Below, in pieces: positions 1 to 64,000 of a stretch of DNA of 64,000 nt. This DNA is from Kordiimonas aquimaris (GTDB lineage Bacteria; Pseudomonadota; Alphaproteobacteria; Sphingomonadales; Kordiimonadaceae). The notes under the pieces are model-generated. The model made no database searches, had not been told where the DNA came from, and saw only the letters and a program-made list of their open reading frames with translations. The stretch spans positions 62,001 to 126,000 of the forward strand of contig NZ_JAOBPO010000006.1 of NCBI RefSeq assembly GCF_025574485.1, in the 5' to 3' direction. The position numbers were made by a program, and so were the translations under genes. Position 1 is the first letter of the stretch. Every line of letters begins with the position of its first letter.

Positions 1-261
1 GATCGTGAATTTTTCCAGGATGTGCTGAACTGGCCTGATAAATTGCACTCTGATTTGCAATTCCTTGCAGGCGTTTTCAACGGTGGTATTCCTCCAGTTA
101 ATGCTGGCGCACAACAGCGCTTTGATGATCTAGTTCCTGTTTTCGACGCTGCAATGCGTGCACGTGATGCGGTTGTGTCGAGTGAAATAGCTGCGTTCAA
201 TGAAGCATTTGCTGCAAGTGGTCGATCAGCGATTGCGGCGCCTGACTTTGCTGCAGAGTAA
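1..261 (+). CDS. 3' end of a secreted BNR/VPS10-type protein (partial)
   Basis: An open frame enters from the left edge and stops with TAA at 259-261, so only the last 86 residues are visible. They form an amphipathic, Ala-rich helical segment with one Gly-Gly-Ile-Pro-Pro turn. Comparable helical tails end both large BNR proteins that follow. I therefore infer that this is the C-terminus of a third tandem paralogue, but no beta-propeller repeat lies in the window to prove it. A hairpin at 280-302 separates it from the next gene. Confidence 0.55.
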   Translation, partial: DREFFQDVLNWPDKLHSDLQFLAGVFNGGIPPVNAGAQQRFDDLVPVFDAAMRARDAVVSSEIAAFNEAFAASGRSAIAAPDFAAE

Positions 262-279
262 ATCAATATAATTCAACTT

Positions 280-302
280 GAGGGGGCGCTTGGCGCCTCC
301 TC
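280..302 (+). terminator. GC-rich hairpin between two BNR-family genes
   Basis: A 10-bp stem (one G-T pair) closes on a three-base loop between the stop at 261 and the ATG at 324. There is no long T tract after it. It could weaken read-through, process the message, or stabilise its 3' end rather than terminate fully. Confidence 0.45.
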
Positions 303-323
303 TTCCGCGATTAAGAGGGTAAT

Positions 324-3300
324 ATGAAGAACATACTAAAATCAGCGGCTTGTGTGGCTGCTCTCATGATTGGTGCGAACAATGCATCTGCCGAAATTGA
401 TAATGATTTACTGTCAGGCATAAAAGCGCGCGTTATTGGCCCTGCGGCTATGAGTGGTCGTGTAGCTGCGATTGATGCTGTTGTTTCTGATCCTAATCAT
501 ATTGTTGTTGGTGCTGCCACCGGCGGTGTGTGGATATCAAAAAATGGTGGTTTGAATTGGACACCAACATTTGATGGTGAAGAATGTGCCTCTATCGGTT
601 CTGTTGCGATCAATCAAAGCAACCCTGACATCATTTGGGTTGGTACAGGCGAGGGCAACACACGCAACTCCACATCAATTGGTTGCGGTATGTTCAAGTC
701 ACTGGATGGTGGCAAAACCTGGAATAAAGTAGGTCTGGAAGATAGTGAGCGTATCAATAGCATTGCTTTGGACCCGACAAATCCAGATGTAGCTTATGCT
801 GCAGTGCTTGGTAAGCTTTGGGGTGATAGTGACGATCGTGGCCTTTATAAAACAACCGACGGTGGGGAGACATGGAATATTGTCCTCGCTGGTGATGAAA
901 CTACTGGCGCGACAGATGTTCAGATGGATCCGTCAAATCCAAACAAACTGTTTGCGTCGATGTGGCAATTCAGACGCTGGCCGTTTTTCTTTAAATCAGG
1001 CGGTCCGGGTTCCGGGTTGTTTGTCTCACATGACGGCGGTGAAAACTGGAAACAATTAACAGAAGAAGATGGTCTACCAAAGGGTGAGCTTGGTCGTTCT
1101 GCATTCACCATTTCTCGCAGTAACCCTAACCGCGTATACGCTCTCATCGAGGCTAAAGAAAGCGCTCTATCACGTTCAGATGATGGTGGTCGCACGTGGA
1201 CAAGTGTTAATACGGATACAGATATTAATGACAGGCCGTTTTATTATAACGGCATATCAGTCGACCCCCAAAACCCTGATCGCGTATACCGCGTTGGTTC
1301 ACGGGTGAAAATGTCTATCGACGGCGGTAAAACGTTCTCATTTGTCGATAAAATAAACTGCTGCGCGCCGCGTAACGATATCCATATTGATAATCACGCC
1401 TGGTGGATTAACCCGAACAATTCAAAGCATATCATTGATGGTAATGATGGCGGATTGGGCATCACACAGGATGGTGGTGATACATGGCGTTTTGTTGCCA
1501 ACTTGCCACTGGCGCAGTTCTACCATATCGCTGTTGATAACGATCTGCCTTACAACGTTTACGGTGGTTTGCAGGATAACGGTGCATGGCGTGGACCTTC
1601 GCAAGTTTTTGAAAACGGCGGTATTCGCAATCTACATTGGCAAGAGGTTGCCTTCGGTGACGGCTTTGACACAATCCCTGATCCAACAAACAGCCGCCGC
1701 GGTATCTCTATGAGCCAAGGTGGGTTCCTGGTTAGTTGGAATTTGGATACAGGAGAGCAACGTCTCATTCGCCCAAAAGGACCTGAAGACGGAACAGAGC
1801 TTCGCTTTAACTGGAACGCAGGCTTTGGACAAAGCCCATTTGATTCTAACACCATCTATTATGGCAGTCAGTTTGTACACAAATCGACAGACCGTGGACT
1901 GACTTGGGAAATTATCAGCGACGATCTGACAACCAATAACCCTGAGTTCCAAACTTTCAGAGAAAGTGGTGGTATTACACCTGATGTGACCGCTGCGGAA
2001 AACTACACGTCGATTACATCAATTAATCCATCTCCTGTAGATGAAAATGTGATCTGGGTTGGTACTGATGATGGCCGTGTACACGTAACGCGTGATGGAG
2101 GTACAACATGGAACAGTGTAGAAGATAATATTCGCCGCGGCCCTGACCGTGGCTGGGTACCTATGATTGAACCATCACGTTATGATGCTTCAATTGCATT
2201 TATTGCAGTTGATGACCACCGACGAGGTGATAATAAACCGTATTTTTATCGCATGGAAAATTACGGTGAACGGTGGCGTTCTATAGTGACCGACGACCTG
2301 ACAGGTTATGCTCTATCCATCCGTCAGGATCACAAGGACGAAAACCTTCTGTTTGCAGGAACGGAATTTGGTCTGCATTTCAGCACCAACGGGGGCAGGG
2401 AATGGACTAAATGGGCCGAGGATGTGCCAACTGTTTCTGTGATGGATATTGCCATTCAGGAGCGCGAGAATGATCTTGTGCTCGGTACGCATGGGCGTTC
2501 AGCATACGTGATTGACGATTATAGCGCTTTACGCGGTATGAACGATGATACGTTTAGTGAGCCACTGAAAATTCTATCCATAACAGACGGCCAGCAGTAT
2601 ATTGCGAGCCAAACACCATCGACGCGTTTTCCGGGTGATGGCGAATTCAGGGCTGATAACGAGCCATACGGCGCCATGATTACATTTGTTGCCTCAGGTG
2701 ACGATATTCCTCACGCTGATTTTGAGCAGGAGAAAGCACGCAAGATTGCTATGCGTGCAGCAACGGCTGAAGAAGACAGCGAGGAGAAGTCTGCGAAGAA
2801 AGCAACGGACAGAGTCACGGTTAAAATTAGTGATAGTTCGGGCAATGTAATCCGCACATTCAAGTCTGACATCGTGAAAGGTGTAAACCGTATTGTTTGG
2901 AACATGCGTCAGGACGGTGTGCAGGCTGCACCTCCAGCGCAGCCAAGAAAAGATGGTACACTGCCTGCCGGTATTGAAGTATTGCCTGGTAATTACAGTG
3001 TTACTCTGGAATACGGCGATATCACGGATAATAGCGATTTGCGTGTTCTAGCTGATCCGCGCAGCCAGTTTACGGTTGAGCAACAACGCGTGAACTATAA
3101 TACGCGCGCTAAGCTTTCTGCATTACAGGCACAAATTCAAAAGGCATTGACACAAGTGATGAACGCACGGCGTGATGTCGATACCTTGATGACGCTGATT
3201 AAGTCGAATAATTCTGAAGAAAGTGACGCTTACAAAGATTTGAGCAAACAAGCTTCTGATGTGAAAAAAGCGTTTGAAGAAATGGAAAAACGTTTCCGTA

Positions 3301-3569
3301 TTCCACTCGGAACACGCGGCATTGTTTTCCGCGGTGGAAACGTTAGTGCAATTCTCGGTACTGCCAATGCTTATGTGGGCAGCACACGTGATGTTCCAAA
3401 CGAAGCGGCGCGCCAGCAAATTGCACGTGCGGAAGCGGCGATTACTGAGGCGGTGGATGCAACTAACAAGCTCATTTCTGATGATTTGGCTGCATTGCGG
3501 TCTGCAGTTGATGAAGCTGGTATTGGTTTGTTTAACCAGACCGAAATCACTGAAGTAGGCGAAGAATAA
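324..3569 (+). CDS. Secreted BNR/VPS10-type beta-propeller protein
   Basis: A 1081-residue protein with a signal peptide (Lys-rich start, hydrophobic core, cut near Ala-Ser-Ala at 22-24). Many BNR/Asp-box repeats follow through roughly residue 750, of the form DGGxTW, as in sortilin/VPS10 and sialidase-like propellers. Typical phrases are GGVWISKNGG near the start and DGGLGITQDGGDTW in the middle. An Ig-like region and a helical tail complete the usual layout of the family. It probably acts in the periplasm or at the cell surface. The family is often called WD40/YVTN/BNR-like or glycosyl hydrolase, but I see no proven catalytic residues and assign no reaction. A paralogue follows directly. 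Confidence 0.85.
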   Translation: MKNILKSAACVAALMIGANNASAEIDNDLLSGIKARVIGPAAMSGRVAAIDAVVSDPNHIVVGAATGGVWISKNGGLNWTPTFDGEECASIGSVAINQSNPDIIWVGTGEGNTRNSTSIGCGMFKSLDGGKTWNKVGLEDSERINSIALDPTNPDVAYAAVLGKLWGDSDDRGLYKTTDGGETWNIVLAGDETTGATDVQMDPSNPNKLFASMWQFRRWPFFFKSGGPGSGLFVSHDGGENWKQLTEEDGLPKGELGRSAFTISRSNPNRVYALIEAKESALSRSDDGGRTWTSVNTDTDINDRPFYYNGISVDPQNPDRVYRVGSRVKMSIDGGKTFSFVDKINCCAPRNDIHIDNHAWWINPNNSKHIIDGNDGGLGITQDGGDTWRFVANLPLAQFYHIAVDNDLPYNVYGGLQDNGAWRGPSQVFENGGIRNLHWQEVAFGDGFDTIPDPTNSRRGISMSQGGFLVSWNLDTGEQRLIRPKGPEDGTELRFNWNAGFGQSPFDSNTIYYGSQFVHKSTDRGLTWEIISDDLTTNNPEFQTFRESGGITPDVTAAENYTSITSINPSPVDENVIWVGTDDGRVHVTRDGGTTWNSVEDNIRRGPDRGWVPMIEPSRYDASIAFIAVDDHRRGDNKPYFYRMENYGERWRSIVTDDLTGYALSIRQDHKDENLLFAGTEFGLHFSTNGGREWTKWAEDVPTVSVMDIAIQERENDLVLGTHGRSAYVIDDYSALRGMNDDTFSEPLKILSITDGQQYIASQTPSTRFPGDGEFRADNEPYGAMITFVASGDDIPHADFEQEKARKIAMRAATAEEDSEEKSAKKATDRVTVKISDSSGNVIRTFKSDIVKGVNRIVWNMRQDGVQAAPPAQPRKDGTLPAGIEVLPGNYSVTLEYGDITDNSDLRVLADPRSQFTVEQQRVNYNTRAKLSALQAQIQKALTQVMNARRDVDTLMTLIKSNNSEESDAYKDLSKQASDVKKAFEEMEKRFRIPLGTRGIVFRGGNVSAILGTANAYVGSTRDVPNEAARQQIARAEAAITEAVDATNKLISDDLAALRSAVDEAGIGLFNQTEITEVGEE

Positions 3570-3574
3570 AACCT

Positions 3575-3605
3575 AAAGCCCCGGCTTTACCGTTGGGGCT
3601 TTTTC
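3575..3605 (+). terminator. Rho-independent terminator
   Basis: An 8-bp stem AAAGCCCC/GGGGCTTT, with a 12-base loop, runs into a T tract directly after the BNR gene stop at 3569. The tandem paralogue downstream therefore probably has its own promoter. Confidence 0.8.
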
Positions 3606-3657
3606 AAATCACGCGACACGCGAAAATACGGCTGCGTGTATCCTTGGGGGACAATCT

Positions 3658-6600
3658 ATGACTACCAAACCAAAGTTTCCAAAATTGAAATCGCTGGCTA
3701 TCTGTGCTGCATTACTTTCTGGTTCGGCATTAATGCCCGCGCACAGTGCTGACGCTAATCCTTTTGCAAGCTTGAAGCTTAGAAATATTGGGCCAGCCCT
3801 TACATCTGGTCGTATTTCCGACTTTGCCTTTCATCCTGACAAAAAGCATGAATTTTATGTGGCAACTGCATCAGGCAACCTATGGAAAACAAACAATAAC
3901 GGCATTACTTGGCAAGCCTTGTTTGAAAAAGAGGCGTCCTATGCTCTCGGTGTTGTTACCCTTGATCCAAATAACAGCGATACCGTTTGGGTTGGCACCG
4001 GCGAAAATAATGCGCAGCGTTCTGTAGCCGACGGTGACGGCGTCTACAAATCTATCGATGGCGGCAAGACATGGAAAAATATGGGCCTGAAAGCATCAGG
4101 GCATATTAGCCAGATATGGATTGATCCAAATGATAGCGACATTGTTTTGGTGGCGGCGCAAGGCCCGCTTTGGAATTCTGGTGGAGATCGCGGCTTATAT
4201 AAAACGACTGATGGCGGTGCAAGCTGGAACCATATTCTGGAGATAGACGAGCACACAGGCGTTAACGAATTTGTTGTTGACCCTAATGATCATGACAACA
4301 TTGTTGTTTCAACATATCAACGCCGCAGACATGTTTGGGTTTTGATTAACGGTGGGCCCGGTAGTGGCATTCGGCGTACAACGGACGGCGGTGTAACTTG
4401 GACAGAAGTTTCATCTGGCCTGCCAAGCAAAGATGACATGGGGCGGATAGGTTTGGCACAAGCGCCTTCTGCACCGAACACATTATATGCCATCATTGAA
4501 GCCAGCGACGCAGAACGCGGTACATACAGGTCAGATAATTTTGGTGTGACGTGGCGCAAGCAATCAGGCCATATCACCACTAGCCCTCAATATTACAATG
4601 AGATTGTGGTAGATCCTAATAACCCGGACCGTATTTATTCTATGGATACTTTTAGCAGTGTTTCAGAAGACGCTGGTAAAACGTGGACACGCTTGTCTGC
4701 AAGATTCCGTCACGTGGATGATCATGCCTTCTGGATTGATCCGGATAATAGTGATCATGTCTATATTGGCGGTGATGGCGGTGTATACGAAAGCTGGGAC
4801 CGTGGCCAGAACTGGCGCCACATGCGCAACCTGCCAATAACCCAGTTTTACCGCATTCAACCTGATAATGCATTGCCGTTTTACAATGTTTGCGGTGGTA
4901 CGCAGGATAATAACTCTTTGTGTGCGCCGTCCAGAACAACAGATATTCACGGTATTGCAAACGAAGATTGGACAATTATCCTAGGCGGTGACGGGTACGA
5001 ACCGCAGCCTGATCCAACAGACCATAATATCATCTACACACAATATCAGTACGGCGGGTTGGCGCGGTATGACAGGCGCACGCAAGAGCGCGTTTATATG
5101 ACGCCGCAACCAGAGTCCGGTGAGAATATCCCCAAGTGGAACTGGAACACGCCGCTAGTGATTAGCCCGCACGATAACAAGCGTATCTATTATGCTGCGG
5201 AACGTGTGTACCGGTCAGATGATCGCGGTGATAACTGGGCATCGATTAGCCCCGATTTGACGCAAAAAGTAGACCGTAACCAATTAGAAGTTATGGGCCG
5301 TGTCTGGAGCGTGGATGCTATCGCGAAAAACGATTCTACATCGCTTTATGGCAGTATCATAGGCTTAAGCGAAAGTGCGATTGTGCCAAACCTGCTTTAT
5401 GTAGGCACTGATGACGGCCAGATCAGCGTGTCTGAAGACGGCGGCGGTAACTGGCGTTCAGTCAATAGTTTCCGCGGTGTTCCAGACATGTCTCTTGTTG
5501 AGGATGTTCAGGCCTCGATGCATGATGAAAACGTTGCATACGCCGCAGTTGATAATCACAAACGCGGTGACTTCAAGCCTTATTTGTTGAAGACAACTAA
5601 CAAGGGGCGCACGTGGCGTTTAATAAGCGGTAACCTGCCTGAACGGGGTTCTGTGCATACAATTATTGAAGACCATGTTGATCCGAATTTGTTGTTTGTT
5701 GGAACCGAGTTTGGTTTGTTCTTCACACAGGATGGCGGTGAGAATTGGCACCCGATGAAAGCAGGTTTTCCAACCATTGCTGTACGTGACCTGGAAATTC
5801 AGCGGCGTGAGAGTGACTTGGTCGTCGGTACATTTGGTCGTGGTATCTATATTCTGGATGACTATAGCCCATTACGTTTCAGTGCGGACCAGGTTGCTGG
5901 AAACGCTGCTACTACCTTCCCTATGAAAGACACGTGGCTTTACATTCAGGGTGATCAGTATGGAAACGAACTGAAAGGCAGTCAGGGTGATAGCTATTAT
6001 ACGGCTGAAAACCCGGATTTTGGTGCAATATTCACATATTACCTAAGTGATGGTTTCAAAACAAAAGCTTCTGTGAGGCGCACGGCAGAGCGTGCAATTG
6101 AAAAAGAAGGGGGTAATACACCTTATCCGTCTTGGGATGCTTTGCGTGCAGAGGATACAGAAGAGGCACCAACGGTATTATTAACCATTACAGATACCAG
6201 TGGTGATGTTGTGCGCCGTATTGAGGCACCTAAAGGCAAAGGCATGCACCGTATTGCCTGGGACTTGCGCCTTGATGCTGCTGAACGTGTTTCTCTGCGT
6301 ACACAATCCGGCTATGTGCCGCCGTGGGTGCGTCCTCCTTTTGGTCCGCTGGCGTTACCGGGTGAATATACTGCCACACTTGCTGTGAGACAAAGCGGCG
6401 AGCTTAGTTTACTTGGTGAGCCGCAAAACTTTACTGTTAAGGCGCTTAACAATAGCCCGGAAATCACTACTGATCGGGCTGCATTGCTTGATTTCCAAAA
6501 GAAAACAGCAGCGCTTCGCCGAGCAGTGGATGGTACAAACGGTTTAATGGGTGAAATGCGCCAACGTATAGACCATTTGGGTGGTGCGCTTGTGCGCTCC

Positions 6601-6942
6601 GAGAAGTCAACTGAAGCACAAAAAGCAGCTTTGACAAGTATAGAAGCAGATCTGCAAGTGGTTAGTACAATGATGAATGGCGATCGCACGATTGGATCAC
6701 GCAATGAACCTGTACCTATGTCCATTAACCGTCGTGTTGGCTCTATTATTCAAGGGCATTGGCGTTCTCAGGCACCAGCTACTGGTTTGCATCAACACGC
6801 ATATGAGATTGCAGCGCGTGAGTTTACGGAAGCACTAAGTCGTTTGCGTAATATTGATGAATGCCTGCAAGCTTTTGAAGATGATATGAATGCTATTGGC
6901 GCGCCGTGGACGCCTGGGCGTGTTCCTGTTTGGCAGCCATAA
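3658..6942 (+). CDS. Secreted BNR/VPS10-type beta-propeller protein (paralogue)
   Basis: A 1094-residue protein preceded by TTGGGGGA as ribosome site. It has a signal peptide of about 31 residues ending near Ala-His-Ser-Ala. The architecture matches the preceding gene: repeated DGGxTW Asp-box blades, the phrases VGTGENNAQRS and GTFGRGIYILDDYSPLR, an Ig-like region around 800-930, and a helical tail. The repeats align along the whole length with the upstream gene, so the two arose by duplication and then diverged considerably. Export is clear. A binding, peptidase-associated or hydrolase role cannot be separated from sequence alone. Confidence 0.85.
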   Translation: MTTKPKFPKLKSLAICAALLSGSALMPAHSADANPFASLKLRNIGPALTSGRISDFAFHPDKKHEFYVATASGNLWKTNNNGITWQALFEKEASYALGVVTLDPNNSDTVWVGTGENNAQRSVADGDGVYKSIDGGKTWKNMGLKASGHISQIWIDPNDSDIVLVAAQGPLWNSGGDRGLYKTTDGGASWNHILEIDEHTGVNEFVVDPNDHDNIVVSTYQRRRHVWVLINGGPGSGIRRTTDGGVTWTEVSSGLPSKDDMGRIGLAQAPSAPNTLYAIIEASDAERGTYRSDNFGVTWRKQSGHITTSPQYYNEIVVDPNNPDRIYSMDTFSSVSEDAGKTWTRLSARFRHVDDHAFWIDPDNSDHVYIGGDGGVYESWDRGQNWRHMRNLPITQFYRIQPDNALPFYNVCGGTQDNNSLCAPSRTTDIHGIANEDWTIILGGDGYEPQPDPTDHNIIYTQYQYGGLARYDRRTQERVYMTPQPESGENIPKWNWNTPLVISPHDNKRIYYAAERVYRSDDRGDNWASISPDLTQKVDRNQLEVMGRVWSVDAIAKNDSTSLYGSIIGLSESAIVPNLLYVGTDDGQISVSEDGGGNWRSVNSFRGVPDMSLVEDVQASMHDENVAYAAVDNHKRGDFKPYLLKTTNKGRTWRLISGNLPERGSVHTIIEDHVDPNLLFVGTEFGLFFTQDGGENWHPMKAGFPTIAVRDLEIQRRESDLVVGTFGRGIYILDDYSPLRFSADQVAGNAATTFPMKDTWLYIQGDQYGNELKGSQGDSYYTAENPDFGAIFTYYLSDGFKTKASVRRTAERAIEKEGGNTPYPSWDALRAEDTEEAPTVLLTITDTSGDVVRRIEAPKGKGMHRIAWDLRLDAAERVSLRTQSGYVPPWVRPPFGPLALPGEYTATLAVRQSGELSLLGEPQNFTVKALNNSPEITTDRAALLDFQKKTAALRRAVDGTNGLMGEMRQRIDHLGGALVRSEKSTEAQKAALTSIEADLQVVSTMMNGDRTIGSRNEPVPMSINRRVGSIIQGHWRSQAPATGLHQHAYEIAAREFTEALSRLRNIDECLQAFEDDMNAIGAPWTPGRVPVWQP

Positions 6943-6965
6943 TAAACAAAACGAGATAATGATTA

Positions 6966-7859
6966 CTAAGGGGCTTCGGCCCCTTTTTGTTTGCCTCTAA
7001 AGCGCTTGGAAAGAGTGGGGGCATGCTCAAAAATAAAATCCCGGAATGCTTTTAACCTGGCAGTTTCTTTGAGGTCACGGTGTGTTAAGACCCAAAATTC
7101 CATAGATGGTACAGGTTCGCTAAGCTGCACAAAAGAGTCGTCATCATCCATCAATATACATGGCAAGTACCCTAAGCCCATATCATTGCGAACGGCTTCG
7201 CGTTGAATAAGCGCATTATCATAATGACCAGATAATGCCAGATGAGGGTAGGGTGAACGTGCTATCCATGCTGGATTATCTTCAGGTGTTCCCCAGCCAA
7301 TCCATTTCGCATCAGATGCAGGGTCGTTGGGGTTGGTTTTCTCAAGATAAGTTCTGCTCGCGTAAACGGCTTGGTATACCGTGCCGAGCTTGCGACCGAC
7401 TAGATGAGGTGAGGGAGCATTAGTTACTCGCAGTGCAATATCAGCTTCGCGTCGGTTAAGGTCGTATATGCTTGCAGAATCATCAATCTTGATAGTGATG
7501 GCAGGGTGTTTTTGCTGGAACGCAGCAATAATTGGCATCAAACAGCTAATCGCAATCGCGTCAGGCATGGTTAAAGTGATATTACCTTCCATGCCTTTAT
7601 CGCGACCCAAAGTTTTCAGGTGATAAGCGTCTACCTCTTGTCGTAGCTGCTGCGCAACAGGAACAAGGTCACGGCCTGCTGTTGTCAGTTTGTATCCTTC
7701 AGGTAAGCGATCAAACAAACGTGCAGAAAGGTTGCTTTCCAGGCTGTCAATACGGCGTGAAACTGTGCTGTGGCTTATGCGGAGGGTCTTCGCTGCGGCG
7801 CGCATTGAAGGTGCTTCTGCAACAGCGAGGAATATTTTTAGGTCATCCCAATTCATCAT
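6966..7859 (-). CDS. LysR-family transcriptional regulator
   Basis: The N-terminus MMNWDDLKIFLAVAEAPS begins a winged HTH: AAKTLRISHSTVSRRIDSLE is the recognition region. A LysR substrate-binding domain follows, and the product is about 297 residues, typical of the family. The start chosen is the ATG at 7859; a TTG start six codons upstream is possible but unneeded. It most resembles the single-target LysR proteins with an LxxF effector domain. It is divergent from the MAPEG gene, which may be its target, but the effector is unknown. Confidence 0.85.
   Translation of the reverse strand: MMNWDDLKIFLAVAEAPSMRAAAKTLRISHSTVSRRIDSLESNLSARLFDRLPEGYKLTTAGRDLVPVAQQLRQEVDAYHLKTLGRDKGMEGNITLTMPDAIAISCLMPIIAAFQQKHPAITIKIDDSASIYDLNRREADIALRVTNAPSPHLVGRKLGTVYQAVYASRTYLEKTNPNDPASDAKWIGWGTPEDNPAWIARSPYPHLALSGHYDNALIQREAVRNDMGLGYLPCILMDDDDSFVQLSEPVPSMEFWVLTHRDLKETARLKAFRDFIFEHAPTLSKRFRGKQKGAEAP
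6968..6990. terminator. Convergent terminator overlapping a stop codon
   Basis: A 7-bp AAGGGGC/GCCCCTT stem with a TTCG loop and a T run follows the BNR gene. The hairpin also spans the last codons and stop of the oppositely oriented LysR gene, so one element can serve the 3' ends of both. Confidence 0.8.
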
Positions 7860-7979
7860 GGTGCATATATGGACCAATGTGTTTGATTTTCAATCCCTGT
7901 TTTAATTGATATTTATAAACACATGTCTTCAAGGCATTGCATTTTGCTATGCCGAAGTTCTATTCAAGGGGAAAATATT

Positions 7980-8384
7980 ATGACACTTCCAATCACGGCG
8001 GCTACAGCTGCTGCTATCCTCGCAATTATTCAGGTTTTTTTGATGATTGCTGTCGGTAATAAACGCCGGGCAACTTCAATATCGTTTGGTGATGGGGGCG
8101 ATGCAGATTTGTTAATGCGTATGCGTCGGCATGGAAACTTCATTGAGAACGCACCAATGTTCTTAATTCTATTATCTTTGCTAGAGATGTTGGGCGGTGC
8201 ACCAGCAGCAGTGACTGCATTTGCTGGTATATTTATTGTAACGCGATTGTCGCATGCATATGCACTGTCAGGCGAAAGCAATGCTATTGCTTTCCGGGTT
8301 ATTGGTGCTTTGGGTACTGCAGTCAGCTTACTAGGAACTGCAGGCTTTATCTTGTGGCAAACTAAGTACGTTGTAATCGTTTAG
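7980..8384 (+). CDS. MAPEG-family membrane protein
   Basis: A 134-residue protein with four hydrophobic segments. It carries the MAPEG pattern RRHGNFIENAPMFLILL followed by RLSHAYAL. Bacterial members are small inner-membrane proteins related to microsomal glutathione transferases. The actual substrate is unknown. The start is the ATG at 7980 behind AAGGGGA at 7966-7972; an upstream in-frame ATG at 7923 would add a Cys-rich leader with no family match. It lies beside a peroxiredoxin, which suggests a detoxification context, but a 20-bp palindrome separates the two. Confidence 0.85.
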   Translation: MTLPITAATAAAILAIIQVFLMIAVGNKRRATSISFGDGGDADLLMRMRRHGNFIENAPMFLILLSLLEMLGGAPAAVTAFAGIFIVTRLSHAYALSGESNAIAFRVIGALGTAVSLLGTAGFILWQTKYVVIV

Positions 8385-8388
8385 AGCG

Positions 8389-8408
8389 ATTTATTTGTGC
8401 AAATAAAT
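8389..8408. promoter_or_regulatory. 20-bp perfect A/T-rich palindrome
   Basis: Arms ATTTATTTG and CAAATAAAT flank a TG centre, five bases after the MAPEG stop and 63 bases before the peroxiredoxin ATG. A regulator site for the peroxiredoxin promoter is the likeliest reading. There is no T tract and the loop is too tight for a typical terminator. Confidence 0.45.
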
Positions 8409-8471
8409 TGGTTAGACGAATAAATGAAATCACTGTAAGTAAAGCTCAACAGCCAAGCTAGGGAGATAGCA

Positions 8472-8996
8472 ATGATTAATTTTCTACCACACACTGTATT
8501 TAAAACACGAGTTCGCAACGAAGCTTTGGATGGCCCCAATCCTTTTGAATGGAAAGACCTGACAACTGCTGAAATCTTTGAGAATAAAAAGGTTGTCGTA
8601 TTTTCGTTACCAGGTGCTTTCACACCTACGTGCTCAACAAGTCACTTGCCACGTTATGAAGAGCTTTATGATGAATTTAAAGCGCAAGGCGTTGATGCCA
8701 TTATTTGTGTGTCCGTAAATGATGCATTTGTTATGTATCAGTGGGGGCAGCAGCAAGGTGCCGAAAATGTTTTCTTGCTTCCTGATGGTAGCGGTGAATT
8801 CACACGTAAAATGGGTATGCTTGTATGCAAGGATAACTTAGGTTTTGGTATGCGTAGCTGGCGTTATTCTATGTTTGTGGATAATCGCAAAGTTGAAAAA
8901 ATGTTCATTGAAGAAGGTTTTGATGACAATTGTCCAACAGATCCGTTTGAGGTTTCTGACGCGGACACAATGTTGGAATACTTGAAATCTCGCTAA
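8472..8996 (+). CDS. Prx5-type peroxiredoxin
   Basis: A 174-residue thioredoxin-fold peroxidase that reduces H2O2 and organic hydroperoxides. The signature [14 protein letters not shown] holds the peroxidatic cysteine (near residue 54) with its Pro and Thr partners. The Prx5 phrase [10 protein letters not shown] and a conserved Arg region ([13 protein letters not shown]) follow. Two further cysteines (LVCKDN and DDNCPTD) could serve as resolving residues. There is no fused glutaredoxin domain, so the reductant comes from elsewhere. No signal peptide: cytoplasmic. The ribosome site GGGAGAT precedes the ATG. Confidence 0.9.
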
Positions 8997-9027
8997 TAGT
9001 ATCGACTGACAACAGTTTAATTTACTG

Positions 9028-9059
9028 ACACCGCCTTGCATCAGTGAGGCGGTGTTTTG
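9028..9059. terminator. Terminator between converging genes
   Basis: A 9-bp stem ACACCGCCT/AGGCGGTGT with a short loop and TTTTGTT tail. It lies after the peroxiredoxin and abuts the end of the Lrp-type gene on the other strand. Confidence 0.8.
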
Positions 9060-9512
9060 TTATTGAGGTAGTTGGTATGATCTTTTGACGGTGCCATAAG
9101 CTATGTGAGATTCGATGGAAGCGATACCAGGCACTGTGTGAAGACTAAGTTTTACGAAGCTTTCATAGTCTGAGAGGCTTTTACCTACTATGTGCACGAG
9201 ATAATCAGCTGATCCAGCCATCAGAAAGCATTCCACAATCATATCCATGTTTTGTATGCGATTTTCAAATGCTTGTACTGTTGCTTCGTCGTGGCGTTCC
9301 AGGCGGATCATTGCAAAGACGCTAATAGGCCAACCGCATTTATTTTGGTCTAGAACGGCTGTGTAACCGGTAACAAAGCCCTTGCGTTCCAATTTTTTTA
9401 CGCGACGCAAACAAGGTGATGGCGACAGGTTAACTTTAGCTGCTAGTTCGTTGTTGGTAATTCGGCCATCTTTTTGCAGTTCTTTGAGTATTTTTTGGTC
9501 AATAGTATCCAT
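9060..9512 (-). CDS. Lrp/AsnC-family regulator
   Basis: A 150-residue regulator. The N-terminal HTH (LQKDGRITNNELAAKVNLSPSPCLRRVKKLE) is followed by the RAM ligand domain with GSADYLVHIVG. The family senses amino acids and often controls the neighbouring gene. This one is divergent from methionine gamma-lyase, the same arrangement as mdeR-mdeA in Pseudomonas, so methionine-responsive control of the lyase is a reasonable inference. A perfect 14-bp palindrome lies in the shared promoter region. Confidence 0.88.
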   Translation of the reverse strand: MDTIDQKILKELQKDGRITNNELAAKVNLSPSPCLRRVKKLERKGFVTGYTAVLDQNKCGWPISVFAMIRLERHDEATVQAFENRIQNMDMIVECFLMAGSADYLVHIVGKSLSDYESFVKLSLHTVPGIASIESHIAYGTVKRSYQLPQ

Positions 9513-9541
9513 TTTTCACCTATATTAGCAGATTATGCCAA

Positions 9542-9555
9542 TATATGGCCATATA
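9542..9555. promoter_or_regulatory. 14-bp perfect palindrome, candidate Lrp-type operator
   Basis: TATATGGCCATATA lies 30 bases upstream of the Lrp-type start and about 105 bases before the lyase start. Lrp-family proteins bind short palindromes of this size, and the position fits autoregulation plus lyase control. The assignment is inferred from position only. Confidence 0.5.
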
Positions 9556-9658
9556 GAGGTTGATATTGCAAGCCTATTGCTGCGTATTTTTGATATATTC
9601 TCAATATTGTTCGGCGTTCCGATGTGGAATGCAGATGCAGAATAAATGGGGAATGCAC

Positions 9659-10897
9659 ATGAAACAGTCAAAAACAGGCTTTGCAACACGCGCTATTCAT
9701 CATGGACATGATGCCAGCACACATCATGGTGCATTAAACCCGCCAGTTTACATGACATCAACGTTTGCGTTCCAATCAGTGGAGCAGGGCGGAGAAATGT
9801 TTGCCGGTGAACGCGAAGGTCATTTCTATACGCGCATTTCAAACCCCACGCTTTCTTTGCTGGAGACACGTTTGGCAGATTTGGAAGGCGGCGAGGCTGC
9901 TCTTGCCACTGCCTCTGGTATGGGCGCGATCTGCGCCGCTATCTGGACTTTAATCGCGCCTGGTGATGAAATTATTACGGACGGCACACTTTACGGCTGC
10001 ACCTTTTCATTTTTCCGTGAGTCACTGCAGAAGTTTGGCATTACCATAACGCATGTAGACCTGACAGAAGAAGGCGCGCTTGAAAAAGCGATAAGTGATA
10101 AAACCAAAGTGGTTTACTTCGAAACGCCAGCAAATCCAAATATGCGGATAGTCGACATTGAAGCAACAGCAGCTGTTGCAAAGCATGCTGGCGCAACTGT
10201 TATCGTTGATAATACTTATTGCACACCTTATTTGCAGCAACCGCTATCATTAGGGGCTGATCTTGTTGTGCATTCTGCAACAAAATATCTAGGTGGCCAC
10301 GGTGATCTGATTGCGGGTGCTGTTGTCGGGTCCGCAGAGCTTATTCAGGAAATTCGTCTTGTTGGTCTTAAAGACATGACCGGCGCAGTTCTTTCACCGC
10401 AAGACGCCAACCTTATATTACGGGGTTTAAAAACACTTGAATTGCGTATGGAGCGTCACTGTGACAGTGCCGAAATTGTAACTGAATACTTGGCAGCGCA
10501 TCCTATGGTAACCAGTGTTTACTTCCCTGGTCTGGAAAGCTTTAAAGGTCATGAGATCGCCAAGAAACAAATGGCGCGCTTTGGTGGCATGATCCCATTC
10601 GAGGTTGAAGGCGGATTAGACGCGGCCACAAAGTTGTTGAATAGCCTGAAGCTTATTCAAATTGCTGTTAGCCTCGGTGATGCTGAGACATTGATCCAGC
10701 ATCCTGCAAGCATGACGCATTCAACATACACACCGGAAGAACGTGCAGAGTTTCATATCAGCGATGGCCTAATTAGATTGTCTGTTGGCCTTGAGCATGT
10801 TGATGATGTTATCGCTGATCTTGACGCCGCGTTTGATGCTACATATGGCATTTCACTTCTAAATAGCGATAAAGACCATGCAAGGGCAGCAGAGTAG
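9659..10897 (+). CDS. mdeA: Methionine gamma-lyase
   Basis: A 412-residue Cys/Met-metabolism PLP enzyme that splits L-methionine to methanethiol, 2-oxobutyrate and ammonia. The PLP lysine lies in [11 protein letters not shown] (K209). A cysteine in LYGCTF (C114) matches the active-site cysteine that marks methionine gamma-lyase among its relatives (C116 of the P. putida enzyme, from memory). Tyr and Arg of FYTRISNPT bind cofactor phosphate across the dimer. The ATG at 9659 is chosen because family homology begins there; the in-frame region before it looks noncoding. The divergent Lrp-type gene probably regulates it. Confidence 0.9.
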
Positions 10898-10922
10898 AAA
10901 AACTTGAGATGGCCTTGCATGC

Positions 10923-11558
10923 TTAACGATTGAGAAAATCGGTTTTCTCTTTGTCGCGCAATAAAAACTTTAACCACTCTAGCAGGTCATTTGCGCGACC
11001 ATAGTTGCGGAGAGAACCACGGCTATTTTTATAAGCTGTTTCAACGTCCATACGTAGCAACGCCCGTTGTTCTTCGGTCATTGAACGGTATAAAAATGTA
11101 CCAACCCTTATCCTGTCATGCAGTACCTGTGGTTCATGTTCTGAAAGCTTGCGCGCTGTTTCCCATGCTATAACAGCTTCAGCGTGATCATTTGGATTAA
11201 TTGCTTGCAAGTTTGCTAAGCGCCGCCACGCAGATTCAGATATTGGCGCCATTTCGATACTTGCTTTTACCGAAGCTATAGCTTTTTCAAGCTTTTCAGG
11301 AGTTGCGCCCAAGGCAACATATGCAAGACTAAGGTCGTTGGCTGCACGTGGCATATCAACTAAGCTTAAAGCGGTTTCCCGGCTTTCGATCAAAACGTTT
11401 TGATCATCTTCAGTTATCGTTTTTCCTTCTGCAATGTCCTGTAGAATAGGGTCTCCAGCGGCCATCCAGATTGATGCCAGAAAACGCGGTGCGCCGAAGC
11501 CAATCAAAAGCAATGCAGAAATAGCCATCAGTATATTTGAGAAACTCAGAGTTTTCAT
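10923..11558 (-). CDS. Membrane-anchored protein with TPR-like repeats
   Basis: A 211-residue protein. Residues 8-30 form one hydrophobic segment, so it is anchored in the inner membrane or has an uncleaved signal. The rest is helical, with TPR-like pairs (DLSLAYVALGATPEKLEKAIASVKASIEMAP and SAWRRLANLQAINPNDHAEAVIAWETARKL written out as the pattern). I do not recognise a named family. It is convergent with the lyase gene and divergent from the BCCT transporter. A scaffold role is only a guess. Confidence 0.6.
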   Translation of the reverse strand: MKTLSFSNILMAISALLLIGFGAPRFLASIWMAAGDPILQDIAEGKTITEDDQNVLIESRETALSLVDMPRAANDLSLAYVALGATPEKLEKAIASVKASIEMAPISESAWRRLANLQAINPNDHAEAVIAWETARKLSEHEPQVLHDRIRVGTFLYRSMTEEQRALLRMDVETAYKNSRGSLRNYGRANDLLEWLKFLLRDKEKTDFLNR

Positions 11559-11645
11559 GTTTTGTTGTGCTGCTTGATATTAGGTTGTTCCAGAACTCAG
11601 CCAATACTGAGATTACATCGTACTTTATGCCATTCGACCCAAAAT

Positions 11646-11658
11646 GAATCAATGATTC
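11646..11658. promoter_or_regulatory. Palindrome in the promoter region before the BCCT gene
   Basis: GAATCA-A-TGATTC is a perfect 6-1-6 palindrome, nested inside a wider inverted pair ATCGTAC (11617-11623) and GTACGAT (11668-11674). It sits between the divergent TPR-like and transporter genes. A transcription-factor site is plausible; none is identified. Confidence 0.35.
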
Positions 11659-11740
11659 TGAAATAGTGTACGATATTTGTTGCTGTGAAATGCATGTGGA
11701 TGGGATAAATATTCAATGCCTTGTATTTCAACCATGATGC

Positions 11741-13315
11741 GTGCTTCTATTAAGGCTGATAAGATGGGAGCAGGTTTTGTTAAATCAGTTAAGGTTACCA
11801 GTTCTTCTTGTGCCCATGTTTGTTCTGGTGTCCGGTGTTGCCGCCAGCCTTTATGATTTACCTTCTTTTTTGATGTTTGTCTCAGGGATAAACGAATGGA
11901 TATTGTTCCATTTTTCGGATTTATTTAATTGGGCCAGCTTTTTGTTTGTGTTGACCTGTGTATGGGTGTGGTTTTCGCCTCTAGGTGAAGTAAAAATTGG
12001 TGGTAAAAATGCGGAACCGTTACTTTCTAAATGGCAGTGGTTTTCGATTACACTGTGTACAACAATAGCTATTGGTATCCTGTTTTGGGCAAGTGCAGAG
12101 CCACTATTCCATTTTTATGAGCCGCCTGCACAGAGTGGAATTGAACCAGCTTCACCCGCTGCTGCCAGGTTTGCAATTTCATCGTTGTTTATGCATTGGT
12201 CGATAACGCCGTACGCTATATATACCGTGCCGTCGCTTGCGTTTGCTCTTGCATACTACAACCTCGGCAAAAACTATTCACTTAGCGGGCCCTTGTCGGT
12301 GGTCTGGAAGCCGCTTTCATATCGCGGATCCCGCGATATATTTGATGCAATTGCGCTTTTTGCCTTAGTGGCTGGTATGGCTGCAACTTTAGGGGTGGGT
12401 ATATTATCTATTGCTGGTGGTATTGGTTTAACATTTGGTGAGGCGACTAAAGGCTACCTTACTGCTGCTGTTGCGATTGCGATCATTGCCACATTCACTG
12501 TTTCATCGATTACAGGGTTACTGCGCGGTATCCGTATTTTATCGGATATTAATGTGCGTTTCTTCTTTATTTTATGTGGTTTCCTACTTGTGTTAGGGCC
12601 CACTGGCGACATATTTTTAACTGGAATTCTCGGTATCGCAGATTATGCGGTAGAGTTTTTGCCGCGATCTATCGGGATGGGAGCAACCGCTGACGATGGT
12701 TGGCAGCGATCATGGACCAGTTTTTATTGGGCAAACTGGTTAGCATGGGCGCCGATAACAGCCATGTTCCTTGGTCGCATTGCTCGCGGCTATACCGTTA
12801 GGCAATTTATAACGTTCAATCTTATATTACCGGCTGCTTTTGCCATTGTTTGGATGTCTATATTCGGCGCGAGTGCGCTGGGCGCGGATATGGCGGGCGG
12901 TGCGTTATATGAAACATTAAAAGCTGATGGGCCAGAGTCTGTAATTTATGCGCTTTTTAATACGCTACCTTATCCAAGCGTTTGGATTGTTTTGTTTGTT
13001 GTACTCTCATTTGTCTGTTTTGTAACAGCTGCGGATAGTAATACAGAAGCAATTGCAAACGTATGCCAAAAAGGCCCTGATGCGCACAGAGGAACTAAAG
13101 AGCAGGGTGGTCCTACAACGAACCTTTATATGAAAGTGATTTGGGCATCTCTCATTGGTATAACCGCCTGGACAATGGTTACGTTTTCAGGAGTTGATGG
13201 TGTGCGTATGCTGTCTAATCTGGGCGGACTGCCGGGATTGATTATTGTATTCCTAATGAATATAGCGCTTTTGAAGATGGGTACACGTTATCTGGATACC
13301 ATCAGTAACGCGTAA
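11741..13315 (+). CDS. BCCT-family transporter
   Basis: About 524 residues and 12 hydrophobic segments. The BCCT landmarks are FWASAEPLFHF in TM3, the HWSITPYAIYTV segment, and FYWANWLAWAPITAMFLGRIARGYT around TM8, which carries the aromatic trimethylammonium-binding motif. The family imports glycine betaine, choline, carnitine or DMSP coupled to Na+ or H+. The N- and C-terminal tails are short, so osmotic sensing like that of BetP is not expected. The start is taken as GTG at 11741, the first possible after an in-frame TGA at 11735; the ribosome site is weak and the start may lie further in. Confidence 0.88.
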   Translation: MLLLRLIRWEQVLLNQLRLPVLLVPMFVLVSGVAASLYDLPSFLMFVSGINEWILFHFSDLFNWASFLFVLTCVWVWFSPLGEVKIGGKNAEPLLSKWQWFSITLCTTIAIGILFWASAEPLFHFYEPPAQSGIEPASPAAARFAISSLFMHWSITPYAIYTVPSLAFALAYYNLGKNYSLSGPLSVVWKPLSYRGSRDIFDAIALFALVAGMAATLGVGILSIAGGIGLTFGEATKGYLTAAVAIAIIATFTVSSITGLLRGIRILSDINVRFFFILCGFLLVLGPTGDIFLTGILGIADYAVEFLPRSIGMGATADDGWQRSWTSFYWANWLAWAPITAMFLGRIARGYTVRQFITFNLILPAAFAIVWMSIFGASALGADMAGGALYETLKADGPESVIYALFNTLPYPSVWIVLFVVLSFVCFVTAADSNTEAIANVCQKGPDAHRGTKEQGGPTTNLYMKVIWASLIGITAWTMVTFSGVDGVRMLSNLGGLPGLIIVFLMNIALLKMGTRYLDTISNA

Positions 13316-13599
13316 TAGTGAAACTTTCTGTTTCATTTTAATCTGCGCTGTATGCTCCGCTAGGTGTTTCTCCCTTGTAAAACTCATTGTGTTTTGTGTG
13401 CAGCGGTTTGGTGGCAGCCTTTAGCCTTTGTTTTTAAAGTAAAATAAACTTTATACGTCATTAGTATGCGCTTTCTAATTTCTCTCTGTAGATTACAGCC
13501 ATGGTTAAGGAGCCGGTGGGAACAAATGACCCCAAGGCATGAAAATTAACGCTGCACTATATAAAACTAGGCAGCTAGGTAACAGAGAAGGAAAAGATT

Positions 13600-14106
13600 A
13601 TGGCTATCATGGAAAACATTCAGAATTCACAGGTTGTTCGTGTTTATCGTCAAGGTTGGTTGGCATGGCTCGGCGCTCACAAAACTGCGTTTGATCTTGC
13701 ACAAGACGGTGTTGAGAAACTCGTAAACAGCCGCGAGCAACTGGTAGAAGAGCTAGTTGAAAAAGGCGAAGCTGTTGAAGATATGGCTCAAGACAACTTT
13801 GGTAAAGTACGCGGCATGATCGAGCCTCGCTTTAACGAAGTAAGTGAAAAAGTTTCTGCAGCACGTAGCAAAGTGTTTGCACGTTCTACTGAGGCATCAA
13901 CTGATCGTTTTGAAGAGTTGTCAACTGAAGTTGCTAAGCTTGCAAAGTCAGTGTCTGCACTGAGCCGCAAAGTAAACACGGTTAAGAAACCTGTAGCTAA
14001 AAAAGCAGCTCCTAAGCGCAAAGCTGCCGTTAAAGCGACTGCTAAAAAAGCTGCCCCAGCTAAAGCAGCTACTACACCAGCTACTGAAACTAAAACAGCG
14101 GCATAA
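13600..14106 (+). CDS. Phasin-like PHA granule protein with Lys/Ala-rich tail
   Basis: A 168-residue protein behind GAGAAGGAAAAG. Residues 1-125 are helical with heptads typical of phasins and PhaF/PhaI (an aromatic GWLAWLGAHKTAFDLAQDG segment, then coiled coil). Residues 128-168 are a repetitive KKAAPKRKAAVKATAKKAAP tail like the DNA-binding tail of Pseudomonas PhaF. It probably coats polyhydroxyalkanoate granules and may tether them to DNA. Two stacked terminators separate it from phaC, so it is its own unit, probably highly expressed. Confidence 0.82.
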   Translation: MAIMENIQNSQVVRVYRQGWLAWLGAHKTAFDLAQDGVEKLVNSREQLVEELVEKGEAVEDMAQDNFGKVRGMIEPRFNEVSEKVSAARSKVFARSTEASTDRFEELSTEVAKLAKSVSALSRKVNTVKKPVAKKAAPKRKAAVKATAKKAAPAKAATTPATETKTAA

Positions 14107-14108
14107 TA

Positions 14109-14127
14109 ATTAGTCCTTCGGGCTAAT
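14109..14127 (+). terminator. Small hairpin directly after the phasin stop
   Basis: An 8-bp stem ATTAGTCC/GGGCTAAT (one G-T pair) with a three-base loop, starting just after the TAA. It has no T tract and stands before the main terminator, so it may protect the mRNA 3' end. Confidence 0.4.
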
Positions 14128-14128
14128 C

Positions 14129-14183
14129 GGCTGACAGGTCAGGTCCCTCCCCCCATTTTATCGGGCCTGTCAGCCTCATTTTT
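14129..14183 (+). terminator. Rho-independent terminator of the first phasin gene
   Basis: A perfect 10-bp stem GGCTGACAGG/CCTGTCAGCC with a 27-base pyrimidine-rich loop is followed by TCATTTTTT. Confidence 0.75.
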
Positions 14184-14209
14184 TAATATAATTCATTAAA
14201 TCTTTGTTT

Positions 14210-14236
14210 AGGCGCTCCATTTGGGCGCTTTTTTAA
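14210..14236 (+). terminator. Second tandem terminator before phaC
   Basis: A stem built on GCGCTC/GGGCGC with a five-base loop runs into six T residues. Together with the hairpin at 14129 it isolates phasin transcription from phaC. Confidence 0.6.
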
Positions 14237-14277
14237 TAGCATCATGTGAGGAAACTCGTCAGTATATTGATGTGCAT

Positions 14278-14296
14278 TCAGCAGATGCGATGCTGA
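14278..14296. promoter_or_regulatory. 6-7-6 palindrome upstream of phaC
   Basis: TCAGCA and TGCTGA are separated by seven bases, ending 27 bases before the phaC ATG. Size and symmetry fit a TetR-family operator, and the TetR gene phaD lies in the same operon. Binding is inferred. Confidence 0.45.
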
Positions 14297-14323
14297 TATA
14301 CAAATGAATAAAGGGGAGTTGTT

Positions 14324-16006
14324 ATGGCGCGTTCCAAGAAAAGTGTTGGCGAAAAAGCAGCTGAAACTACAACAGCGTTTAGCCCAATCGTTGGCGTTCA
14401 TCGATCTGAACTGGTCAAATCTCTTGGTGTTGTATTGAAACAAGCTGCGTTAAATCCAGTAAATTTCGGGCAGCATTTCCTGAATTATGGCAAGGACATG
14501 GTTGATGTGGTCAAGGGCACGTCGGAGTATGCCCCGCACGCAAAAGACCGTCGTTTTCAAGATAAAGCATGGACCTTCAACCCACTGTATCGCCGCGGCA
14601 TGCAGTCGTGGATGGCAATGAAGGAAAACCTCAATAACTGGCTTGACGAAGCCGAGATTGATGAACTCGACCGTGCACGTGCTCATTTCATTCTTGATGT
14701 CGTTGCAGACACGCTAGCTCCGACAAACTCGTTGATTGGCAATCCGGCTGCTATGAAGCGGCTATACGAAACAGGCGGTATGTCTGTCGTTGCTGGATTA
14801 AAGAATGCATATAATGACATGGTTAATGGTATTGGCATTCCCTCTCAAGTGGATGGGCGGCCATTTAAGGTTGGCGAAAACTTGGCAACTACGCCAGGCG
14901 ACGTTGTTTTCCGCAGTGAGGTATTGGAAATCATTCAATACACTCCGACAACGGAGAAAGTGCATTCTATCCCCTTGATGGTCATTCCGCCGCAGATCAA
15001 TAAATTTTACGCTTCTGATCTGACGCCAGACAAAAGTCTGTTCCGTTATCTTTTGGATCAAGGTATTCAGCTTTTTGCAATTAGCTGGCGTAACCCGGGC
15101 GTGGAGCAGGCGCATTGGGGTCTTGAGACATATATCGATGCTGTTATAGAAGCTATGGACGCGGTAATGAAAATTACACGTTCGAAGAAAGTTAACATAT
15201 CCGGTGCCTGCTCTGGTGGAATAACAGTGGCGACCCTACTTAGTCATTTGGCAGCAGAAGGCGACGACAGGGTCAATTGTTCCACCTTTCAAGTTTGTGT
15301 GCTGGACCCTCGTCAGGAAGACAGTGAAGTTGGTGCGCTTGTTTCCGAGGAAACATTGGAGCTTGCACGTAATCGTTCTGCTGCAAAGGGTATTCTCTCG
15401 GGAGATGACCTTGCGCGCACCTTTGCCTGGATGCGCCCCAATGACCTGATTTGGAATTATGTCGTTAACAATTATCTTCTTGGCGACAGTCCACCTGCTT
15501 TTGATATTTTGTTCTGGAACAATGACACAACTAATCTTCCTGCAGCATTGCATTCCGATTTCTTGGACAGCTATATGTCCACACCGTTTGCAAACCCGGG
15601 AACAGTAGAATTTAAAGGCAATAAGCTGGATCTGGGTAAGGTTGATCATGATAGTTTTATTGTTGCGGGCTTTACAGATCATATTACGCCCTGGCGTGCC
15701 TGTTACCGCACAACAAAGCTGCTTGGTGGCAACAATGAATTCTACGTGTCAAATAGCGGCCATATTCAATCTTTGCTAAACCCACCTGGTAACCCGAAAG
15801 CAAAGTATTATTACAATTCTGACCTAAGCGAAGGTCAGGCTGATGCCTGGATGCAAAATGCGGAACTGAGGGATGGTTCGTGGTGGTCTGCGTGGTTTGA
15901 GTGGCTAACCGAGCGGTCAGGTGCAATGAAAGCTGCCCCTAAATCTGCAGGTAATAAAACTTATACATCATTAGCAAAAGCGCCCGGCGAATATATATTT
16001 GGCTAG
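14324..16006 (+). CDS. phaC: Class II (medium-chain) PHA synthase
   Basis: A 560-residue synthase that polymerises (R)-3-hydroxyacyl-CoA into polyhydroxyalkanoate on the granule surface. The lipase-like box GACSGG holds Cys296; Asp452 (FTDHITPW) and His480 (SGHIQS) complete the triad. These numbers match those I recall for Pseudomonas PhaC1. Long stretches read as class II enzyme: PQINKFY, FAWMRPNDLIWNYVVNNYLLG, DILFWNNDTTNLPA, LNPPGNPKA. Length also fits class II. This suggests C6-C14 monomers. The ribosome site AAGGGGAG precedes the ATG. It leads phaZ, a phasin gene and phaD without an obvious terminator between. Confidence 0.93.
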   Translation: MARSKKSVGEKAAETTTAFSPIVGVHRSELVKSLGVVLKQAALNPVNFGQHFLNYGKDMVDVVKGTSEYAPHAKDRRFQDKAWTFNPLYRRGMQSWMAMKENLNNWLDEAEIDELDRARAHFILDVVADTLAPTNSLIGNPAAMKRLYETGGMSVVAGLKNAYNDMVNGIGIPSQVDGRPFKVGENLATTPGDVVFRSEVLEIIQYTPTTEKVHSIPLMVIPPQINKFYASDLTPDKSLFRYLLDQGIQLFAISWRNPGVEQAHWGLETYIDAVIEAMDAVMKITRSKKVNISGACSGGITVATLLSHLAAEGDDRVNCSTFQVCVLDPRQEDSEVGALVSEETLELARNRSAAKGILSGDDLARTFAWMRPNDLIWNYVVNNYLLGDSPPAFDILFWNNDTTNLPAALHSDFLDSYMSTPFANPGTVEFKGNKLDLGKVDHDSFIVAGFTDHITPWRACYRTTKLLGGNNEFYVSNSGHIQSLLNPPGNPKAKYYYNSDLSEGQADAWMQNAELRDGSWWSAWFEWLTERSGAMKAAPKSAGNKTYTSLAKAPGEYIFG

Positions 16007-16048
16007 AAATTATAAATAGTTAATCATTATTTTTAATGTAACAAATGC

Positions 16049-16062
16049 GCATATTGATATGC
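16049..16062. promoter_or_regulatory. 14-bp palindrome upstream of phaZ
   Basis: GCATAT-TG-ATATGC lies 22 bases before the phaZ ATG in the 78-base phaC-phaZ gap. It may be an operator for an internal promoter or only a small mRNA hairpin. Confidence 0.35.
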
Positions 16063-16084
16063 CTGATTGTGGAGTTCCAGTTAT

Positions 16085-16945
16085 ATGGGTCATATGCCCG
16101 ATATTAATGTGAGCAGTAAAATGGCTCCTAGTATCTCAATGATTGATGTGGGGGGGCAGTTGCTGCGCACTGCTGTGTGGCGTGGTGACGGTAAAGCAAG
16201 GCCAATACTGTTTTTCAATGGTATCGGTGCAAACCTGGAAATGGTAGCGCCGCTTGGTGAAATGATGCGTGATCGCTGTGATGTCATTGTATTTGATATG
16301 CCGGGAATTGGTGGCTCGCCTTCACCTATAAAACCATACCGCCCCAGTACTGTTGGTAAATGGGCCAATAAAATTCTGGACTATTATGGTTATGACACTG
16401 TCGATGTAATGGGGGTTTCCTGGGGTGGTGGTGCTGCTCAGCAGTATGCGCGTGACTATCCTGATAGGGCAATGTCTCTCGTATTGCTGGCGACCAGTGC
16501 TGGCATGGTTATGGTGCCGGGACAAATAGGTGCAATTAGGCGGATGGCTAATCCGCGCCGGTATATCGACCCTGATTATATGATCAAAAACTTTGAAGCA
16601 CTATATGGTGACGCTGTCGATGACAGTTCTAAGGGGCACACTAGCCGCATTATGCCGCCAACAAAGCGTGGCTATATGTACCAGCTAATCGCTATGTTGG
16701 GGTGGACCAGTGTTCATTTCTTGCCTAATTTAAAGCAACCAACGCTCATTATGTCTGGAGATCGTGATAGTATTGTGCCACTTGCCAATGCACGTATCCT
16801 TAAGTCATTGATACCGAGAGCGGATTTGCGAATTGTTCGAGGTGGTGGGCATCTGTTTGCGGTATCAAGGGCCAATCAGGTTGTGCCGATTATGTCGCGT
16901 TTTCTTGATGATCATGCTGATGACCGACTAGGCGGAGACAATTAG
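16085..16945 (+). CDS. phaZ: Intracellular medium-chain PHA depolymerase
   Basis: An alpha/beta hydrolase of 286 residues that releases 3-hydroxy acids from stored PHA inside the cell. GVSWGG gives the nucleophile (Ser112), with a later SGDRDS acid region and GGGHLF histidine. PILFFNGIGANLEM, FDMPGIGGS, SAGMVMVPG, NPRRYIDPDYMI and LGWTSVHFLP follow the Pseudomonas PhaZ sequence closely as I recall it. No signal peptide, as expected. The ATG at 16085 has GGAG ten bases upstream; a TTG further up is rejected. Position straight after phaC repeats the phaC1-phaZ order of Pseudomonas. Confidence 0.92.
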   Translation: MGHMPDINVSSKMAPSISMIDVGGQLLRTAVWRGDGKARPILFFNGIGANLEMVAPLGEMMRDRCDVIVFDMPGIGGSPSPIKPYRPSTVGKWANKILDYYGYDTVDVMGVSWGGGAAQQYARDYPDRAMSLVLLATSAGMVMVPGQIGAIRRMANPRRYIDPDYMIKNFEALYGDAVDDSSKGHTSRIMPPTKRGYMYQLIAMLGWTSVHFLPNLKQPTLIMSGDRDSIVPLANARILKSLIPRADLRIVRGGGHLFAVSRANQVVPIMSRFLDDHADDRLGGDN

Positions 16946-16983
16946 GTTGCTGCGTTGAAACTCTCATTTTTAAGGAGATCGTA

Positions 16984-17427
16984 ATGTCTGGGAAATCTAA
17001 AAAAGATATGGATATCGCTCGTAAAGTCTGGCTTGCAGGAATAGGAGCCTACGGACGTGCGATCGGTGATGCGCAAGATGCATATGCCAAGATGGGTAAG
17101 GAAACCACTAAGGTTTTTGAAGAGCTTGTCGGGAAAGGCCAAGAGCTTGAAAACAAAGTGAGTACTGTCGCTAAGCAATATGCGCCTGAGATAGCAGAAA
17201 AACATCGCACTAATGTTGAAGACCGTATGGAGCGCATGAAAGCTGCTCTTGGTCTCGCTGAAACATCCGCTGATCAAGCTGAAACCATTGAACGCCTTGA
17301 GGCGCGGCTTGATAGTATCGACGCCAAGCTTGATAAATTAATTGCAGCTTCCAAGCCAACATCTGCGAAGCCGCGGACACGCAAAGCAAAGCCTGCAGCT
17401 AAGAAAGCGACAGCCGCTAAAAAATAG
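16984..17427 (+). CDS. Second phasin-family protein with basic tail
   Basis: A 147-residue protein with a strong AAGGAGA ribosome site. Residues 8-75 hold the phasin pattern ARKVWLAGIGAYGRAIGDAQ and KVFEELVGKGQELE, shared with PhaI/PhaF. A short coiled coil follows (IERLEARLDSIDAKLDKLI). The tail from about residue 119 is Lys/Ala/Pro rich (KPRTRKAKPAAKKATAAKK). It probably coats the granules and may bind DNA through the tail. It lies 38 bases after phaZ and 36 bases before phaD. Pseudomonas keeps its phasin genes outside the phaC-Z-D unit, so the arrangement here differs. Confidence 0.85.
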   Translation: MSGKSKKDMDIARKVWLAGIGAYGRAIGDAQDAYAKMGKETTKVFEELVGKGQELENKVSTVAKQYAPEIAEKHRTNVEDRMERMKAALGLAETSADQAETIERLEARLDSIDAKLDKLIAASKPTSAKPRTRKAKPAAKKATAAKK

Positions 17428-17463
17428 AAAGTATTCGTTTGCCTCATTAACCGGCGATAAAAA

Positions 17464-18105
17464 ATGAAAACAAAAGACAAAATTCTGCAATGCAGCCTTA
17501 ATCTTTTTAATGAGGAAGGGGAGCAGAATGTCACGCCGGTGGATATTGCCAACGAAATGGAAATCAGCCCAGGTAATCTGTATTATCATTTCAAGGGCAA
17601 AGACCCGATTATAAAACAGTTATTTTTAGACTTTGAAGAAGAGTTCCGTATGGTGCTGAATGCACCGGTTGAAAAACCGTTAGAGCTTTCGGATAACTGG
17701 ATATATTTCTATATTTTATACGAAGAAATAGCTGACTTTCGGTTTTTTTATCGTAATTTACAGGCAATCTTGGAAAGGTACCCAGATATCGAACGCCGCT
17801 TCCGCGGTTTGGTGTCGCTTAAGGTTAAAGCTATGACATCGCTGATTAAGCGCTTAAGCGAGACAGGGTTTATTTCTATTTCAGATATTGAGCTTGAGCA
17901 AATGGCCGAACGTTTTGCCTTGCAGCTAACATATTGGCCTACATATCAAACGCTGATGGACGAAACGGCCTCAACACCTGCCTCAATTCATAAGGGCGTA
18001 TTTGGCTTGATTAGTCAGTTAACACCCTATGTGGTTGAGGGGAGTGACACATTTCTTAAATTGCTCACTGATTTCCGTGATAAAATGCTTAAAGCAGCTG
18101 GCTAA
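17464..18105 (+). CDS. phaD: TetR-family PHA regulator PhaD
   Basis: A 213-residue regulator. The N-terminal TetR HTH (KDKILQCSLNLFNEEGEQNVTPVDIANEM, then ISPGNLYYHFKGKDP) and the aromatic-rich ligand domain (FYILYEEIADFRFFYRNLQAI) match PhaD of Pseudomonas in length and pattern. Known PhaD activates pha promoters, probably with an acyl-CoA ligand. It is the last gene of the phaC-phaZ-phasin-phaD operon and is followed by a terminator. The 6-7-6 palindrome upstream of phaC is its most likely site here. Confidence 0.87.
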   Translation: MKTKDKILQCSLNLFNEEGEQNVTPVDIANEMEISPGNLYYHFKGKDPIIKQLFLDFEEEFRMVLNAPVEKPLELSDNWIYFYILYEEIADFRFFYRNLQAILERYPDIERRFRGLVSLKVKAMTSLIKRLSETGFISISDIELEQMAERFALQLTYWPTYQTLMDETASTPASIHKGVFGLISQLTPYVVEGSDTFLKLLTDFRDKMLKAAG

Positions 18106-18175
18106 CAGTCTAGTTGCTCAGCGTATCTGTTTTCTGTTTTTCTCAGCTTATAGCGTATTCCAACAATAAAACACG

Positions 18176-18214
18176 CCAAAGGTGCCTAAATATTGTGCAG
18201 ACCTTTGGTTTTTT
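18176..18214 (+). terminator. Rho-independent terminator of the pha operon
   Basis: A perfect 8-bp stem CCAAAGGT/ACCTTTGG with a 17-base loop and six T residues, 71 bases after the phaD stop. Confidence 0.75.
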
Positions 18215-18292
18215 GACTAAATATTGCACGGAGTGTTTGACGGCTGCTTTGATCACTGTCATTAATATGACCGAAATGTGACCGGGGAGGGT

Positions 18293-18308
18293 CCATTGAT
18301 GACAATGG
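18293..18308. promoter_or_regulatory. 6-4-6 palindrome just before the hydrolase ribosome site
   Basis: CCATTG-ATGA-CAATGG ends two bases before AGGAGA. A hairpin here could affect translation of the GTG-started hydrolase, or it could be an operator. Confidence 0.35.
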
Positions 18309-18321
18309 TCAGGAGAAATGT

Positions 18322-19122
18322 GTGTTTAATAAGTCTGGTAAAGTTAAAGCGCCTTCCGCTTTGTTAATTATGATGGAAGGGCGTGCTCTGTATGAATATG
18401 GAGCTATGAAATTATCTGCACCGTTCTTGAAACGTTTACCACGAGGCGATGGTCATCCGGTTCTAATCTTCCCGGGTCTAGGCGCTTCGGATTTTTCAAC
18501 TAAACCCTTACGGTCTTTCCTTGATGATCGTGGTTATGCAACGTATCCGTGGGATTTGGGCCGGAACTTTGGCCTTCGCGAAGGCATTCTGGAAGGAATG
18601 CTTGCACGCCTTGAAGAGGTGTATGAAAAACATGGCCGGAAAGTTAGCCTTGTTGGCTGGAGTTTAGGCGGTATTTTTGCACGAGAAATTGCGAAAATGC
18701 GGCCGCAAATGGTGCGCGGCGTAATATCACTTGGCAGTCCGCACTCTGGCGATCCACGTTCTACGAATGCATGGCGCTTTTATGAGTTTGTTGCAGGTCA
18801 TTCTGTTGACAAACCACCAATTGAGACAACGCTTCATAAGGCACCACCAGTGCCTACAACATCAGTGTATACGAAAACGGACGGTGTCGTAGCGTGGCAA
18901 AGTTGTGAGCAAGCCAAACCAGTTAGTCCCTGGAAGGCGCGTCACACAGAAAATATTGTTGTATCAGCAAGCCATTGCGGATTAGGGGTCAACCCAAGCG
19001 TAATGTATATCCTAGCTGACCGCCTGTCCCAGCGCGAAGGAAAATGGCGCCGTTTCTCAAATGTTGGTAGTCGAAAAATGTTTTTCGATACACCAGAGCT
19101 TGTACCAGAAGCTGCGGCATAA
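18322..19122 (+). CDS. Alpha/beta hydrolase (putative lipase/esterase)
   Basis: A 266-residue protein starting at GTG 18322 behind AGGAGA at 18311; the ATG four bases earlier is out of frame and hits a stop. HPVLIFPGLGASDFST forms the oxyanion region. GWSLGG carries the nucleophile serine, and SLGSPHSGDPRST and an ASHCGLGVNP histidine follow, as in lipase/PGAP1-like enzymes. No signal peptide, so it acts inside the cell. It lies between the PHA operon and a wax ester/TAG synthase gene, which suggests storage-lipid or acylglycerol turnover. The substrate is not determined. Confidence 0.75.
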   Translation: MFNKSGKVKAPSALLIMMEGRALYEYGAMKLSAPFLKRLPRGDGHPVLIFPGLGASDFSTKPLRSFLDDRGYATYPWDLGRNFGLREGILEGMLARLEEVYEKHGRKVSLVGWSLGGIFAREIAKMRPQMVRGVISLGSPHSGDPRSTNAWRFYEFVAGHSVDKPPIETTLHKAPPVPTTSVYTKTDGVVAWQSCEQAKPVSPWKARHTENIVVSASHCGLGVNPSVMYILADRLSQREGKWRRFSNVGSRKMFFDTPELVPEAAA

Positions 19123-19136
19123 AAAATAAAATAATG

Positions 19137-19163
19137 GGAGGGTCTTATGGAGCCTCCTTTTTT
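19137..19163 (+). terminator. Rho-independent terminator after the hydrolase gene
   Basis: A GGAGG/CCTCC stem extended past one mismatch by TC/GA, with TTTTTT after it. Confidence 0.65.
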
Positions 19164-19374
19164 CATTCTATGGCCTGTATGTGTCGTTGATGCTTGTTAG
19201 TAAGCATTTTCTAATTTTGTGTGTTATACATATTGAAAATGCGGGGGCAGTCATAATTTGATGCTCTTTTAGGGTCAGTTTTTCCATTTCGGATTTTCTG
19301 ATGACACTGTGTTTAGGGTCTATGCAAGCCTATTGTTGTTGGACCACGGTGGATGTTGATGACAGGAGATATAA

Positions 19375-20943
19375 ATGCATAAACTTTCGGGAATGGATGC
19401 AACTTTCCTTTATATGGAAACTGACGAAACGCCGATGCATATTGCCAGTTTGCTTATGTGTGAACCAGCAAAGGACGGGGACAACCCATACGAAGCATTA
19501 AAGTCTCAAATTGCATCGCGTATTCACGAAATCCCCTCGTTTCATCGTAAGCTAATGCATACACCTTTTTACATCGATCATCCTGTGTGGGTGAGCGCTG
19601 GTGAAATTGATATGGATTATCATATCAAGCATGCGAGGTTACCTGCTCCTGGAACTGTTGAGCAATTGCGCATCCTTATTCAGGGACTGCATTCCGCGAC
19701 GCTTGATCGTGATCGTCCGCTTTGGCAATTTTATATTATTGAAGGTGTTGAGGATCCGGCTTTTGGCCTCAAAAAGGGTAGCTTTGCTGTATACAGTAAA
19801 GGACACCATGCTGGTGTTGATGGCGGAGCAGGGATATCTGCAATGGATATTCTTTCCGATCGTGCGCCTACACCGCGTCCACCTTTGCCGAACCGAGCAA
19901 TTAGATTAAGCACAGAAAAACCAGGTTTCTTTGAGCTGCTTGGTAGCGCATACGGCAAGTTTATGCAGCAACAAGCTGATGTGATTGCAGCACTTCCCGC
20001 TTTGTCGAAGGCCATTGGTAACCTTGCTAAAGTCGTTATTGAAGACGGTAGCGGCATTTTGAAGACAATGCAGCCAGCGCCTAAAACGCGTTTTAATGTA
20101 CGTATACAAAAACAGCGCGCATACGGTGCGCAGTCGCTTTCTTTGTCAGAAACTATCGCTCTAGCCAAACGCTCTGGTACGTCGCTTAACGATGTTGTTA
20201 TGTCTGTTTGTGGTGGCGCTTTAAGGCGCTATTTTGAGCGACACAACGAGTTGCCAGCAAGATCGCTGGTTGCGGGTGTGCCTGTGTCCCTACGTGAATT
20301 GGGTGATACCAGCAATAACAATCAGGTTGCCGCTATTACCTGTGAGATTGGTACAGATGTTTCTGATCCACTAGAGCGTTTGCGCCGCGTGAACGAAAAT
20401 GCCAAGCGCTCGAAAAAGCAACTTGGCGCAGTTAAAGAAGTTTTCCCAACAGATTTTTCTTTCTTCGGTGCGCCTGTACTGGTGTCAGCTGCAGCACAGT
20501 TTGCAAATAGAACAGATGTGGTTAACCGTATGCCAGCGGCGATGAACGTTGTTATTTCTAACGTTCCCGGACCACGCCGCCCTATGTATTTTGCTGGAAG
20601 TAAAGTTATTGCATATTTTCCAGTTTCTATTGCAACGCACGGCTCTGCGCTTAACATTACATTGCAAAGTTATGTAGACCGATTGGACTTTGGCTTAATT
20701 GCTTGCAAGATTGCTGTACCAGATGTGCAGGATATTGCAGACGATATTGTTGAAGAGTTTGCTTTGTTGAGAGCCGCCATCGATGCTCAAGAGAAGGTTG
20801 TTGCTGCTGCTAATGACGATAGCGCACCCAAGGCCAAGAAGTCGCCTAAATCTAAAGCTTCTGATGTAAAACCAGCGGCTAAAACGGTAACAGCGAAAGC
20901 CAAGGCGGCTAAGCCTGCTGATGTGCGAAAAGCTACGCTATAA
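19375..20943 (+). CDS. Wax ester synthase/diacylglycerol acyltransferase with basic tail
   Basis: A 522-residue WS/DGAT enzyme that esterifies acyl-CoA with fatty alcohol or diacylglycerol. The start LSGMDATFLYMETDETPMHI and the catalytic HHAGVDG (His144, His145, Asp149, Gly150) are diagnostic. The C-terminal half holds NDVVMSVCGGALRRY and NVVISNVPGPRRPMYFAG. Usual length is 450-475 residues. The extra part, from about residue 475, is a Lys/Ala tail (KAKKSPKSKASDVKPAAK) like those of the two phasins. The ribosome site is AGGAGAT. It points to neutral-lipid storage beside PHA; acyl preference cannot be read from sequence. Confidence 0.9.
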   Translation: MHKLSGMDATFLYMETDETPMHIASLLMCEPAKDGDNPYEALKSQIASRIHEIPSFHRKLMHTPFYIDHPVWVSAGEIDMDYHIKHARLPAPGTVEQLRILIQGLHSATLDRDRPLWQFYIIEGVEDPAFGLKKGSFAVYSKGHHAGVDGGAGISAMDILSDRAPTPRPPLPNRAIRLSTEKPGFFELLGSAYGKFMQQQADVIAALPALSKAIGNLAKVVIEDGSGILKTMQPAPKTRFNVRIQKQRAYGAQSLSLSETIALAKRSGTSLNDVVMSVCGGALRRYFERHNELPARSLVAGVPVSLRELGDTSNNNQVAAITCEIGTDVSDPLERLRRVNENAKRSKKQLGAVKEVFPTDFSFFGAPVLVSAAAQFANRTDVVNRMPAAMNVVISNVPGPRRPMYFAGSKVIAYFPVSIATHGSALNITLQSYVDRLDFGLIACKIAVPDVQDIADDIVEEFALLRAAIDAQEKVVAAANDDSAPKAKKSPKSKASDVKPAAKTVTAKAKAAKPADVRKATL

Positions 20944-20950
20944 AGATAAT

Positions 20951-21700
20951 TTATGTGGTGGGTTTACTGCTTTGTAGTAGGCCTGCCAAATAATATTGCG
21001 TTGATTGTTCAATTATCTCGTCGGTCGATATATCTGGAACAAGATTCTGGAAATTACGATCAATCAGAAGACACGCAGTGCCATGTACCGTTGCCCACAT
21101 TTGTGTTGAAACATGGAGTGTATTAGATGGGTCTAGCCCATTTTTCACAAGAAATACGGCAATGTTCTTTAACAGAAGTGAATAACAGCCGATGCCTTTT
21201 GTGGGGGCATCCCGCATGAGGGCATTAGCTGTAAAATCTGGGTTAGATACCTCAAAAATATCTATAATGGCAGCGCCTTTTTCTGGGCAGCCTTTCGACG
21301 GCAGCATTGTATTGAGGTTTATTTCCGGATCGTGTTGATGATCTCTAAACATTAATCTGAACAAGGTTGGGTAAGTGCTTGCAAAATCGACATAAGCGCA
21401 ACCTAACTTCGATATAGTGTCTATCTCGCCGGGCTTCATATCGTTTGTTTTTGTGAGCATTAGGTTTACCAGCATTTGAAAGCCCTGCTCAGCAACTTCA
21501 AAAAGCAACTCAGCCTTGTCAGAAAAATGCCTATAAGGTGCAGCAACACTTACACCGGCGGCTTTGCTCGCGCCTTTTAGCGTGAACGATTCAGCGCCTT
21601 GCTCACAAACAAGATTAACAGCCGCGCCTATCAACGTTTCACGAAGGTCTCCGTGATGGTAGTTGGGCTTATCTTTCTTGTGGTTTATTTTTGAGTTCAC
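20951..21700 (-). CDS. TetR-family repressor of the RND operon
   Basis: A 249-residue regulator. The HTH reads ETLIGAAVNLVCEQGAESFTLKGAS and AAGVSVAAPYRHFSDKAEL, and a TetR ligand domain with the AMP/WHG-type pattern follows (YPTLFRLMFRD). A short basic leader precedes the HTH. It is divergent from an RND adaptor-permease operon across 123 bases that hold two abutting 19-bp palindromes, so local repression of the pump and itself is likely. The gene ends seven bases from the acyltransferase stop. Confidence 0.85.
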   Translation of the reverse strand: MNSKINHKKDKPNYHHGDLRETLIGAAVNLVCEQGAESFTLKGASKAAGVSVAAPYRHFSDKAELLFEVAEQGFQMLVNLMLTKTNDMKPGEIDTISKLGCAYVDFASTYPTLFRLMFRDHQHDPEINLNTMLPSKGCPEKGAAIIDIFEVSNPDFTANALMRDAPTKGIGCYSLLLKNIAVFLVKNGLDPSNTLHVSTQMWATVHGTACLLIDRNFQNLVPDISTDEIIEQSTQYYLAGLLQSSKPTT

Positions 21701-21735
21701 TGTGTCTGCCTAAAAAGTGCAATGCTACTATTGTA

Positions 21736-21754
21736 ATGTTAATGTCGATAACAT
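21736..21754. promoter_or_regulatory. First of two tandem 19-bp operators
   Basis: ATGTTA and TAACAT flank a seven-base spacer. It abuts an identical arrangement at 21755-21773, in the region between the divergent TetR and RND genes. Typical of TetR operators in size and position. Confidence 0.65.
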
Positions 21755-21773
21755 ATGTTAATCACACTAACAT
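21755..21773. promoter_or_regulatory. Second of two tandem 19-bp operators
   Basis: The same arms (ATGTTA, TAACAT) and the same seven-base spacing as the preceding site, with unrelated spacer bases. Conservation of arms but not spacer supports a protein-binding dyad repeated at 19-base intervals. Confidence 0.65.
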
Positions 21774-21823
21774 TAATCAAGCAAGGCAATTATAAGCCGG
21801 ATGAATAGTAGGTTTAAAAGAAC

Positions 21824-22957
21824 ATGGCAGCGCAATCCAAAACTGTTTTAGAAATTACGCGACAAACTATATCCACTGTCGTTGCATTGGTGGCTATCGC
21901 AGTTGTTATCTTGCTCGTGACTGTAGGATTATACCAGCGGGCGGCGATCAGTAAGCAGACAGAAACTTTTACACTCCCTGTCAATACGTCCAAAGTCACG
22001 CTGCAACTCGAGTATATGGTGAATGATTTTTACGCGGGCAGGGTGGAAACGCTTCAAGCAAATGACCTTTCATTTGAACAGCCTGGAAAAATTCTAGCAA
22101 TGTTTGTTGACGAAGGCACTGCCGTTAACAAAGGAGATGCAATCGCTCAACAAGATACGCTGATATTAGAAGCAAATCGCTCGCAGACAATGGCTTCATT
22201 AGAACGTATTGCAGCACAAGTTCAACTTGCACAACTAACAGAAGCGCGCCGCAAGAAATTGTTTGAGCAGGGTCACTCGAACGAACAGCAATATGATGAA
22301 GCGCGCTTGAATACACAGACATTACAAGCGCAATACAAAGAAATTGAAGCTGCGTTAAAAACGATTGATGTCAACATTGAAAAATCAACATTATATGCCC
22401 CTTTTGATGGTATTGTAGGGCAGCGTTTTGTTGATGTAGGTGGTGTCCTGAATGCGGGAACGCCTGTTGTTAATTTGATGGAAACAGGTGTGCAGCTTGC
22501 CCGTATAAGTATGCCTGCCATGCGAGTTGCTTTGCTAAATGCTGAACAAAATTACGAGATTGCTTATGGCGATAAAAAGATCTCCGCAAAGATATATTCA
22601 GTAAGGCCGGATGTTAACTCTCAAACGCGCACACAAGATGTACTTTTCAAGCTTGATACAGAAACACCAATCGCAATTGGTGAGCTGGTTGAGTTGCAGT
22701 TTGCCAATAGCCGAAAAGAAAATGGCTACTGGATGCCAACGGAAGCGTTGGTTGAAGGGACGAAGGGATTATGGACTGTATTTGCAGTTGGGGATGACAA
22801 TGTTGTTGTTCGAAGAAGCGTGGAAATTATTCATGCAGAAACCAGCCGTGTTTTTGTTCGTGCGAATTTGGGCGCTAATAATCAAGTTGTGACTAATGGT
22901 ACTCACAGGATTGTGCCAGGCCAGAAAGTGGCGCCAACCAATGAGCGGAGCAAGTAG
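21824..22957 (+). CDS. RND efflux periplasmic adaptor
   Basis: A 377-residue membrane-fusion protein. A single N-terminal transmembrane anchor lies at about residues 15-38, with no lipobox. The biotinyl-lipoyl halves (PGKILAMFVDEGTAVNKGDAIAQ and STLYAPFDGIVGQRFVDVGGVLNAG patterns) flank a helical hairpin, followed by beta-barrel and membrane-proximal domains. It links the inner-membrane pump to an outer-membrane channel. It is followed by the RND permease one base after its stop. No outer-membrane factor gene lies nearby, so a channel encoded elsewhere is probably shared. Confidence 0.88.
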   Translation: MAAQSKTVLEITRQTISTVVALVAIAVVILLVTVGLYQRAAISKQTETFTLPVNTSKVTLQLEYMVNDFYAGRVETLQANDLSFEQPGKILAMFVDEGTAVNKGDAIAQQDTLILEANRSQTMASLERIAAQVQLAQLTEARRKKLFEQGHSNEQQYDEARLNTQTLQAQYKEIEAALKTIDVNIEKSTLYAPFDGIVGQRFVDVGGVLNAGTPVVNLMETGVQLARISMPAMRVALLNAEQNYEIAYGDKKISAKIYSVRPDVNSQTRTQDVLFKLDTETPIAIGELVELQFANSRKENGYWMPTEALVEGTKGLWTVFAVGDDNVVVRRSVEIIHAETSRVFVRANLGANNQVVTNGTHRIVPGQKVAPTNERSK

Positions 22958-22958
22958 C

Positions 22959-25900
22959 ATGTTGACGCTCTTTTATCGCGAATGGCGCGTATTTGCGCTG
23001 GCTGTTGGCATTATTGTTGTTACTGGGCTGACCGGTATCAAGACAATCGGGCGACAAGAAGATCCTACCATTGTGAATCTTTTTACCACTATTTTGACGC
23101 CTGTCCCGGGGGCGAGCCCTGGTCGTGTTGAAGCGCTTGTCACTGAAAAAATCGAAGAAGAACTAAAGAAGATTGAAGAAATTGAAGAGCTTAACTCGAC
23201 CTCACGAGAGGGCCTCTCCATTGTTGTTGTTGAGCTTTCCCAATATATTAGTGATACGGAAATAGAGTCTGCCTGGTCTGAAATTCGGGATGCGTTATCT
23301 GATGCCGCACGTAATTTTCCTGCCGGTGTGCCAGACCCGGAATTTGATTCAGATAAGTTCGGTGCCTTCACTGCGATCAGCGTATTGACGCCGCGCGATG
23401 CAGATTATTACGTGCCGGCGCAACTACAGCGGTATGCCGAGCTGCTACAAGATGAGTTGCGCCAGTTACCCGGCACCAAACAAGTACGGTTGTTTGGTGA
23501 TCAAAATGAGGAAGTTCTTGTCACTGTAAATGCAGACCGTGCAAACAATATGGGCCTATCTCCAGATATGATTGTTGATGCAATCAGTCGCGGAGACAGC
23601 AAGGTACAAGCAGGCCAATTGCGTGGTACTGAAAACAATTATTTGTTGGAAGTGGTGGGTGAAATTCGCTCATTGGAACGTGTACGGAAAATTCCTGTTC
23701 TTGCGCTGCCTTCCGGTGCTGTTGTGCATGTTGGTGATATAGCCAGTGTTGAACGAACAACTATTCAGCCTATCAGTAGTATTGGTTACGCCAATGGCAG
23801 ACCTGCTATTTTACTTGGTGCTTTGATGGAAGAAGGGCTTCAGGTCGATACATGGATTAAGCGTTTGCGTGAAGAAACCTCGAATTTCGAGCAAACTCTG
23901 CCTGAGGACATTGAACATAGAATTCTCTTTGATCAGAGTCAGTATACTGTCGATCGTTTGACAGATTTAACGATCAATATTTTAATCGGTTCTTCTCTCG
24001 TCATTATTGTGTTGTTTTTCACGCTTGGTTGGCGCGGCGCATTTATCGTCGCCTGTATTCTACCGTTAACAACGCTGCTTTCGATTTCTGTTTTGCAGTA
24101 TGTTGGTATTCCAATTCACCAAATGTCAGTGACAGGCCTTATTGTTGCGCTTGGGTTACTTGTCGATGCAGCAATTGTTATGACGGATGATATTCGTCGT
24201 CGATTGATTAATGCTACACCGCGTTTACAATCAGTTGAGGAGGCGGTGCGACGACTTTCAGGGCCATTACTGGCTTCAACTGTTACAACAGTATTGGCTT
24301 TCCTTCCTATGGCTTTACTGCCTGGGCCAGCTGGAGATTTTGTGGGCTCTATCGCCATTTCTGTAATCGTTATGTTGGTGGCATCATTTTTCCTTGCTCT
24401 CACTATAACGCCAGCATTGGCTGGTTGGTTATTGCCAGCTAAGGGGGAAGGCAAATCCCATGCGTGGTGGGCGCGGGGTATGAAATCTGGCCGGGTAGGT
24501 GAACTGTTTGAGCGTTCCGTTGGTTGGGCTATCACACACAGACCTGTTGCTTTGTTTGCTTCACTTGCGCTTCCAATCATTGGATTGCTTGCGTTCCCCA
24601 CACTCACGTCGCAATTTTTCCCCGGCGTAGAAAGGGACCAATTTCATATCCAAATGAAGTTGGATGGAAACGCATCCATCGAGGAAACACGTTTGCTTGC
24701 GCGCGCTGCGGATATTATTATTGCTGACTATCCTGATATAACGTCAGTGACATGGATGGTAGGAGAGAGTGCGCCGAGCTTTTACTACAACATGCAATCT
24801 AATCAGGACGGCGTTGCAAGCTTTGCTGAAGCGCTTATCACTACTTCCTCTGAGCAGGCGACGAGGCGCGTAATTCCGGAATTACAGGCCATACTGGACC
24901 GTGAGTTTCCGCAAGCTCAAACATTAGTAAAGGGGTTGGTTCAGGGTCCGCCAGTTTCTGCCCCAGTGGAGATTTTGGTTAAAGGTCCGGATTTGAACGT
25001 GCTGCGTGATATTGGTGAGCAGATACGCGTTCGTATGAGCCGTGCGCCTTACATTGAGCATACACGTGCGACTCTGATGGGCGGTAGCCCCAAAATCTTA
25101 TTTAGCGCCAATGAAGATCAGGCCAACGTGTCTGGCGTACCTCTAACAGCGGTTTCGCGTCATCTTGAGGCTGTTCTTGAAGGTGTTTCGGGTGGATCAT
25201 TATTGGAAGGTTCTGAAGAGCTGCCTGTACGCGTACGTTATGAAGATAAATGGCGTCAGTCGCTTGATCGCCTGCGTTCTGTTGATGTGCCAGTTACCGG
25301 TGTGGTTGGTGGGCGTTATCAGAGCATGCCGCTTAGTGCGCTGGGTAGTGTCACGATTGCTCCGTCTGAAAGTCCAATTACACGAAAAGACGGTGAGCGT
25401 ACAAATACTGTTCAAGGTTTTACCCCTAACCATATTTTACCAGAGGTAGCGTTTGCTGCTGTTCAAGCTGAGCTGGAGCGTGATCCGATTGAAGTGCCCT
25501 TTGGGTATCGTTTTGATATAGGCGGGGACTCTGATGAACGGGCCTCAACTGTTGACAATTTGCTGGCACCGATCGGTTTAATCGTTGTGTTGACAATCGC
25601 AACGATTGTTTTGACATTTAACAGGTTTAAGCTGTCCATGATTACGGGTGTTGTCGCAGTGCTATCCATGTGTATGAGTGTGCTGGCACTCGAAATTTTC
25701 GCATATCCATTTGGTATTAATGCGCTCATCGGTGTTATTGGTTCTATTGGTGTGTCCATTAATGCCGCAATAATTATTCTAACAGCATTGCAGCAAGATG
25801 CTGGTGCAATGGCAGGCAATGTTGATCGGATACGCGAAATTGTTGTTGAAAGCAGTCGCCATATCATATCCACAACAACAACAACGTTTGGTGGGTTTTT

Positions 25901-26069
25901 GCCACTTATTATTGAAGGCGGAGGTTTTTGGCCACCGTTTGCCATGTCAATTGCAGGCGGAGTTCTCTTGTCTACGATTATTTCGCTGTATTTTACGCCT
26001 ATAGCTTTCACAATTACAGTAGCTAAGCATAAGCGTATCAGCGGGGAGACAGAACCTGTAGCTGCATAA
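22959..26069 (+). CDS. RND-family efflux permease
   Basis: About 1036 residues with the AcrB-type layout: one N-terminal TM helix, a large periplasmic loop, TM2-6 (FDQSQYTVDRLTDLTINIL leads in, then GLIVALGLLVDAAIVMTDDI, the TM4 Asp pair region), and a second half repeating the plan. It should expel lipophilic or amphiphilic compounds using proton entry. The ATG at 22959 has GGAG eight bases upstream; an alternative ATG at 22941 would overlap the adaptor. Sequence does not define the substrate. Probably controlled by the divergent TetR through the tandem palindromes. Confidence 0.9.
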   Translation: MLTLFYREWRVFALAVGIIVVTGLTGIKTIGRQEDPTIVNLFTTILTPVPGASPGRVEALVTEKIEEELKKIEEIEELNSTSREGLSIVVVELSQYISDTEIESAWSEIRDALSDAARNFPAGVPDPEFDSDKFGAFTAISVLTPRDADYYVPAQLQRYAELLQDELRQLPGTKQVRLFGDQNEEVLVTVNADRANNMGLSPDMIVDAISRGDSKVQAGQLRGTENNYLLEVVGEIRSLERVRKIPVLALPSGAVVHVGDIASVERTTIQPISSIGYANGRPAILLGALMEEGLQVDTWIKRLREETSNFEQTLPEDIEHRILFDQSQYTVDRLTDLTINILIGSSLVIIVLFFTLGWRGAFIVACILPLTTLLSISVLQYVGIPIHQMSVTGLIVALGLLVDAAIVMTDDIRRRLINATPRLQSVEEAVRRLSGPLLASTVTTVLAFLPMALLPGPAGDFVGSIAISVIVMLVASFFLALTITPALAGWLLPAKGEGKSHAWWARGMKSGRVGELFERSVGWAITHRPVALFASLALPIIGLLAFPTLTSQFFPGVERDQFHIQMKLDGNASIEETRLLARAADIIIADYPDITSVTWMVGESAPSFYYNMQSNQDGVASFAEALITTSSEQATRRVIPELQAILDREFPQAQTLVKGLVQGPPVSAPVEILVKGPDLNVLRDIGEQIRVRMSRAPYIEHTRATLMGGSPKILFSANEDQANVSGVPLTAVSRHLEAVLEGVSGGSLLEGSEELPVRVRYEDKWRQSLDRLRSVDVPVTGVVGGRYQSMPLSALGSVTIAPSESPITRKDGERTNTVQGFTPNHILPEVAFAAVQAELERDPIEVPFGYRFDIGGDSDERASTVDNLLAPIGLIVVLTIATIVLTFNRFKLSMITGVVAVLSMCMSVLALEIFAYPFGINALIGVIGSIGVSINAAIIILTALQQDAGAMAGNVDRIREIVVESSRHIISTTTTTFGGFLPLIIEGGGFWPPFAMSIAGGVLLSTIISLYFTPIAFTITVAKHKRISGETEPVAA

Positions 26070-26128
26070 TGAAAAAGGAGATGGCGGATCATCATCTGCT
26101 TTAGAAACTCAACACTGATAAAGTTTTG

Positions 26129-27499
26129 TTAGTCTCTAAGCATCTGCATTCCCAATGCGTAGCGGCGCTGGAAACCCTTCCAGTAAGCTTTACCGTCATG
26201 GTTGCCGCTGCTGTATTGACCTCCGACATAGCCACCAAGTTTCAAGGGCCACTGACCGTCATTGGATTTGATAGGTTTAACGTTTATAAAATCAGCCATT
26301 TCATCCTGTTGCTTCAAGTGCAAACCCATAAATGCGGTCACGAAATGCTGGTTTATGCCTGTGATGCGATCACGGCGCCAAACAGGTTCATTGAACCAAT
26401 CAGTTAGATCAAAATGAGTGTCAGCTATTGGTGGCTCAGGGTTACCGCCAACGCTGTGTCGGGCATTGCTGTATACAAGCATGTGCTTTTTTGTGCTGGA
26501 TGCATTGTCGTAAATCCAATGAATGCCGTCCTCGTAACCCGATACATCATCGGCGTCACCTGCAATAAAAAAGAGCGGCACTTGAATGCTGCATAGTGCT
26601 TTGGTTGTCCATGCGCGATTTGCAGGCGCACCGCCCCATGGTGCGATTAGTGTAACAGCCTTGAGGGCAGGGTGTGGCTCAATATCACGGCTATTTTCTT
26701 CCATGATGCCATCGCTGAGTGTCGCGGGTATTTGTGCAAAGCTTGGACTAGCTGCGTCATATGGTGCGCCCGCAGAAGCCACCGCACCAAAACCGCCCAT
26801 GGAATAGCCTATCAGGCCAATGTTCTCGCTATCAATGATAGAACTGATAGGGTGATCAGGCGTTTCCGCTAGTTCAACTAGCTTGTCCATAATAAATCGC
26901 TGATCGCGAGCGCGGTTAATAATAGTGCTGCCAAACGAGATGCCAAAACTTTGTATGTCTGTATACGGTATATCCATATGATCAATGGCTGCAACGATGT
27001 AGCCCTTTGAGGCTAAATTCTCGGTAAGGTAACTGAGAAAAGTTGGCCAGTTACCGTAGCCATGTGAAACGATAATTAGCGGAAATTTCCCGCCCAATGC
27101 AGGTGTGGCATCTGAATGGGCAATACCTTTAATTGTGTATGTTTCCGGAAACCCTTCAGGCCTAACACCTGGTCGAAATGGTAGCTTTCCCGTGTACTCG
27201 GCTGGAGAACTATCTGTCGGAGTGTGAGCAGCTGGATACCAGATGTGTATGGGGATAGTTCTAGGAGCTGGTCCCTTGCCCTGCATGGCTTCTGTGATGC
27301 TTGGTCTTTTGTCATCAGTGAAAGCCATTTGCGTTACGCCGACTGCATATTTACCAAGTGCGGCCAGTTCCGGAGCATCTGCCTTGGGAATGCTGTAAGC
27401 GGTTTGATTGGTGACGTCGTGAGGGTCTTCGGCAAATGATGCCGTATGAGAAATTGACATAATTAATGGAGCCATAAACAAGATTGGGAGATATCGCAT
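26129..27499 (-). CDS. Secreted alpha/beta hydrolase (PAF-acetylhydrolase/dienelactone-hydrolase-like)
   Basis: A 456-residue protein with a signal peptide (hydrophobic to about residue 22, ending Ala-Ser-Phe-Ala). FPLIIVSHGYGNWPTF makes the oxyanion region and GYSMGGFGAV carries the nucleophile serine. A later FIAGDADDVSGYEDG acid and NARHSVGGNP histidine complete the triad. Layout fits the PAF-acetylhydrolase-like group. It is periplasmic or extracellular and the ester substrate is unknown. It ends close to the convergent RND permease. Confidence 0.82.
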   Translation of the reverse strand: MRYLPILFMAPLIMSISHTASFAEDPHDVTNQTAYSIPKADAPELAALGKYAVGVTQMAFTDDKRPSITEAMQGKGPAPRTIPIHIWYPAAHTPTDSSPAEYTGKLPFRPGVRPEGFPETYTIKGIAHSDATPALGGKFPLIIVSHGYGNWPTFLSYLTENLASKGYIVAAIDHMDIPYTDIQSFGISFGSTIINRARDQRFIMDKLVELAETPDHPISSIIDSENIGLIGYSMGGFGAVASAGAPYDAASPSFAQIPATLSDGIMEENSRDIEPHPALKAVTLIAPWGGAPANRAWTTKALCSIQVPLFFIAGDADDVSGYEDGIHWIYDNASSTKKHMLVYSNARHSVGGNPEPPIADTHFDLTDWFNEPVWRRDRITGINQHFVTAFMGLHLKQQDEMADFINVKPIKSNDGQWPLKLGGYVGGQYSSGNHDGKAYWKGFQRRYALGMQMLRD

Positions 27500-27701
27500 A
27501 ACTACCTCTTTGGAATATGCTCTACCATAATCATAATTACTTCCATTATCTAAACGATTTATGCCTTAAAGCTTGCACTTGCTTGCGATTCAGTGTTGTT
27601 TGGGCGCCAGATTTTCGCTGGCTACTTACGGTGCTATAGCGGAGCATGAAATTTATGCCATGACGGCATACAACAATAGAATAGATTTAGTTGGGAATAT
27701 A

Positions 27702-28463
27702 ATGGCTAACAATATCGTACCTGTCACACGGGAAGAGCATCAAAATGTTAAAATTCGCACTGATGCTGGCATTGGTTACACAGAAAAAGTGCACGTTGTG
27801 CCGGTTGTGGTCAATGAGTTTGCAGATGTAGCGGCAAACAGTCCCATTGTTTTCCTTAAAGATGAGAAAAGCGATCGCTTCCGCCCAGCTTCAATGCTTG
27901 GCTTGCGTGTGGAAGAAAACCTTTTTTACCGTGATGGTGAGTGGGTTGGTACGCATATTCCTATGAATTTGGGCCGCGTACCTTTCTCCATTAAAGCCAT
28001 TGGTGATGGGAAACAAGTTGGCGCAGCAATCGACATGGATAGTGATCTTGTTGGTGAAGAAGGCTCGGCTCTGTTTGACGAAAATGGTAAAGAAACAGAA
28101 TATTTTGAGCGTGTAACGCGCTTTCTTGCTCAACTTTTCGAAGGTGAGGTTGCTTCCCAAAAGTTTATGGAGACTCTGGAAAAGCAGAATTTGCTACGTG
28201 AATTCCGTTTGTTGCTTGAAGATGTTAATGGCGTGAAAACCGAACTGACAGGTTTATGGACTCCTGATAACCAAGCCCTTCAAAATCTTCCTGACGATGT
28301 TGCTCTTGAGATGCATAAATCGGGTCACTTGGCTGCAACACATGTTGCTATTCAATCTATGGCGCAAATCAAGCGTCTGGTTCAGTTGAATAATCAAAAG
28401 GGCGGCACGCTTGTTCGTTCCATTAATGTAGATATGATTGATCCAACAAAACAAGACACATAG
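27702..28463 (+). CDS. SapC-family protein
   Basis: A 253-residue protein with the SapC pattern: an N-terminal HVVPVVVNEFADVAANSPIVF, then GLRVEENLFY and YIPMNLGRVPF-like text (HIPMNLGRVPFSI), and DSDLVGEEGSALFDENG. Bacterial SapC-family proteins are named after a Campylobacter S-layer-related gene, and their molecular role is not settled. The start is the ATG at 27702 with TTGGGA upstream; the longer frame to 27573 has no family similarity. It is nine bases upstream of glycerol kinase and probably cotranscribed with it. Confidence 0.8.
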   Translation: MANNIVPVTREEHQNVKIRTDAGIGYTEKVHVVPVVVNEFADVAANSPIVFLKDEKSDRFRPASMLGLRVEENLFYRDGEWVGTHIPMNLGRVPFSIKAIGDGKQVGAAIDMDSDLVGEEGSALFDENGKETEYFERVTRFLAQLFEGEVASQKFMETLEKQNLLREFRLLLEDVNGVKTELTGLWTPDNQALQNLPDDVALEMHKSGHLAATHVAIQSMAQIKRLVQLNNQKGGTLVRSINVDMIDPTKQDT

Positions 28464-28472
28464 GAACTCTTA

Positions 28473-29951
28473 ATGGCTGGCAAAGACTGCGTCCTTGCAA
28501 TTGATCAAGGTACAACGAGTAGCCGTGCGATGGTCTTTGATCGGCGCGGTGCAGTCATTGCCACTAGCCAATATGAGTTCACACAGTATTTCCCGTCAGA
28601 TGGTTATGTAGAACATGACCCCGATGAAATATGGAAGACAACTCTTAAAGCAGCGCAAGACGTTGTAACCAAAGTTCGAACCGAAAATTACAATGTGACG
28701 AGCATTGGCATTACCAATCAACGGGAAACATCTGTTGTTTGGGATAAAAAGTCCGGTGAGGTCATCCATAATGCAATTGTATGGCAGGACCGCCGGACAG
28801 CGCCCGTATGTCGCCGTTTAACGGCAGATGGTTGCGGTGATATGGTACAAGCAAAAACTGGCTTGCTACTTGATCCTTATTTCTCAGCTACAAAAGCTGC
28901 CTGGATTATAGATAACGTACGCGGGGCGAGAAAACGTGCTGAAGCAGGTGAATTGGCCTTCGGAACTATTGATAGTTTCCTGATTTGGCGCTTAACGGGC
29001 GGCAAAGTTCACGCAACAGATGCCACTAATGCTTCAAGGACCAGCTTGTTTAATATCGAAACGCAAAACTGGGATGAAGAGTTACTAACTCTGTTTCGCG
29101 TTCCAGCCTCAATGTTACCAGAAGTGAAGGATTGCGCAGCTGATTTTGGTGCAACAGATGCATCATTGTTTGGAAAGAGCATTCCTATTCTTGGCGTAGC
29201 AGGTGATCAACAAGCGGCGGCCATTGGGCAGTGCTGTTTTCACGAGGGGTCGATTAAAAGCACATACGGCACTGGTTGTTTTGTGCTTGTAAATACTGGC
29301 AACAAAATACTGCGATCTCAAAATCGTTTATTATCGACAGTGGCTTATCGGCTAAATGGCAAGCCCAGTTATGCTCTTGAGGGTTCTATATTTGTTGCTG
29401 GTGCTGCCGTTCAATGGTTACGTGACGGTATCCAGATTATTGATAGCGCACCAGAGTCAGAAGCTTTGGCAGAAACAGTCAGACCAGGGCACGGTGTTTA
29501 TATGGTGCCTGCCTTTACCGGGCTTGGTGCGCCGTACTGGGATCCCGATGCCCGCGCGGCGGTTCTTGGTATGACACGTGCCACAGGGCGAGCCGAGTTA
29601 GCAAGCGCTACGCTCGAATCTATTTGTTATCAAACATATGATCTATTGGCTGCAATGGAGAGAGACGGGGTGAAACCAAACGCTTTGCGTGTTGATGGAG
29701 GTATGGTTGCCAATAACTGGATGAACCAATTTTTGGCTAACGTTCTTAACCTTCCCGTTGAACGGCCTAAAGTAATGGAGACCACCGCACTGGGTGCTGC
29801 ATATCTTGCCGCACTCCAAACGGGTGTTACGATGAAGGACATTGAAAGCAATTGGAGTTTAGATAGAAAATTCACTCCTGAGCCATTCGACTCTAGCAAA
29901 CTTCTGGCGGGTTGGCACAAAGCGGTAGAATGTGTGCGATCATTTTCATGA
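28473..29951 (+). CDS. glpK: Glycerol kinase
   Basis: A 492-residue FGGY-family kinase: glycerol + ATP to sn-glycerol 3-phosphate. [13 protein letters not shown] is the N-terminal phosphate-binding motif. [27 protein letters not shown] is written here as the glycerol-binding region (Arg and Glu ligands), and the C-terminal signature runs through [17 protein letters not shown]. The length is normal. It has no glpF or glpD neighbour here. Instead it follows a SapC-family gene, which is an unusual partner. A perfect inverted repeat overlaps its stop. Confidence 0.92.
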
Positions 29952-29959
29952 TGAAAATG
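29941..29959. repeat. Perfect inverted repeat over the glpK stop
   Basis: CATTTTCAT and ATGAAAATG around a single central base. It spans the glpK stop and lies eight bases from the end of the convergent LysR gene. With no spacer and no T tract it is a poor terminator; cruciform or protein site are alternatives. Confidence 0.5.
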
Positions 29960-29966
29960 ACATAAG

Positions 29967-30923
29967 TTAAAGTTTTCCACCTTCAATATCGGTAATTTGC
30001 ATATTTAACGTGACATATTCCGACAGGTTTTTCTGCGCAATGCCGCGCATAATTGATGCCATCTTCCTGTAAAGTTCAGTTCTTGGTGAACCAGGGCGCC
30101 ATGCTAAAACAACGCCGCGCATAAAATCCGTATAAGCAAATTTAACTGATGTAACATCACGGCGTGGTGCTATCTCGGATTTCACATACAAAGAAGGCAA
30201 GAATGCCAAGCCAAGACCTGTGCCAATCATGTGGCGCAATGTATCAAGGCTTGTTCCTTCATAGTCGCGCAGTAATCGTGCCCCGAACTGGGCAGCAATT
30301 GTTTGCATCAAATCAAACAAGCGGTGTTTTTCTTCAATAGCCAACAGGTTTTCACCCTTAAGTAACTCTGGCGACACTTCGTCCATGTTTGCAAACGGAT
30401 GATCAAGCGCGCATACAAGAACCAGCGGTTCGTTAAATAGCGGCTCAATACTGAGATTAGGTATTTCCATTGGAAGCGTTGTAATGATGAGGTCATAATC
30501 ACCATTTGTGAGACCCACCTCAAGGTCACGAGGTTCCTTTTCACGCACAAACATCTTTAGCTCTGTGAAGGTCTTGTGAATTGTAGGGATAACCTCGGGA
30601 AGGAAGTAGGGACCTAGCGTTGGTGGTACGCCTAAACGGTATGTTCCAATAAGATTACCTTCCGCATCCGCTGCAAGGCGTTTAATGGACGTCATTTCTT
30701 TTATCATAACTTCTATATGCGGCATGAACGCTCTACCTGCAGGTGTCAGTTCAGTGCCTTGGCGTGACCGCTGCAGCAATGTGACACCAACACGTTCTTC
30801 AAGCGTATTAATTTGTGCTGTCAACGTGGGCTGAGACACATCAAGTCGTTCAGCCGCTCGCCGTAAACTTTTGACTTGGCTGATGGCGTGTAAGTACTTT
30901 AGTTGTTTATATGTTGGATCCAT
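29967..30923 (-). CDS. OxyR-like LysR regulator lacking the redox cysteines
   Basis: A 318-residue LysR protein. The N-terminus (YKQLKYLHAISQVKSLRRAAERLDVSQPTLTAQ) and GPYFLPEVIPTIHKTFTELKMFVRE place it near OxyR. In OxyR two cysteines flank the loop after LLALEDGHCL. Here the loop reads LLAIEEKHRLFDLMQTIAAQFG with no cysteine; the only cysteine of the effector domain is in LVCALDHPF. Peroxide sensing is therefore unlikely. It is divergent from carbonic anhydrase and a SulP transporter, with a 23-bp dyad between, so control of that operon is the best inference. Confidence 0.82.
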   Translation of the reverse strand: MDPTYKQLKYLHAISQVKSLRRAAERLDVSQPTLTAQINTLEERVGVTLLQRSRQGTELTPAGRAFMPHIEVMIKEMTSIKRLAADAEGNLIGTYRLGVPPTLGPYFLPEVIPTIHKTFTELKMFVREKEPRDLEVGLTNGDYDLIITTLPMEIPNLSIEPLFNEPLVLVCALDHPFANMDEVSPELLKGENLLAIEEKHRLFDLMQTIAAQFGARLLRDYEGTSLDTLRHMIGTGLGLAFLPSLYVKSEIAPRRDVTSVKFAYTDFMRGVVLAWRPGSPRTELYRKMASIMRGIAQKNLSEYVTLNMQITDIEGGKL

Positions 30924-30968
30924 ATCGCTTTAGTTTAGCCTTTTCACGGTGCTGTGATCGTGTGTTAC

Positions 30969-30991
30969 TGTGATATAGAAATACTATCACA
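30969..30991. promoter_or_regulatory. 23-bp dyad, candidate LysR operator
   Basis: TGTGATA and TATCACA flank nine bases, 46 bases upstream of the LysR start and about 130 before the carbonic anhydrase start. It includes a T-N11-A element as LysR proteins prefer. Position fits autoregulation and activation of the divergent operon. Confidence 0.6.
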
Positions 30992-31017
30992 TGTAATTAA
31001 AAAGCATAGGCATTAAT

Positions 31018-31037
31018 TGTAACGCCAACATGTTACA
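31018..31037. promoter_or_regulatory. Second inverted repeat upstream of carbonic anhydrase
   Basis: TGTAAC and GTTACA flank eight bases, about 85 bases before the carbonic anhydrase start. It could be a second regulator site in the same promoter region. Confidence 0.4.
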
Positions 31038-31122
31038 TTATTTCATTGAGTTGAGACTCGCATCATGCAAGAGCGGCGAAAGATATTTCGCCACAAAACT
31101 CAATATTAAGGTTAAGGTAAAA

Positions 31123-31779
31123 ATGAAAAAAGTAATCGACGGCGTTGCTAGATTTAAAAGCGAAGTTTACCCGCAACATAAAGATTTGTTTGAAGAATTA
31201 TCTTCTGGTCAATCTCCAGAAGTACTTTTCATTACATGTGCAGATAGTCGCATTGATGCCAACATGATAACGCAAACGCACCCGGGTGACCTCTTCTTGG
31301 TCCGTAACGCAGGTAATATTGTGCCGCCGCATGGCCCAGCTGCTGGAGGGACTGTTGCTTCGATTGAATTTGCAGTTGGAGCACTTGGAACTACTGAAAT
31401 TATAATTTGCGGACATACAGATTGCGGTGCCATGAAGGGCGCGCTTGCACCTGAAGGCCTAGAAGAATTTCCACATGTTTGCGGATGGTTGAAACATGCT
31501 GATGCAGCAACGCGCATTATCAAAGACAATCATGCAGAACTTGAGGGTGAAGAGAAACTAAATCGTATGATCGAAGAGAATGTAATTGCGCAGATACAAA
31601 ACTTGAAGACACATCCATTTGTTGCTTCTCGTCTTGCTTCTGGACGTGTGCGTTTGCATGGCTGGGTTTATGAAATTAAAACCGGCACAATTAACGCCTA
31701 CGATGAAACAACACGTGAGTTCAAGCCGCTGGATGGTGATACACTTCAGGCGGTTTATTCAATGACTGCTGCTGAATAG
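31123..31779 (+). CDS. Beta-class carbonic anhydrase
   Basis: A 218-residue enzyme that interconverts CO2 and bicarbonate. Zinc ligands are Cys39 (with Asp41 and Arg43 in CADSRID), His98 and Cys101 (GHTDCG). RNAGNIVPPHGPAAGGTVASIEFAV is the conserved middle segment in pattern. The ATG at 31123 follows GTTAAGGT; the earlier in-frame ATG at 31030 would add an unrelated leader. No signal peptide. Its TAG stop overlaps the AGGAGG ribosome site of the SulP gene, so the two are coupled, probably as a bicarbonate import and hydration unit. Confidence 0.92.
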   Translation: MKKVIDGVARFKSEVYPQHKDLFEELSSGQSPEVLFITCADSRIDANMITQTHPGDLFLVRNAGNIVPPHGPAAGGTVASIEFAVGALGTTEIIICGHTDCGAMKGALAPEGLEEFPHVCGWLKHADAATRIIKDNHAELEGEEKLNRMIEENVIAQIQNLKTHPFVASRLASGRVRLHGWVYEIKTGTINAYDETTREFKPLDGDTLQAVYSMTAAE

Positions 31780-31783
31780 GAGG
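31778..31783 (+). promoter_or_regulatory. Shine-Dalgarno AGGAGG pointing at an ATA start codon
   Basis: A full-consensus ribosome site overlaps the carbonic anhydrase stop. Five bases downstream lies ATA at 31789, in frame with SulP. The next ATG (31828) is 44 bases away with no ribosome site, and no GTG, TTG or CTG lies in frame between. Confidence 0.75.
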
Positions 31784-31788
31784 CTACA

Positions 31789-33411
31789 ATAGCATTTTTT
31801 GACACGCGTAATATCCGCGGCGACGTAATGGGCGGTTTGACTGCCGGTATTGTCGCATTGCCACTTGCACTAGCATTCGGTGAAGCTTCGGGCGCAGGTC
31901 CGATTGCCGGTTTGTATGGTGCAATAATCGTTGGCTTCTTTGCCTCACTTTTTGGTGGTACTGGTGCCCAAATTTCAGGCCCAACAGGACCGATGATTGT
32001 GGTTTTTGCTGGCGTTTTCGCTGGCCTGTCCGGCGACCCAAAGCTGGTATTTCTAGCTGTTATTTTAGCTGGAATTTTGCAAATTTTGCTCGGCGTTTTA
32101 AAGTTTGGGCAATATATAAAATTGGTACCATATCCGGTTGTTTCCGGTTTCATGAGTGGTATCGGCGTTATCATTATCGCTCTGCAAACAGCGAGGCTAT
32201 TTGGTCATGAACCAGAAGGAAAAGGTACAATACCTGCTCTTATCTCAATACCTGGTGCAGTATCTGACCCAGTATGGATTGCACTAGCTCTTGGTTTGCT
32301 AACGCTTGCTATCGTGTTTTTCTGGCCAAAAAGCTTAGGTAAATATATCCCTGGCGCTCTTGCTGCACTTCTTATCGGTACGCTTGTAAGTATTGCTATA
32401 CCAGGTGCTCCACTGTTGGGCGATATTCCTACTGGATTACCCTCACTGATTATTCCGACCATATCATCTGATGCAATGTTCCTTGTGCTTGAAGCAGCTA
32501 TATTGCTCGCGCTACTTGGTGCAATTGATAGTCTATTGACGTCTCTGGTTGCTGATAACATGACCAGAACACGGCATAATTCTGATAAAGAACTTATTGG
32601 TCAGGGTGTTGGTAATACTATTGCTGGTTTCTTTGGCGGCATCCCTGGTGCTGGTGCAACGATGCGTACTGTGGTTAACATTCGTTCTGGTGGACAGACA
32701 AAGATATCAGGCATGATTCATGGTGCACTTTTGTTCGCGGTTGCTGTTAGTCTGGCACCATTAGCGGCACAAATTCCTCATGCTGTTCTTGCAGGTATAC
32801 TTGTTAAAGTTGGGTATGACATCATTGATGTGGCATACATCAAACGAGCACACAGAGGGCCGCGTTGGGACTTGGCACTGATGATTATCGTGTTAGGTCT
32901 GACGGTATTTGTAGACTTGATCACTGCTGTTGCTGTTGGCGTTGTCTTGGCCGCCTTGGCGTTTGTGAAACAAACAGCAGATCTTCAGCTGAAATCCCTA
33001 GCCAGTGCTGAGCCGCGTACAGACAATGAGCAAGAGCTTGAATTGCTAAATACTGTTAGAGGTAAGGTGACCATATTTGATTTTGGTGGTCCACTAAGCT
33101 TTGGTGCAGCGGCTGATTTTGGTCATCAGGTTCGTGAGAAATGGAAAGATGGTCAGGTTGCTCTTATCCTTGATTTTTCCCGCGTTCCAGATATTGACCT
33201 GTCGGCTATTATGGCGGTTGAAACGATCGCAGAAGACGCAATACTCGCTCATAAGCAAATCATAATCTCTGGTGCTTCCGGGAAGGTAAATGAACTTTTA
33301 CATGGACTGGATGTTGGACAGAAAATACCTGAGAACCATTGGTTTGATGATCGACTTAAAGCACTACAATTCGCTATAGCGTCTCTTTCGGATAAGCCTG
33401 CTGCTGAATAA
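31789..33411 (+). CDS. SulP-family anion (probably bicarbonate) transporter
   Basis: About 540 residues: 10-14 membrane segments (GGLTAGIVALPLALAFGEASG, then GPTGPMIVVFAGVFAG) and a C-terminal STAS domain from about residue 445 (TIFDFGGPLSFGAAADF, DFSRVPDIDLSAIMAVE). SulP carriers move sulfate, bicarbonate or C4-dicarboxylates with Na+ or H+. The beta-carbonic anhydrase just upstream favours bicarbonate. The frame from ATA 31789 encodes AFFDTRNIRGDVM before the first ATG, which looks like the usual family N-terminus (MAFFD type, from memory). I therefore start at ATA; the conventional alternative is ATG 31828 (527 residues). Confidence 0.85.
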   Translation: MAFFDTRNIRGDVMGGLTAGIVALPLALAFGEASGAGPIAGLYGAIIVGFFASLFGGTGAQISGPTGPMIVVFAGVFAGLSGDPKLVFLAVILAGILQILLGVLKFGQYIKLVPYPVVSGFMSGIGVIIIALQTARLFGHEPEGKGTIPALISIPGAVSDPVWIALALGLLTLAIVFFWPKSLGKYIPGALAALLIGTLVSIAIPGAPLLGDIPTGLPSLIIPTISSDAMFLVLEAAILLALLGAIDSLLTSLVADNMTRTRHNSDKELIGQGVGNTIAGFFGGIPGAGATMRTVVNIRSGGQTKISGMIHGALLFAVAVSLAPLAAQIPHAVLAGILVKVGYDIIDVAYIKRAHRGPRWDLALMIIVLGLTVFVDLITAVAVGVVLAALAFVKQTADLQLKSLASAEPRTDNEQELELLNTVRGKVTIFDFGGPLSFGAAADFGHQVREKWKDGQVALILDFSRVPDIDLSAIMAVETIAEDAILAHKQIIISGASGKVNELLHGLDVGQKIPENHWFDDRLKALQFAIASLSDKPAAE

Positions 33412-33446
33412 GGCAGTTAAAACTGATAGAGTTTGCTTATAATAAC

Positions 33447-33482
33447 AAAAAACACCCGGTTACATTGTGACCGGGTGTTTTG
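33447..33482. terminator. Strong bidirectional terminator
   Basis: A long stem AACACCCGGT/ACCGGGTGTT extends inward to a three-base loop. A residues precede it and T residues follow, so it works for both the SulP gene and the convergent chrR-like gene. Confidence 0.85.
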
Positions 33483-33519
33483 CTACATCTGTATAGTACA
33501 AACAACGTCTGCGGTACCG

Positions 33520-34194
33520 TTAGATTCCTATAAATGGCTGTGCAACGCGAGCCAGCATGCTCTTGAGTTTTATAGGTGCTTCAGTAACAACAAGGCAGAT
33601 ACAATCCTCGCCCTCGTCGATCATCGGTTGATGATCTTTTATATGGTCAGCAGCAATCTCCAGATCTCCAACGCAAAAGCGGGTTTCACCAACGTGATAA
33701 CTGCCCTGCAAAACAAGTGTCATTTCTTGACCGTTGTGATCATGCTTGGGCATCTCTGTGCCACCTTTCGCCTTAAGAAGCCATAGGCGTTCACCGTTTT
33801 CTCCCTTACACAGTTTTGCTTGACGCAGGCCAGGGCCCATTACACGCCATTTAGGTTGATGGCCAGTTAAGCGTACATAGTCGACTAGCGGTGCAGGGGC
33901 TGCCTTTGTTGGCATTATGTGTTCAAGCGTAAGCGGACGAGACGACACTTGTTTCTCGCTTGAGTAAGGGCGATCTAGCGCCGCTTCAATTTTATCAAAT
34001 AATGTATTAGAAACTGATGCCTTCTCCGAGCTGTCAAGCAACTCGCCACCAATATCTTCAGCCGTTTTAAGCTTTTCCTTTAGTTCAGGATGAAAGCTAA
34101 TATGTGTTGCGACAAGAGTTGCTTTTGCTTCTGTGAGTGTGCCAGCTGCATATGCAACAATCCATTCATCTGGAATGAGTTGTTCTTGCTTCAT
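33520..34194 (-). CDS. ChrR-type cupin anti-sigma factor
   Basis: A 224-residue protein. The N-terminal anti-sigma part (DEWIVAYAAGTLTEAKATLVATHISFHPE) matches ChrR, and a C-terminal cupin holds the metal set HDHNGQE and a later DHQP histidine. ChrR usually has a zinc site of two His and a CxxC pair (THxxxCxxC). Here the equivalent THISFHPEL lacks both cysteines, with His in place of the first. It should sequester the sigma factor encoded just upstream, and the two genes overlap by one base. In Rhodobacter this pair answers singlet oxygen. The altered site may change zinc binding. Confidence 0.85.
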   Translation of the reverse strand: MKQEQLIPDEWIVAYAAGTLTEAKATLVATHISFHPELKEKLKTAEDIGGELLDSSEKASVSNTLFDKIEAALDRPYSSEKQVSSRPLTLEHIMPTKAAPAPLVDYVRLTGHQPKWRVMGPGLRQAKLCKGENGERLWLLKAKGGTEMPKHDHNGQEMTLVLQGSYHVGETRFCVGDLEIAADHIKDHQPMIDEGEDCICLVVTEAPIKLKSMLARVAQPFIGI

Positions 34195-34868
34195 TAATAG
34201 TCTCCAAGTTCCGCACGCAGCTTTTGGAAAGCAATGCGTATCCGTGATTTCACGGTGCCCAGCGGTAAGTCTAAGTGTTCTGCAATTTGTGAATGAGACA
34301 TGTCTTGATAAAACGACAACTCAATAACGGTTCTCAAATTATCCTTTAATTGGCTCATAGCCTTTGTAATACGTTTCTTGTCTTGACCTTGGATCACTGG
34401 TGTATCGGTTTTTTCGTCCGCTTCTACAAACTGAATATGATCATCTACATTAACTTCTACATATTTCTGCTTGCGTACCTGATCGATGAATTTATTTCTG
34501 GCTATGCGAAATATCCAGGTAGAAAGCTTAGCTTTCTTTGGGTCAAACATATGCGCTTTGTGCCAAACCGTAACCATAACTTCCTGTGTTAGGTCTTCGG
34601 CTGCCTCATCGGATATTTTCTGCTTAAGAATGAATGATTTGATTCGTGGTGCAAAGTGGTCAAACAGCTTTTTAAAAGCCTGTTTACTACGTTCTTTTGC
34701 AACTTGCGCGGCAAGCATTTCAAGCGTTTCGGATGGAACGGCGATGATATGTCTACCTTTGACATTGAGTTGGTCATGGAAAGCTCTTTGGGAAGACAAG
34801 CATTGGCGACTGGTTTGTGTCAAGGCATTGTAATGCGGCGTTTCAATAGTTTGGTGTTCGGCATACAT
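34194..34868 (-). CDS. ECF sigma factor (RpoE/ECF11 type)
   Basis: A 224-residue sigma-70 family protein. Region 2 reads FDHFAPRIKSFILKQKISDEAAEDLTQEVMVTVWHKA with STWIFRIARNKFID after it, and region 4 is LPLGTVKSRIRIAFQKLRAEL. Roughly 50 N-terminal residues before MLAAQVAKERS are extra relative to most RpoE members, so translation could start further in. It is cotranscribed with the ChrR-type gene, the standard pairing for photo-oxidative/organic peroxide responses. I could not find a convincing copy of the known target promoter upstream. Confidence 0.87.
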   Translation of the reverse strand: MYAEHQTIETPHYNALTQTSRQCLSSQRAFHDQLNVKGRHIIAVPSETLEMLAAQVAKERSKQAFKKLFDHFAPRIKSFILKQKISDEAAEDLTQEVMVTVWHKAHMFDPKKAKLSTWIFRIARNKFIDQVRKQKYVEVNVDDHIQFVEADEKTDTPVIQGQDKKRITKAMSQLKDNLRTVIELSFYQDMSHSQIAEHLDLPLGTVKSRIRIAFQKLRAELGDY

Positions 34869-35318
34869 ATTTGATCTCAGTTATCCAATGTGACTTATTA
34901 AACACCTAAGTGCGCTTTACTATTTGGCTTGAGGAGAATTCCGGCAATCACATGTGCGGTGTGAGCAGCGAGGAATAAGTAGCTCTCGTACATGTTCAAA
35001 TTTGCCTGCGGCACTAAGCGTGCAAGCAGTATTGTTCTCGCCGAATTCTCCTCATGTAATCTTTACGCACAGCATCGGTGTTTGGATCTATTCATATGGA
35101 ATAGATTTTGGCCTGTATCCAAAGTTTATGCAGGTTATTCGTGTGTAATTTTAGGTAAAATTAAGACCGTTTTTCCGCATATTGATATCGAATTCTATCT
35201 TTAAAATCTCGTTAAGACTTTTGGTGCGATAACAAGTTCGACTCAGGGAATAAACAACCATCAGGCGATCAGGCAAGTATGTGTGAACAAGTGTTCTTGT
35301 GATAATTTGGAGTTTGTT
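34869..35318. other. 450-base gene-free region with a long inverted repeat
   Basis: It separates the divergent sigma-factor and transglutaminase-like genes. The only marked structure is an inverted pair: GAGGAGAATTCCGGC at 34931-34945 and GCCGAATTCTCCTC at 35040-35053, complementary except for one bulged base and 94 bases apart. Short frames on the plus strand have no family features. A small RNA or two promoter-linked protein sites could be here. Confidence 0.5.
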
Positions 35319-35912
35319 GTGGCTATAAAGATCGTTCGGTTTCTCATTCAATCCTTTGTTTTAATGGTTAGTGTTTCTGCTTGCCAAACGGTACTTCCGG
35401 CATCGACATCGTTGCCTGTAGGCTCCACAGTAGCTCCGCCACTGGGTTATGATGCACTATGTGCCCGTACGCCGAGCGAGTGTGTTTTACCTATCTCCAA
35501 AGCAACTAACAATATGGTTGGCAGCTTACTTATTCAGGCAAAAAGCCTTGTTATTCCTACGTGGGAAGAAGGCGGTGGTGATTATTGGCAATCGTTGACG
35601 GAACGCGGCCCGGGAGACTGTGAGGATTTTGCCCTGACACTGAGAAGAAGTTTGCGTGAGGTACTGCCCGAATACGCTGGTGCGTTCAGGCTCGCCACTG
35701 CTTACACAGAAACAATGCAATATCATGCTGTATTAACAATCGAGACAAGCCAGGGCACAGTTGTTTGCGATATTCGCTTTCCTCAATGTGCTGATTGGAA
35801 AACATTCCCTTATAAGTGGCATTTAAGAGAAGTTGTTGGGCAACGAAATTGGCAGGATATTAGTGGCGAAGGGTCTCAATTTTTTGCATCTGTTCAATCG
35901 AGTATGCCATGA
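35319..35912 (+). CDS. Bacterial transglutaminase-like cysteine peptidase lipoprotein
   Basis: A 197-residue product from GTG 35319, with TTGGAG at 35307 as ribosome site. A lipoprotein signal (basic start, hydrophobic stretch, lipobox VSAC near residue 22) leads to the BTLCP fold (PF06035-like). The catalytic Cys is in GPGDCEDFALTLRRSLRE, the His in YHAVLTI and the Asp in CDIRFPQ. Relatives such as LapG cut surface adhesins under c-di-GMP control, but no lapD-like or adhesin gene is nearby, so I do not assign that role. A lipid anchor is unusual for the group. Confidence 0.8.
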   Translation: MAIKIVRFLIQSFVLMVSVSACQTVLPASTSLPVGSTVAPPLGYDALCARTPSECVLPISKATNNMVGSLLIQAKSLVIPTWEEGGGDYWQSLTERGPGDCEDFALTLRRSLREVLPEYAGAFRLATAYTETMQYHAVLTIETSQGTVVCDIRFPQCADWKTFPYKWHLREVVGQRNWQDISGEGSQFFASVQSSMP

Positions 35913-35942
35913 AATTTATTCACATGAATTAAAGATAAAAAT

Positions 35943-35965
35943 AAAGACCGCCGCCGGCGGTCTTT
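35943..35965. terminator. Bidirectional terminator
   Basis: A perfect 10-bp stem AAAGACCGCC/GGCGGTCTTT around a GCC loop. A/T-rich runs on both sides give a T tract for both the transglutaminase-like gene and the convergent acyl-CoA dehydrogenase operon. Confidence 0.82.
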
Positions 35966-35989
35966 AAATTGTTTGCCAGTAATGTTGAT

Positions 35990-37096
35990 TTATAAATTTG
36001 CGTAGCGTTCAAGGTGATGCTCGGCATCACCGAAAAGCGTTTCATTCACTAACAGTCTTTTTACATAAGCACCCAATGCGTATTCATCGGTCATACCAAT
36101 GCCGCCATGCATCTGGACACTTTCTTGTCCTATACTGCGGCATACATTACCTACTTTTGCTTTAGCTGCAGATATTACACGCATGCGAACAGTTGCATCA
36201 GGGTTGGTTGCTTCAACAGAAGCTTCCATTGCAATAGACTTTGCCTGTTCATATTCAACCATGACATCGACCATTCGGTGCGCCAGAACCTGAAATGATC
36301 CAATAGGTCGACCAAACTGTGTACGTGTGCGCAGGTATTCTTTGGTCATTGCAATAATTTCTTCGATAGCACCAATAGAGTCAGAAACCAGAGCAGCTGC
36401 GCCGCGGTCAACTGCCGCAATGATAATATCTTCAGACTTGGCCTGATCGCCCATTAAAGCATCAGTTGGAAGCTTGACGTCTGTTAACACTATATCCGCT
36501 GCACCACGTCCATCTAGTAATTGATATGCGCGAACAGAGACACCGTCTGTATCTTTGGGGACTAGGAAGAGAGAAGGGCCATCTGCGTCAGCAGAAACAA
36601 TATAGTAATCCGCTGTGTCACCTCCTAGTACGACAGCCTTATGGCCATTTAAGCTCCAGCCGTCCGGCGTTTTTTGTGCGGATGTATTGGTACTAAGTGG
36701 ATTATAACGATCACCAGGCTCGTAAAAACCTGCGGCAAATTTTTGCGTGCCACCAGCAATCGCTTCAAGATGCGCGAGCCCGGCATCACCCATGGTTTCA
36801 CCGATAATATACGCAGCAAGAACTACATTGCTGACAAAAGGCTCTGGCACCAATCTACGACCAAGCTCAGCGCTGATAAGTGCAACATCTGTATGATTGC
36901 CATCGAAACCACCAGCCGCTTCAGGTAAAGGCATTGCCATTATACCTAGCTCAGTTAACGTTCCCCATAGTTTCGGGTCGTGGCTGGTCTTGCTTTCCAG
37001 CAAACTGCGGTATGTTTCAAAATCAAAATCTTTTGCTAATGTTCGCTCCAGCGACTGCACCAGCATTTTTTGTTCTTCTAAATAGTCAAAATTCAT
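35990..37096 (-). CDS. Acyl-CoA dehydrogenase, small partner subunit
   Basis: A 368-residue FAD acyl-CoA dehydrogenase fold: FDYLEEQKMLVQSLERTL start, TRTQFGRPIGSFQVLAHRM and VQMHGGIGMTDEYALGAYVKR. Neither usual catalytic Glu position is filled: the place of the C-terminal YEGT Glu reads FGDAEHH, and the internal position reads VDRGAAA. It therefore probably serves as the non-catalytic or cofactor-sharing partner of the dehydrogenase encoded 30 bases upstream. Such unequal pairs are known from steroid side-chain (ChsE-type) and dicarboxylate (pimeloyl-CoA) degradation. The substrate is unknown. Confidence 0.85.
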   Translation of the reverse strand: MNFDYLEEQKMLVQSLERTLAKDFDFETYRSLLESKTSHDPKLWGTLTELGIMAMPLPEAAGGFDGNHTDVALISAELGRRLVPEPFVSNVVLAAYIIGETMGDAGLAHLEAIAGGTQKFAAGFYEPGDRYNPLSTNTSAQKTPDGWSLNGHKAVVLGGDTADYYIVSADADGPSLFLVPKDTDGVSVRAYQLLDGRGAADIVLTDVKLPTDALMGDQAKSEDIIIAAVDRGAAALVSDSIGAIEEIIAMTKEYLRTRTQFGRPIGSFQVLAHRMVDVMVEYEQAKSIAMEASVEATNPDATVRMRVISAAKAKVGNVCRSIGQESVQMHGGIGMTDEYALGAYVKRLLVNETLFGDAEHHLERYANL

Positions 37097-37126
37097 TTCT
37101 ATTCTCTATCTACTATTTGGTGCTGT

Positions 37127-38326
37127 CTAGAAGCCGAGCATCATTTTGGAAACAATGCTGCGCTGAATTTCATTTGAGCCGCCGTAAATGCTGATTTTGC
37201 GGGTGTTAAGATAATGAGGCGCAGAGCGTGCTTGTGCAGTGCTTCCTGCAAGTTCGCCGTTCCAGCCTTCTTCCGCAGCTTCGGGCTGAAAGGGAAGAGC
37301 ATAAAGGCCTGCTGCGTCCATTTTTAATTCATACAGTCGCTGCGCTACTTCACTACCGCGAATTTTTAGCATTGATGATACAGGCCCTGGGTCCATACCC
37401 CGCTCTGTTTCCACCAGCATACGTTTGTTAGTAAGGTCTAAAGCACGTAATTCGATCTCTACTTCTGCAAGTTTCAATTTGAATGTAGGATCTTCGCTTA
37501 AAGGTTTTCCGTTTTTCTTTTCCGTTGCTGCCAGGCGTTTCAGGTTTGCTAGTTGTGCTTTTGATTGACCAACTGCGGCAATTCCAATGCGTTCGTTTTG
37601 CAGCAGGAATTTTGCGTAAGTCCAGCCCATGTTTTCCTGACCAACAAGGTTTTCAGCAGGAACACGAACATCAGTAAACCAAACTTCGTTAACTTCGTGG
37701 GAACCGTCAATTGTAATGATAGGACGAACTTCAACACCTTCGCTTTTCATATCAATCAGAATAAACGAAATACCGGTTTGCGGTTTTGCGGCAGATGGGT
37801 CTGTGCGCACAAGGCAGAAAATCCAATCGCCGTATTGACCAAGCGTTGTCCATGTTTTCTGACCATTAACAATGTAATGGTCGCCGTCACGAACAGCCGA
37901 TGTTTTTAAATTTGCCAAATCTGAACCAGCACCAGGTTCAGAAAAGCCTTGAGACCACCAGTCTTCGCCGCTTCTGATTCCGGGCAAGAAGCGCTCACGT
38001 TGTTCATCGTTACCAAAGTTAATTAAAACAGGCCCGAGCATTGATACACTGAATGGCAATACGCGAGGCGCGCCCATGAGGTGGCACTCTTCATCAAAGA
38101 TTGCATATTCAACAGGGCTCCAGCCGGTGCCACCATGTTCCCGTGGCCATAAAGGTGTTGACCAACCTTTATCACCCAGAATTTTATGCCAACGGCGATA
38201 TTGATCTTCTGAAAGATGCGCACCGCTACGCTGTGTTTCTCTAATATCTTCGGGTAAGTTTGCTTCTAGAAACGCCCGTACTTCATCGCGAAACGCACTC
38301 TGCGCTTCAGTGAGATTGAGGTCCAT
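37127..38326 (-). CDS. Acyl-CoA dehydrogenase, large catalytic subunit
   Basis: A 399-residue acyl-CoA dehydrogenase. The core has QGFSEPGAGSDLANLKTSAVRDGDHY, GQKTWTT and the terminal ISIYGGSNEIQRSIVSKMMLG. The C-terminal catalytic Glu of short- and medium-chain enzymes is Gly here (YGGS), but Glu245 in LLQNERIGIA sits where isovaleryl-CoA dehydrogenase and ChsE4-type subunits hold their base. First gene of a two-gene operon with the small subunit; together they probably form an alpha2beta2 enzyme acting on a bulky or polar acyl-CoA. Confidence 0.87.
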   Translation of the reverse strand: MDLNLTEAQSAFRDEVRAFLEANLPEDIRETQRSGAHLSEDQYRRWHKILGDKGWSTPLWPREHGGTGWSPVEYAIFDEECHLMGAPRVLPFSVSMLGPVLINFGNDEQRERFLPGIRSGEDWWSQGFSEPGAGSDLANLKTSAVRDGDHYIVNGQKTWTTLGQYGDWIFCLVRTDPSAAKPQTGISFILIDMKSEGVEVRPIITIDGSHEVNEVWFTDVRVPAENLVGQENMGWTYAKFLLQNERIGIAAVGQSKAQLANLKRLAATEKKNGKPLSEDPTFKLKLAEVEIELRALDLTNKRMLVETERGMDPGPVSSMLKIRGSEVAQRLYELKMDAAGLYALPFQPEAAEEGWNGELAGSTAQARSAPHYLNTRKISIYGGSNEIQRSIVSKMMLGF

Positions 38327-38500
38327 CTTTCACTCCAATATTCACAAGATTTCGCGGTTAATGTAGGCGGCGAAAGACAATTGTCCACTATTTTTAATGG
38401 TTCGTATTATACGGAAAACGAGAGAGTGGGGAATCTAACTTCGTCAGATAAGGTCAAGCGAGATATTCTAGTATCGTGTCATAGGTGAAAAAGTATTAAA

Positions 38501-39121
38501 TTAGGCACCTAAATCCGCAGCAATGCGGGCTTTTACATTACGCTCTGCCGTTTCAAGAATACTTGAGCCTTGAGTGTTAACTTGTGTTGTAATTTCATTT
38601 TGGATTGAAATAAGGCGAGCAAAGTACGGTGATTTTTCTTTTTCAACTGCAAGAGACTCAAGTTCAGCAGCTCTAAAGAACTTACTGTAGGTCGTTGCCA
38701 ATATATGTTCCCAAGCGCTTTTATGCTGTTCGCGCTCAAGAATAATTGCGTTTACCACGATGCCTTGTACAGCTTTTAGGCCTTTAGCTCTAATTGCGGA
38801 AAGGACAAGCCTGTCACGCTTCATAGTTTCGAGCAGCAGAAGCGAAAGATTTTTATTCAAGCCCGTTTTCTTTACGAATGTTAGTGCAGCATCAAACCCG
38901 CTTTGGTTTGGTGTTGAAAGAAAAGGGCTTGCTACATCAACATTTGATGGTGTGCGGCCAAGGCCAAGCGAACCAGGTGCGATCATTGAAGCGGATGCAA
39001 CAACGGGCACGTTTGATGATGAGGCGGCATATCCGCTGAAAGATACAAAACAAGACCCAAGTAGTGTCAAAGCAACTATTTTAGTCTTACTTGCCAATAA
39101 TGTTGTTTTCATTGTCATCAT
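38501..39121 (-). CDS. Exported protein of unknown function
   Basis: About 206 residues from the ATG at 39121, chosen because a signal peptide (Lys start, VALTLLGSCFVSFSGYAAS) begins there; the open frame extends to 39157. The mature part starts with a flexible Ser/Pro stretch, then becomes all-helical and rich in charged residues (LLLLETMKRDRLVLSAIRAKGLKAVQG, LEREQHKSAWEHIL). I recognise no family. Periplasmic helical factor is as far as the sequence goes. It stands alone between the dehydrogenase operon and a divergent small exported protein. Confidence 0.55.
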   Translation of the reverse strand: MMTMKTTLLASKTKIVALTLLGSCFVSFSGYAASSSNVPVVASASMIAPGSLGLGRTPSNVDVASPFLSTPNQSGFDAALTFVKKTGLNKNLSLLLLETMKRDRLVLSAIRAKGLKAVQGIVVNAIILEREQHKSAWEHILATTYSKFFRAAELESLAVEKEKSPYFARLISIQNEITTQVNTQGSSILETAERNVKARIAADLGA

Positions 39122-39438
39122 GCTCAAATGTTCAAAAGCCGTCACTTCATTAATCATTCAGACTCATAAAGTGCTGATGAGCGCCTATTAACGCGGTGTT
39201 AAATACTTTTCTGCTTTTTTTTACGAGTGTCATAAAAAATTCATATGAGAATTTCCGACTCGGAATGGAATGAGTAAGATGTTGAAAAATATATGGATTT
39301 TAATGTTTCACATTGAAAAAAAATATTATCTAATAAATTCAGTGAGTTAAATTAAGCTTGCTACAGAAAAATTACATATGTTACACAAAACTGTAACAAA
39401 CGTGACGATAATAGAAAGATTTTGAAAAGGAGGTTCAT
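39122..39438. other. 317-base divergent promoter region with a 20-bp dyad
   Basis: A/T-rich sequence between two divergent exported-protein genes. At 39379-39398 TGTTACA and TGTAACA flank six bases, 40 bases before the ATG at 39439. No other gene-like structure is seen. Confidence 0.5.
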
Positions 39439-39813
39439 ATGCGTTTGATGAAAACAGGAACCTTGCTGAGTATGACACTTGCTGCGACAGTTTCACTGCT
39501 TGATAACAGTCGAATCGCCAGTGCTGCCAATATAGATCCCCAAGATTATGCTACAGAAGAAATGGGCTCTGCAGACTGGAGTGCTGCGGAAGCGGCACTA
39601 CTCGGCATTAACGTCGCCGAAGAAGATAAAGTGTTCGCCAAACTTAACTTGGCATTTGTCTATAGCTCAACTGGTAGGCGGGATCTCGCTATCTCGCTCT
39701 ATAATGAAGTTTTGCAAGAAGATAAAAATCCATATGCATTAACTGCAAGTGGTAAACCTCGGCGTGTTAAATCAATTGCGCGGTTGGCTCTTGCTAGTTT
39801 GAAAGAAAACTAG
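39439..39813 (+). CDS. Small exported TPR-like protein
   Basis: A 124-residue product with a near-consensus AAAGGAGG ribosome site. A signal peptide (cut near Ala-Ser-Ala at 29) precedes one or two TPR-like helix pairs: SAAEAALLGINVAEEDKVFAKLNLAFVYSSTGRRDLAISLYNEVL as pattern, then a basic PRRVKSIARLALASL end. Its strong ribosome site and own terminator suggest high expression. It lies just upstream of the prepilin peptidase but on a separate transcript. Function unknown; a small periplasmic adaptor is possible. Confidence 0.62.
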   Translation: MRLMKTGTLLSMTLAATVSLLDNSRIASAANIDPQDYATEEMGSADWSAAEAALLGINVAEEDKVFAKLNLAFVYSSTGRRDLAISLYNEVLQEDKNPYALTASGKPRRVKSIARLALASLKEN

Positions 39814-39835
39814 GAAACTCTCGCTAATTGCAAAG

Positions 39836-39869
39836 AAAAAGAGTGTGCTATAGGGCGCACTCTTTTTTT
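39836..39869 (+). terminator. Rho-independent terminator
   Basis: Stem AAGAGTGTGC/GCGCACTCTT (one G-T pair) with a six-base loop and a run of seven T residues. Confidence 0.82.
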
Positions 39870-39980
39870 ATGAACTCATTCTAATTAAAGAGTATGCAAC
39901 CTTAATGGTGTGTATTTTAACGTTTGCTACATTATGACCCGGCGTTGTGCCGCCGTGGTTATAGGAATTTAGAGTGATAA

Positions 39981-40526
39981 ATGCAGGCTGATAACAATCA
40001 ATTTGATCTTCATCCGGTAACCATTGCGGCCATGACGCTGATTTTTGGCGGACCGTTAGTATTATTATTAATAACAGGTCAACCTTTAGTCTTGGCTATG
40101 GCTGTCTATGTGAACATGACGGCATTGTCATTTTATGACTTTCGTGAATATCGACTTCCAAATCTGCTAACCGGTAGTTTCTTCCTTCTCGCTACAGGGA
40201 TTAGTTATGTATTTGGCCCATATGCGATGCAGCATCACGTCATTGGCGCTGTTCTGGGCGCTGGTTTGCCCTTGTTGTTGAACACTGTTTACCGTCACTG
40301 GCGTGGACGAGACGGTATAGGTATGGGAGACATTAAATTATTGGCCGGGGCAGGAATGCTCCTCGCTTGGCCAGCACTACCACTAATCCTGTCTATTTCG
40401 TCAACATTGGGAATCGGCTATATTTTGTTAAGGCATGGCCCGAATAGGGTTAAAGCGGGTGTAACATACATTCCTTTTGGGCCATTCATTGCTTTTGCCA
40501 CAATTACCCTTTGGTTGTTTAATTAG
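39981..40526 (+). CDS. Short A24 prepilin peptidase (no methylase domain)
   Basis: A 181-residue membrane protein with about six TM segments. The two catalytic aspartates are in YDFREYRLPN and GMGDIKLLAGAGML (the GxGD motif), and PFGPFIAFA closes the A24 domain. GspO/PilD enzymes are about 290 residues with an N-terminal cytoplasmic methyltransferase part holding two CxxC pairs; that part is missing. It probably cuts the GspG-K pseudopilin leaders encoded nearby. Methylation of the new N-termini would need another enzyme or not occur. Confidence 0.85.
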   Translation: MQADNNQFDLHPVTIAAMTLIFGGPLVLLLITGQPLVLAMAVYVNMTALSFYDFREYRLPNLLTGSFFLLATGISYVFGPYAMQHHVIGAVLGAGLPLLLNTVYRHWRGRDGIGMGDIKLLAGAGMLLAWPALPLILSISSTLGIGYILLRHGPNRVKAGVTYIPFGPFIAFATITLWLFN

Positions 40527-40749
40527 CGAATAAGTAGAATAATGGTTGTATTTTTACCACAAATGCTCGTTTGCGGTTCATTTTTTGAACAATTTTAAAA
40601 TATGACAACAAAGTAAACTTACTGAAAGAAAACTGAAACACTTCTCGCATACCCATTCGCCAGATGCGTGGGGCCGCATTGCTGCGTCCTGTCATCGTGA
40701 TTTTTTTGGATGAACATTCCAGAGCTTATGCGCTCTAATGGGGACAGAG

Positions 40750-43611
40750 ATGACCAACCTGAATATTCTAAAGAAGACTTTACTGGCAGCTGTTGCATCA
40801 GTAGCTCTTGTTGCATGCGGCGATGATAGCACTGAGTTAGCTTCTCCTGGTACACAGGGACCAAACCCTGGTACCGGTTCTGGTGGAGGAGATGGTGGCA
40901 GCGGCGGCGATGGCGGCGGCGGAACAGATGGTGGCGGTAGTGCAGGTAACTGTCCTACTGGAACAACCGATGTTGCTGTTGGTTCGGAAACGCATTGTCA
41001 GCTAAGTGGTACGCTTACGAGCGATGTTACACTTACTGCTGGCAACATCTACCAACTTTCTGGCCGTGTTGCGGTTGGTGTTGATGTTGGCGCTGACGGT
41101 TCTGCAGGTGCAGGTGACCCTGCGACCCTCAGCATTGAACCAGGCGTTTTCGTATACGGTGCCACAGCTTCAGATATTCTGATCATTTCACGCGGATCTG
41201 AGATCAACGCAGTTGGTACTGCAAATGATCCAATCATTTTCACATCTGCACTAGATCTGGGTTTTGCTGATGAACTGGGATTGAATGCAACACGCACTTC
41301 TTTCAGCGGTGCTATCCTTGACCAACCGTTCACGTCAGAATGGGGCGGTTTCATTGTTAATGGTCGTGCAACGCTTAATACATGCAACGGTAACGGCGTT
41401 TGTGAAGCTGACGGTGAGGGCGATAGCGGTCTATATGGTGGTAACGACGACACTGATTCAAGTGGTACAATGCGCTACGTTCAAATTCGTTATGCGGGCA
41501 ATCCGATCACTGCAGATGATGAGTTAAACGGTATTGCATTCCAGGGCGTTGGTTCAGGAACAACTCTTGAGTTTATTCAAGTGCACAACGGCGCCGATGA
41601 TGGTGTCGAATTCTTTGGTGGTACAGCTCAGGTTAAATACCTTGTAATCACAGGCGCAGATGATGACAGCCTTGACTGGACACAAGGTTGGCGCGGCAAA
41701 GCCCAGCATGTTGTAATTATTCAAAACCCTAATCAGTCTGCATCTGACCAAGGTATTGAAGCTGATAACTTTGGCGATGGTAATGATTTCTTGCCGCGTG
41801 CGCAGCCTCAACTCGCGAATATGACAATTGTTGGTAGTGCAAGTCGCGCTGGAGAAAGTGATATTGGAATACTTCTCCGTGAAGGTACGGGTGCAAATAT
41901 TATTAATACTGTTGTTTCTGATTTTGGTGACGCTTGTCTGGATATTGATGATGCAGCCACATTTGCTGCAGCGGGTGCAAGTGCAACCAACTTAAACGGT
42001 TCACTAACAATTCAAAGTACACTTCTTGGCACTAACTGTGCGGAAGTGTTTAATACAGACAATGACAATACGTTTGATCTAGCAGAGTTCTTTAACGGTC
42101 AGTCTAATAATGTTGTTGGAGCAACATCACTATCAAATCGTTTCATCAATGGCTCAGCTGAAAATGCAGTGACCGCAGTAAACCCAGCTACGCTTGATAC
42201 ATTTTTTGATGTAACAGACTACGCTGGTGCTGTTCGTTCGTCTGATGCCACTGATAACTGGACACTTAATTGGACATTTGGTTTGAATGCAGAACCGTCT
42301 TGCCCAACCGGTACAACAGAGAATGCAAACGGCGCATGTGTGATTGCGGGTACTTATACCGAAAACCTGACATTGGTCTCAGGCCTTGATTATATCCTTG
42401 ATGGTCGTGTGGTATTTGGTGTGGATGCTGGACCGGATGCCGCTAATCCGCTTGCAACTGCCGATACCGCAGATCTTACAATTGAGCCTGGTGTAACCAT
42501 ACAAGGTGCTGACCAGCAATCATTCCTAGTAATATCACGTGGCTCTAAATTGAATGCAAATGGTACGGTAGACGCGCCTGTTACCTTCACGGCGTTGAAC
42601 CCTGAAACGCGTGACCTTGATGTTGATACATCGCTCTGGGGCGGCATTGTGATTAACGGTCGCGCTACACTCAACACATGCAACGGTAGCGGAACATGTG
42701 AAGCTGACGGTGAGGGTGACAGTGGTCTTTACGGTGGTGTTGATGATGCAGATGACAGCGGTCAACTATTCTACACGCGCGTAGTGTTTGCAGGTAACCC
42801 GATTACCGCGGACGATGAACTGAATGGTGTCGCTTTCCAAGGTGTTGGTTCTGGTACTGAAATTGACTTCCTGCAAGTGCATAATGGTGCAGATGACGGT
42901 GTTGAATTCTTCGGTGGAACAGCACAAGCAAAACATCTTGTTATTACTGGCGCTGATGATGACAGCCTTGACTGGACGCAAGGTTGGCGCGGTAAAGTAC
43001 AGTTTGTGATCATTGCACAAAACCCTAACCAGCCCGCAACCGACCAAGGTATTGAAGCTGATAACTTCGGTGATGGTAATGACTTCTTGCCACGTGCGCA
43101 GCCTCAAATTGCCAACGCAACTATTCTTGGTGCTGGTGCTGCTGGCGGCGAGAGTGATATTGGCATTCTTCTTCGTGAAGGCACGGGTGGTAACATTTTC
43201 AACACTGTCGTTGCCGACTTTGGCGATGCGTGTCTTGATGTTGATGATGCAGCCACCTTTGCAGCCTCTGGTGGAAGCGCAACAAATCTGACAGGTACTT
43301 TAACATTACAGTCAACACTGCTCAGCACAACATGCGCGGAAGTGTTCAACACTGATGATGATAATGCCTTCGATCTGGAAGCCTGGTTCCTTGGCCAAAG
43401 CAATAATCTTGTTGCTGCAGATAGCCTGACTGAATTTGCTGGTGCAGCAAGCTTCAAAACATACATCAATGGCGCAACAGAAACTGGTGCAACAGCAACT
43501 GATGTAAGTGCAGTTGATAGCTTCTTTGAAGCGACAAGCTTTATTGGTGCTGTACCAAGTGCCGATAACAACTGGGCAGCTGGTTGGACTGTTTGGTTAA
43601 ACGATCAATAA
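40750..43611 (+). CDS. Lipoprotein with two tandem ~440-residue beta-rich units
   Basis: About 953 residues. The start at ATG 40750 (GGGGA upstream) gives a lipoprotein signal with lipobox VALVAC; an earlier ATG at 40738 is possible. A Gly-rich linker follows. Two homologous units come next (about 40950-42290 and 42296-43600), each opening with CPTGTT and holding TLNTCNG, CEADGEGDSGLYGG, GADDDSLDWTQGWRGK and GIGADNFGDGNDFLPRAQPQ-like text. The Asp/Gly-rich repeats look like a Ca-binding right-handed beta-helix. It is encoded directly before a TonB-dependent receptor and the gsp genes, so it may be a surface lipoprotein and T2SS client. Confidence 0.8.
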   Translation: MTNLNILKKTLLAAVASVALVACGDDSTELASPGTQGPNPGTGSGGGDGGSGGDGGGGTDGGGSAGNCPTGTTDVAVGSETHCQLSGTLTSDVTLTAGNIYQLSGRVAVGVDVGADGSAGAGDPATLSIEPGVFVYGATASDILIISRGSEINAVGTANDPIIFTSALDLGFADELGLNATRTSFSGAILDQPFTSEWGGFIVNGRATLNTCNGNGVCEADGEGDSGLYGGNDDTDSSGTMRYVQIRYAGNPITADDELNGIAFQGVGSGTTLEFIQVHNGADDGVEFFGGTAQVKYLVITGADDDSLDWTQGWRGKAQHVVIIQNPNQSASDQGIEADNFGDGNDFLPRAQPQLANMTIVGSASRAGESDIGILLREGTGANIINTVVSDFGDACLDIDDAATFAAAGASATNLNGSLTIQSTLLGTNCAEVFNTDNDNTFDLAEFFNGQSNNVVGATSLSNRFINGSAENAVTAVNPATLDTFFDVTDYAGAVRSSDATDNWTLNWTFGLNAEPSCPTGTTENANGACVIAGTYTENLTLVSGLDYILDGRVVFGVDAGPDAANPLATADTADLTIEPGVTIQGADQQSFLVISRGSKLNANGTVDAPVTFTALNPETRDLDVDTSLWGGIVINGRATLNTCNGSGTCEADGEGDSGLYGGVDDADDSGQLFYTRVVFAGNPITADDELNGVAFQGVGSGTEIDFLQVHNGADDGVEFFGGTAQAKHLVITGADDDSLDWTQGWRGKVQFVIIAQNPNQPATDQGIEADNFGDGNDFLPRAQPQIANATILGAGAAGGESDIGILLREGTGGNIFNTVVADFGDACLDVDDAATFAASGGSATNLTGTLTLQSTLLSTTCAEVFNTDDDNAFDLEAWFLGQSNNLVAADSLTEFAGAASFKTYINGATETGATATDVSAVDSFFEATSFIGAVPSADNNWAAGWTVWLNDQ
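40945..42285 (+). repeat. Unit 1 of an internal gene duplication
   Basis: Encodes the first copy of the duplicated unit of the lipoprotein. Stretches such as the one encoding GADDDSLDWTQGWRGK recur at 41656 and 42949 with mainly synonymous changes. Borders are approximate. Confidence 0.7.
42298..43608 (+). repeat. Unit 2 of an internal gene duplication
   Basis: Second copy of the unit, about 1.3 kb downstream of the first and in the same frame. Protein identity looks high while the DNA has diverged mostly at third positions, so the duplication is not recent but is under constraint. Borders are approximate. Confidence 0.7.
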
Positions 43612-43624
43612 AATAAGAAATCGC

Positions 43625-43662
43625 GCGCCGCAATGAAGACATGCTCGTCTTTGTTGCGGCGC
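43625..43662 (+). terminator. Extended hairpin between lipoprotein and receptor genes
   Basis: GCGCCGCAA/TTGCGGCGC (9 bp) encloses a second stem AAGAC/GTCTT. TCTTT follows, a weak T tract, so it may be an attenuator giving more lipoprotein than receptor. An in-frame ATG at 43633 lies inside the stem and is not a credible start. Confidence 0.65.
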
Positions 43663-43698
43663 TCTTTGCATAACCGGTCATTGTTGATGGTAGCAGAT

Positions 43699-46341
43699 AT
43701 GAAACTGAATAATACAAAACTTAAAATGGCACTTCTGGCGTCAACCGTCTTCCTGGTGCCAACGCATGCCTTTGCTCAGGAAAATCCTGACCAGGAAGAG
43801 GACCGGGAGCAAGCAGCAAGGTTTGCTTTGCAAGGTCTTGATGTTGAAGAAATAACTGTAATCGGAAGATATATTCCTGACGAAAAGCGAGCAACGTCAG
43901 AGATATCAAACATTCTTGATGCCGAAGCCTTTACTTTAGCGGGAGACGGCGATGTTGGTTCTGCTTTGCAGCGCTTGCCCGGCTTGTCTTTGGTGGGCGG
44001 TAAATATGTTTATGTGCGCGGTCTTGGAGAGCGTTATTCAGCTACGCTTTTGAACAATTCAGGTATTCCTAGTACTGAACCACTGCGCAAGGTTGTACCG
44101 CTTGATATTTTCCCGACAGCAATTATTCAAGACGTTCTGGTTCAAAAAACATACTCTGCAACATATCCAGCGGAATTTGCTGGTGGTGTGATCGATATTC
44201 GCACCAAAAAAGTGCCTGATGATTTTGTACTGGAAATCGGTATTTCAGGAAAATATAACAGCGAAGCTACCGGAAAAACGGGCCTTAGTTATGATGGCTC
44301 GAATTCAGAAATTTTCGGTTTTGGCGGCTCTTTGCGCACAATACCAAGTGAAATCCTGCAAGATGTGACGCTAGAAAGCTTGACGCCTGATCAGCTTGAG
44401 GCCGCCGGAGAAGCTATTCCAAACATCTTTTCGATTGATAACGAGTCACTTTATCCTGGTTTAGGTTTTAACGCGATCTACGGCGACCGTTTCGAGGTCG
44501 GTGACGAGGGCGCGTTTGGCTTCTTTGCTGCTGTAGACTATGATGTGAATACGCGTAACCGTGTCGGTGTCCGCCGTGATTTTAACGTCGACAACTCAGG
44601 CCCTGTAGAGAACTTCAATTTCGCTCCAGAGATTTGTGATCGAACGGGCTTTGAAGGTGGCGGTGATGATTGTGGTTTACGTCAGACAAACCTTGATGTT
44701 GCCTTAAATGGTATTCTGTCGCTCGGTTATGAATTCAACTCAAGCCACTCAATCAATTACACAGGCACTGTTCTTCGTCAGTCAACAAAACGTTCATTGA
44801 TTGAAAAAGGTATTTTTGCTGCTGAACGTGATGCTCTTAGAACACGTTCGACAATTGACTTTATTGAAAGTCAGGTTTGGACCAATCAGTTAAGCGGCGA
44901 GCACAATGTTTCGCTATTTGGTGATAGTGATACTTTCCAGGAAGCAAAAATAGAATGGCGTGCGAATATCTCACGTTCTGACCGTGATGCGCCTTTGCGC
45001 CGTAATACGGTTTATGAATTTGATGATGTGCTTGGTGAATTCCTTATTTTGGCTCGCCCTGATGGTAATGTCACATCATATAGCGCACTTGATGAAGAAA
45101 CACGCGAGTTCGGGCTGGATATTGAACAGCCATCATATATTGGCGATTTTGCAGTCGATTTTGCTGGCGGTTTCACATATGCAGAAAAAGAAAGAAGCTT
45201 CGGTCTAGTTCGCTACAACTTTGCCATTCCTTCTGGTGCTTCAACTGATTTGCGCAGACTTGCACCAGAAATTATCTTTGGCCCTACAAATATTGACCCT
45301 AACGGTATTCGTTTAACCGAGATTTTTGATGCCTCTGATTTTTACGATGCAACGTTTGAAAACATTCAGGCTTATTTCAGTGCCGATATCGAGATTTCCG
45401 AGAAAGCACGCTTGTCTCTTGGTTTGCGTTATGAAGATTCAGAACAGATTGTAAATACTGTTGACCGAACAACACTTGACCCGATTCAGGTTACTCAGCT
45501 AGGCGAATTCTTGCTGCCTGCAGCCACATTTACATATGAGATCATTGAAAATATGCAAGTGCGTTTGGCATACAGCCAGACCATTACACGTCCTGATCTA
45601 CGTGAACTTTCTGTTGCCCCGTTTATTGATGATGAGCGAAACATTACTGTTAGAGGTAACCCAACGCTACGTATTACCGAGATCAACAACTATGACGCAC
45701 GTTTTGAATGGTACTTTGACGCTGGTGAAAGCTTAACTGTTGGCGCTTTCTATAAAGAGTTCTCAAACCCGATTGAACAGTCTGTCACTGCTTTTGGTGA
45801 AGGCCGCCTGATTACTTATATCAACGGTCAATCTGCAGAATTAAAAGGTGTTGAAGTTGAGGTTGAAAAAATTCTGTTCTTACAAGATTGGTTCGATTGG
45901 AACTGGCTGGGCACGCGCGAAGTGTTCATGAAAGCAAACGCATCATATATTGACGGTGAAACAATTACTGCCGAAGCTGATCTTGGTATCGTGACAAATG
46001 CAGTTCGTGCATTTCAGGGGCAGTCAGAATATCTGGCAAACTTCCAGATTGGTTGGCGCGATTATGATCGCGGTGAAAACCTTGCGTTTGTTTTAAATTA
46101 TACTGGCCGCCGTCTTTCACTCTTGGGTGTTTTCGGTGCTCCAGACGAATTTGAAAGCCCGCCGATACTCTTGAATTTTGCATACAGCAAGGAATTCGAG
46201 GTTGGAGGTAGGCCGCTTACTGTTAGTTTTGAAGCGGATAATATCCTCAATGACAGTATCCGCTTCACGCAAGCAGGACTTGTTACCGAGGGATATGATT
46301 TGGGTACAACCCTATCGTTAGGCTTCAAATATTCCTTCTAA
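43699..46341 (+). CDS. TonB-dependent receptor adjoining the T2SS operon
   Basis: About 880 residues. The signal peptide MKLNNTKLKMALLASTVF ends near Ala-Phe-Ala-Gln, which sets the start at 43699 (43687 is also possible). A TonB box-like EEITVIGR, a plug domain (LQRLPGLSLVGGKYVYVRGLGERYS) and a 22-strand barrel ending in an aromatic residue (GFKYSF) follow. The plug is of the kind seen in Caulobacter-type receptors that travel with a large lipoprotein. The neighbouring lipoprotein may deliver ligand or be its partner. The ligand is unknown. Confidence 0.88.
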   Translation: MKLNNTKLKMALLASTVFLVPTHAFAQENPDQEEDREQAARFALQGLDVEEITVIGRYIPDEKRATSEISNILDAEAFTLAGDGDVGSALQRLPGLSLVGGKYVYVRGLGERYSATLLNNSGIPSTEPLRKVVPLDIFPTAIIQDVLVQKTYSATYPAEFAGGVIDIRTKKVPDDFVLEIGISGKYNSEATGKTGLSYDGSNSEIFGFGGSLRTIPSEILQDVTLESLTPDQLEAAGEAIPNIFSIDNESLYPGLGFNAIYGDRFEVGDEGAFGFFAAVDYDVNTRNRVGVRRDFNVDNSGPVENFNFAPEICDRTGFEGGGDDCGLRQTNLDVALNGILSLGYEFNSSHSINYTGTVLRQSTKRSLIEKGIFAAERDALRTRSTIDFIESQVWTNQLSGEHNVSLFGDSDTFQEAKIEWRANISRSDRDAPLRRNTVYEFDDVLGEFLILARPDGNVTSYSALDEETREFGLDIEQPSYIGDFAVDFAGGFTYAEKERSFGLVRYNFAIPSGASTDLRRLAPEIIFGPTNIDPNGIRLTEIFDASDFYDATFENIQAYFSADIEISEKARLSLGLRYEDSEQIVNTVDRTTLDPIQVTQLGEFLLPAATFTYEIIENMQVRLAYSQTITRPDLRELSVAPFIDDERNITVRGNPTLRITEINNYDARFEWYFDAGESLTVGAFYKEFSNPIEQSVTAFGEGRLITYINGQSAELKGVEVEVEKILFLQDWFDWNWLGTREVFMKANASYIDGETITAEADLGIVTNAVRAFQGQSEYLANFQIGWRDYDRGENLAFVLNYTGRRLSLLGVFGAPDEFESPPILLNFAYSKEFEVGGRPLTVSFEADNILNDSIRFTQAGLVTEGYDLGTTLSLGFKYSF

Positions 46342-46371
46342 TCGCATATAAGAGATCAATGATCTTTAATT

Positions 46372-46399
46372 GGCCTACTGCTGCGGCGGTGGGCCTTTT
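46372..46399 (+). terminator. Terminator between receptor and gspC
   Basis: A 10-bp stem GGCCTACTGC/GCGGTGGGCC (with G-T pairs), a TGCG loop and TTTT. It separates the receptor from gspC; read-through is still possible. Confidence 0.65.
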
Positions 46400-46408
46400 G
46401 TAAAACGA

Positions 46409-47287
46409 ATGATTATGACCCACTCAAACGTATCAGTGACTGTGAATTCAAATACTGAAATAACCTCGGTTAAAGCCGTTAGTGCTGTTCAAGTGCCTAA
46501 AATGGGGCGCTGGCTCATTGGTTTCATTGAGGCTTTAATGATCGTTTGTCTGGCTTATCTGATCGTGAGTGTTTTCTATGCGTTCATTGCACCGCGGCCT
46601 GATTTTGCTGCTACATTTCATGCCGCTAGCCAAACTGTTTCGCGCACTAATGAAAAAGCGCCCTATGACACTATCGTTGCTTTCGACCCTTTTTATCGCA
46701 AATTAGGTGCTGTTGAGGTGCAAACTGCAGCACCTGAAAGTTCGCTTAAAATAACAATAGCAGGTTTACGTGTTGGTGATGATGGAAGCGGTGCTGCGAT
46801 TATAGATGTACAGGGTGATGGGCAAAAGCTGATCAGCCTTGGTGAAGAAATCACACGCGGTATCACGCTATCCCGAATCTTCGCAGATCGTGTCGAAATC
46901 AATCGACGCGGCGTGCGCGAGACGGTTTATATGGCGAAGCAACCCACTATTGAACGAAACCAAGTTGCGAATGCATCACAGGCAGTATCAACTGTAGAAA
47001 GCAGAGGCAGCGGTGTTGACTTTGCTGATGTGTTAGCGCGTATAAGATTAGCGCCTTTGAAAGATGAAGCTAGCCGGCGGATTTCAGGGTTTCGCGTTAC
47101 TAATGAAACGCCAGCATCACTGCTTGCAGGGACAGGGCTCGCGGTTGATGACGTTATAAAATCAGTAAACGGTTCGCGTTTATCGTCATTTGAGCGTATG
47201 CAGGAGTTGGGTGAAGAATTACAGACTGCAACAGCTATTACCATTGAGATTGAAAGGCGGGGTCAAAAAATGACGCTGACTTTATAG
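46409..47287 (+). CDS. gspC: T2SS inner-membrane protein GspC
   Basis: About 292 residues. After a short cytoplasmic part, one TM helix (FIEALMIVCLAYLIVSVFYAF) leads to the periplasmic HR domain (SSLKITIAGLRVGDDGSGAAIIDVQG) and a C-terminal PDZ domain (SGFRVTNETPASLLAGTGLAVDDVIKSVNG). GspC joins the inner platform to the GspD secretin and helps choose substrates. The ATG at 46409 is chosen because the longer frame overlaps the terminator hairpin. First gene of the gsp operon. Confidence 0.88.
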   Translation: MIMTHSNVSVTVNSNTEITSVKAVSAVQVPKMGRWLIGFIEALMIVCLAYLIVSVFYAFIAPRPDFAATFHAASQTVSRTNEKAPYDTIVAFDPFYRKLGAVEVQTAAPESSLKITIAGLRVGDDGSGAAIIDVQGDGQKLISLGEEITRGITLSRIFADRVEINRRGVRETVYMAKQPTIERNQVANASQAVSTVESRGSGVDFADVLARIRLAPLKDEASRRISGFRVTNETPASLLAGTGLAVDDVIKSVNGSRLSSFERMQELGEELQTATAITIEIERRGQKMTLTL

Positions 47288-47298
47288 GAATGAATAAT

Positions 47299-49302
47299 AT
47301 GATCCCTAAAAATAGCACAATGGTTTTGGCGGCTTTCATTTTGTCCTTTAGCTTGTTCGTGACCAAAAGTGCTCATGCACAACAGTCGCAAATTCTAAAC
47401 TACCGCGATGCAGATGTGCGTGTTTTCATTGACGATGTTGCCCAACTCACTGGACGGTCATTCATTATTGATCCTCGCGTTAGAGGTAAGATTAATGTTG
47501 TTTCATCGACGCCTTTATCACAGGAAGGGGTGTTTCAGACATTTTTGTCTGCTTTACGTGTTAACGGATTGACTGTTGTCCCGACGTCGAGCGGTGCGTT
47601 TAAAGTTGTTCCTGATGATGTTGCTGCCCAAGACGCAGGCCCAGTGGACGAGTCTCGTATAGGTGATCAGTTAGTTACACGTGTTTTTCGCCTGAATTAT
47701 GCAGACCCGCTTGCTGTGCAAGCTGCAACCAAACCGTTTGTATTTAAGAATGGTAGAACTTTTGCGCGCAAAGGCATGCCAATTATGATCGTTACAGATT
47801 ATGCAGATAATCTGGAACGTATCAGCAAACTGGTTGCTACAATGGATGTGGACAAATCAGTCATACGCACAATTGCACTAGAGAATACCTCTGCTACAGA
47901 AATGGCAGAGATCGCGCTGAGTTTGTCAACGCAGCCCGGCTTCGAAGATACTGCTCGCCAAACAATGACAGCTATCCCCGTTGAAAGTAGTAATACACTG
48001 ATTTTGCGAGGACAAGCCGCTGTGATGGATACCTTCTTACCCATTATTCGCGATTTGGATGCTAACAATGCATCGCGTGGTGATCTTAGAGTGATATATT
48101 TACGCCATGCTAACGCCGAAAGTCTGTTGCCGACGCTTGAGGCTGTTACCCGTTCAATTACGCAAGCAGGTTCTGCTGGCGGCACTGCTGCTTCAGATGT
48201 GACGGTATCGGTATATTCAGGAGCGAATGCTGTTGTGATTAATGCCGCTGCTGAGATGCAGCAGAAAATTGGCAATGTTATTCGCATGCTTGATATTCCC
48301 CGAGCGCAGGTGCTGGTAGAGGCAATTGTTGTTGAAGTTTCAGAAGGTGCGGCAGAAGAGCTTGGCGTGCAATACATCCTGGCTGGTGGTGATGGTAGCA
48401 ACATACCGTTTACTGTTTCTAACTACTCTAATACAGCCCCCAATTTACTTGCTGTTACAGGTGCTTTGCTCGTTGATGATACCAACAGCACGACCGATAG
48501 CGATAACAACACAACTACTACCACAAACAGTGCCACTACAGATCTATTGCAGGGAACTGCAGTTGAAAGCCTGCTTGGTTTAAATGGTTTTGCTTTAGGC
48601 GCTTTAGGGCAGGCGGATAATGGTACTATTTTTGGTGTTGTGTTGAATGCGCTTAATCAGGATACAGGGAGTAACATCCTTTCTACGCCGTCAATTTTGA
48701 CAATGGATAACGAGCCAGCAAGGTTTTTGTCCGGTCAGGAAATTCCTATTACAACGGGTGAGGCACTAGGGAGTGCTAACGTTAACCCATTCCGAACGAT
48801 TGAGCGTAAGAACGTAGGTATTCAGCTTGAAGTCACCCCTCAAATTAACGAGGGTGAAGAAATTAGATTACATATTCGCCAGGAAATTTCATCCATTGCC
48901 GGCCCTTTAAGCGCTAACTCGTCAGAGTTAATTACAAATAAACGTGAGATTGAAACCACTGTTCGCGTTAAAGACGGTGACATTATTGTGCTTGGTGGCC
49001 TTATTCAGCAGAACGAAGCTATCTCGGTCGACAAAGTACCATTTCTTGGTGATATTCCTCTTTTGGGGCGCTTGTTCCGTTCAGACCGTCAAAGTGCGAC
49101 TAAGACAAACCTGATGATGTTTTTACGCCCCACAATTGTACGCACAAGTGAAGACCTGGCACCATTAACCGCTCGTAAGTACAACTACATGCAAGCGCGG
49201 CAGATTGGTGTTGAGTCACAATTGTCTATTGACCAGCTTGTGCAAGAAGTACTTGGCGGTGAGCCGCCTGCTGGCACGCAGCAACCAGTAAATAACAATT
49301 AA
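47299..49302 (+). CDS. gspD: T2SS secretin GspD
   Basis: About 667 residues forming the outer-membrane channel. The signal peptide ends near Ala-His-Ala. N0 (ILNYRDADVRVFIDDVAQLTGRS) and N1-N3 domains precede the secretin core (VGIQLEVTPQINEGEEIRLHIRQEIS and VLGGLIQQNEA). A Thr/Asn-rich low-complexity loop sits near residues 392-415 in the secretin region. The C-terminal S domain, which binds a pilotin, seems short. The ATG at 47299 has AGGA nine bases upstream; ATG 47290 is too near the ribosome site. Confidence 0.92.
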   Translation: MIPKNSTMVLAAFILSFSLFVTKSAHAQQSQILNYRDADVRVFIDDVAQLTGRSFIIDPRVRGKINVVSSTPLSQEGVFQTFLSALRVNGLTVVPTSSGAFKVVPDDVAAQDAGPVDESRIGDQLVTRVFRLNYADPLAVQAATKPFVFKNGRTFARKGMPIMIVTDYADNLERISKLVATMDVDKSVIRTIALENTSATEMAEIALSLSTQPGFEDTARQTMTAIPVESSNTLILRGQAAVMDTFLPIIRDLDANNASRGDLRVIYLRHANAESLLPTLEAVTRSITQAGSAGGTAASDVTVSVYSGANAVVINAAAEMQQKIGNVIRMLDIPRAQVLVEAIVVEVSEGAAEELGVQYILAGGDGSNIPFTVSNYSNTAPNLLAVTGALLVDDTNSTTDSDNNTTTTTNSATTDLLQGTAVESLLGLNGFALGALGQADNGTIFGVVLNALNQDTGSNILSTPSILTMDNEPARFLSGQEIPITTGEALGSANVNPFRTIERKNVGIQLEVTPQINEGEEIRLHIRQEISSIAGPLSANSSELITNKREIETTVRVKDGDIIVLGGLIQQNEAISVDKVPFLGDIPLLGRLFRSDRQSATKTNLMMFLRPTIVRTSEDLAPLTARKYNYMQARQIGVESQLSIDQLVQEVLGGEPPAGTQQPVNNN

Positions 49303-49307
49303 TCCTT

Positions 49308-50816
49308 ATGGCTGAAATGCAGGACATATCAGCGCAAGAAATTCCTAAGTTGAATTATGGATTTGCGCGCGATTTTGGTATTGCTGTAACGGGTGTTACT
49401 GAAGCAGGTATTGTTGTTGCCATTCGTGCTGGTACGGTGCCGCGTGCACTAACAGAAGTACGCCGTGTTGTTGGCGAGATCGTACAGATCGAGCGAAAAA
49501 ACCCACAAGAATTTGATGCACTCCTATCTGACCTTTACACATCGGACGGCTTATCAATTGAAGATGAGGGCGCTCTTGATGATTTGGACAGTGCACTTGA
49601 AGGTATGCCTAAAACGGCAGACTTATTGGCTAATGACGATGATGCCCCCGTTATTAGGTTAATAAACGGATTGATGGCTGAGGCAGTGAAAACGAGAGCA
49701 TCAGACGTGCACCTCGAGCCATTTGATAATAAGCTATCGGTGCGTCTGCGTGTGGACGGTGTGCTGGCTGAAGTTGCAAGTCTGTCTGCCAAACTCGCCC
49801 CATATATCGTGTCACGCGTGAAGGTTATGGCGCGGCTTGATATTGCTGAAAAACGCATTCCTCAAGATGGTCGGCTGTCATTGACACTTGGGGACCGAGA
49901 ATTTGACGTGCGCGTCTCAACATTGCCTTCAAGGCACGGTGAGCGGGTCGTTTTACGATTGCTCGATACCTCACAGGCTCACCTGACATTATCTGACCTT
50001 GGCATGCAATCAGATGTTCATAAGCAATTGAAAGAGCTGCTCAAAGAACCGAATGGCATTATCCTTGTAACAGGCCCTACTGGATCAGGCAAAACAACGA
50101 CACTGTATGCAGGTCTAAGTATTTTGAATGATCAATCGCGCAATATTATGACTGTTGAGGACCCTGTTGAATATGCGCTGGCTGGCATTAGTCAAACGCA
50201 GGTTAACAGTAAAGTTGGAATGACCTTTGCGTCTGGCTTGCGTGCAATATTACGACAAGACCCTGATGTTGTGATGGTCGGTGAAATTCGAGATCATGAA
50301 ACAGCAGAAATGGCAATTCAAGCAAGTTTAACAGGCCATTTAGTACTTTCAACTGTGCATACAAATAGCGCCGTTGCAGCAATTACGCGGCTGCGGGATA
50401 TGGGGGTCGAACAATTTTTGTTATCATCGACCATAAAAGGCATCCTGGCTCAAAGGTTGGTTCGAAAATTATGTGATAATTGCAAGGTTCCAGTAAAAGA
50501 CCCTGCTGAGTATATAGACAAGTTAGACATCTCGTTATCAAACGCAACAACCATCTATGATGCTGCGGGTTGCGATACATGCAATCATACAGGATATACT
50601 GGCCGACGTGGCATATATGAGTTGGTGGTTGTAGACGATACATTGCGCCGCATGATTCAAGGCGGGGCCAGTGAACAAGAGATGCAAGCACACGCTTTTG
50701 CTAAAGCAGATACGCTCAGTACTAGTGGGCAGCGCCTGATTGCTGACGGTGTAACGACTGTTTCTGAAGTGCTGCGGGTTTCCAGGCTGAAGGAGGCCAC
50801 AGGTGCCGGCATATGA
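49308..50816 (+). CDS. gspE: T2SS ATPase GspE
   Basis: A 502-residue cytoplasmic ATPase that drives pseudopilus assembly. Walker A GPTGSGKTTTLYAGL lies near residue 256, followed by the Asp box (TVEDPVEYAL), Walker B (RQDPDVVMVGEIRD) and His box (TGHLVLSTVHTN). A zinc site is made by CDNC near 389 and CDTC near 422, typical of GspE. N-terminal N1E-like domain is present. The 3' end overlaps gspF by 14 bases. Confidence 0.94.
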   Translation: MAEMQDISAQEIPKLNYGFARDFGIAVTGVTEAGIVVAIRAGTVPRALTEVRRVVGEIVQIERKNPQEFDALLSDLYTSDGLSIEDEGALDDLDSALEGMPKTADLLANDDDAPVIRLINGLMAEAVKTRASDVHLEPFDNKLSVRLRVDGVLAEVASLSAKLAPYIVSRVKVMARLDIAEKRIPQDGRLSLTLGDREFDVRVSTLPSRHGERVVLRLLDTSQAHLTLSDLGMQSDVHKQLKELLKEPNGIILVTGPTGSGKTTTLYAGLSILNDQSRNIMTVEDPVEYALAGISQTQVNSKVGMTFASGLRAILRQDPDVVMVGEIRDHETAEMAIQASLTGHLVLSTVHTNSAVAAITRLRDMGVEQFLLSSTIKGILAQRLVRKLCDNCKVPVKDPAEYIDKLDISLSNATTIYDAAGCDTCNHTGYTGRRGIYELVVVDDTLRRMIQGGASEQEMQAHAFAKADTLSTSGQRLIADGVTTVSEVLRVSRLKEATGAGI

Positions 50817-52020
50817 ATATCAAGCACTTGACGCACGTGGACGTAATCGCAAAGGCATTATCTCTGCTGATAGTGAGCGCGATGCACGTCAACAACTGAA
50901 AGCCTCCGCGCTTTTCGCAACAGCAATGGTGCCGGCAAAAGCGAGTATAGCTTCGCGCAGTAAGTTGTTTGATTTTGCTAACAAACTAAGCGCCAAGGAT
51001 TTAGTGCTGATAACACGCCAGCTATCTACCATGCTTGAAGCAGCTACACCGCTTGAAGAAGCGTTAAATATCATTGCAACAGAGGCTGAAAAGCCTGTCA
51101 TCCGGTGCGTGTTAACACGCGTGAGAACAAGTGTGATAGAAGGAACGCGCCTATCCGCAGCTCTTGAACAAGAAACCCAAAGCTTTGATCCGCTTTACTG
51201 TGCAATGGTTGGCGCTGGTGAAGCATCAGGCAATCTTGCTGGCGTGTTATCAAATGTTGCTGATCAGCGCGAAAAGACCGAAGAAACGAAACGTAAAGTG
51301 CAAACAGCCATGATTTACCCGATGGTGCTTGCATTTGTTGCGATTGCGGTCGTGACTGTGATGATGATTTTTGTTGTGCCGCGTGTCGTTGAACAATTTG
51401 CTAACTTTGGCGGGGAATTGCCGACGCTTACTATTGCTGTCATTGCAGTTTCTAACTTTCTAACAAGTTACGGTGGCAGCCTTGCTGTAGTATTACTGCT
51501 GGTAATTGTAGGGTTTGTACTTGGAATGCAGCAAGCAGGGTTTCGTTTGTCGGTGCATACGCTATTATTAAAACTACCTGTTATCGGTGGGTTGTTGCGT
51601 ACAGTTAATGCTGCACGATTTGCCCGCGCATTAGGCACGCTAATAAATGGTGGTAGTCCTGTATTGGAGGGCTTATATGCGGCGCGTGCTACTTTATTGA
51701 ATAAACGTATGCAAGCGAGCCTCGACACGGCTATTGCAGAAGTTCGGGAAGGTGGCAGCCTTTCTCAAACACTGCGCAGAAGCGGACAGTTTCCTGCAAT
51801 GTTGTCATACATGATTGCCGCTGGAGAAAGGTCTGGTCAGCTTGCCGAGATGCTAACGAAAGTGGCTGACTATCTTGATCGTGACTTTGATGGATTTACC
51901 AAAACTGCACTTGGGCTTCTGGAGCCTCTCATTGTTATATTCATGGGTGTCGTTGTTGGTGCAATTGTTATTTCGATTATGTTGCCGATTTTGCAGCTTA
52001 ATCAGCTTGTTCTTGCGTGA
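50803..52020 (+). CDS. gspF: T2SS inner-membrane platform protein GspF
   Basis: A 405-residue protein with two copies of the T2SSF domain and three TM segments. It starts at GTG 50803 inside gspE with a strong AAGGAGG at 50790. Characteristic text: LVLITRQLSTMLEAATPLEEAL, then KTAMIYPMVLAFVAIAVV-like membrane segment, and FARALGTLINGGSPVLEGL in the second copy. It forms the platform that GspE turns. Confidence 0.93.
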   Translation: MPAYEYQALDARGRNRKGIISADSERDARQQLKASALFATAMVPAKASIASRSKLFDFANKLSAKDLVLITRQLSTMLEAATPLEEALNIIATEAEKPVIRCVLTRVRTSVIEGTRLSAALEQETQSFDPLYCAMVGAGEASGNLAGVLSNVADQREKTEETKRKVQTAMIYPMVLAFVAIAVVTVMMIFVVPRVVEQFANFGGELPTLTIAVIAVSNFLTSYGGSLAVVLLLVIVGFVLGMQQAGFRLSVHTLLLKLPVIGGLLRTVNAARFARALGTLINGGSPVLEGLYAARATLLNKRMQASLDTAIAEVREGGSLSQTLRRSGQFPAMLSYMIAAGERSGQLAEMLTKVADYLDRDFDGFTKTALGLLEPLIVIFMGVVVGAIVISIMLPILQLNQLVLA

Positions 52021-52031
52021 GGAGCGATAAA

Positions 52032-52499
52032 ATGAAGGTGTTTTTAGCAATTAAGTCTTTAAAAGACCTGTTTGATAGAAAAAAACAGATATTGGCAAAA
52101 GACGAAGGTTTCTCGCTTATAGAATTGATGGTTGTGCTGGTCATTATGGGGTTGCTGACATCCATCGTTGTTGTTGTTGCTCTGCCAGGCCAGGACAAGG
52201 CGCTGATCACCAAAGCAAATGCTGATATACGTACAATTTCGCAAGCGGTTGATTTGTACCGTATGGATACGCTGCGTTATCCGTCAACGGAAGATGGGCT
52301 TGAGGTTCTTTTGACTGCGCCTAAGGCCGCATCATACCGAACAGAAGGCTATATACGTTCTATGCCCCTCGATCCTTGGGGTAATCCGTATTATTATTTG
52401 TATCCGGGTGAGAAAAGTACGTTTGACGTATTTTCACTTGGTGCAGATGGACGCCGCGGCGGCGAAGGTCTTAATCAAGATATTGGTAACTGGCAATAA
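52032..52499 (+). CDS. gspG: T2SS major pseudopilin GspG
   Basis: A 155-residue protein with type III signal DEG|FSLIELMVVLVIMGLL and the cleavage site after Gly. The body holds the Ca-binding GspG motif (LPRYPSTEDGLEVLL-like DTLRYPSTEDG) and GYIRSMPLDPWGNPYYYLYPG. It forms the pseudopilus shaft. The ATG at 52032 has GGAG upstream; a GTG overlapping the gspF stop is the alternative. The pre-leader is long (about 27 residues) and basic. Confidence 0.93.
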   Translation: MKVFLAIKSLKDLFDRKKQILAKDEGFSLIELMVVLVIMGLLTSIVVVVALPGQDKALITKANADIRTISQAVDLYRMDTLRYPSTEDGLEVLLTAPKAASYRTEGYIRSMPLDPWGNPYYYLYPGEKSTFDVFSLGADGRRGGEGLNQDIGNWQ

Positions 52500-52500
52500 A

Positions 52501-53007
52501 GTGAAAAATTGGCTCCATGACAAAGCACCTAGAAGCGAAGCAGGGTTTTCCCTGATTGAGCTGATGGTGGTTATGGTAATCATTGGTTTAATGACGAGTG
52601 CAGCGGTTATTCTGGTGCCAGAACAAACGCCGCCCCTAATGGAAAGCGCGCGTAAAGCCGCTACAACAATGACTGCGTTACAAAGACAAAGTGTAATGAC
52701 AGGGCGTGTATATGCCATTGATCTACGGGCAGGGGCGCTTGATGTCCGTTATCAGACACAAATGGGCTGGGCCAAAGCGTCAGGTGTAATCACTGAAAAC
52801 AGTATATTTCTTGAGGCTGCGGAAATCAGTTTGGGTGGTGTTCGAGTGACGAAAGCCAAGACTTCCAATGATTTTTTGCCACAATTATGGTTTTTGCCAA
52901 CTGGCGAGTTTCAATCATTTCAGATGGTGGCTGAAACAGATAGTGGACAGATATCATTAGATGCGATTGCGGGTCAAAGCATAAGGGTTACCTCTGATGC
53001 GCAGTAA
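52501..53007 (+). CDS. gspH: T2SS minor pseudopilin GspH
   Basis: A 168-residue protein. It probably starts at GTG 52501, one base after the gspG stop; the open frame runs into gspG but that part has no match. Prepilin site EAG|FSLIELMVVMVIIGLM precedes a GspH body with DLRAGALDVRYQTQMGW and LPQLWFLPTGEFQSF. It sits in the shaft below the GspI-J-K tip. Confidence 0.85.
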   Translation: MKNWLHDKAPRSEAGFSLIELMVVMVIIGLMTSAAVILVPEQTPPLMESARKAATTMTALQRQSVMTGRVYAIDLRAGALDVRYQTQMGWAKASGVITENSIFLEAAEISLGGVRVTKAKTSNDFLPQLWFLPTGEFQSFQMVAETDSGQISLDAIAGQSIRVTSDAQ

Positions 53008-53377
53008 GAAATGCAAGTTGAACACCGACACAGGCTTTTCACTTATTGAATTGCTGGTTGCATTAGCGGTGTTTTCAATTGCTGTTCTTGCTTTATTAGA
53101 AAGTCAAGGTAGCAGCGCACGCGCGGTAAGCGCGGTTAAAACGCAAACGCTTGCAAACTTTGTCGCTGATAACCGTGTTGCATTGTTTTCAGGCAGTATT
53201 GCTTTGCCTGCTCCCGGTCAAACCAATGGTCAAAGTGAACAAATGGGTGCAGTATTTTCTTGGCAAGAAAGCCGGCAGGTAATTGAGGGTACGCCCTTAA
53301 TGCGGATGACAGTTTCTGTCTTTGACCAAGAAAACATAGAACGGGCGTCATTAACAGCCTTCAGGAGGATAGATTGA
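52997..53377 (+). CDS. gspI: T2SS minor pseudopilin GspI
   Basis: A 126-residue protein overlapping gspH by 11 bases. Prepilin site DTG|FSLIELLVALAVFSIAVLALLES is followed by the GspI pattern TQTLANFVADNRVAL and a short body. GspI starts the tip complex with GspJ and GspK. Confidence 0.88.
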   Translation: MRSKKCKLNTDTGFSLIELLVALAVFSIAVLALLESQGSSARAVSAVKTQTLANFVADNRVALFSGSIALPAPGQTNGQSEQMGAVFSWQESRQVIEGTPLMRMTVSVFDQENIERASLTAFRRID

Positions 53378-54012
53378 TTTATCCTTCGAATAAGTTTCGA
53401 GACAGTGGCTTTTCATTAGTTGAAATGCTGGTGGCGTTATCCATTTTTTCTGTGCTCAGTTTGATCGGGCTGGTTGTTCTTCGCAATTTTGTTGATGGTC
53501 AGTTTGCCTTACAGCAAGCCGATACGCGAATTAGCCAAATTCAACTTGCTAGTAATATAGTGCGTGATGACCTTGCTAATGCAGTTATTCGACCAGCCAG
53601 AGGCATTCTTGGTGAGAGCGGTAGGTATTTTGATGGTGGTGTTCAATCTGCAATATTCGGCGCAGATGATGCTCTTCTATTGAGGTTTGTTCGAAGCGGA
53701 CATGCCGCCAGCAGCTTTGATCTGAATACTCCCAATATTCAAACTCTAAATTACGCTTTCGAAAACAATAATTTTGTTAGACGTAGCTATGCCCGCCCAG
53801 ATGCAACTGACACAACACCTGTTCTAAGCCAGACATTGCTTGATCAGGTGAAGGGTATGGCCATCCGGTTTCGCGTGCAAGGTAATTGGGTTGATGGTTT
53901 GCAGTCTATTGTAGGTTCACGTCAAAGCTTGCCTGAATTCGTAGAGTTGCAGTTTGTGTTCATGAATGGTGAAAAACTGACGCGTGTGTTTAGTGTAGGC
54001 ATAAGCGGATGA
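53374..54012 (+). CDS. gspJ: T2SS minor pseudopilin GspJ
   Basis: A 212-residue protein starting at TTG 53374, which overlaps the gspI TGA and has AGGAGG six bases before it. Prepilin site DSG|FSLVEMLVALSIFSVLSLIGL and the GspJ body (QLASNIVRDDLANAVIRPARG, LLLRFVRSG) identify it. Tip complex member. Confidence 0.88.
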   Translation: MIYPSNKFRDSGFSLVEMLVALSIFSVLSLIGLVVLRNFVDGQFALQQADTRISQIQLASNIVRDDLANAVIRPARGILGESGRYFDGGVQSAIFGADDALLLRFVRSGHAASSFDLNTPNIQTLNYAFENNNFVRRSYARPDATDTTPVLSQTLLDQVKGMAIRFRVQGNWVDGLQSIVGSRQSLPEFVELQFVFMNGEKLTRVFSVGISG

Positions 54013-55016
54013 AGCAAATTTTGAACATCAAAAAACGCATTCGCAAAGATGATGGCGCAGCACTTGTTACTGTCCTGCTGTTGGTGTCTATCATGAGTAT
54101 TGCTGCTGTTGTTTCGTTTGAGGCAGTTGGATATGCGGTAAAACGCACAGCTGCCGCGCGCATGTATGATCAAGCAAGATTATATGCGGTAGGGGGTGAG
54201 CACATTGCAAGTATTGCAGCAGGAAGGCTGGTAACAACAGATCAAGCCTTGTTAAGGACTATAGGGTTTGATGGCGTCAGCGATATTTCTTACCCCATTG
54301 AAGGGGGCTTTATCACAGGTCAGCTTATTGATGTTAGCAATTGTTTTAATGTGAATAGTTTGGTGAGTGGAGCTGATAATGGAACATTTGTTCCTGATGA
54401 TGTTGCAGTAGCTCAGTATCAATATTTGCTTGAGCTTGTCGGGTTTTCTGAGGGTGAAGCCGATCATTTGTCTGCCAGTTTGCTTGATTGGTTGGATAGC
54501 AATAGCCGTCAATCTCCACGCGGCGCTGAAGATTATGATTATGCTGCTTTTGATCCACCATACCGGGCGGCCAATACTTTGATGGCTGATATTAGCGAGT
54601 TGCGATTGGTGAGTGGGTATACTGAAGCTACGCGTGAGTTGATGGTTCCTTTTTTGTGTGCCTTGCCTTCGACATCACCCGCAGTGCTTAATGTTAACAG
54701 CTTAAAGCCTCCGGGCGGTTTGTTGTTGGCGGCGCTTGTGGGGCGCGGGGTAACATACCAGCAAATGCAAGGCCTTATTGCCGAGCGTGCTGCACGAGGA
54801 TATGAAACAGTTGCAGATTTCTGGAATGAGGCGATGTTTAATGGTCGTTCAATTAACCAGAATGTGCGCGCTTCTGTTGAGGTGAAACCTTCGCGGTTTA
54901 TAGCTCAAATTCATGTTAATTATTATGATGCTCGCGTATATTTAACATCTTATATATGGGCTGCTAATAATGGAAAGACGCAAGTTTTGAGTAGAGCGTT
55001 TGGAGCTGTTCAGTGA
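54009..55016 (+). CDS. gspK: T2SS tip pseudopilin GspK
   Basis: A 335-residue protein with ATGA overlap to gspJ. Prepilin site DDG|AALVTVLLLVSIMSIAAVV has the atypical leader of GspK, without Glu5. A large alpha-helical domain with saposin-like repeats follows (FSEGEADHLSASLLDWLDSN, SGYTEATRELMVPFLCALP). It caps the pseudopilus. Confidence 0.9.
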   Translation: MKQILNIKKRIRKDDGAALVTVLLLVSIMSIAAVVSFEAVGYAVKRTAAARMYDQARLYAVGGEHIASIAAGRLVTTDQALLRTIGFDGVSDISYPIEGGFITGQLIDVSNCFNVNSLVSGADNGTFVPDDVAVAQYQYLLELVGFSEGEADHLSASLLDWLDSNSRQSPRGAEDYDYAAFDPPYRAANTLMADISELRLVSGYTEATRELMVPFLCALPSTSPAVLNVNSLKPPGGLLLAALVGRGVTYQQMQGLIAERAARGYETVADFWNEAMFNGRSINQNVRASVEVKPSRFIAQIHVNYYDARVYLTSYIWAANNGKTQVLSRAFGAVQ

Positions 55017-56116
55017 GTAAATTAGGCTTTGTTTTCTTAAGTGACGGTGGCCGCCAGATTATGCATATGGTGCATTCTGATGGTGCCACATTAACTTTCG
55101 ATGGCACTCCACAAGAGTTTTTAAATGACGACACCGGTATTGATCACATCATAGCAGTGCTGGCAGGCGAGGATGTTAGTACATGGTCTATTGATGTTCC
55201 TGATATAGCAGACAATAAGCTCCTTCAAATACTGCCCGTGCAATTGGAAGACATGAAGGCCGTTATAGGCATTGACGATCATTATGCATTACTGTCAAAA
55301 AACGAAGACGGTACAAGGTTGGTTGCCTGTGTTTCTGCCAAGGTAATGGAGGAGACCTCCCAAACGCTTGCTGTAAATGGTATTAACGCAGATTTGTTGA
55401 TAGCGGATTACTTATTATTAAAGAAGACAAGCGAAGCAAACATTGTTCGTACATTTGATGATGATAGTCGATATATTTGTCGGTTATCTGATGGTTCAGG
55501 TTTTGCAGCTAACAAGCTGATAATAAATGAATTAACTCCTATTAATGATATTGATGAGTTAGGGCTTCATAATGTTTCACTGGATTCACTACAAAGCTTA
55601 AATCTACTGCAAGGTCGCTACAAACGAGGCGTAGCAATCGCAGCTTACCTGCCATTTCTATACCGGGCTGCGATTTTGGCCGGCATGCTATTACTCGTTT
55701 GGGCAGGTTCGGTGTTCATGAGTGCACAGCGTGATCAGGCTGAGGCTAACGCTTTAAGTGCTGAAACCGAGGCGTTATTTAGAAATGCATTTCCAGACAT
55801 TACCCGCATCGTCAATATGGAAGCACAAGCTCGCCGGCTTATTACGCAAGGCACTTCCAGCGCAGGGGGAGCATTTCTCCGTATATCTGAAGATATTTTT
55901 GTAACGGTTGCTAATTTTGATGGAGCAGTGCTGGAAGGGTTGAGATTTAATGAAGAGCAAAGTTCGTTCTTTGTTAATGTTTCGTTTGCTGTTTTTTCTG
56001 AAAGCGATGATTTTCTTTCACAGCTTAGAGCTAAAGGCTTGCGCGTGACAGAAGGGGGCAGCAGGCAGGAAGATGGGCGTGTTATTACTGATATAGCCAT
56101 TGAGTTAGCGCGATGA
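55013..56116 (+). CDS. gspL: T2SS inner-membrane protein GspL
   Basis: A 367-residue protein starting at GTG 55013, which overlaps the gspK stop by four bases. Cytoplasmic actin-like half (ILPVQLEDMKAVIGIDDHYALL), a TM helix at about 218-238 (RAAILAGMLLLVWAGSVFM) and a periplasmic ferredoxin-like part. It recruits GspE to the membrane and pairs with GspM. The GspL call rests on order and layout more than on sequence. Confidence 0.83.
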   Translation: MSKLGFVFLSDGGRQIMHMVHSDGATLTFDGTPQEFLNDDTGIDHIIAVLAGEDVSTWSIDVPDIADNKLLQILPVQLEDMKAVIGIDDHYALLSKNEDGTRLVACVSAKVMEETSQTLAVNGINADLLIADYLLLKKTSEANIVRTFDDDSRYICRLSDGSGFAANKLIINELTPINDIDELGLHNVSLDSLQSLNLLQGRYKRGVAIAAYLPFLYRAAILAGMLLLVWAGSVFMSAQRDQAEANALSAETEALFRNAFPDITRIVNMEAQARRLITQGTSSAGGAFLRISEDIFVTVANFDGAVLEGLRFNEEQSSFFVNVSFAVFSESDDFLSQLRAKGLRVTEGGSRQEDGRVITDIAIELAR

Positions 56117-56595
56117 ATGTTTATTGGAATAAGTTATCAACACGTGAGAGAGCTCTTATTATGGGAGCAGGTGGTCTATTCGTCCTTCTCATTCTCTCGC
56201 TTGTGATTGTACGCCCCTTGATAAATTATCAAGCAGGTTCTGAGGCAGAGCTGATTGCAGCAAAAGAAGAATATCGTGTGATTGCGTCTTTGGTAGCGTC
56301 ATATAATACTACACAAGATAAACGTAGTATATCTGCACAGAAATTGCCTAGCTCACAATCTCCCCGTATTTTAATTTCTACGTCAGCCCGCGAAAAAGGC
56401 TTGATTGTGTCACGGATTCAACCGTCGGAAGATGGTAATTTAACTTTATGGATGGACAGTGTTTCGTCGATCGTTTTCTATGAATGGCTAAATACATTGG
56501 AGCAAAGACACAGCTTGTCACCAAACTTGGCATCACTGCAAAAGAATGGTGATGGTACACTTAGGGCACAGATTCAGTTTTCGGGTGTACAATAA
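56113..56595 (+). CDS. gspM: T2SS inner-membrane protein GspM
   Basis: A 160-residue protein with ATGA overlap to gspL. The N-terminal WNKLSTRERALIMGAGGLFVLLILSLV is the standard GspM start and TM helix. A small periplasmic ferredoxin-like domain follows (GLIVSRIQPSEDGNLTLWMDSVSSIVFYEWLNTLE). Confidence 0.86.
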   Translation: MNVYWNKLSTRERALIMGAGGLFVLLILSLVIVRPLINYQAGSEAELIAAKEEYRVIASLVASYNTTQDKRSISAQKLPSSQSPRILISTSAREKGLIVSRIQPSEDGNLTLWMDSVSSIVFYEWLNTLEQRHSLSPNLASLQKNGDGTLRAQIQFSGVQ

Positions 56596-57365
56596 TGATC
56601 TCTGTGAGAACTGCAATCATACTGTTTTCTGTTAGCTTCGTATTTTTTATCGCTACTTTGTTGCCTGCCTCCGTAATTTTGACGCTAAAAAACTTTAGGA
56701 CAAGAACAGCCTATAGTCACGTTGAGGGCTCGATCATGCATATGAATTTTACGGATTTGAGCGTCGATAGTGTCTATATAGGTAATTTTGAATTTTCTCC
56801 TGATTTTCCAGCTATTCTTTGGGGTGATGTTGGCGGGAATGCCAGTTTTTCAGGCTTGGGGCGACAAGCCGATATAGATTTCAAGTTAGAAAATTCTGAT
56901 ACTTTAGTGATTGATAAAATGACACTGCTAATGCCTGTGGCTTTGGATACAAACATAGGCAAGTTGAGCGGCGCACTTCGCTCTCAAAGTAACGGCGCCG
57001 TAATTTCTTTGTCCAGCGGTTGTCGTTCAGGCGGTTTTAACTTTACGACAACCATGTTTGATGACTTGTTCCAGCAAATAGGCATGACGGCACCTGAAAT
57101 TTCTGGGCGAGGTGTTTGTGAAGCTGGTGGTATGATAGATGTTAATCTTGCTGGCCAATCAGACGCGCTAGAATTAACTATTTCGGGACAAGTGCACTCC
57201 AATCAAGATTGGAACGCTCCTTCATTTACACTTACAGCGGTTGTTGAGCCGCCTAGGGGGCGTTTTTTTGCCGATAATGTAAAGCAGCTGTTTTTAACGG
57301 CGGGCTTGTCACCTGTTGGACGGGGATATAGTCTTCCGCTGCAAACAGGAAGAGTAGGGAATTGA
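56595..57365 (+). CDS. gspN: T2SS protein GspN
   Basis: A 256-residue protein whose ATG shares its A with the gspM stop. One N-terminal TM helix (AIILFSVSFVFFIATLLPASVIL) and a beta-rich periplasmic part with the GspN text VEGSIMHMNFTDLSVDSVYIGNFEF. GspN is present in only some systems and its role is not settled. Confidence 0.84.
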   Translation: MISVRTAIILFSVSFVFFIATLLPASVILTLKNFRTRTAYSHVEGSIMHMNFTDLSVDSVYIGNFEFSPDFPAILWGDVGGNASFSGLGRQADIDFKLENSDTLVIDKMTLLMPVALDTNIGKLSGALRSQSNGAVISLSSGCRSGGFNFTTTMFDDLFQQIGMTAPEISGRGVCEAGGMIDVNLAGQSDALELTISGQVHSNQDWNAPSFTLTAVVEPPRGRFFADNVKQLFLTAGLSPVGRGYSLPLQTGRVGN

Positions 57366-57892
57366 TGATGAAATTCTACAGCGCTTTAACGCCGTTTACA
57401 TTTTTTTCTACACTTCTGTTGCTAGCTGGTTGTGGTGTGATCAAGCCGCCTACGGAGCAGATTACCCAGTCACCGGAAGCCATTGAAGAAAGTACGAACA
57501 AGCGTTTAGGAGATGATGAAATATTGTCCCGTATTTCTGCATTGCCGGGACAGACCTTGGAGGATAGCACTTGTGGTTTGTTCTTGTGGTTGCGCCGTGA
57601 TGATGCACCGTTAATTTTTTTCCAAAGATCGAACGACCCAAGCGCAACCATGATCCTTGATGGTGTAAGCCAATCCTTACCGCGTATTTCGGCCACTGAG
57701 TTAATTGGATTCAACTTTTTTGAAAATCAGACTTTTGAAAATAATGCATTTAAGCTTTCGGTAAAAACTAAAGCTGAAGCAGTGCGTAGTATTCGCCAAG
57801 GTATCAAAATTGAAACGGGTAGTATATCTATGACCACCAACAATGGCTGGTCTGCGGCGCTTCCTGTCGCTGGCGTTGTTGGCTGTAAGTAA
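57365..57892 (+). CDS. Unrecognised lipoprotein closing the gsp operon
   Basis: A 175-residue product whose ATG at 57365 shares its A with the gspN stop, so the two are translationally coupled. A lipobox LLAGC (Cys23) gives a lipid anchor. No Asp follows the Cys, so outer-membrane sorting is expected. The mature part is mixed helix and strand, with two more cysteines (STCGLF and the near-terminal GCK) that could form a disulfide. It is longer than GspS/OutS pilotins and does not resemble them or AspS as I recall them. Its place suggests a T2SS assembly factor or client. Confidence 0.65.
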   Translation: MMKFYSALTPFTFFSTLLLLAGCGVIKPPTEQITQSPEAIEESTNKRLGDDEILSRISALPGQTLEDSTCGLFLWLRRDDAPLIFFQRSNDPSATMILDGVSQSLPRISATELIGFNFFENQTFENNAFKLSVKTKAEAVRSIRQGIKIETGSISMTTNNGWSAALPVAGVVGCK

Positions 57893-58031
57893 ATTAAGCA
57901 TTAGCAATGTTACTGGCCGTAACAACTGGATTTTTGGAAACGTTGCCCTATGTCTTTGTTCAAAGGTAATGAGCTGTTATTAATGGCTTGAGGACTAATC
58001 GGTAAAATATAAATAAGTTAAAGGTTTAGCT

Positions 58032-60128
58032 GTGGTTGTATCTCTAGAAAAACGCGGTGAAATTGCTGTTATCAGCGTCAATAACCCGCCAGTAAATGCA
58101 CTTTCCCATGGTGTCAGAGACGGTATTCTTACACATATTCAAGCATGCGATGCTGACGAAGCTGTAAAAGCAATTGTGATCGCGTGTGAAGGTCGTACAT
58201 TCATTGCTGGTGCAGACATCAAGGAGTTTGGTGCACCGCCAAAGGCGCCGCATTTACCTGATGTTGTTCAAGGTATTGAAGATGTAAGCAAGCCCGTGGT
58301 TGCTGCAATACATGGAACTGCGCTTGGCGGCGGTCTGGAAGTAGCATTAAGTTGTCACTATAGAGTGGCACTAACCTCAGCAAAAATTGGCTTACCTGAA
58401 GTAAAACTTGGCATTTTACCAGGTGCTGGAGGCACACAGCGATTCCCGCGTATTGCAGGTGTGGAAAATGCACTTGATGCAATCATTAGCGGCCGTCATG
58501 TGAAAGCTGCTGAAGCTGCCAAGTGGGGTGTTATTGATCAACTTGTTGAAGATAATGTTCTGGATGCTGCTATTGCTATGGCAACAGCTAAGATTGCTGA
58601 AGGTCCTCGACGTACTGGCGAAATGGAAATTGATAGTAGTGTTTACGACCAAAGCTTTTTTGACGGCTTCCGGAAATCAATTGCTCGCAAAACACGCGGT
58701 TACTTTGCGCCTGAACGTTGCATTCGCTGTATCGAAGCAGCAGTGGTGTTGCCGCTAAAAGAAGGCTTGCAACGTGAACGTGAGCTATTCATGGAATGTA
58801 TGCAAAACCCGCAAGCGCGAGCGTTGCAACATATGTTTTTTGCAGACCGTCAGGTATCGCGTATTCCGGGCATTGATAAAACAACACCACGCCGTGAGAT
58901 TAAAAAGGTTGGTATTATTGGGGCTGGCACGATGGGCGGTGGTATTGCCATGAATTTTGCCAATGCTGGTATTCCGGTAACTTTACTTGAAGTTCAGCAA
59001 GACGCTTTGGATCGCGGCTTAGGCGTAGTCCGTAAAAATTATGATCGTACTGCTGCCAAGGGCAAATTAACAACTGAAGCTGTTGAGGCGCGTATGGCGC
59101 TATTTAACGGCACGCTTGATTATGCTGATCTATCAGACTGTGACCTTATTATTGAGGCCGTGTTTGAGACCATGGAAATTAAGAAGAAAGTGTTCTCATC
59201 GCTGGATGCAGTTGCCAAGGAAGGTGCAATTTTAGCCACAAACACGTCTTACCTGAATGTTGATGAAATCGCGGCCATCACCAAGCGCCCTGCTGATGTG
59301 CTTGGTCTTCACTTCTTCTCTCCGGCTAATGTGATGCGTCTATTGGAAATAGTTCGTGCTGAGAAAACGGACCCCGCCGTACTTGCAACATGTGTTGATT
59401 TAGCGAAGAAAATTGGCAAAGTCGGCGTAGTGGCGGGTGTTTGCCACGGATTTATTGGGAACCGTATGCTGGGTCATTATTTCCGAGAAGCATCTTTAAG
59501 CGTTATAGAAGGCGCGCTTCCTGAAGAAGTTGATGCGGCTATGTTTGACTTTGGTATGCCAATGGGGCCAATGACTGTGTCCGATATGGCAGGTCTTGAT
59601 ATTGGTTATTTGAACCGTAAAGGCATGGACAGGGCAGACTATGAGACGAGCGCAACAGACTGGATGGACCGTGTCGTTGAAATGGATCGTAAAGGTCTAA
59701 AAGTGGGCGCTGGCATCTATGATTATGATGAAGGTAGCCGCACGCCTAAACCTTCAGCGACTGTTATGGCAATCATTGAAGAAGAAAGCGCCAAGCTTGG
59801 CATTGCACGTGAGGGCAAAACCGCAGAGGAAATCGTGGAACGCTGTGTTCTGGCTCTTGTCAATGAAGGCGCCAAGATACTCGGTGAAGGTATGGCTTAC
59901 CGAGCCAGCGATATTGATGTCGTATATGCCAATGGGTACGGCTTCCCGCCGTATCGTGGCGGTCCTATGCACTATGCGGACCATCTGGGATTGAAGAATG
60001 TATATGAGAAGGTTTGCGGTTTTGCCGAGAAATACGGCAAACGCTGGTGGAAACCTGCACCGCTTTTGAAAGAGCTGGCCGAATCTGGCAAAAGCTTTGC
60101 CGAATATGACCGAGAAAACGCGAAATAA
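58032..60128 (+). CDS. Bifunctional enoyl-CoA hydratase/3-hydroxyacyl-CoA dehydrogenase
   Basis: A 698-residue beta-oxidation enzyme starting at GTG 58032. Residues 1-190 are crotonase-like: [25 protein letters not shown] and [21 protein letters not shown], with both glutamates (in PEVKLG and the GGGLEVAL neighbourhood). Residues from about 290 form the NAD-binding dehydrogenase ([38 protein letters not shown]) and a C-terminal double domain ([26 protein letters not shown]). Layout is FadB/FadJ/peroxisomal MFE1-like. It may work with the next SDR gene and supply PHA precursors. Confidence 0.9.
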
Positions 60129-60165
60129 GCCAATATGTGCACTGAATTATATGTAAGGAAAGATA

Positions 60166-60948
60166 ATGTCTAACTATCTTGTCGATACTTTTGGCCTTGA
60201 AGGCAAAGTTGCTCTTGTTGCAGGGGCATCATCAGGCATTGGCGCGCAGTTTGCCAAAGCGCTAGCAAAAGCTGGTGCTAAGGTCGTGCTTGGAGCTCGT
60301 CGTGTTGACCGTATCGAAGCGCTTGCAGCCAGTATTGCTGATGAAACAGGTAGTAAAACACTTGCTGTTGCTCTTGATGTGACGGACCGCAAAAGTGTTG
60401 TTGCAGCTTTTGATAAGGCTGAAGAAGCTTTTGGAACCGTTACCGTTGTTTGTAACAATGCGGGTATTGCTATCCCCAACTGGTCTTTGGAAGAAAGTGA
60501 AGATGATTGGGACAAAACAATGAACACAAACCTTAAAGGTATGTGGCATGTGGCACAAGAGTCAGGAAAGCGTATGGTTGCAGCAGGTGTTGGCGGTTCA
60601 ATCATCAATACGGCATCCATTCTTGGCCTTGGTGTTGGTGGTATGCAAACCAGCTACGCAACAAGTAAAGCTGGTGTGCTGCATATGACACGTTCAATGG
60701 CTACAGAGTTGCAACGATTTGGTATCCGTGTGAACGCTATATGCCCGGGATATTTCAAAACTGAAATTAATGATGAGTTTCTTGAAACCGAGCTTGGTCA
60801 GAATATGCTGAAACGATCACCAGCTAGACGGGCAGGGCGGTTGGAAGAGCTTGAAGCGCCAATGTTGATGTTGGCGAGCGATGCGGCCAGCTTTGTAACA
60901 GGTGTTGCATTACCTGTTGATGGTGCGCATTCGGTGACGCTGCCATAA
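60166..60948 (+). CDS. Short-chain dehydrogenase/reductase
   Basis: A 260-residue classical SDR. GASSGIGAQFAKALAKAG binds the NAD(P) cofactor, NNAG is the stabilising motif, the Ser is in NTASILG and the active-site Tyr/Lys in YATSK. PGYFKTEIND and the terminal VTGVALPVDGAH fit the family. It lies 37 bases after the beta-oxidation gene and may be cotranscribed. The acidic residue expected for NAD over NADP is not clear (Arg-Arg follows the second strand, favouring NADP). Substrate unknown. Confidence 0.88.
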   Translation: MSNYLVDTFGLEGKVALVAGASSGIGAQFAKALAKAGAKVVLGARRVDRIEALAASIADETGSKTLAVALDVTDRKSVVAAFDKAEEAFGTVTVVCNNAGIAIPNWSLEESEDDWDKTMNTNLKGMWHVAQESGKRMVAAGVGGSIINTASILGLGVGGMQTSYATSKAGVLHMTRSMATELQRFGIRVNAICPGYFKTEINDEFLETELGQNMLKRSPARRAGRLEELEAPMLMLASDAASFVTGVALPVDGAHSVTLP

Positions 60949-60970
60949 TCTTCTAGGGATATAGGCAAAA

Positions 60971-61005
60971 GAAAAAGGGTGAGAGCAGATGCTCTCACCC
61001 TTTTT
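60971..61005. terminator. Strong bidirectional terminator
   Basis: A perfect 15-bp stem, AAAAAGGGTGAGAGC and its complement, around an AGAT loop. A and T runs serve both the SDR gene and the convergent TonB-dependent receptor. Confidence 0.88.
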
Positions 61006-61025
61006 CGTATGTCTTGTTTCGTCTT

Positions 61026-63203
61026 CTAGAAGTTTACGCGGAACGCTGCACCAATTACGCGAGGCTCGTTCACGTATGCAGTAAGGTTGTTGAAGTCGAT
61101 ACCACCTTTGATGTTTGCTTCGTTGGTAATGTTACGACCAAATAGAGCGACTTCGTATTTTGCGTCATCCCAGCGGTAACCAACCTTTAGGCCGCCTTCA
61201 AAATCACCAGTTGCAGTGTATTCTACTGACTCGTAGATAAAGAAGTTAGTGCGTCCCTGGAATGCCCAGTCAGTTAGAATGAAGAACTCTGTGCCATTCC
61301 CAACAGGAACGGTGTAGTCCGCAACAAGGTTAAGTGTCCACTCAGGCGCTTGTGGTAAAGGGTTGCCATCTACAAATGCACGTCCGTCAGTGGATAGTGG
61401 GTCAAGTACAGTACACTGGGCACAAACACCAACTTGGAGGTTAGGGTCGTCAAGTTCTGTGTAGTTGTAAGCAAAACCAGCTGTCAGTAATAGGTTCTCT
61501 GTAGCGAGGAATTCAATGTCTGTTTCAAAGCCATAACCGATAGCTTTGTCTGCGTTCACAAGCTGGATCAGGTTACCACCGCCGCCAACAGCACTAAGCT
61601 GCAGGTCGCTGATGTCCCAGTAGTAAACAGATGCGTTCCAGCGCAGGCGATTATCAACTAACTGAGATTTGAAACCTGCTTCATAAGAAATGATGGTTTC
61701 TTCTTCAGCAATTGAAGGTGCACCAAAGAAGGCAATATCGCGGCCTTGAATTGTAGGAGCACGGAAGCCTGATGCAACACGTGCATATACAGAAAGCTCG
61801 TCGTTAACTACATGATTGAGAGCAACATCCCAGCTTAGGCGAGACGCTGAAACTTCACGTACGAAGACTTCGCCTGTTCCACCTGATACAGAACGCATGT
61901 CACGCTCATCATCTGTGAAGCGTGCACCAACGGTCAGCGTTGTTGCGTCGCTCACATCATATGCAACATGACCAAACACGGCCCAAGCTGTATTTTCATG
62001 CCTTGCTGCAGTGTCAGGAATGAAGAACGGTGATGTTCTTACAACGTTTGTTGAGTCAAAGTAGAAGAAACCAGCTTGCCAGAACAAATTCTCTTCTGCT
62101 TGCTGTGCAAAACGGAATTCTTGAGTGAATTGAGCGGCATCGTCAGTTGAGCCTTGTGTCGTAGACTGGAACGGGATGAAACCCGGACCATTTGGGTTGC
62201 CGCCATCAATATCACCAAGACTGAAACCTTCAGCATCTTCAAACGCAGTGATAGATGTTGCAGTGATGCCGTTCGCAAACTCATAGTTCAAACGAAGTGA
62301 ACCACCCCAGTTTTCATACTCTTGCGGGTTATTGTGTGTATCACTGAAGAAAACAGTATTACGATCGAAGTTGTTGTTCAACTGATTGCTGCCAGCCGTT
62401 AATACGTTGGCGCGGAACAGAGCCGAAGTACCTTCATTGTTACGGTAGTGAGCATTGAACAATGCTGAGAAGTTGTCACTTTCATGCAAGAGCTGGACAC
62501 GGGCCGCTTTCTCGTTAAAGCCGCCAAGCGCGTCCTCGGTGCCAAGGAATGCATTGTCGATGTAGTTATCGCGGTCTTGCAGCAATACAGAAATACGACC
62601 AGACAGGTTATCTGTCATGCCGCCGCCGTATGCAGCTTCCAGGTTTTTCTGTCCGAGGCTACCGTAGCTAGCTGTTAAATAGCCGTTTTCTTCCTGGGTA
62701 GGCTTGCGTGTATCAAATTTAATGATACCCGCAGGTGTATTACGGCCAAATAGTGTGCCTTGAGGACCGCGCAATACTTCAACACGCTCAACGTCAAACA
62801 ACGGGAAGCTTTTGAGAACAACGTTTTCCATTACGACGTCGTCCATAATGATGGACACCGGCTGAGAAGCTATCAGGTCGAAATCTGTATTACCCAAACC
62901 ACGGAGGTAAAAACGTGGTGCAACACGACCATTTGAAGATTCAGCGTTCAATCCAGGAATACGTGCAGCAAGTAAGCGAATATCAGCACCACCAGCCGAA
63001 AATTCGTTGATGCTATCGCCTTGTAATGTAGATACAGAAATTGGAACATCGCGCAGGCTTTGTTCACGACGTTGTGCTGTTACAACGATTTCTTCAAGAG
63101 CAAATCCATCGTTATCGTTCTGTGCTGAAGCGCCAGTAGAGATCGCGAGCATCGAACAACCAGCAGCTAGAAAAGCACCAGTTTTTGAGAAGGTTTTTGT
63201 CAT
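61026..63203 (-). CDS. TonB-dependent receptor
   Basis: A 725-residue outer-membrane receptor. A signal peptide with GASAQ ends near residue 28, then a TonB-box-like EEIVVTAQRREQSLRDVPISVS, the plug (ARIPGLNAESSNGRVAPRFYLRGLG, VEVLRGPQGTLFGRNTPAG) and a barrel ending FRVNF. The plug is of the sphingomonad/Caulobacter catabolic type seen with sugars, aromatics and lipids. The ligand is unknown. The neighbouring fatty-acid genes are convergent, not an operon. Confidence 0.9.
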   Translation of the reverse strand: MTKTFSKTGAFLAAGCSMLAISTGASAQNDNDGFALEEIVVTAQRREQSLRDVPISVSTLQGDSINEFSAGGADIRLLAARIPGLNAESSNGRVAPRFYLRGLGNTDFDLIASQPVSIIMDDVVMENVVLKSFPLFDVERVEVLRGPQGTLFGRNTPAGIIKFDTRKPTQEENGYLTASYGSLGQKNLEAAYGGGMTDNLSGRISVLLQDRDNYIDNAFLGTEDALGGFNEKAARVQLLHESDNFSALFNAHYRNNEGTSALFRANVLTAGSNQLNNNFDRNTVFFSDTHNNPQEYENWGGSLRLNYEFANGITATSITAFEDAEGFSLGDIDGGNPNGPGFIPFQSTTQGSTDDAAQFTQEFRFAQQAEENLFWQAGFFYFDSTNVVRTSPFFIPDTAARHENTAWAVFGHVAYDVSDATTLTVGARFTDDERDMRSVSGGTGEVFVREVSASRLSWDVALNHVVNDELSVYARVASGFRAPTIQGRDIAFFGAPSIAEEETIISYEAGFKSQLVDNRLRWNASVYYWDISDLQLSAVGGGGNLIQLVNADKAIGYGFETDIEFLATENLLLTAGFAYNYTELDDPNLQVGVCAQCTVLDPLSTDGRAFVDGNPLPQAPEWTLNLVADYTVPVGNGTEFFILTDWAFQGRTNFFIYESVEYTATGDFEGGLKVGYRWDDAKYEVALFGRNITNEANIKGGIDFNNLTAYVNEPRVIGAAFRVNF

Positions 63204-63427
63204 CGGTAGTTCCCCGTTTCTTTATGTCTAACAACCTACAAACCACAAGATACTTTAGTTTGTGTTGATCAGCGGTATTTCTATGGTTGGGATATATGTC
63301 AGAATTGAAAATTGCGACTAGAAAACGCAGATTTGGGAGCAGGCTGGTTGTTAGGGTCTTTCAACTGTTGCAGAACCGCAACCAGTATGGTCTTTTGAAC
63401 TCATATGAAATGTAATTTGGAATGATG

Positions 63428-64000
63428 ATGCAGTTTTCAAATCCGCTAGTCGAAGGTCGACTAATTAAGCGATATAAGCGTTTTTTGGCAGATGTAGAAC
63501 TTGATGACGGAAGTGTTGTTGTTGCGCATTGTGCCAATAGTGGGTCAATGCTTGGGTGTAAGGAAGAAGGCAGCCGTGTTTTGCTGTCTCCTAATACTAA
63601 TCCGAAGGCCAAATTAGATTGGCGCTGGGAAATGGTTGAAGTTGATGGGTTTCTTGTTGGTATCAACACGTCTCATCCAAATGGTATAGTAGAAAGTGCT
63701 ATTCGAGACGGTATTATCACTGAGCTTCAAGGTTATGAAAGTTTGCGACGTGAGGTGAAGTACGGTGTTAATAGCCGTATCGACATTTTGCTTGAAAACC
63801 CCGGGTTATGTTATGTTGAAGTGAAGAATGTAACGCTGAAAATTGGCGATGAAGCACAGTTTCCGGATGCAGTAACCGTGCGTGGTACAAAGCACCTGAA
63901 TGAATTAACTCAAATGGTGGCTGATGGGCATCGTGCAGTTATGGTATATCTGGTGCAGAGAGAGGATTGTGTGTTCTTTCGCCCAGCGGCAGCTATTGAC
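63428..64000 (+). CDS. sfsA: SfsA family protein (5' part)
   Basis: 191 codons run to the right edge without a stop, so the gene is cut by the window. The start MQFSNPLVEGRLIKRYKRFLADV and HCANSGSMLG, SPNTNPKAKLDWRWEMVEV and GINTSHPNG are diagnostic of SfsA, and SRIDILLENPGLCYVEVKNVT is the nuclease-like Asp/Glu-Val-Lys core. Three in-frame ATG codons (63422, 63425, 63428) follow TTGGA; the third has the best spacing. SfsA was named as a sugar-fermentation stimulator; a nucleic-acid role is suggested by its fold. Confidence 0.93.
   Translation, partial: MQFSNPLVEGRLIKRYKRFLADVELDDGSVVVAHCANSGSMLGCKEEGSRVLLSPNTNPKAKLDWRWEMVEVDGFLVGINTSHPNGIVESAIRDGIITELQGYESLRREVKYGVNSRIDILLENPGLCYVEVKNVTLKIGDEAQFPDAVTVRGTKHLNELTQMVADGHRAVMVYLVQREDCVFFRPAAAID

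Follow-up and report, generated by a model that had tools for sequence, protein, structure and literature searches.

ATA in place of the ancestral start codon in a SulP-family transporter gene of Kordiimonas aquimaris, a probable weak start behind a strong Shine-Dalgarno sequence

In Kordiimonas aquimaris, the gene for a SulP-family transporter that follows a carbonic anhydrase gene carries ATA where its closest homologues carry ATG or GTG, and the sequence comparisons make it probable that a species-specific change of ATG (or GTG) to ATA has been kept as a weak working start behind a strong Shine-Dalgarno (SD) sequence. The window, that is, the whole stretch of 64,000 nucleotides that was analysed, corresponds to positions 62001-126000 of contig C23 in the K. 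aquimaris genome (G000; 3.81 Mb, 26 contigs). On its plus strand, the carbonic anhydrase gene (31123..31779, 218 aa; PF00484, E 3.8e-49) ends with the stop codon TAG at 31777-31779, which lies in the same frame as SulP, and the bases read directly across the junction are ...GCT GAA TAG GAG GCT ACA ATA GCA TTT TTT GAC ACG CGT AAT ATC CGC GGC GAC GTA ATG.... As the first-pass annotation had described, the SD sequence AGGAGG (31778..31783) overlaps the carbonic anhydrase stop, and the five-base spacer CTACA (31784-31788) leads to the ATA at 31789..31791, from which the SulP gene extends for 540 aa to the stop TAA at 33409-33411 (31789..33411). The SulP frame is closed by the carbonic anhydrase TAG four codons 5' of the ATA, and our codon scan agreed with the annotation in that no ATG, GTG, TTG or CTG stands in this frame between that stop and the first in-frame ATG, 39 bases on (31828..31830). 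ACG 31804 and ATC 31813 are the other in-frame near-cognates before 31828, and the canonical ORF (ATG/GTG/TTG starts) is 31828-33411. Frameshift entry from the other two frames was also considered and rejected: from 31500 on, no ATG, GTG, TTG or CTG in those frames is open past the T6 run except TTG 31799, which lies at the end of the run and whose frame stops at 31826.

The position of the start can be read from the homologues. The search covered 147 genomes (K. aquimaris included), 51 of which matched at E<=1e-60, with loci taken for the best of these 51, and from a scan of GTDB r220 the best 80 of 207 related stretches were retained; with duplicates removed, the N-terminus could be aligned in 94 homologues, and L030 and L110, which are unaligned there, were left out. 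In the seven closest homologues (82-86% identity), the column of the ATA holds ATG in six and GTG in one, with AFFD next, so the resemblance to a MAFFD-type N-terminus proposed for the frame opened by ATA holds for these relatives (VAFFD once). Among the 94 aligned homologues, drawn from the best matches, residue 1 is never encoded by ATA, ATT or ATC, and all 94 have an in-frame ATG, GTG or TTG at or upstream of residue 6, a count that leaves undecided which of several in-frame starts each homologue uses. R10, G11 and D12, which a start at 31828 would remove, are kept in 90, 91 and 93 of the 94, respectively. By comparison, only 21 have Met at residue 14, the one encoded by ATG 31828, and not one homologue needs the 31828 position for a canonical start. 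Compared with the orthologue in the same-genus genome G014, the stretch 5' of 31828 has 10 of 13 residues identical, and codon positions 1 and 2 together carry 2 base changes where position 3 carries 7; this split, together with the identity, is a coding signature beyond what chance would give. Because of the start column, the conserved R-G-D and the rarity of Met at residue 14, we regard the native SulP start as settled by the homologues to be 31789, whatever letter stands there, and we read ATG 31828 as most probably an internal Met codon. The alignment of close N-termini that the annotation had proposed thus places the start column at 31789, and its suggestion of a mutated start codon agrees with the ATG or GTG found in all seven closest homologues, which points to an ancestral ATG/GTG that became ATA.

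The SD sequence is also what would be expected in front of a non-canonical AUN start. The duplex energy at the ATA is -10.2 kcal/mol, a strength reached by only 3.9% of 441 sampled starts; at ATG 31828 it is -2.1 kcal/mol, 82% of the same starts being at least as strong, in accordance with the earlier claim that this ATG has no ribosome site. For these energies, the anti-SD string was assumed rather than read from the K. aquimaris genome. In six of the seven closest relatives the SD is weaker (-3.6 to -6.6 kcal/mol), and in L008, which has an ATG start, it is stronger (-12.1), which shows that strong SDs also occur without an ATA start. Local mRNA folding at the SulP start (-13.7 kcal/mol, computed like the rest without a shuffle control) lies within the relatives' spread of -9.1 to -17.9.

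Initiation at AUA would not be foreign to this lineage, and the evidence comes from infC. The K. aquimaris infC start region reads AGGAGA-CTAGAC-ATA CGT AGA GGG (SD, six-base spacer, ATA), with the ATA at L115 1481-1483 on contig C1 and the first ATG, GTG or TTG 25 codons past it. Every readable same-genus locus (18 of 18) has ATA in the start column, a 19th (G009) being a contig-end fragment, and 15 of the 18 have no canonical start close by or in frame upstream; the three that have one are L116, L117 and L120. L116 and L117, as well as L292, carry an ATG two codons before the ATA. In other genera of the order, whose loci were the best-scoring ones rather than a random draw, ATA is found in 21 of 25, giving 39 of 43 for genus and order together. 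Between the upstream stop and codon 10, 22 of these 39 loci have no canonical start, and in the other 17 an ATG, GTG or TTG, often an ATG at codon 6, could serve instead. Since the infC start column is ATA in every readable same-genus locus, AUA probably initiates translation in the Kordiimonas lineage.

Two other routes to reading AUA were set aside. An extra initiator tRNA reading AUA is disfavoured, since no TAT anticodon occurs in the part of the tRNA set typed with ARAGORN (30 loci plus the fetched C1 stretches; Rfam matches total 41). A-to-I editing, which would turn AUA into AUI, appears unlikely, the site being outside the TACG context of TadA targets. As a separate observation, the initiator tRNA (C1:177-253, minus strand; L134/L276) has the anticodon stem CAGG-CTCATAA-CCTG, in which an A-U pair replaces the first G-C pair; the initiator anticodon stem usually has three G-C pairs, and this difference may bear on initiation fidelity. 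The 15-base stem-loop occurs in 8 copies in the K. aquimaris genome, plus one CGGG/CCTG variant, and its pattern is matched in 10 of 19 genus genomes and is not specific to K. aquimaris.

The mechanism that we propose begins with a substitution in K. aquimaris that would have turned the ancestral SulP ATG (or GTG) into ATA. We infer that fMet-tRNA still starts translation at this codon, less efficiently and perhaps with sensitivity to IF3, the unusually strong SD overlapping the carbonic anhydrase stop serving to place the ribosome at the ATA. Since the SD overlaps that stop, ribosomes ending carbonic anhydrase, nine bases before the ATA, probably feed the SulP site by translational coupling. 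The likely outcome would be that the transporter is made at full length and in smaller amounts relative to carbonic anhydrase. Against this explanation stands the finding that ATA occurs in one genome only among the 95 sequences compared, and so lacks the conservation expected of a regulatory start.

That same singularity favours the first alternative, a base-calling or assembly error in an ordinary gene whose true codon at 31789 is ATG, as does the fact that a single base is concerned, at the third codon position relative to ATG. However, the assembly is of high quality (26 contigs, completeness 100, contamination 0.03), no adjacent frameshifted pieces were found for 388 orthologue queries in G000, a crude test insensitive to substitution errors, and the strong SD would have to be a coincidence. 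In-frame stops occurred in 9 of the 388 queries, all within the first 44 aligned positions, so the query starts were possibly set too far upstream, and with the test run in the other direction the figure was 11 of 385, by which G000 does no worse than G014. Altogether we consider an error unlikely. The first-pass annotation had left the choice between a genuine rare ATA and a misread base, and the intact ORF, the normal dN, the strong SD and the ATA of infC now lean towards the genuine codon.

A real mutation that has recently silenced or nearly silenced the transporter, making it an incipient pseudogene, is in our judgement about as unlikely as an error. ATA is a poor start codon, it is seen in one genome only, and one further PF00916 gene, matched in two stretches, is present in the K. 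aquimaris genome on C1. In contrast, the SulP reading frame is intact over 540 codons, the strong SD is retained, and dN to the outgroup L013 (0.246) is not raised relative to that of the seven relatives (0.242-0.273); dN/dS was left unused because in most pairs dS had reached saturation or could not be defined. At the sequence level there is no sign of protein decay, and the gene is not evolving faster than its relatives. Translation from ATG 31828, giving a shorter protein of 527 aa, has in its favour that this is the first canonical start and the choice of a standard gene caller, but the weak SD there, the loss of the R-G-D and the rarity with which homologues have Met at, or depend on, that position make it improbable. 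Least probable is readthrough into a carbonic anhydrase-SulP fusion, for although TAG 31777 is in the SulP frame with only GAG GCT ACA between stop and ATA, the in-frame stop recurs in only four of the seven closest homologues (L003, L006, L007 and L009, with two consecutive stops in L007), the carbonic anhydrase end is out of frame in L004 and L005, and no carbonic anhydrase lies in the fetched flank of L008.

A weak working start at ATA thus remains the preferred reading, and its consequence depends on what the protein carries. The first-pass annotation had named it a SulP bicarbonate transporter. Membership of the SulP/SLC26 family stood, with PF00916 (Sulfate_transp) for the membrane domain at 295.7 bits (cut-off 23.2) and a C-terminal STAS domain, PF01740, at 41.7 bits (cut-off 22.6). 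Bicarbonate as the substrate is plausible but unproven, because the score on the NCBIfam BicA equivalog NF050096 was 526.6 bits, short of the cut-off of 880. The best solved match by sequence is structure 6KI1, aligned from residue 6 and named 'low affinity sulfate transporter' in the table, which we take to be BicA. Like the transporters of this type, the SulP of the window combines Sulfate_transp with STAS, and it adjoins a carbonic anhydrase; it differs from BicA in the equivalog score. By eye, an intrinsic-terminator-like hairpin, AACACCCGGTTACATTGTGACCGGGTGTTTT, lies 3' of the SulP gene at 33451-33481, consistent with a carbonic anhydrase-SulP operon that ends with SulP.

Rare starts of this kind have precedents in a few bacterial genes, to which SulP most likely adds one more. 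In published work, infC starts with ATT in E. coli and with ATC in Streptomyces, with autoregulation by IF3 (PMC5472188), and with AUA in S. aureus (PMC13009471). Like infC, SulP has an AUN-type non-AUG start behind a good SD; however, the infC ATA is shared by the genus and by much of the order, whereas the SulP ATA is found in one genome, and IF3 autoregulation is inapplicable to a SulP transporter. In S. aureus reporters, AUA/AUU starts reached about 10% of the expression from AUG in poor medium, and the ccpN start up to 30% of AUG in rich medium; the AUA of citZ is confined to one strain lineage (PMC13009471). As described there, citZ and ccpN resemble SulP in having AUA starts, metabolism-related functions and extended SDs, and they were studied by ribosome profiling and reporters, whereas SulP, in another phylum, is known from its sequence and, unlike them, starts directly behind an upstream gene's stop. 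The strain-lineage AUA of citZ would be the nearest published parallel among those compared. Streptomyces sigR is likewise a gene other than infC with a rare start, GTC, whose translation is repressed by IF3 (PMC5472188). That start serves the balance of sigma and antisigma factors, and an IF3 effect on SulP would be drawn by analogy. Among the literature matches listed for AUA/ATA and infC starts, no title concerned Kordiimonas or SulP.

By that analogy, SulP might have joined infC as an AUA-started, IF3-sensitive gene, so that the ratio of enzyme to transporter would shift with the IF3 level. We hold this to be doubtful, and the conservation across species expected of an IF3-regulated rare start is absent for SulP in the 94 homologues. 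If it were true, one base would put the uptake of an inorganic anion, perhaps bicarbonate, under the state of translation fidelity, with carbonic anhydrase staying on AUG. Irrespective of IF3, SulP points to a single substitution as a way for rare AUA starts to appear in genes other than infC, and an AUA start that has a strong SD and a gene upstream of it may be tolerated. For gene annotation, a caller limited to ATG/GTG/TTG would cut 13 residues from SulP, including the conserved R-G-D. Particularly, the seven relatives with ATG or GTG and the one gene with ATA form a natural set for measuring the cost of such a change, and AUA seems to have served infC of this lineage for a long time.

For a wider view of non-canonical starts, G000 (C1 1-1.2 Mb plus C23 1-180 kb, including 5,000 masked bases) was compared with the same-genus genome G014 (C1 1-800 kb plus C3 40-260 kb) over 504 non-overlapping reciprocal-best orthologue pairs from the 3.8-Mb genome, looking for sequence 5' of the first ATG/GTG/TTG that evolves like coding DNA; the same strict criterion had first been applied to 340 pairs. 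In G000, 35 ORFs of the 504 were flagged for similarity and 6 had third-position-rich, coding-like change, and after reading by eye two genes without a canonical start were left among the 504 pairs, SulP and infC, the latter with 9 of 15 residues alike, 8 changes at positions 1 and 2, 9 at position 3, and an indel in the aligned stretch. The other four coding-like flags were rejected by eye: one ORF had a stop at codon 2, in another the ATG is conserved and the leader differs at every codon position, and the remaining two resemble non-coding or antisense ORFs. In G014, 36 ORFs were flagged and 6 were coding-like, with infC again and one ORF of interest that we presume from its motif to be radC-like (G014:C3:~124263-124949, minus strand; L227). 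This ORF has a conserved N-terminus and no ATG/GTG/TTG before codon 22, its G000 orthologue starts at GTG, and on these comparisons it is perhaps another non-canonical (ATT) start. In addition, the ORF at G000:C1:~606920-607411 (minus strand) reads ATG TAG CCA, with a stop at codon 2, where its G014 orthologue reads ATG CAG CCG, and is the shorter of the two (164 vs 240 codons).
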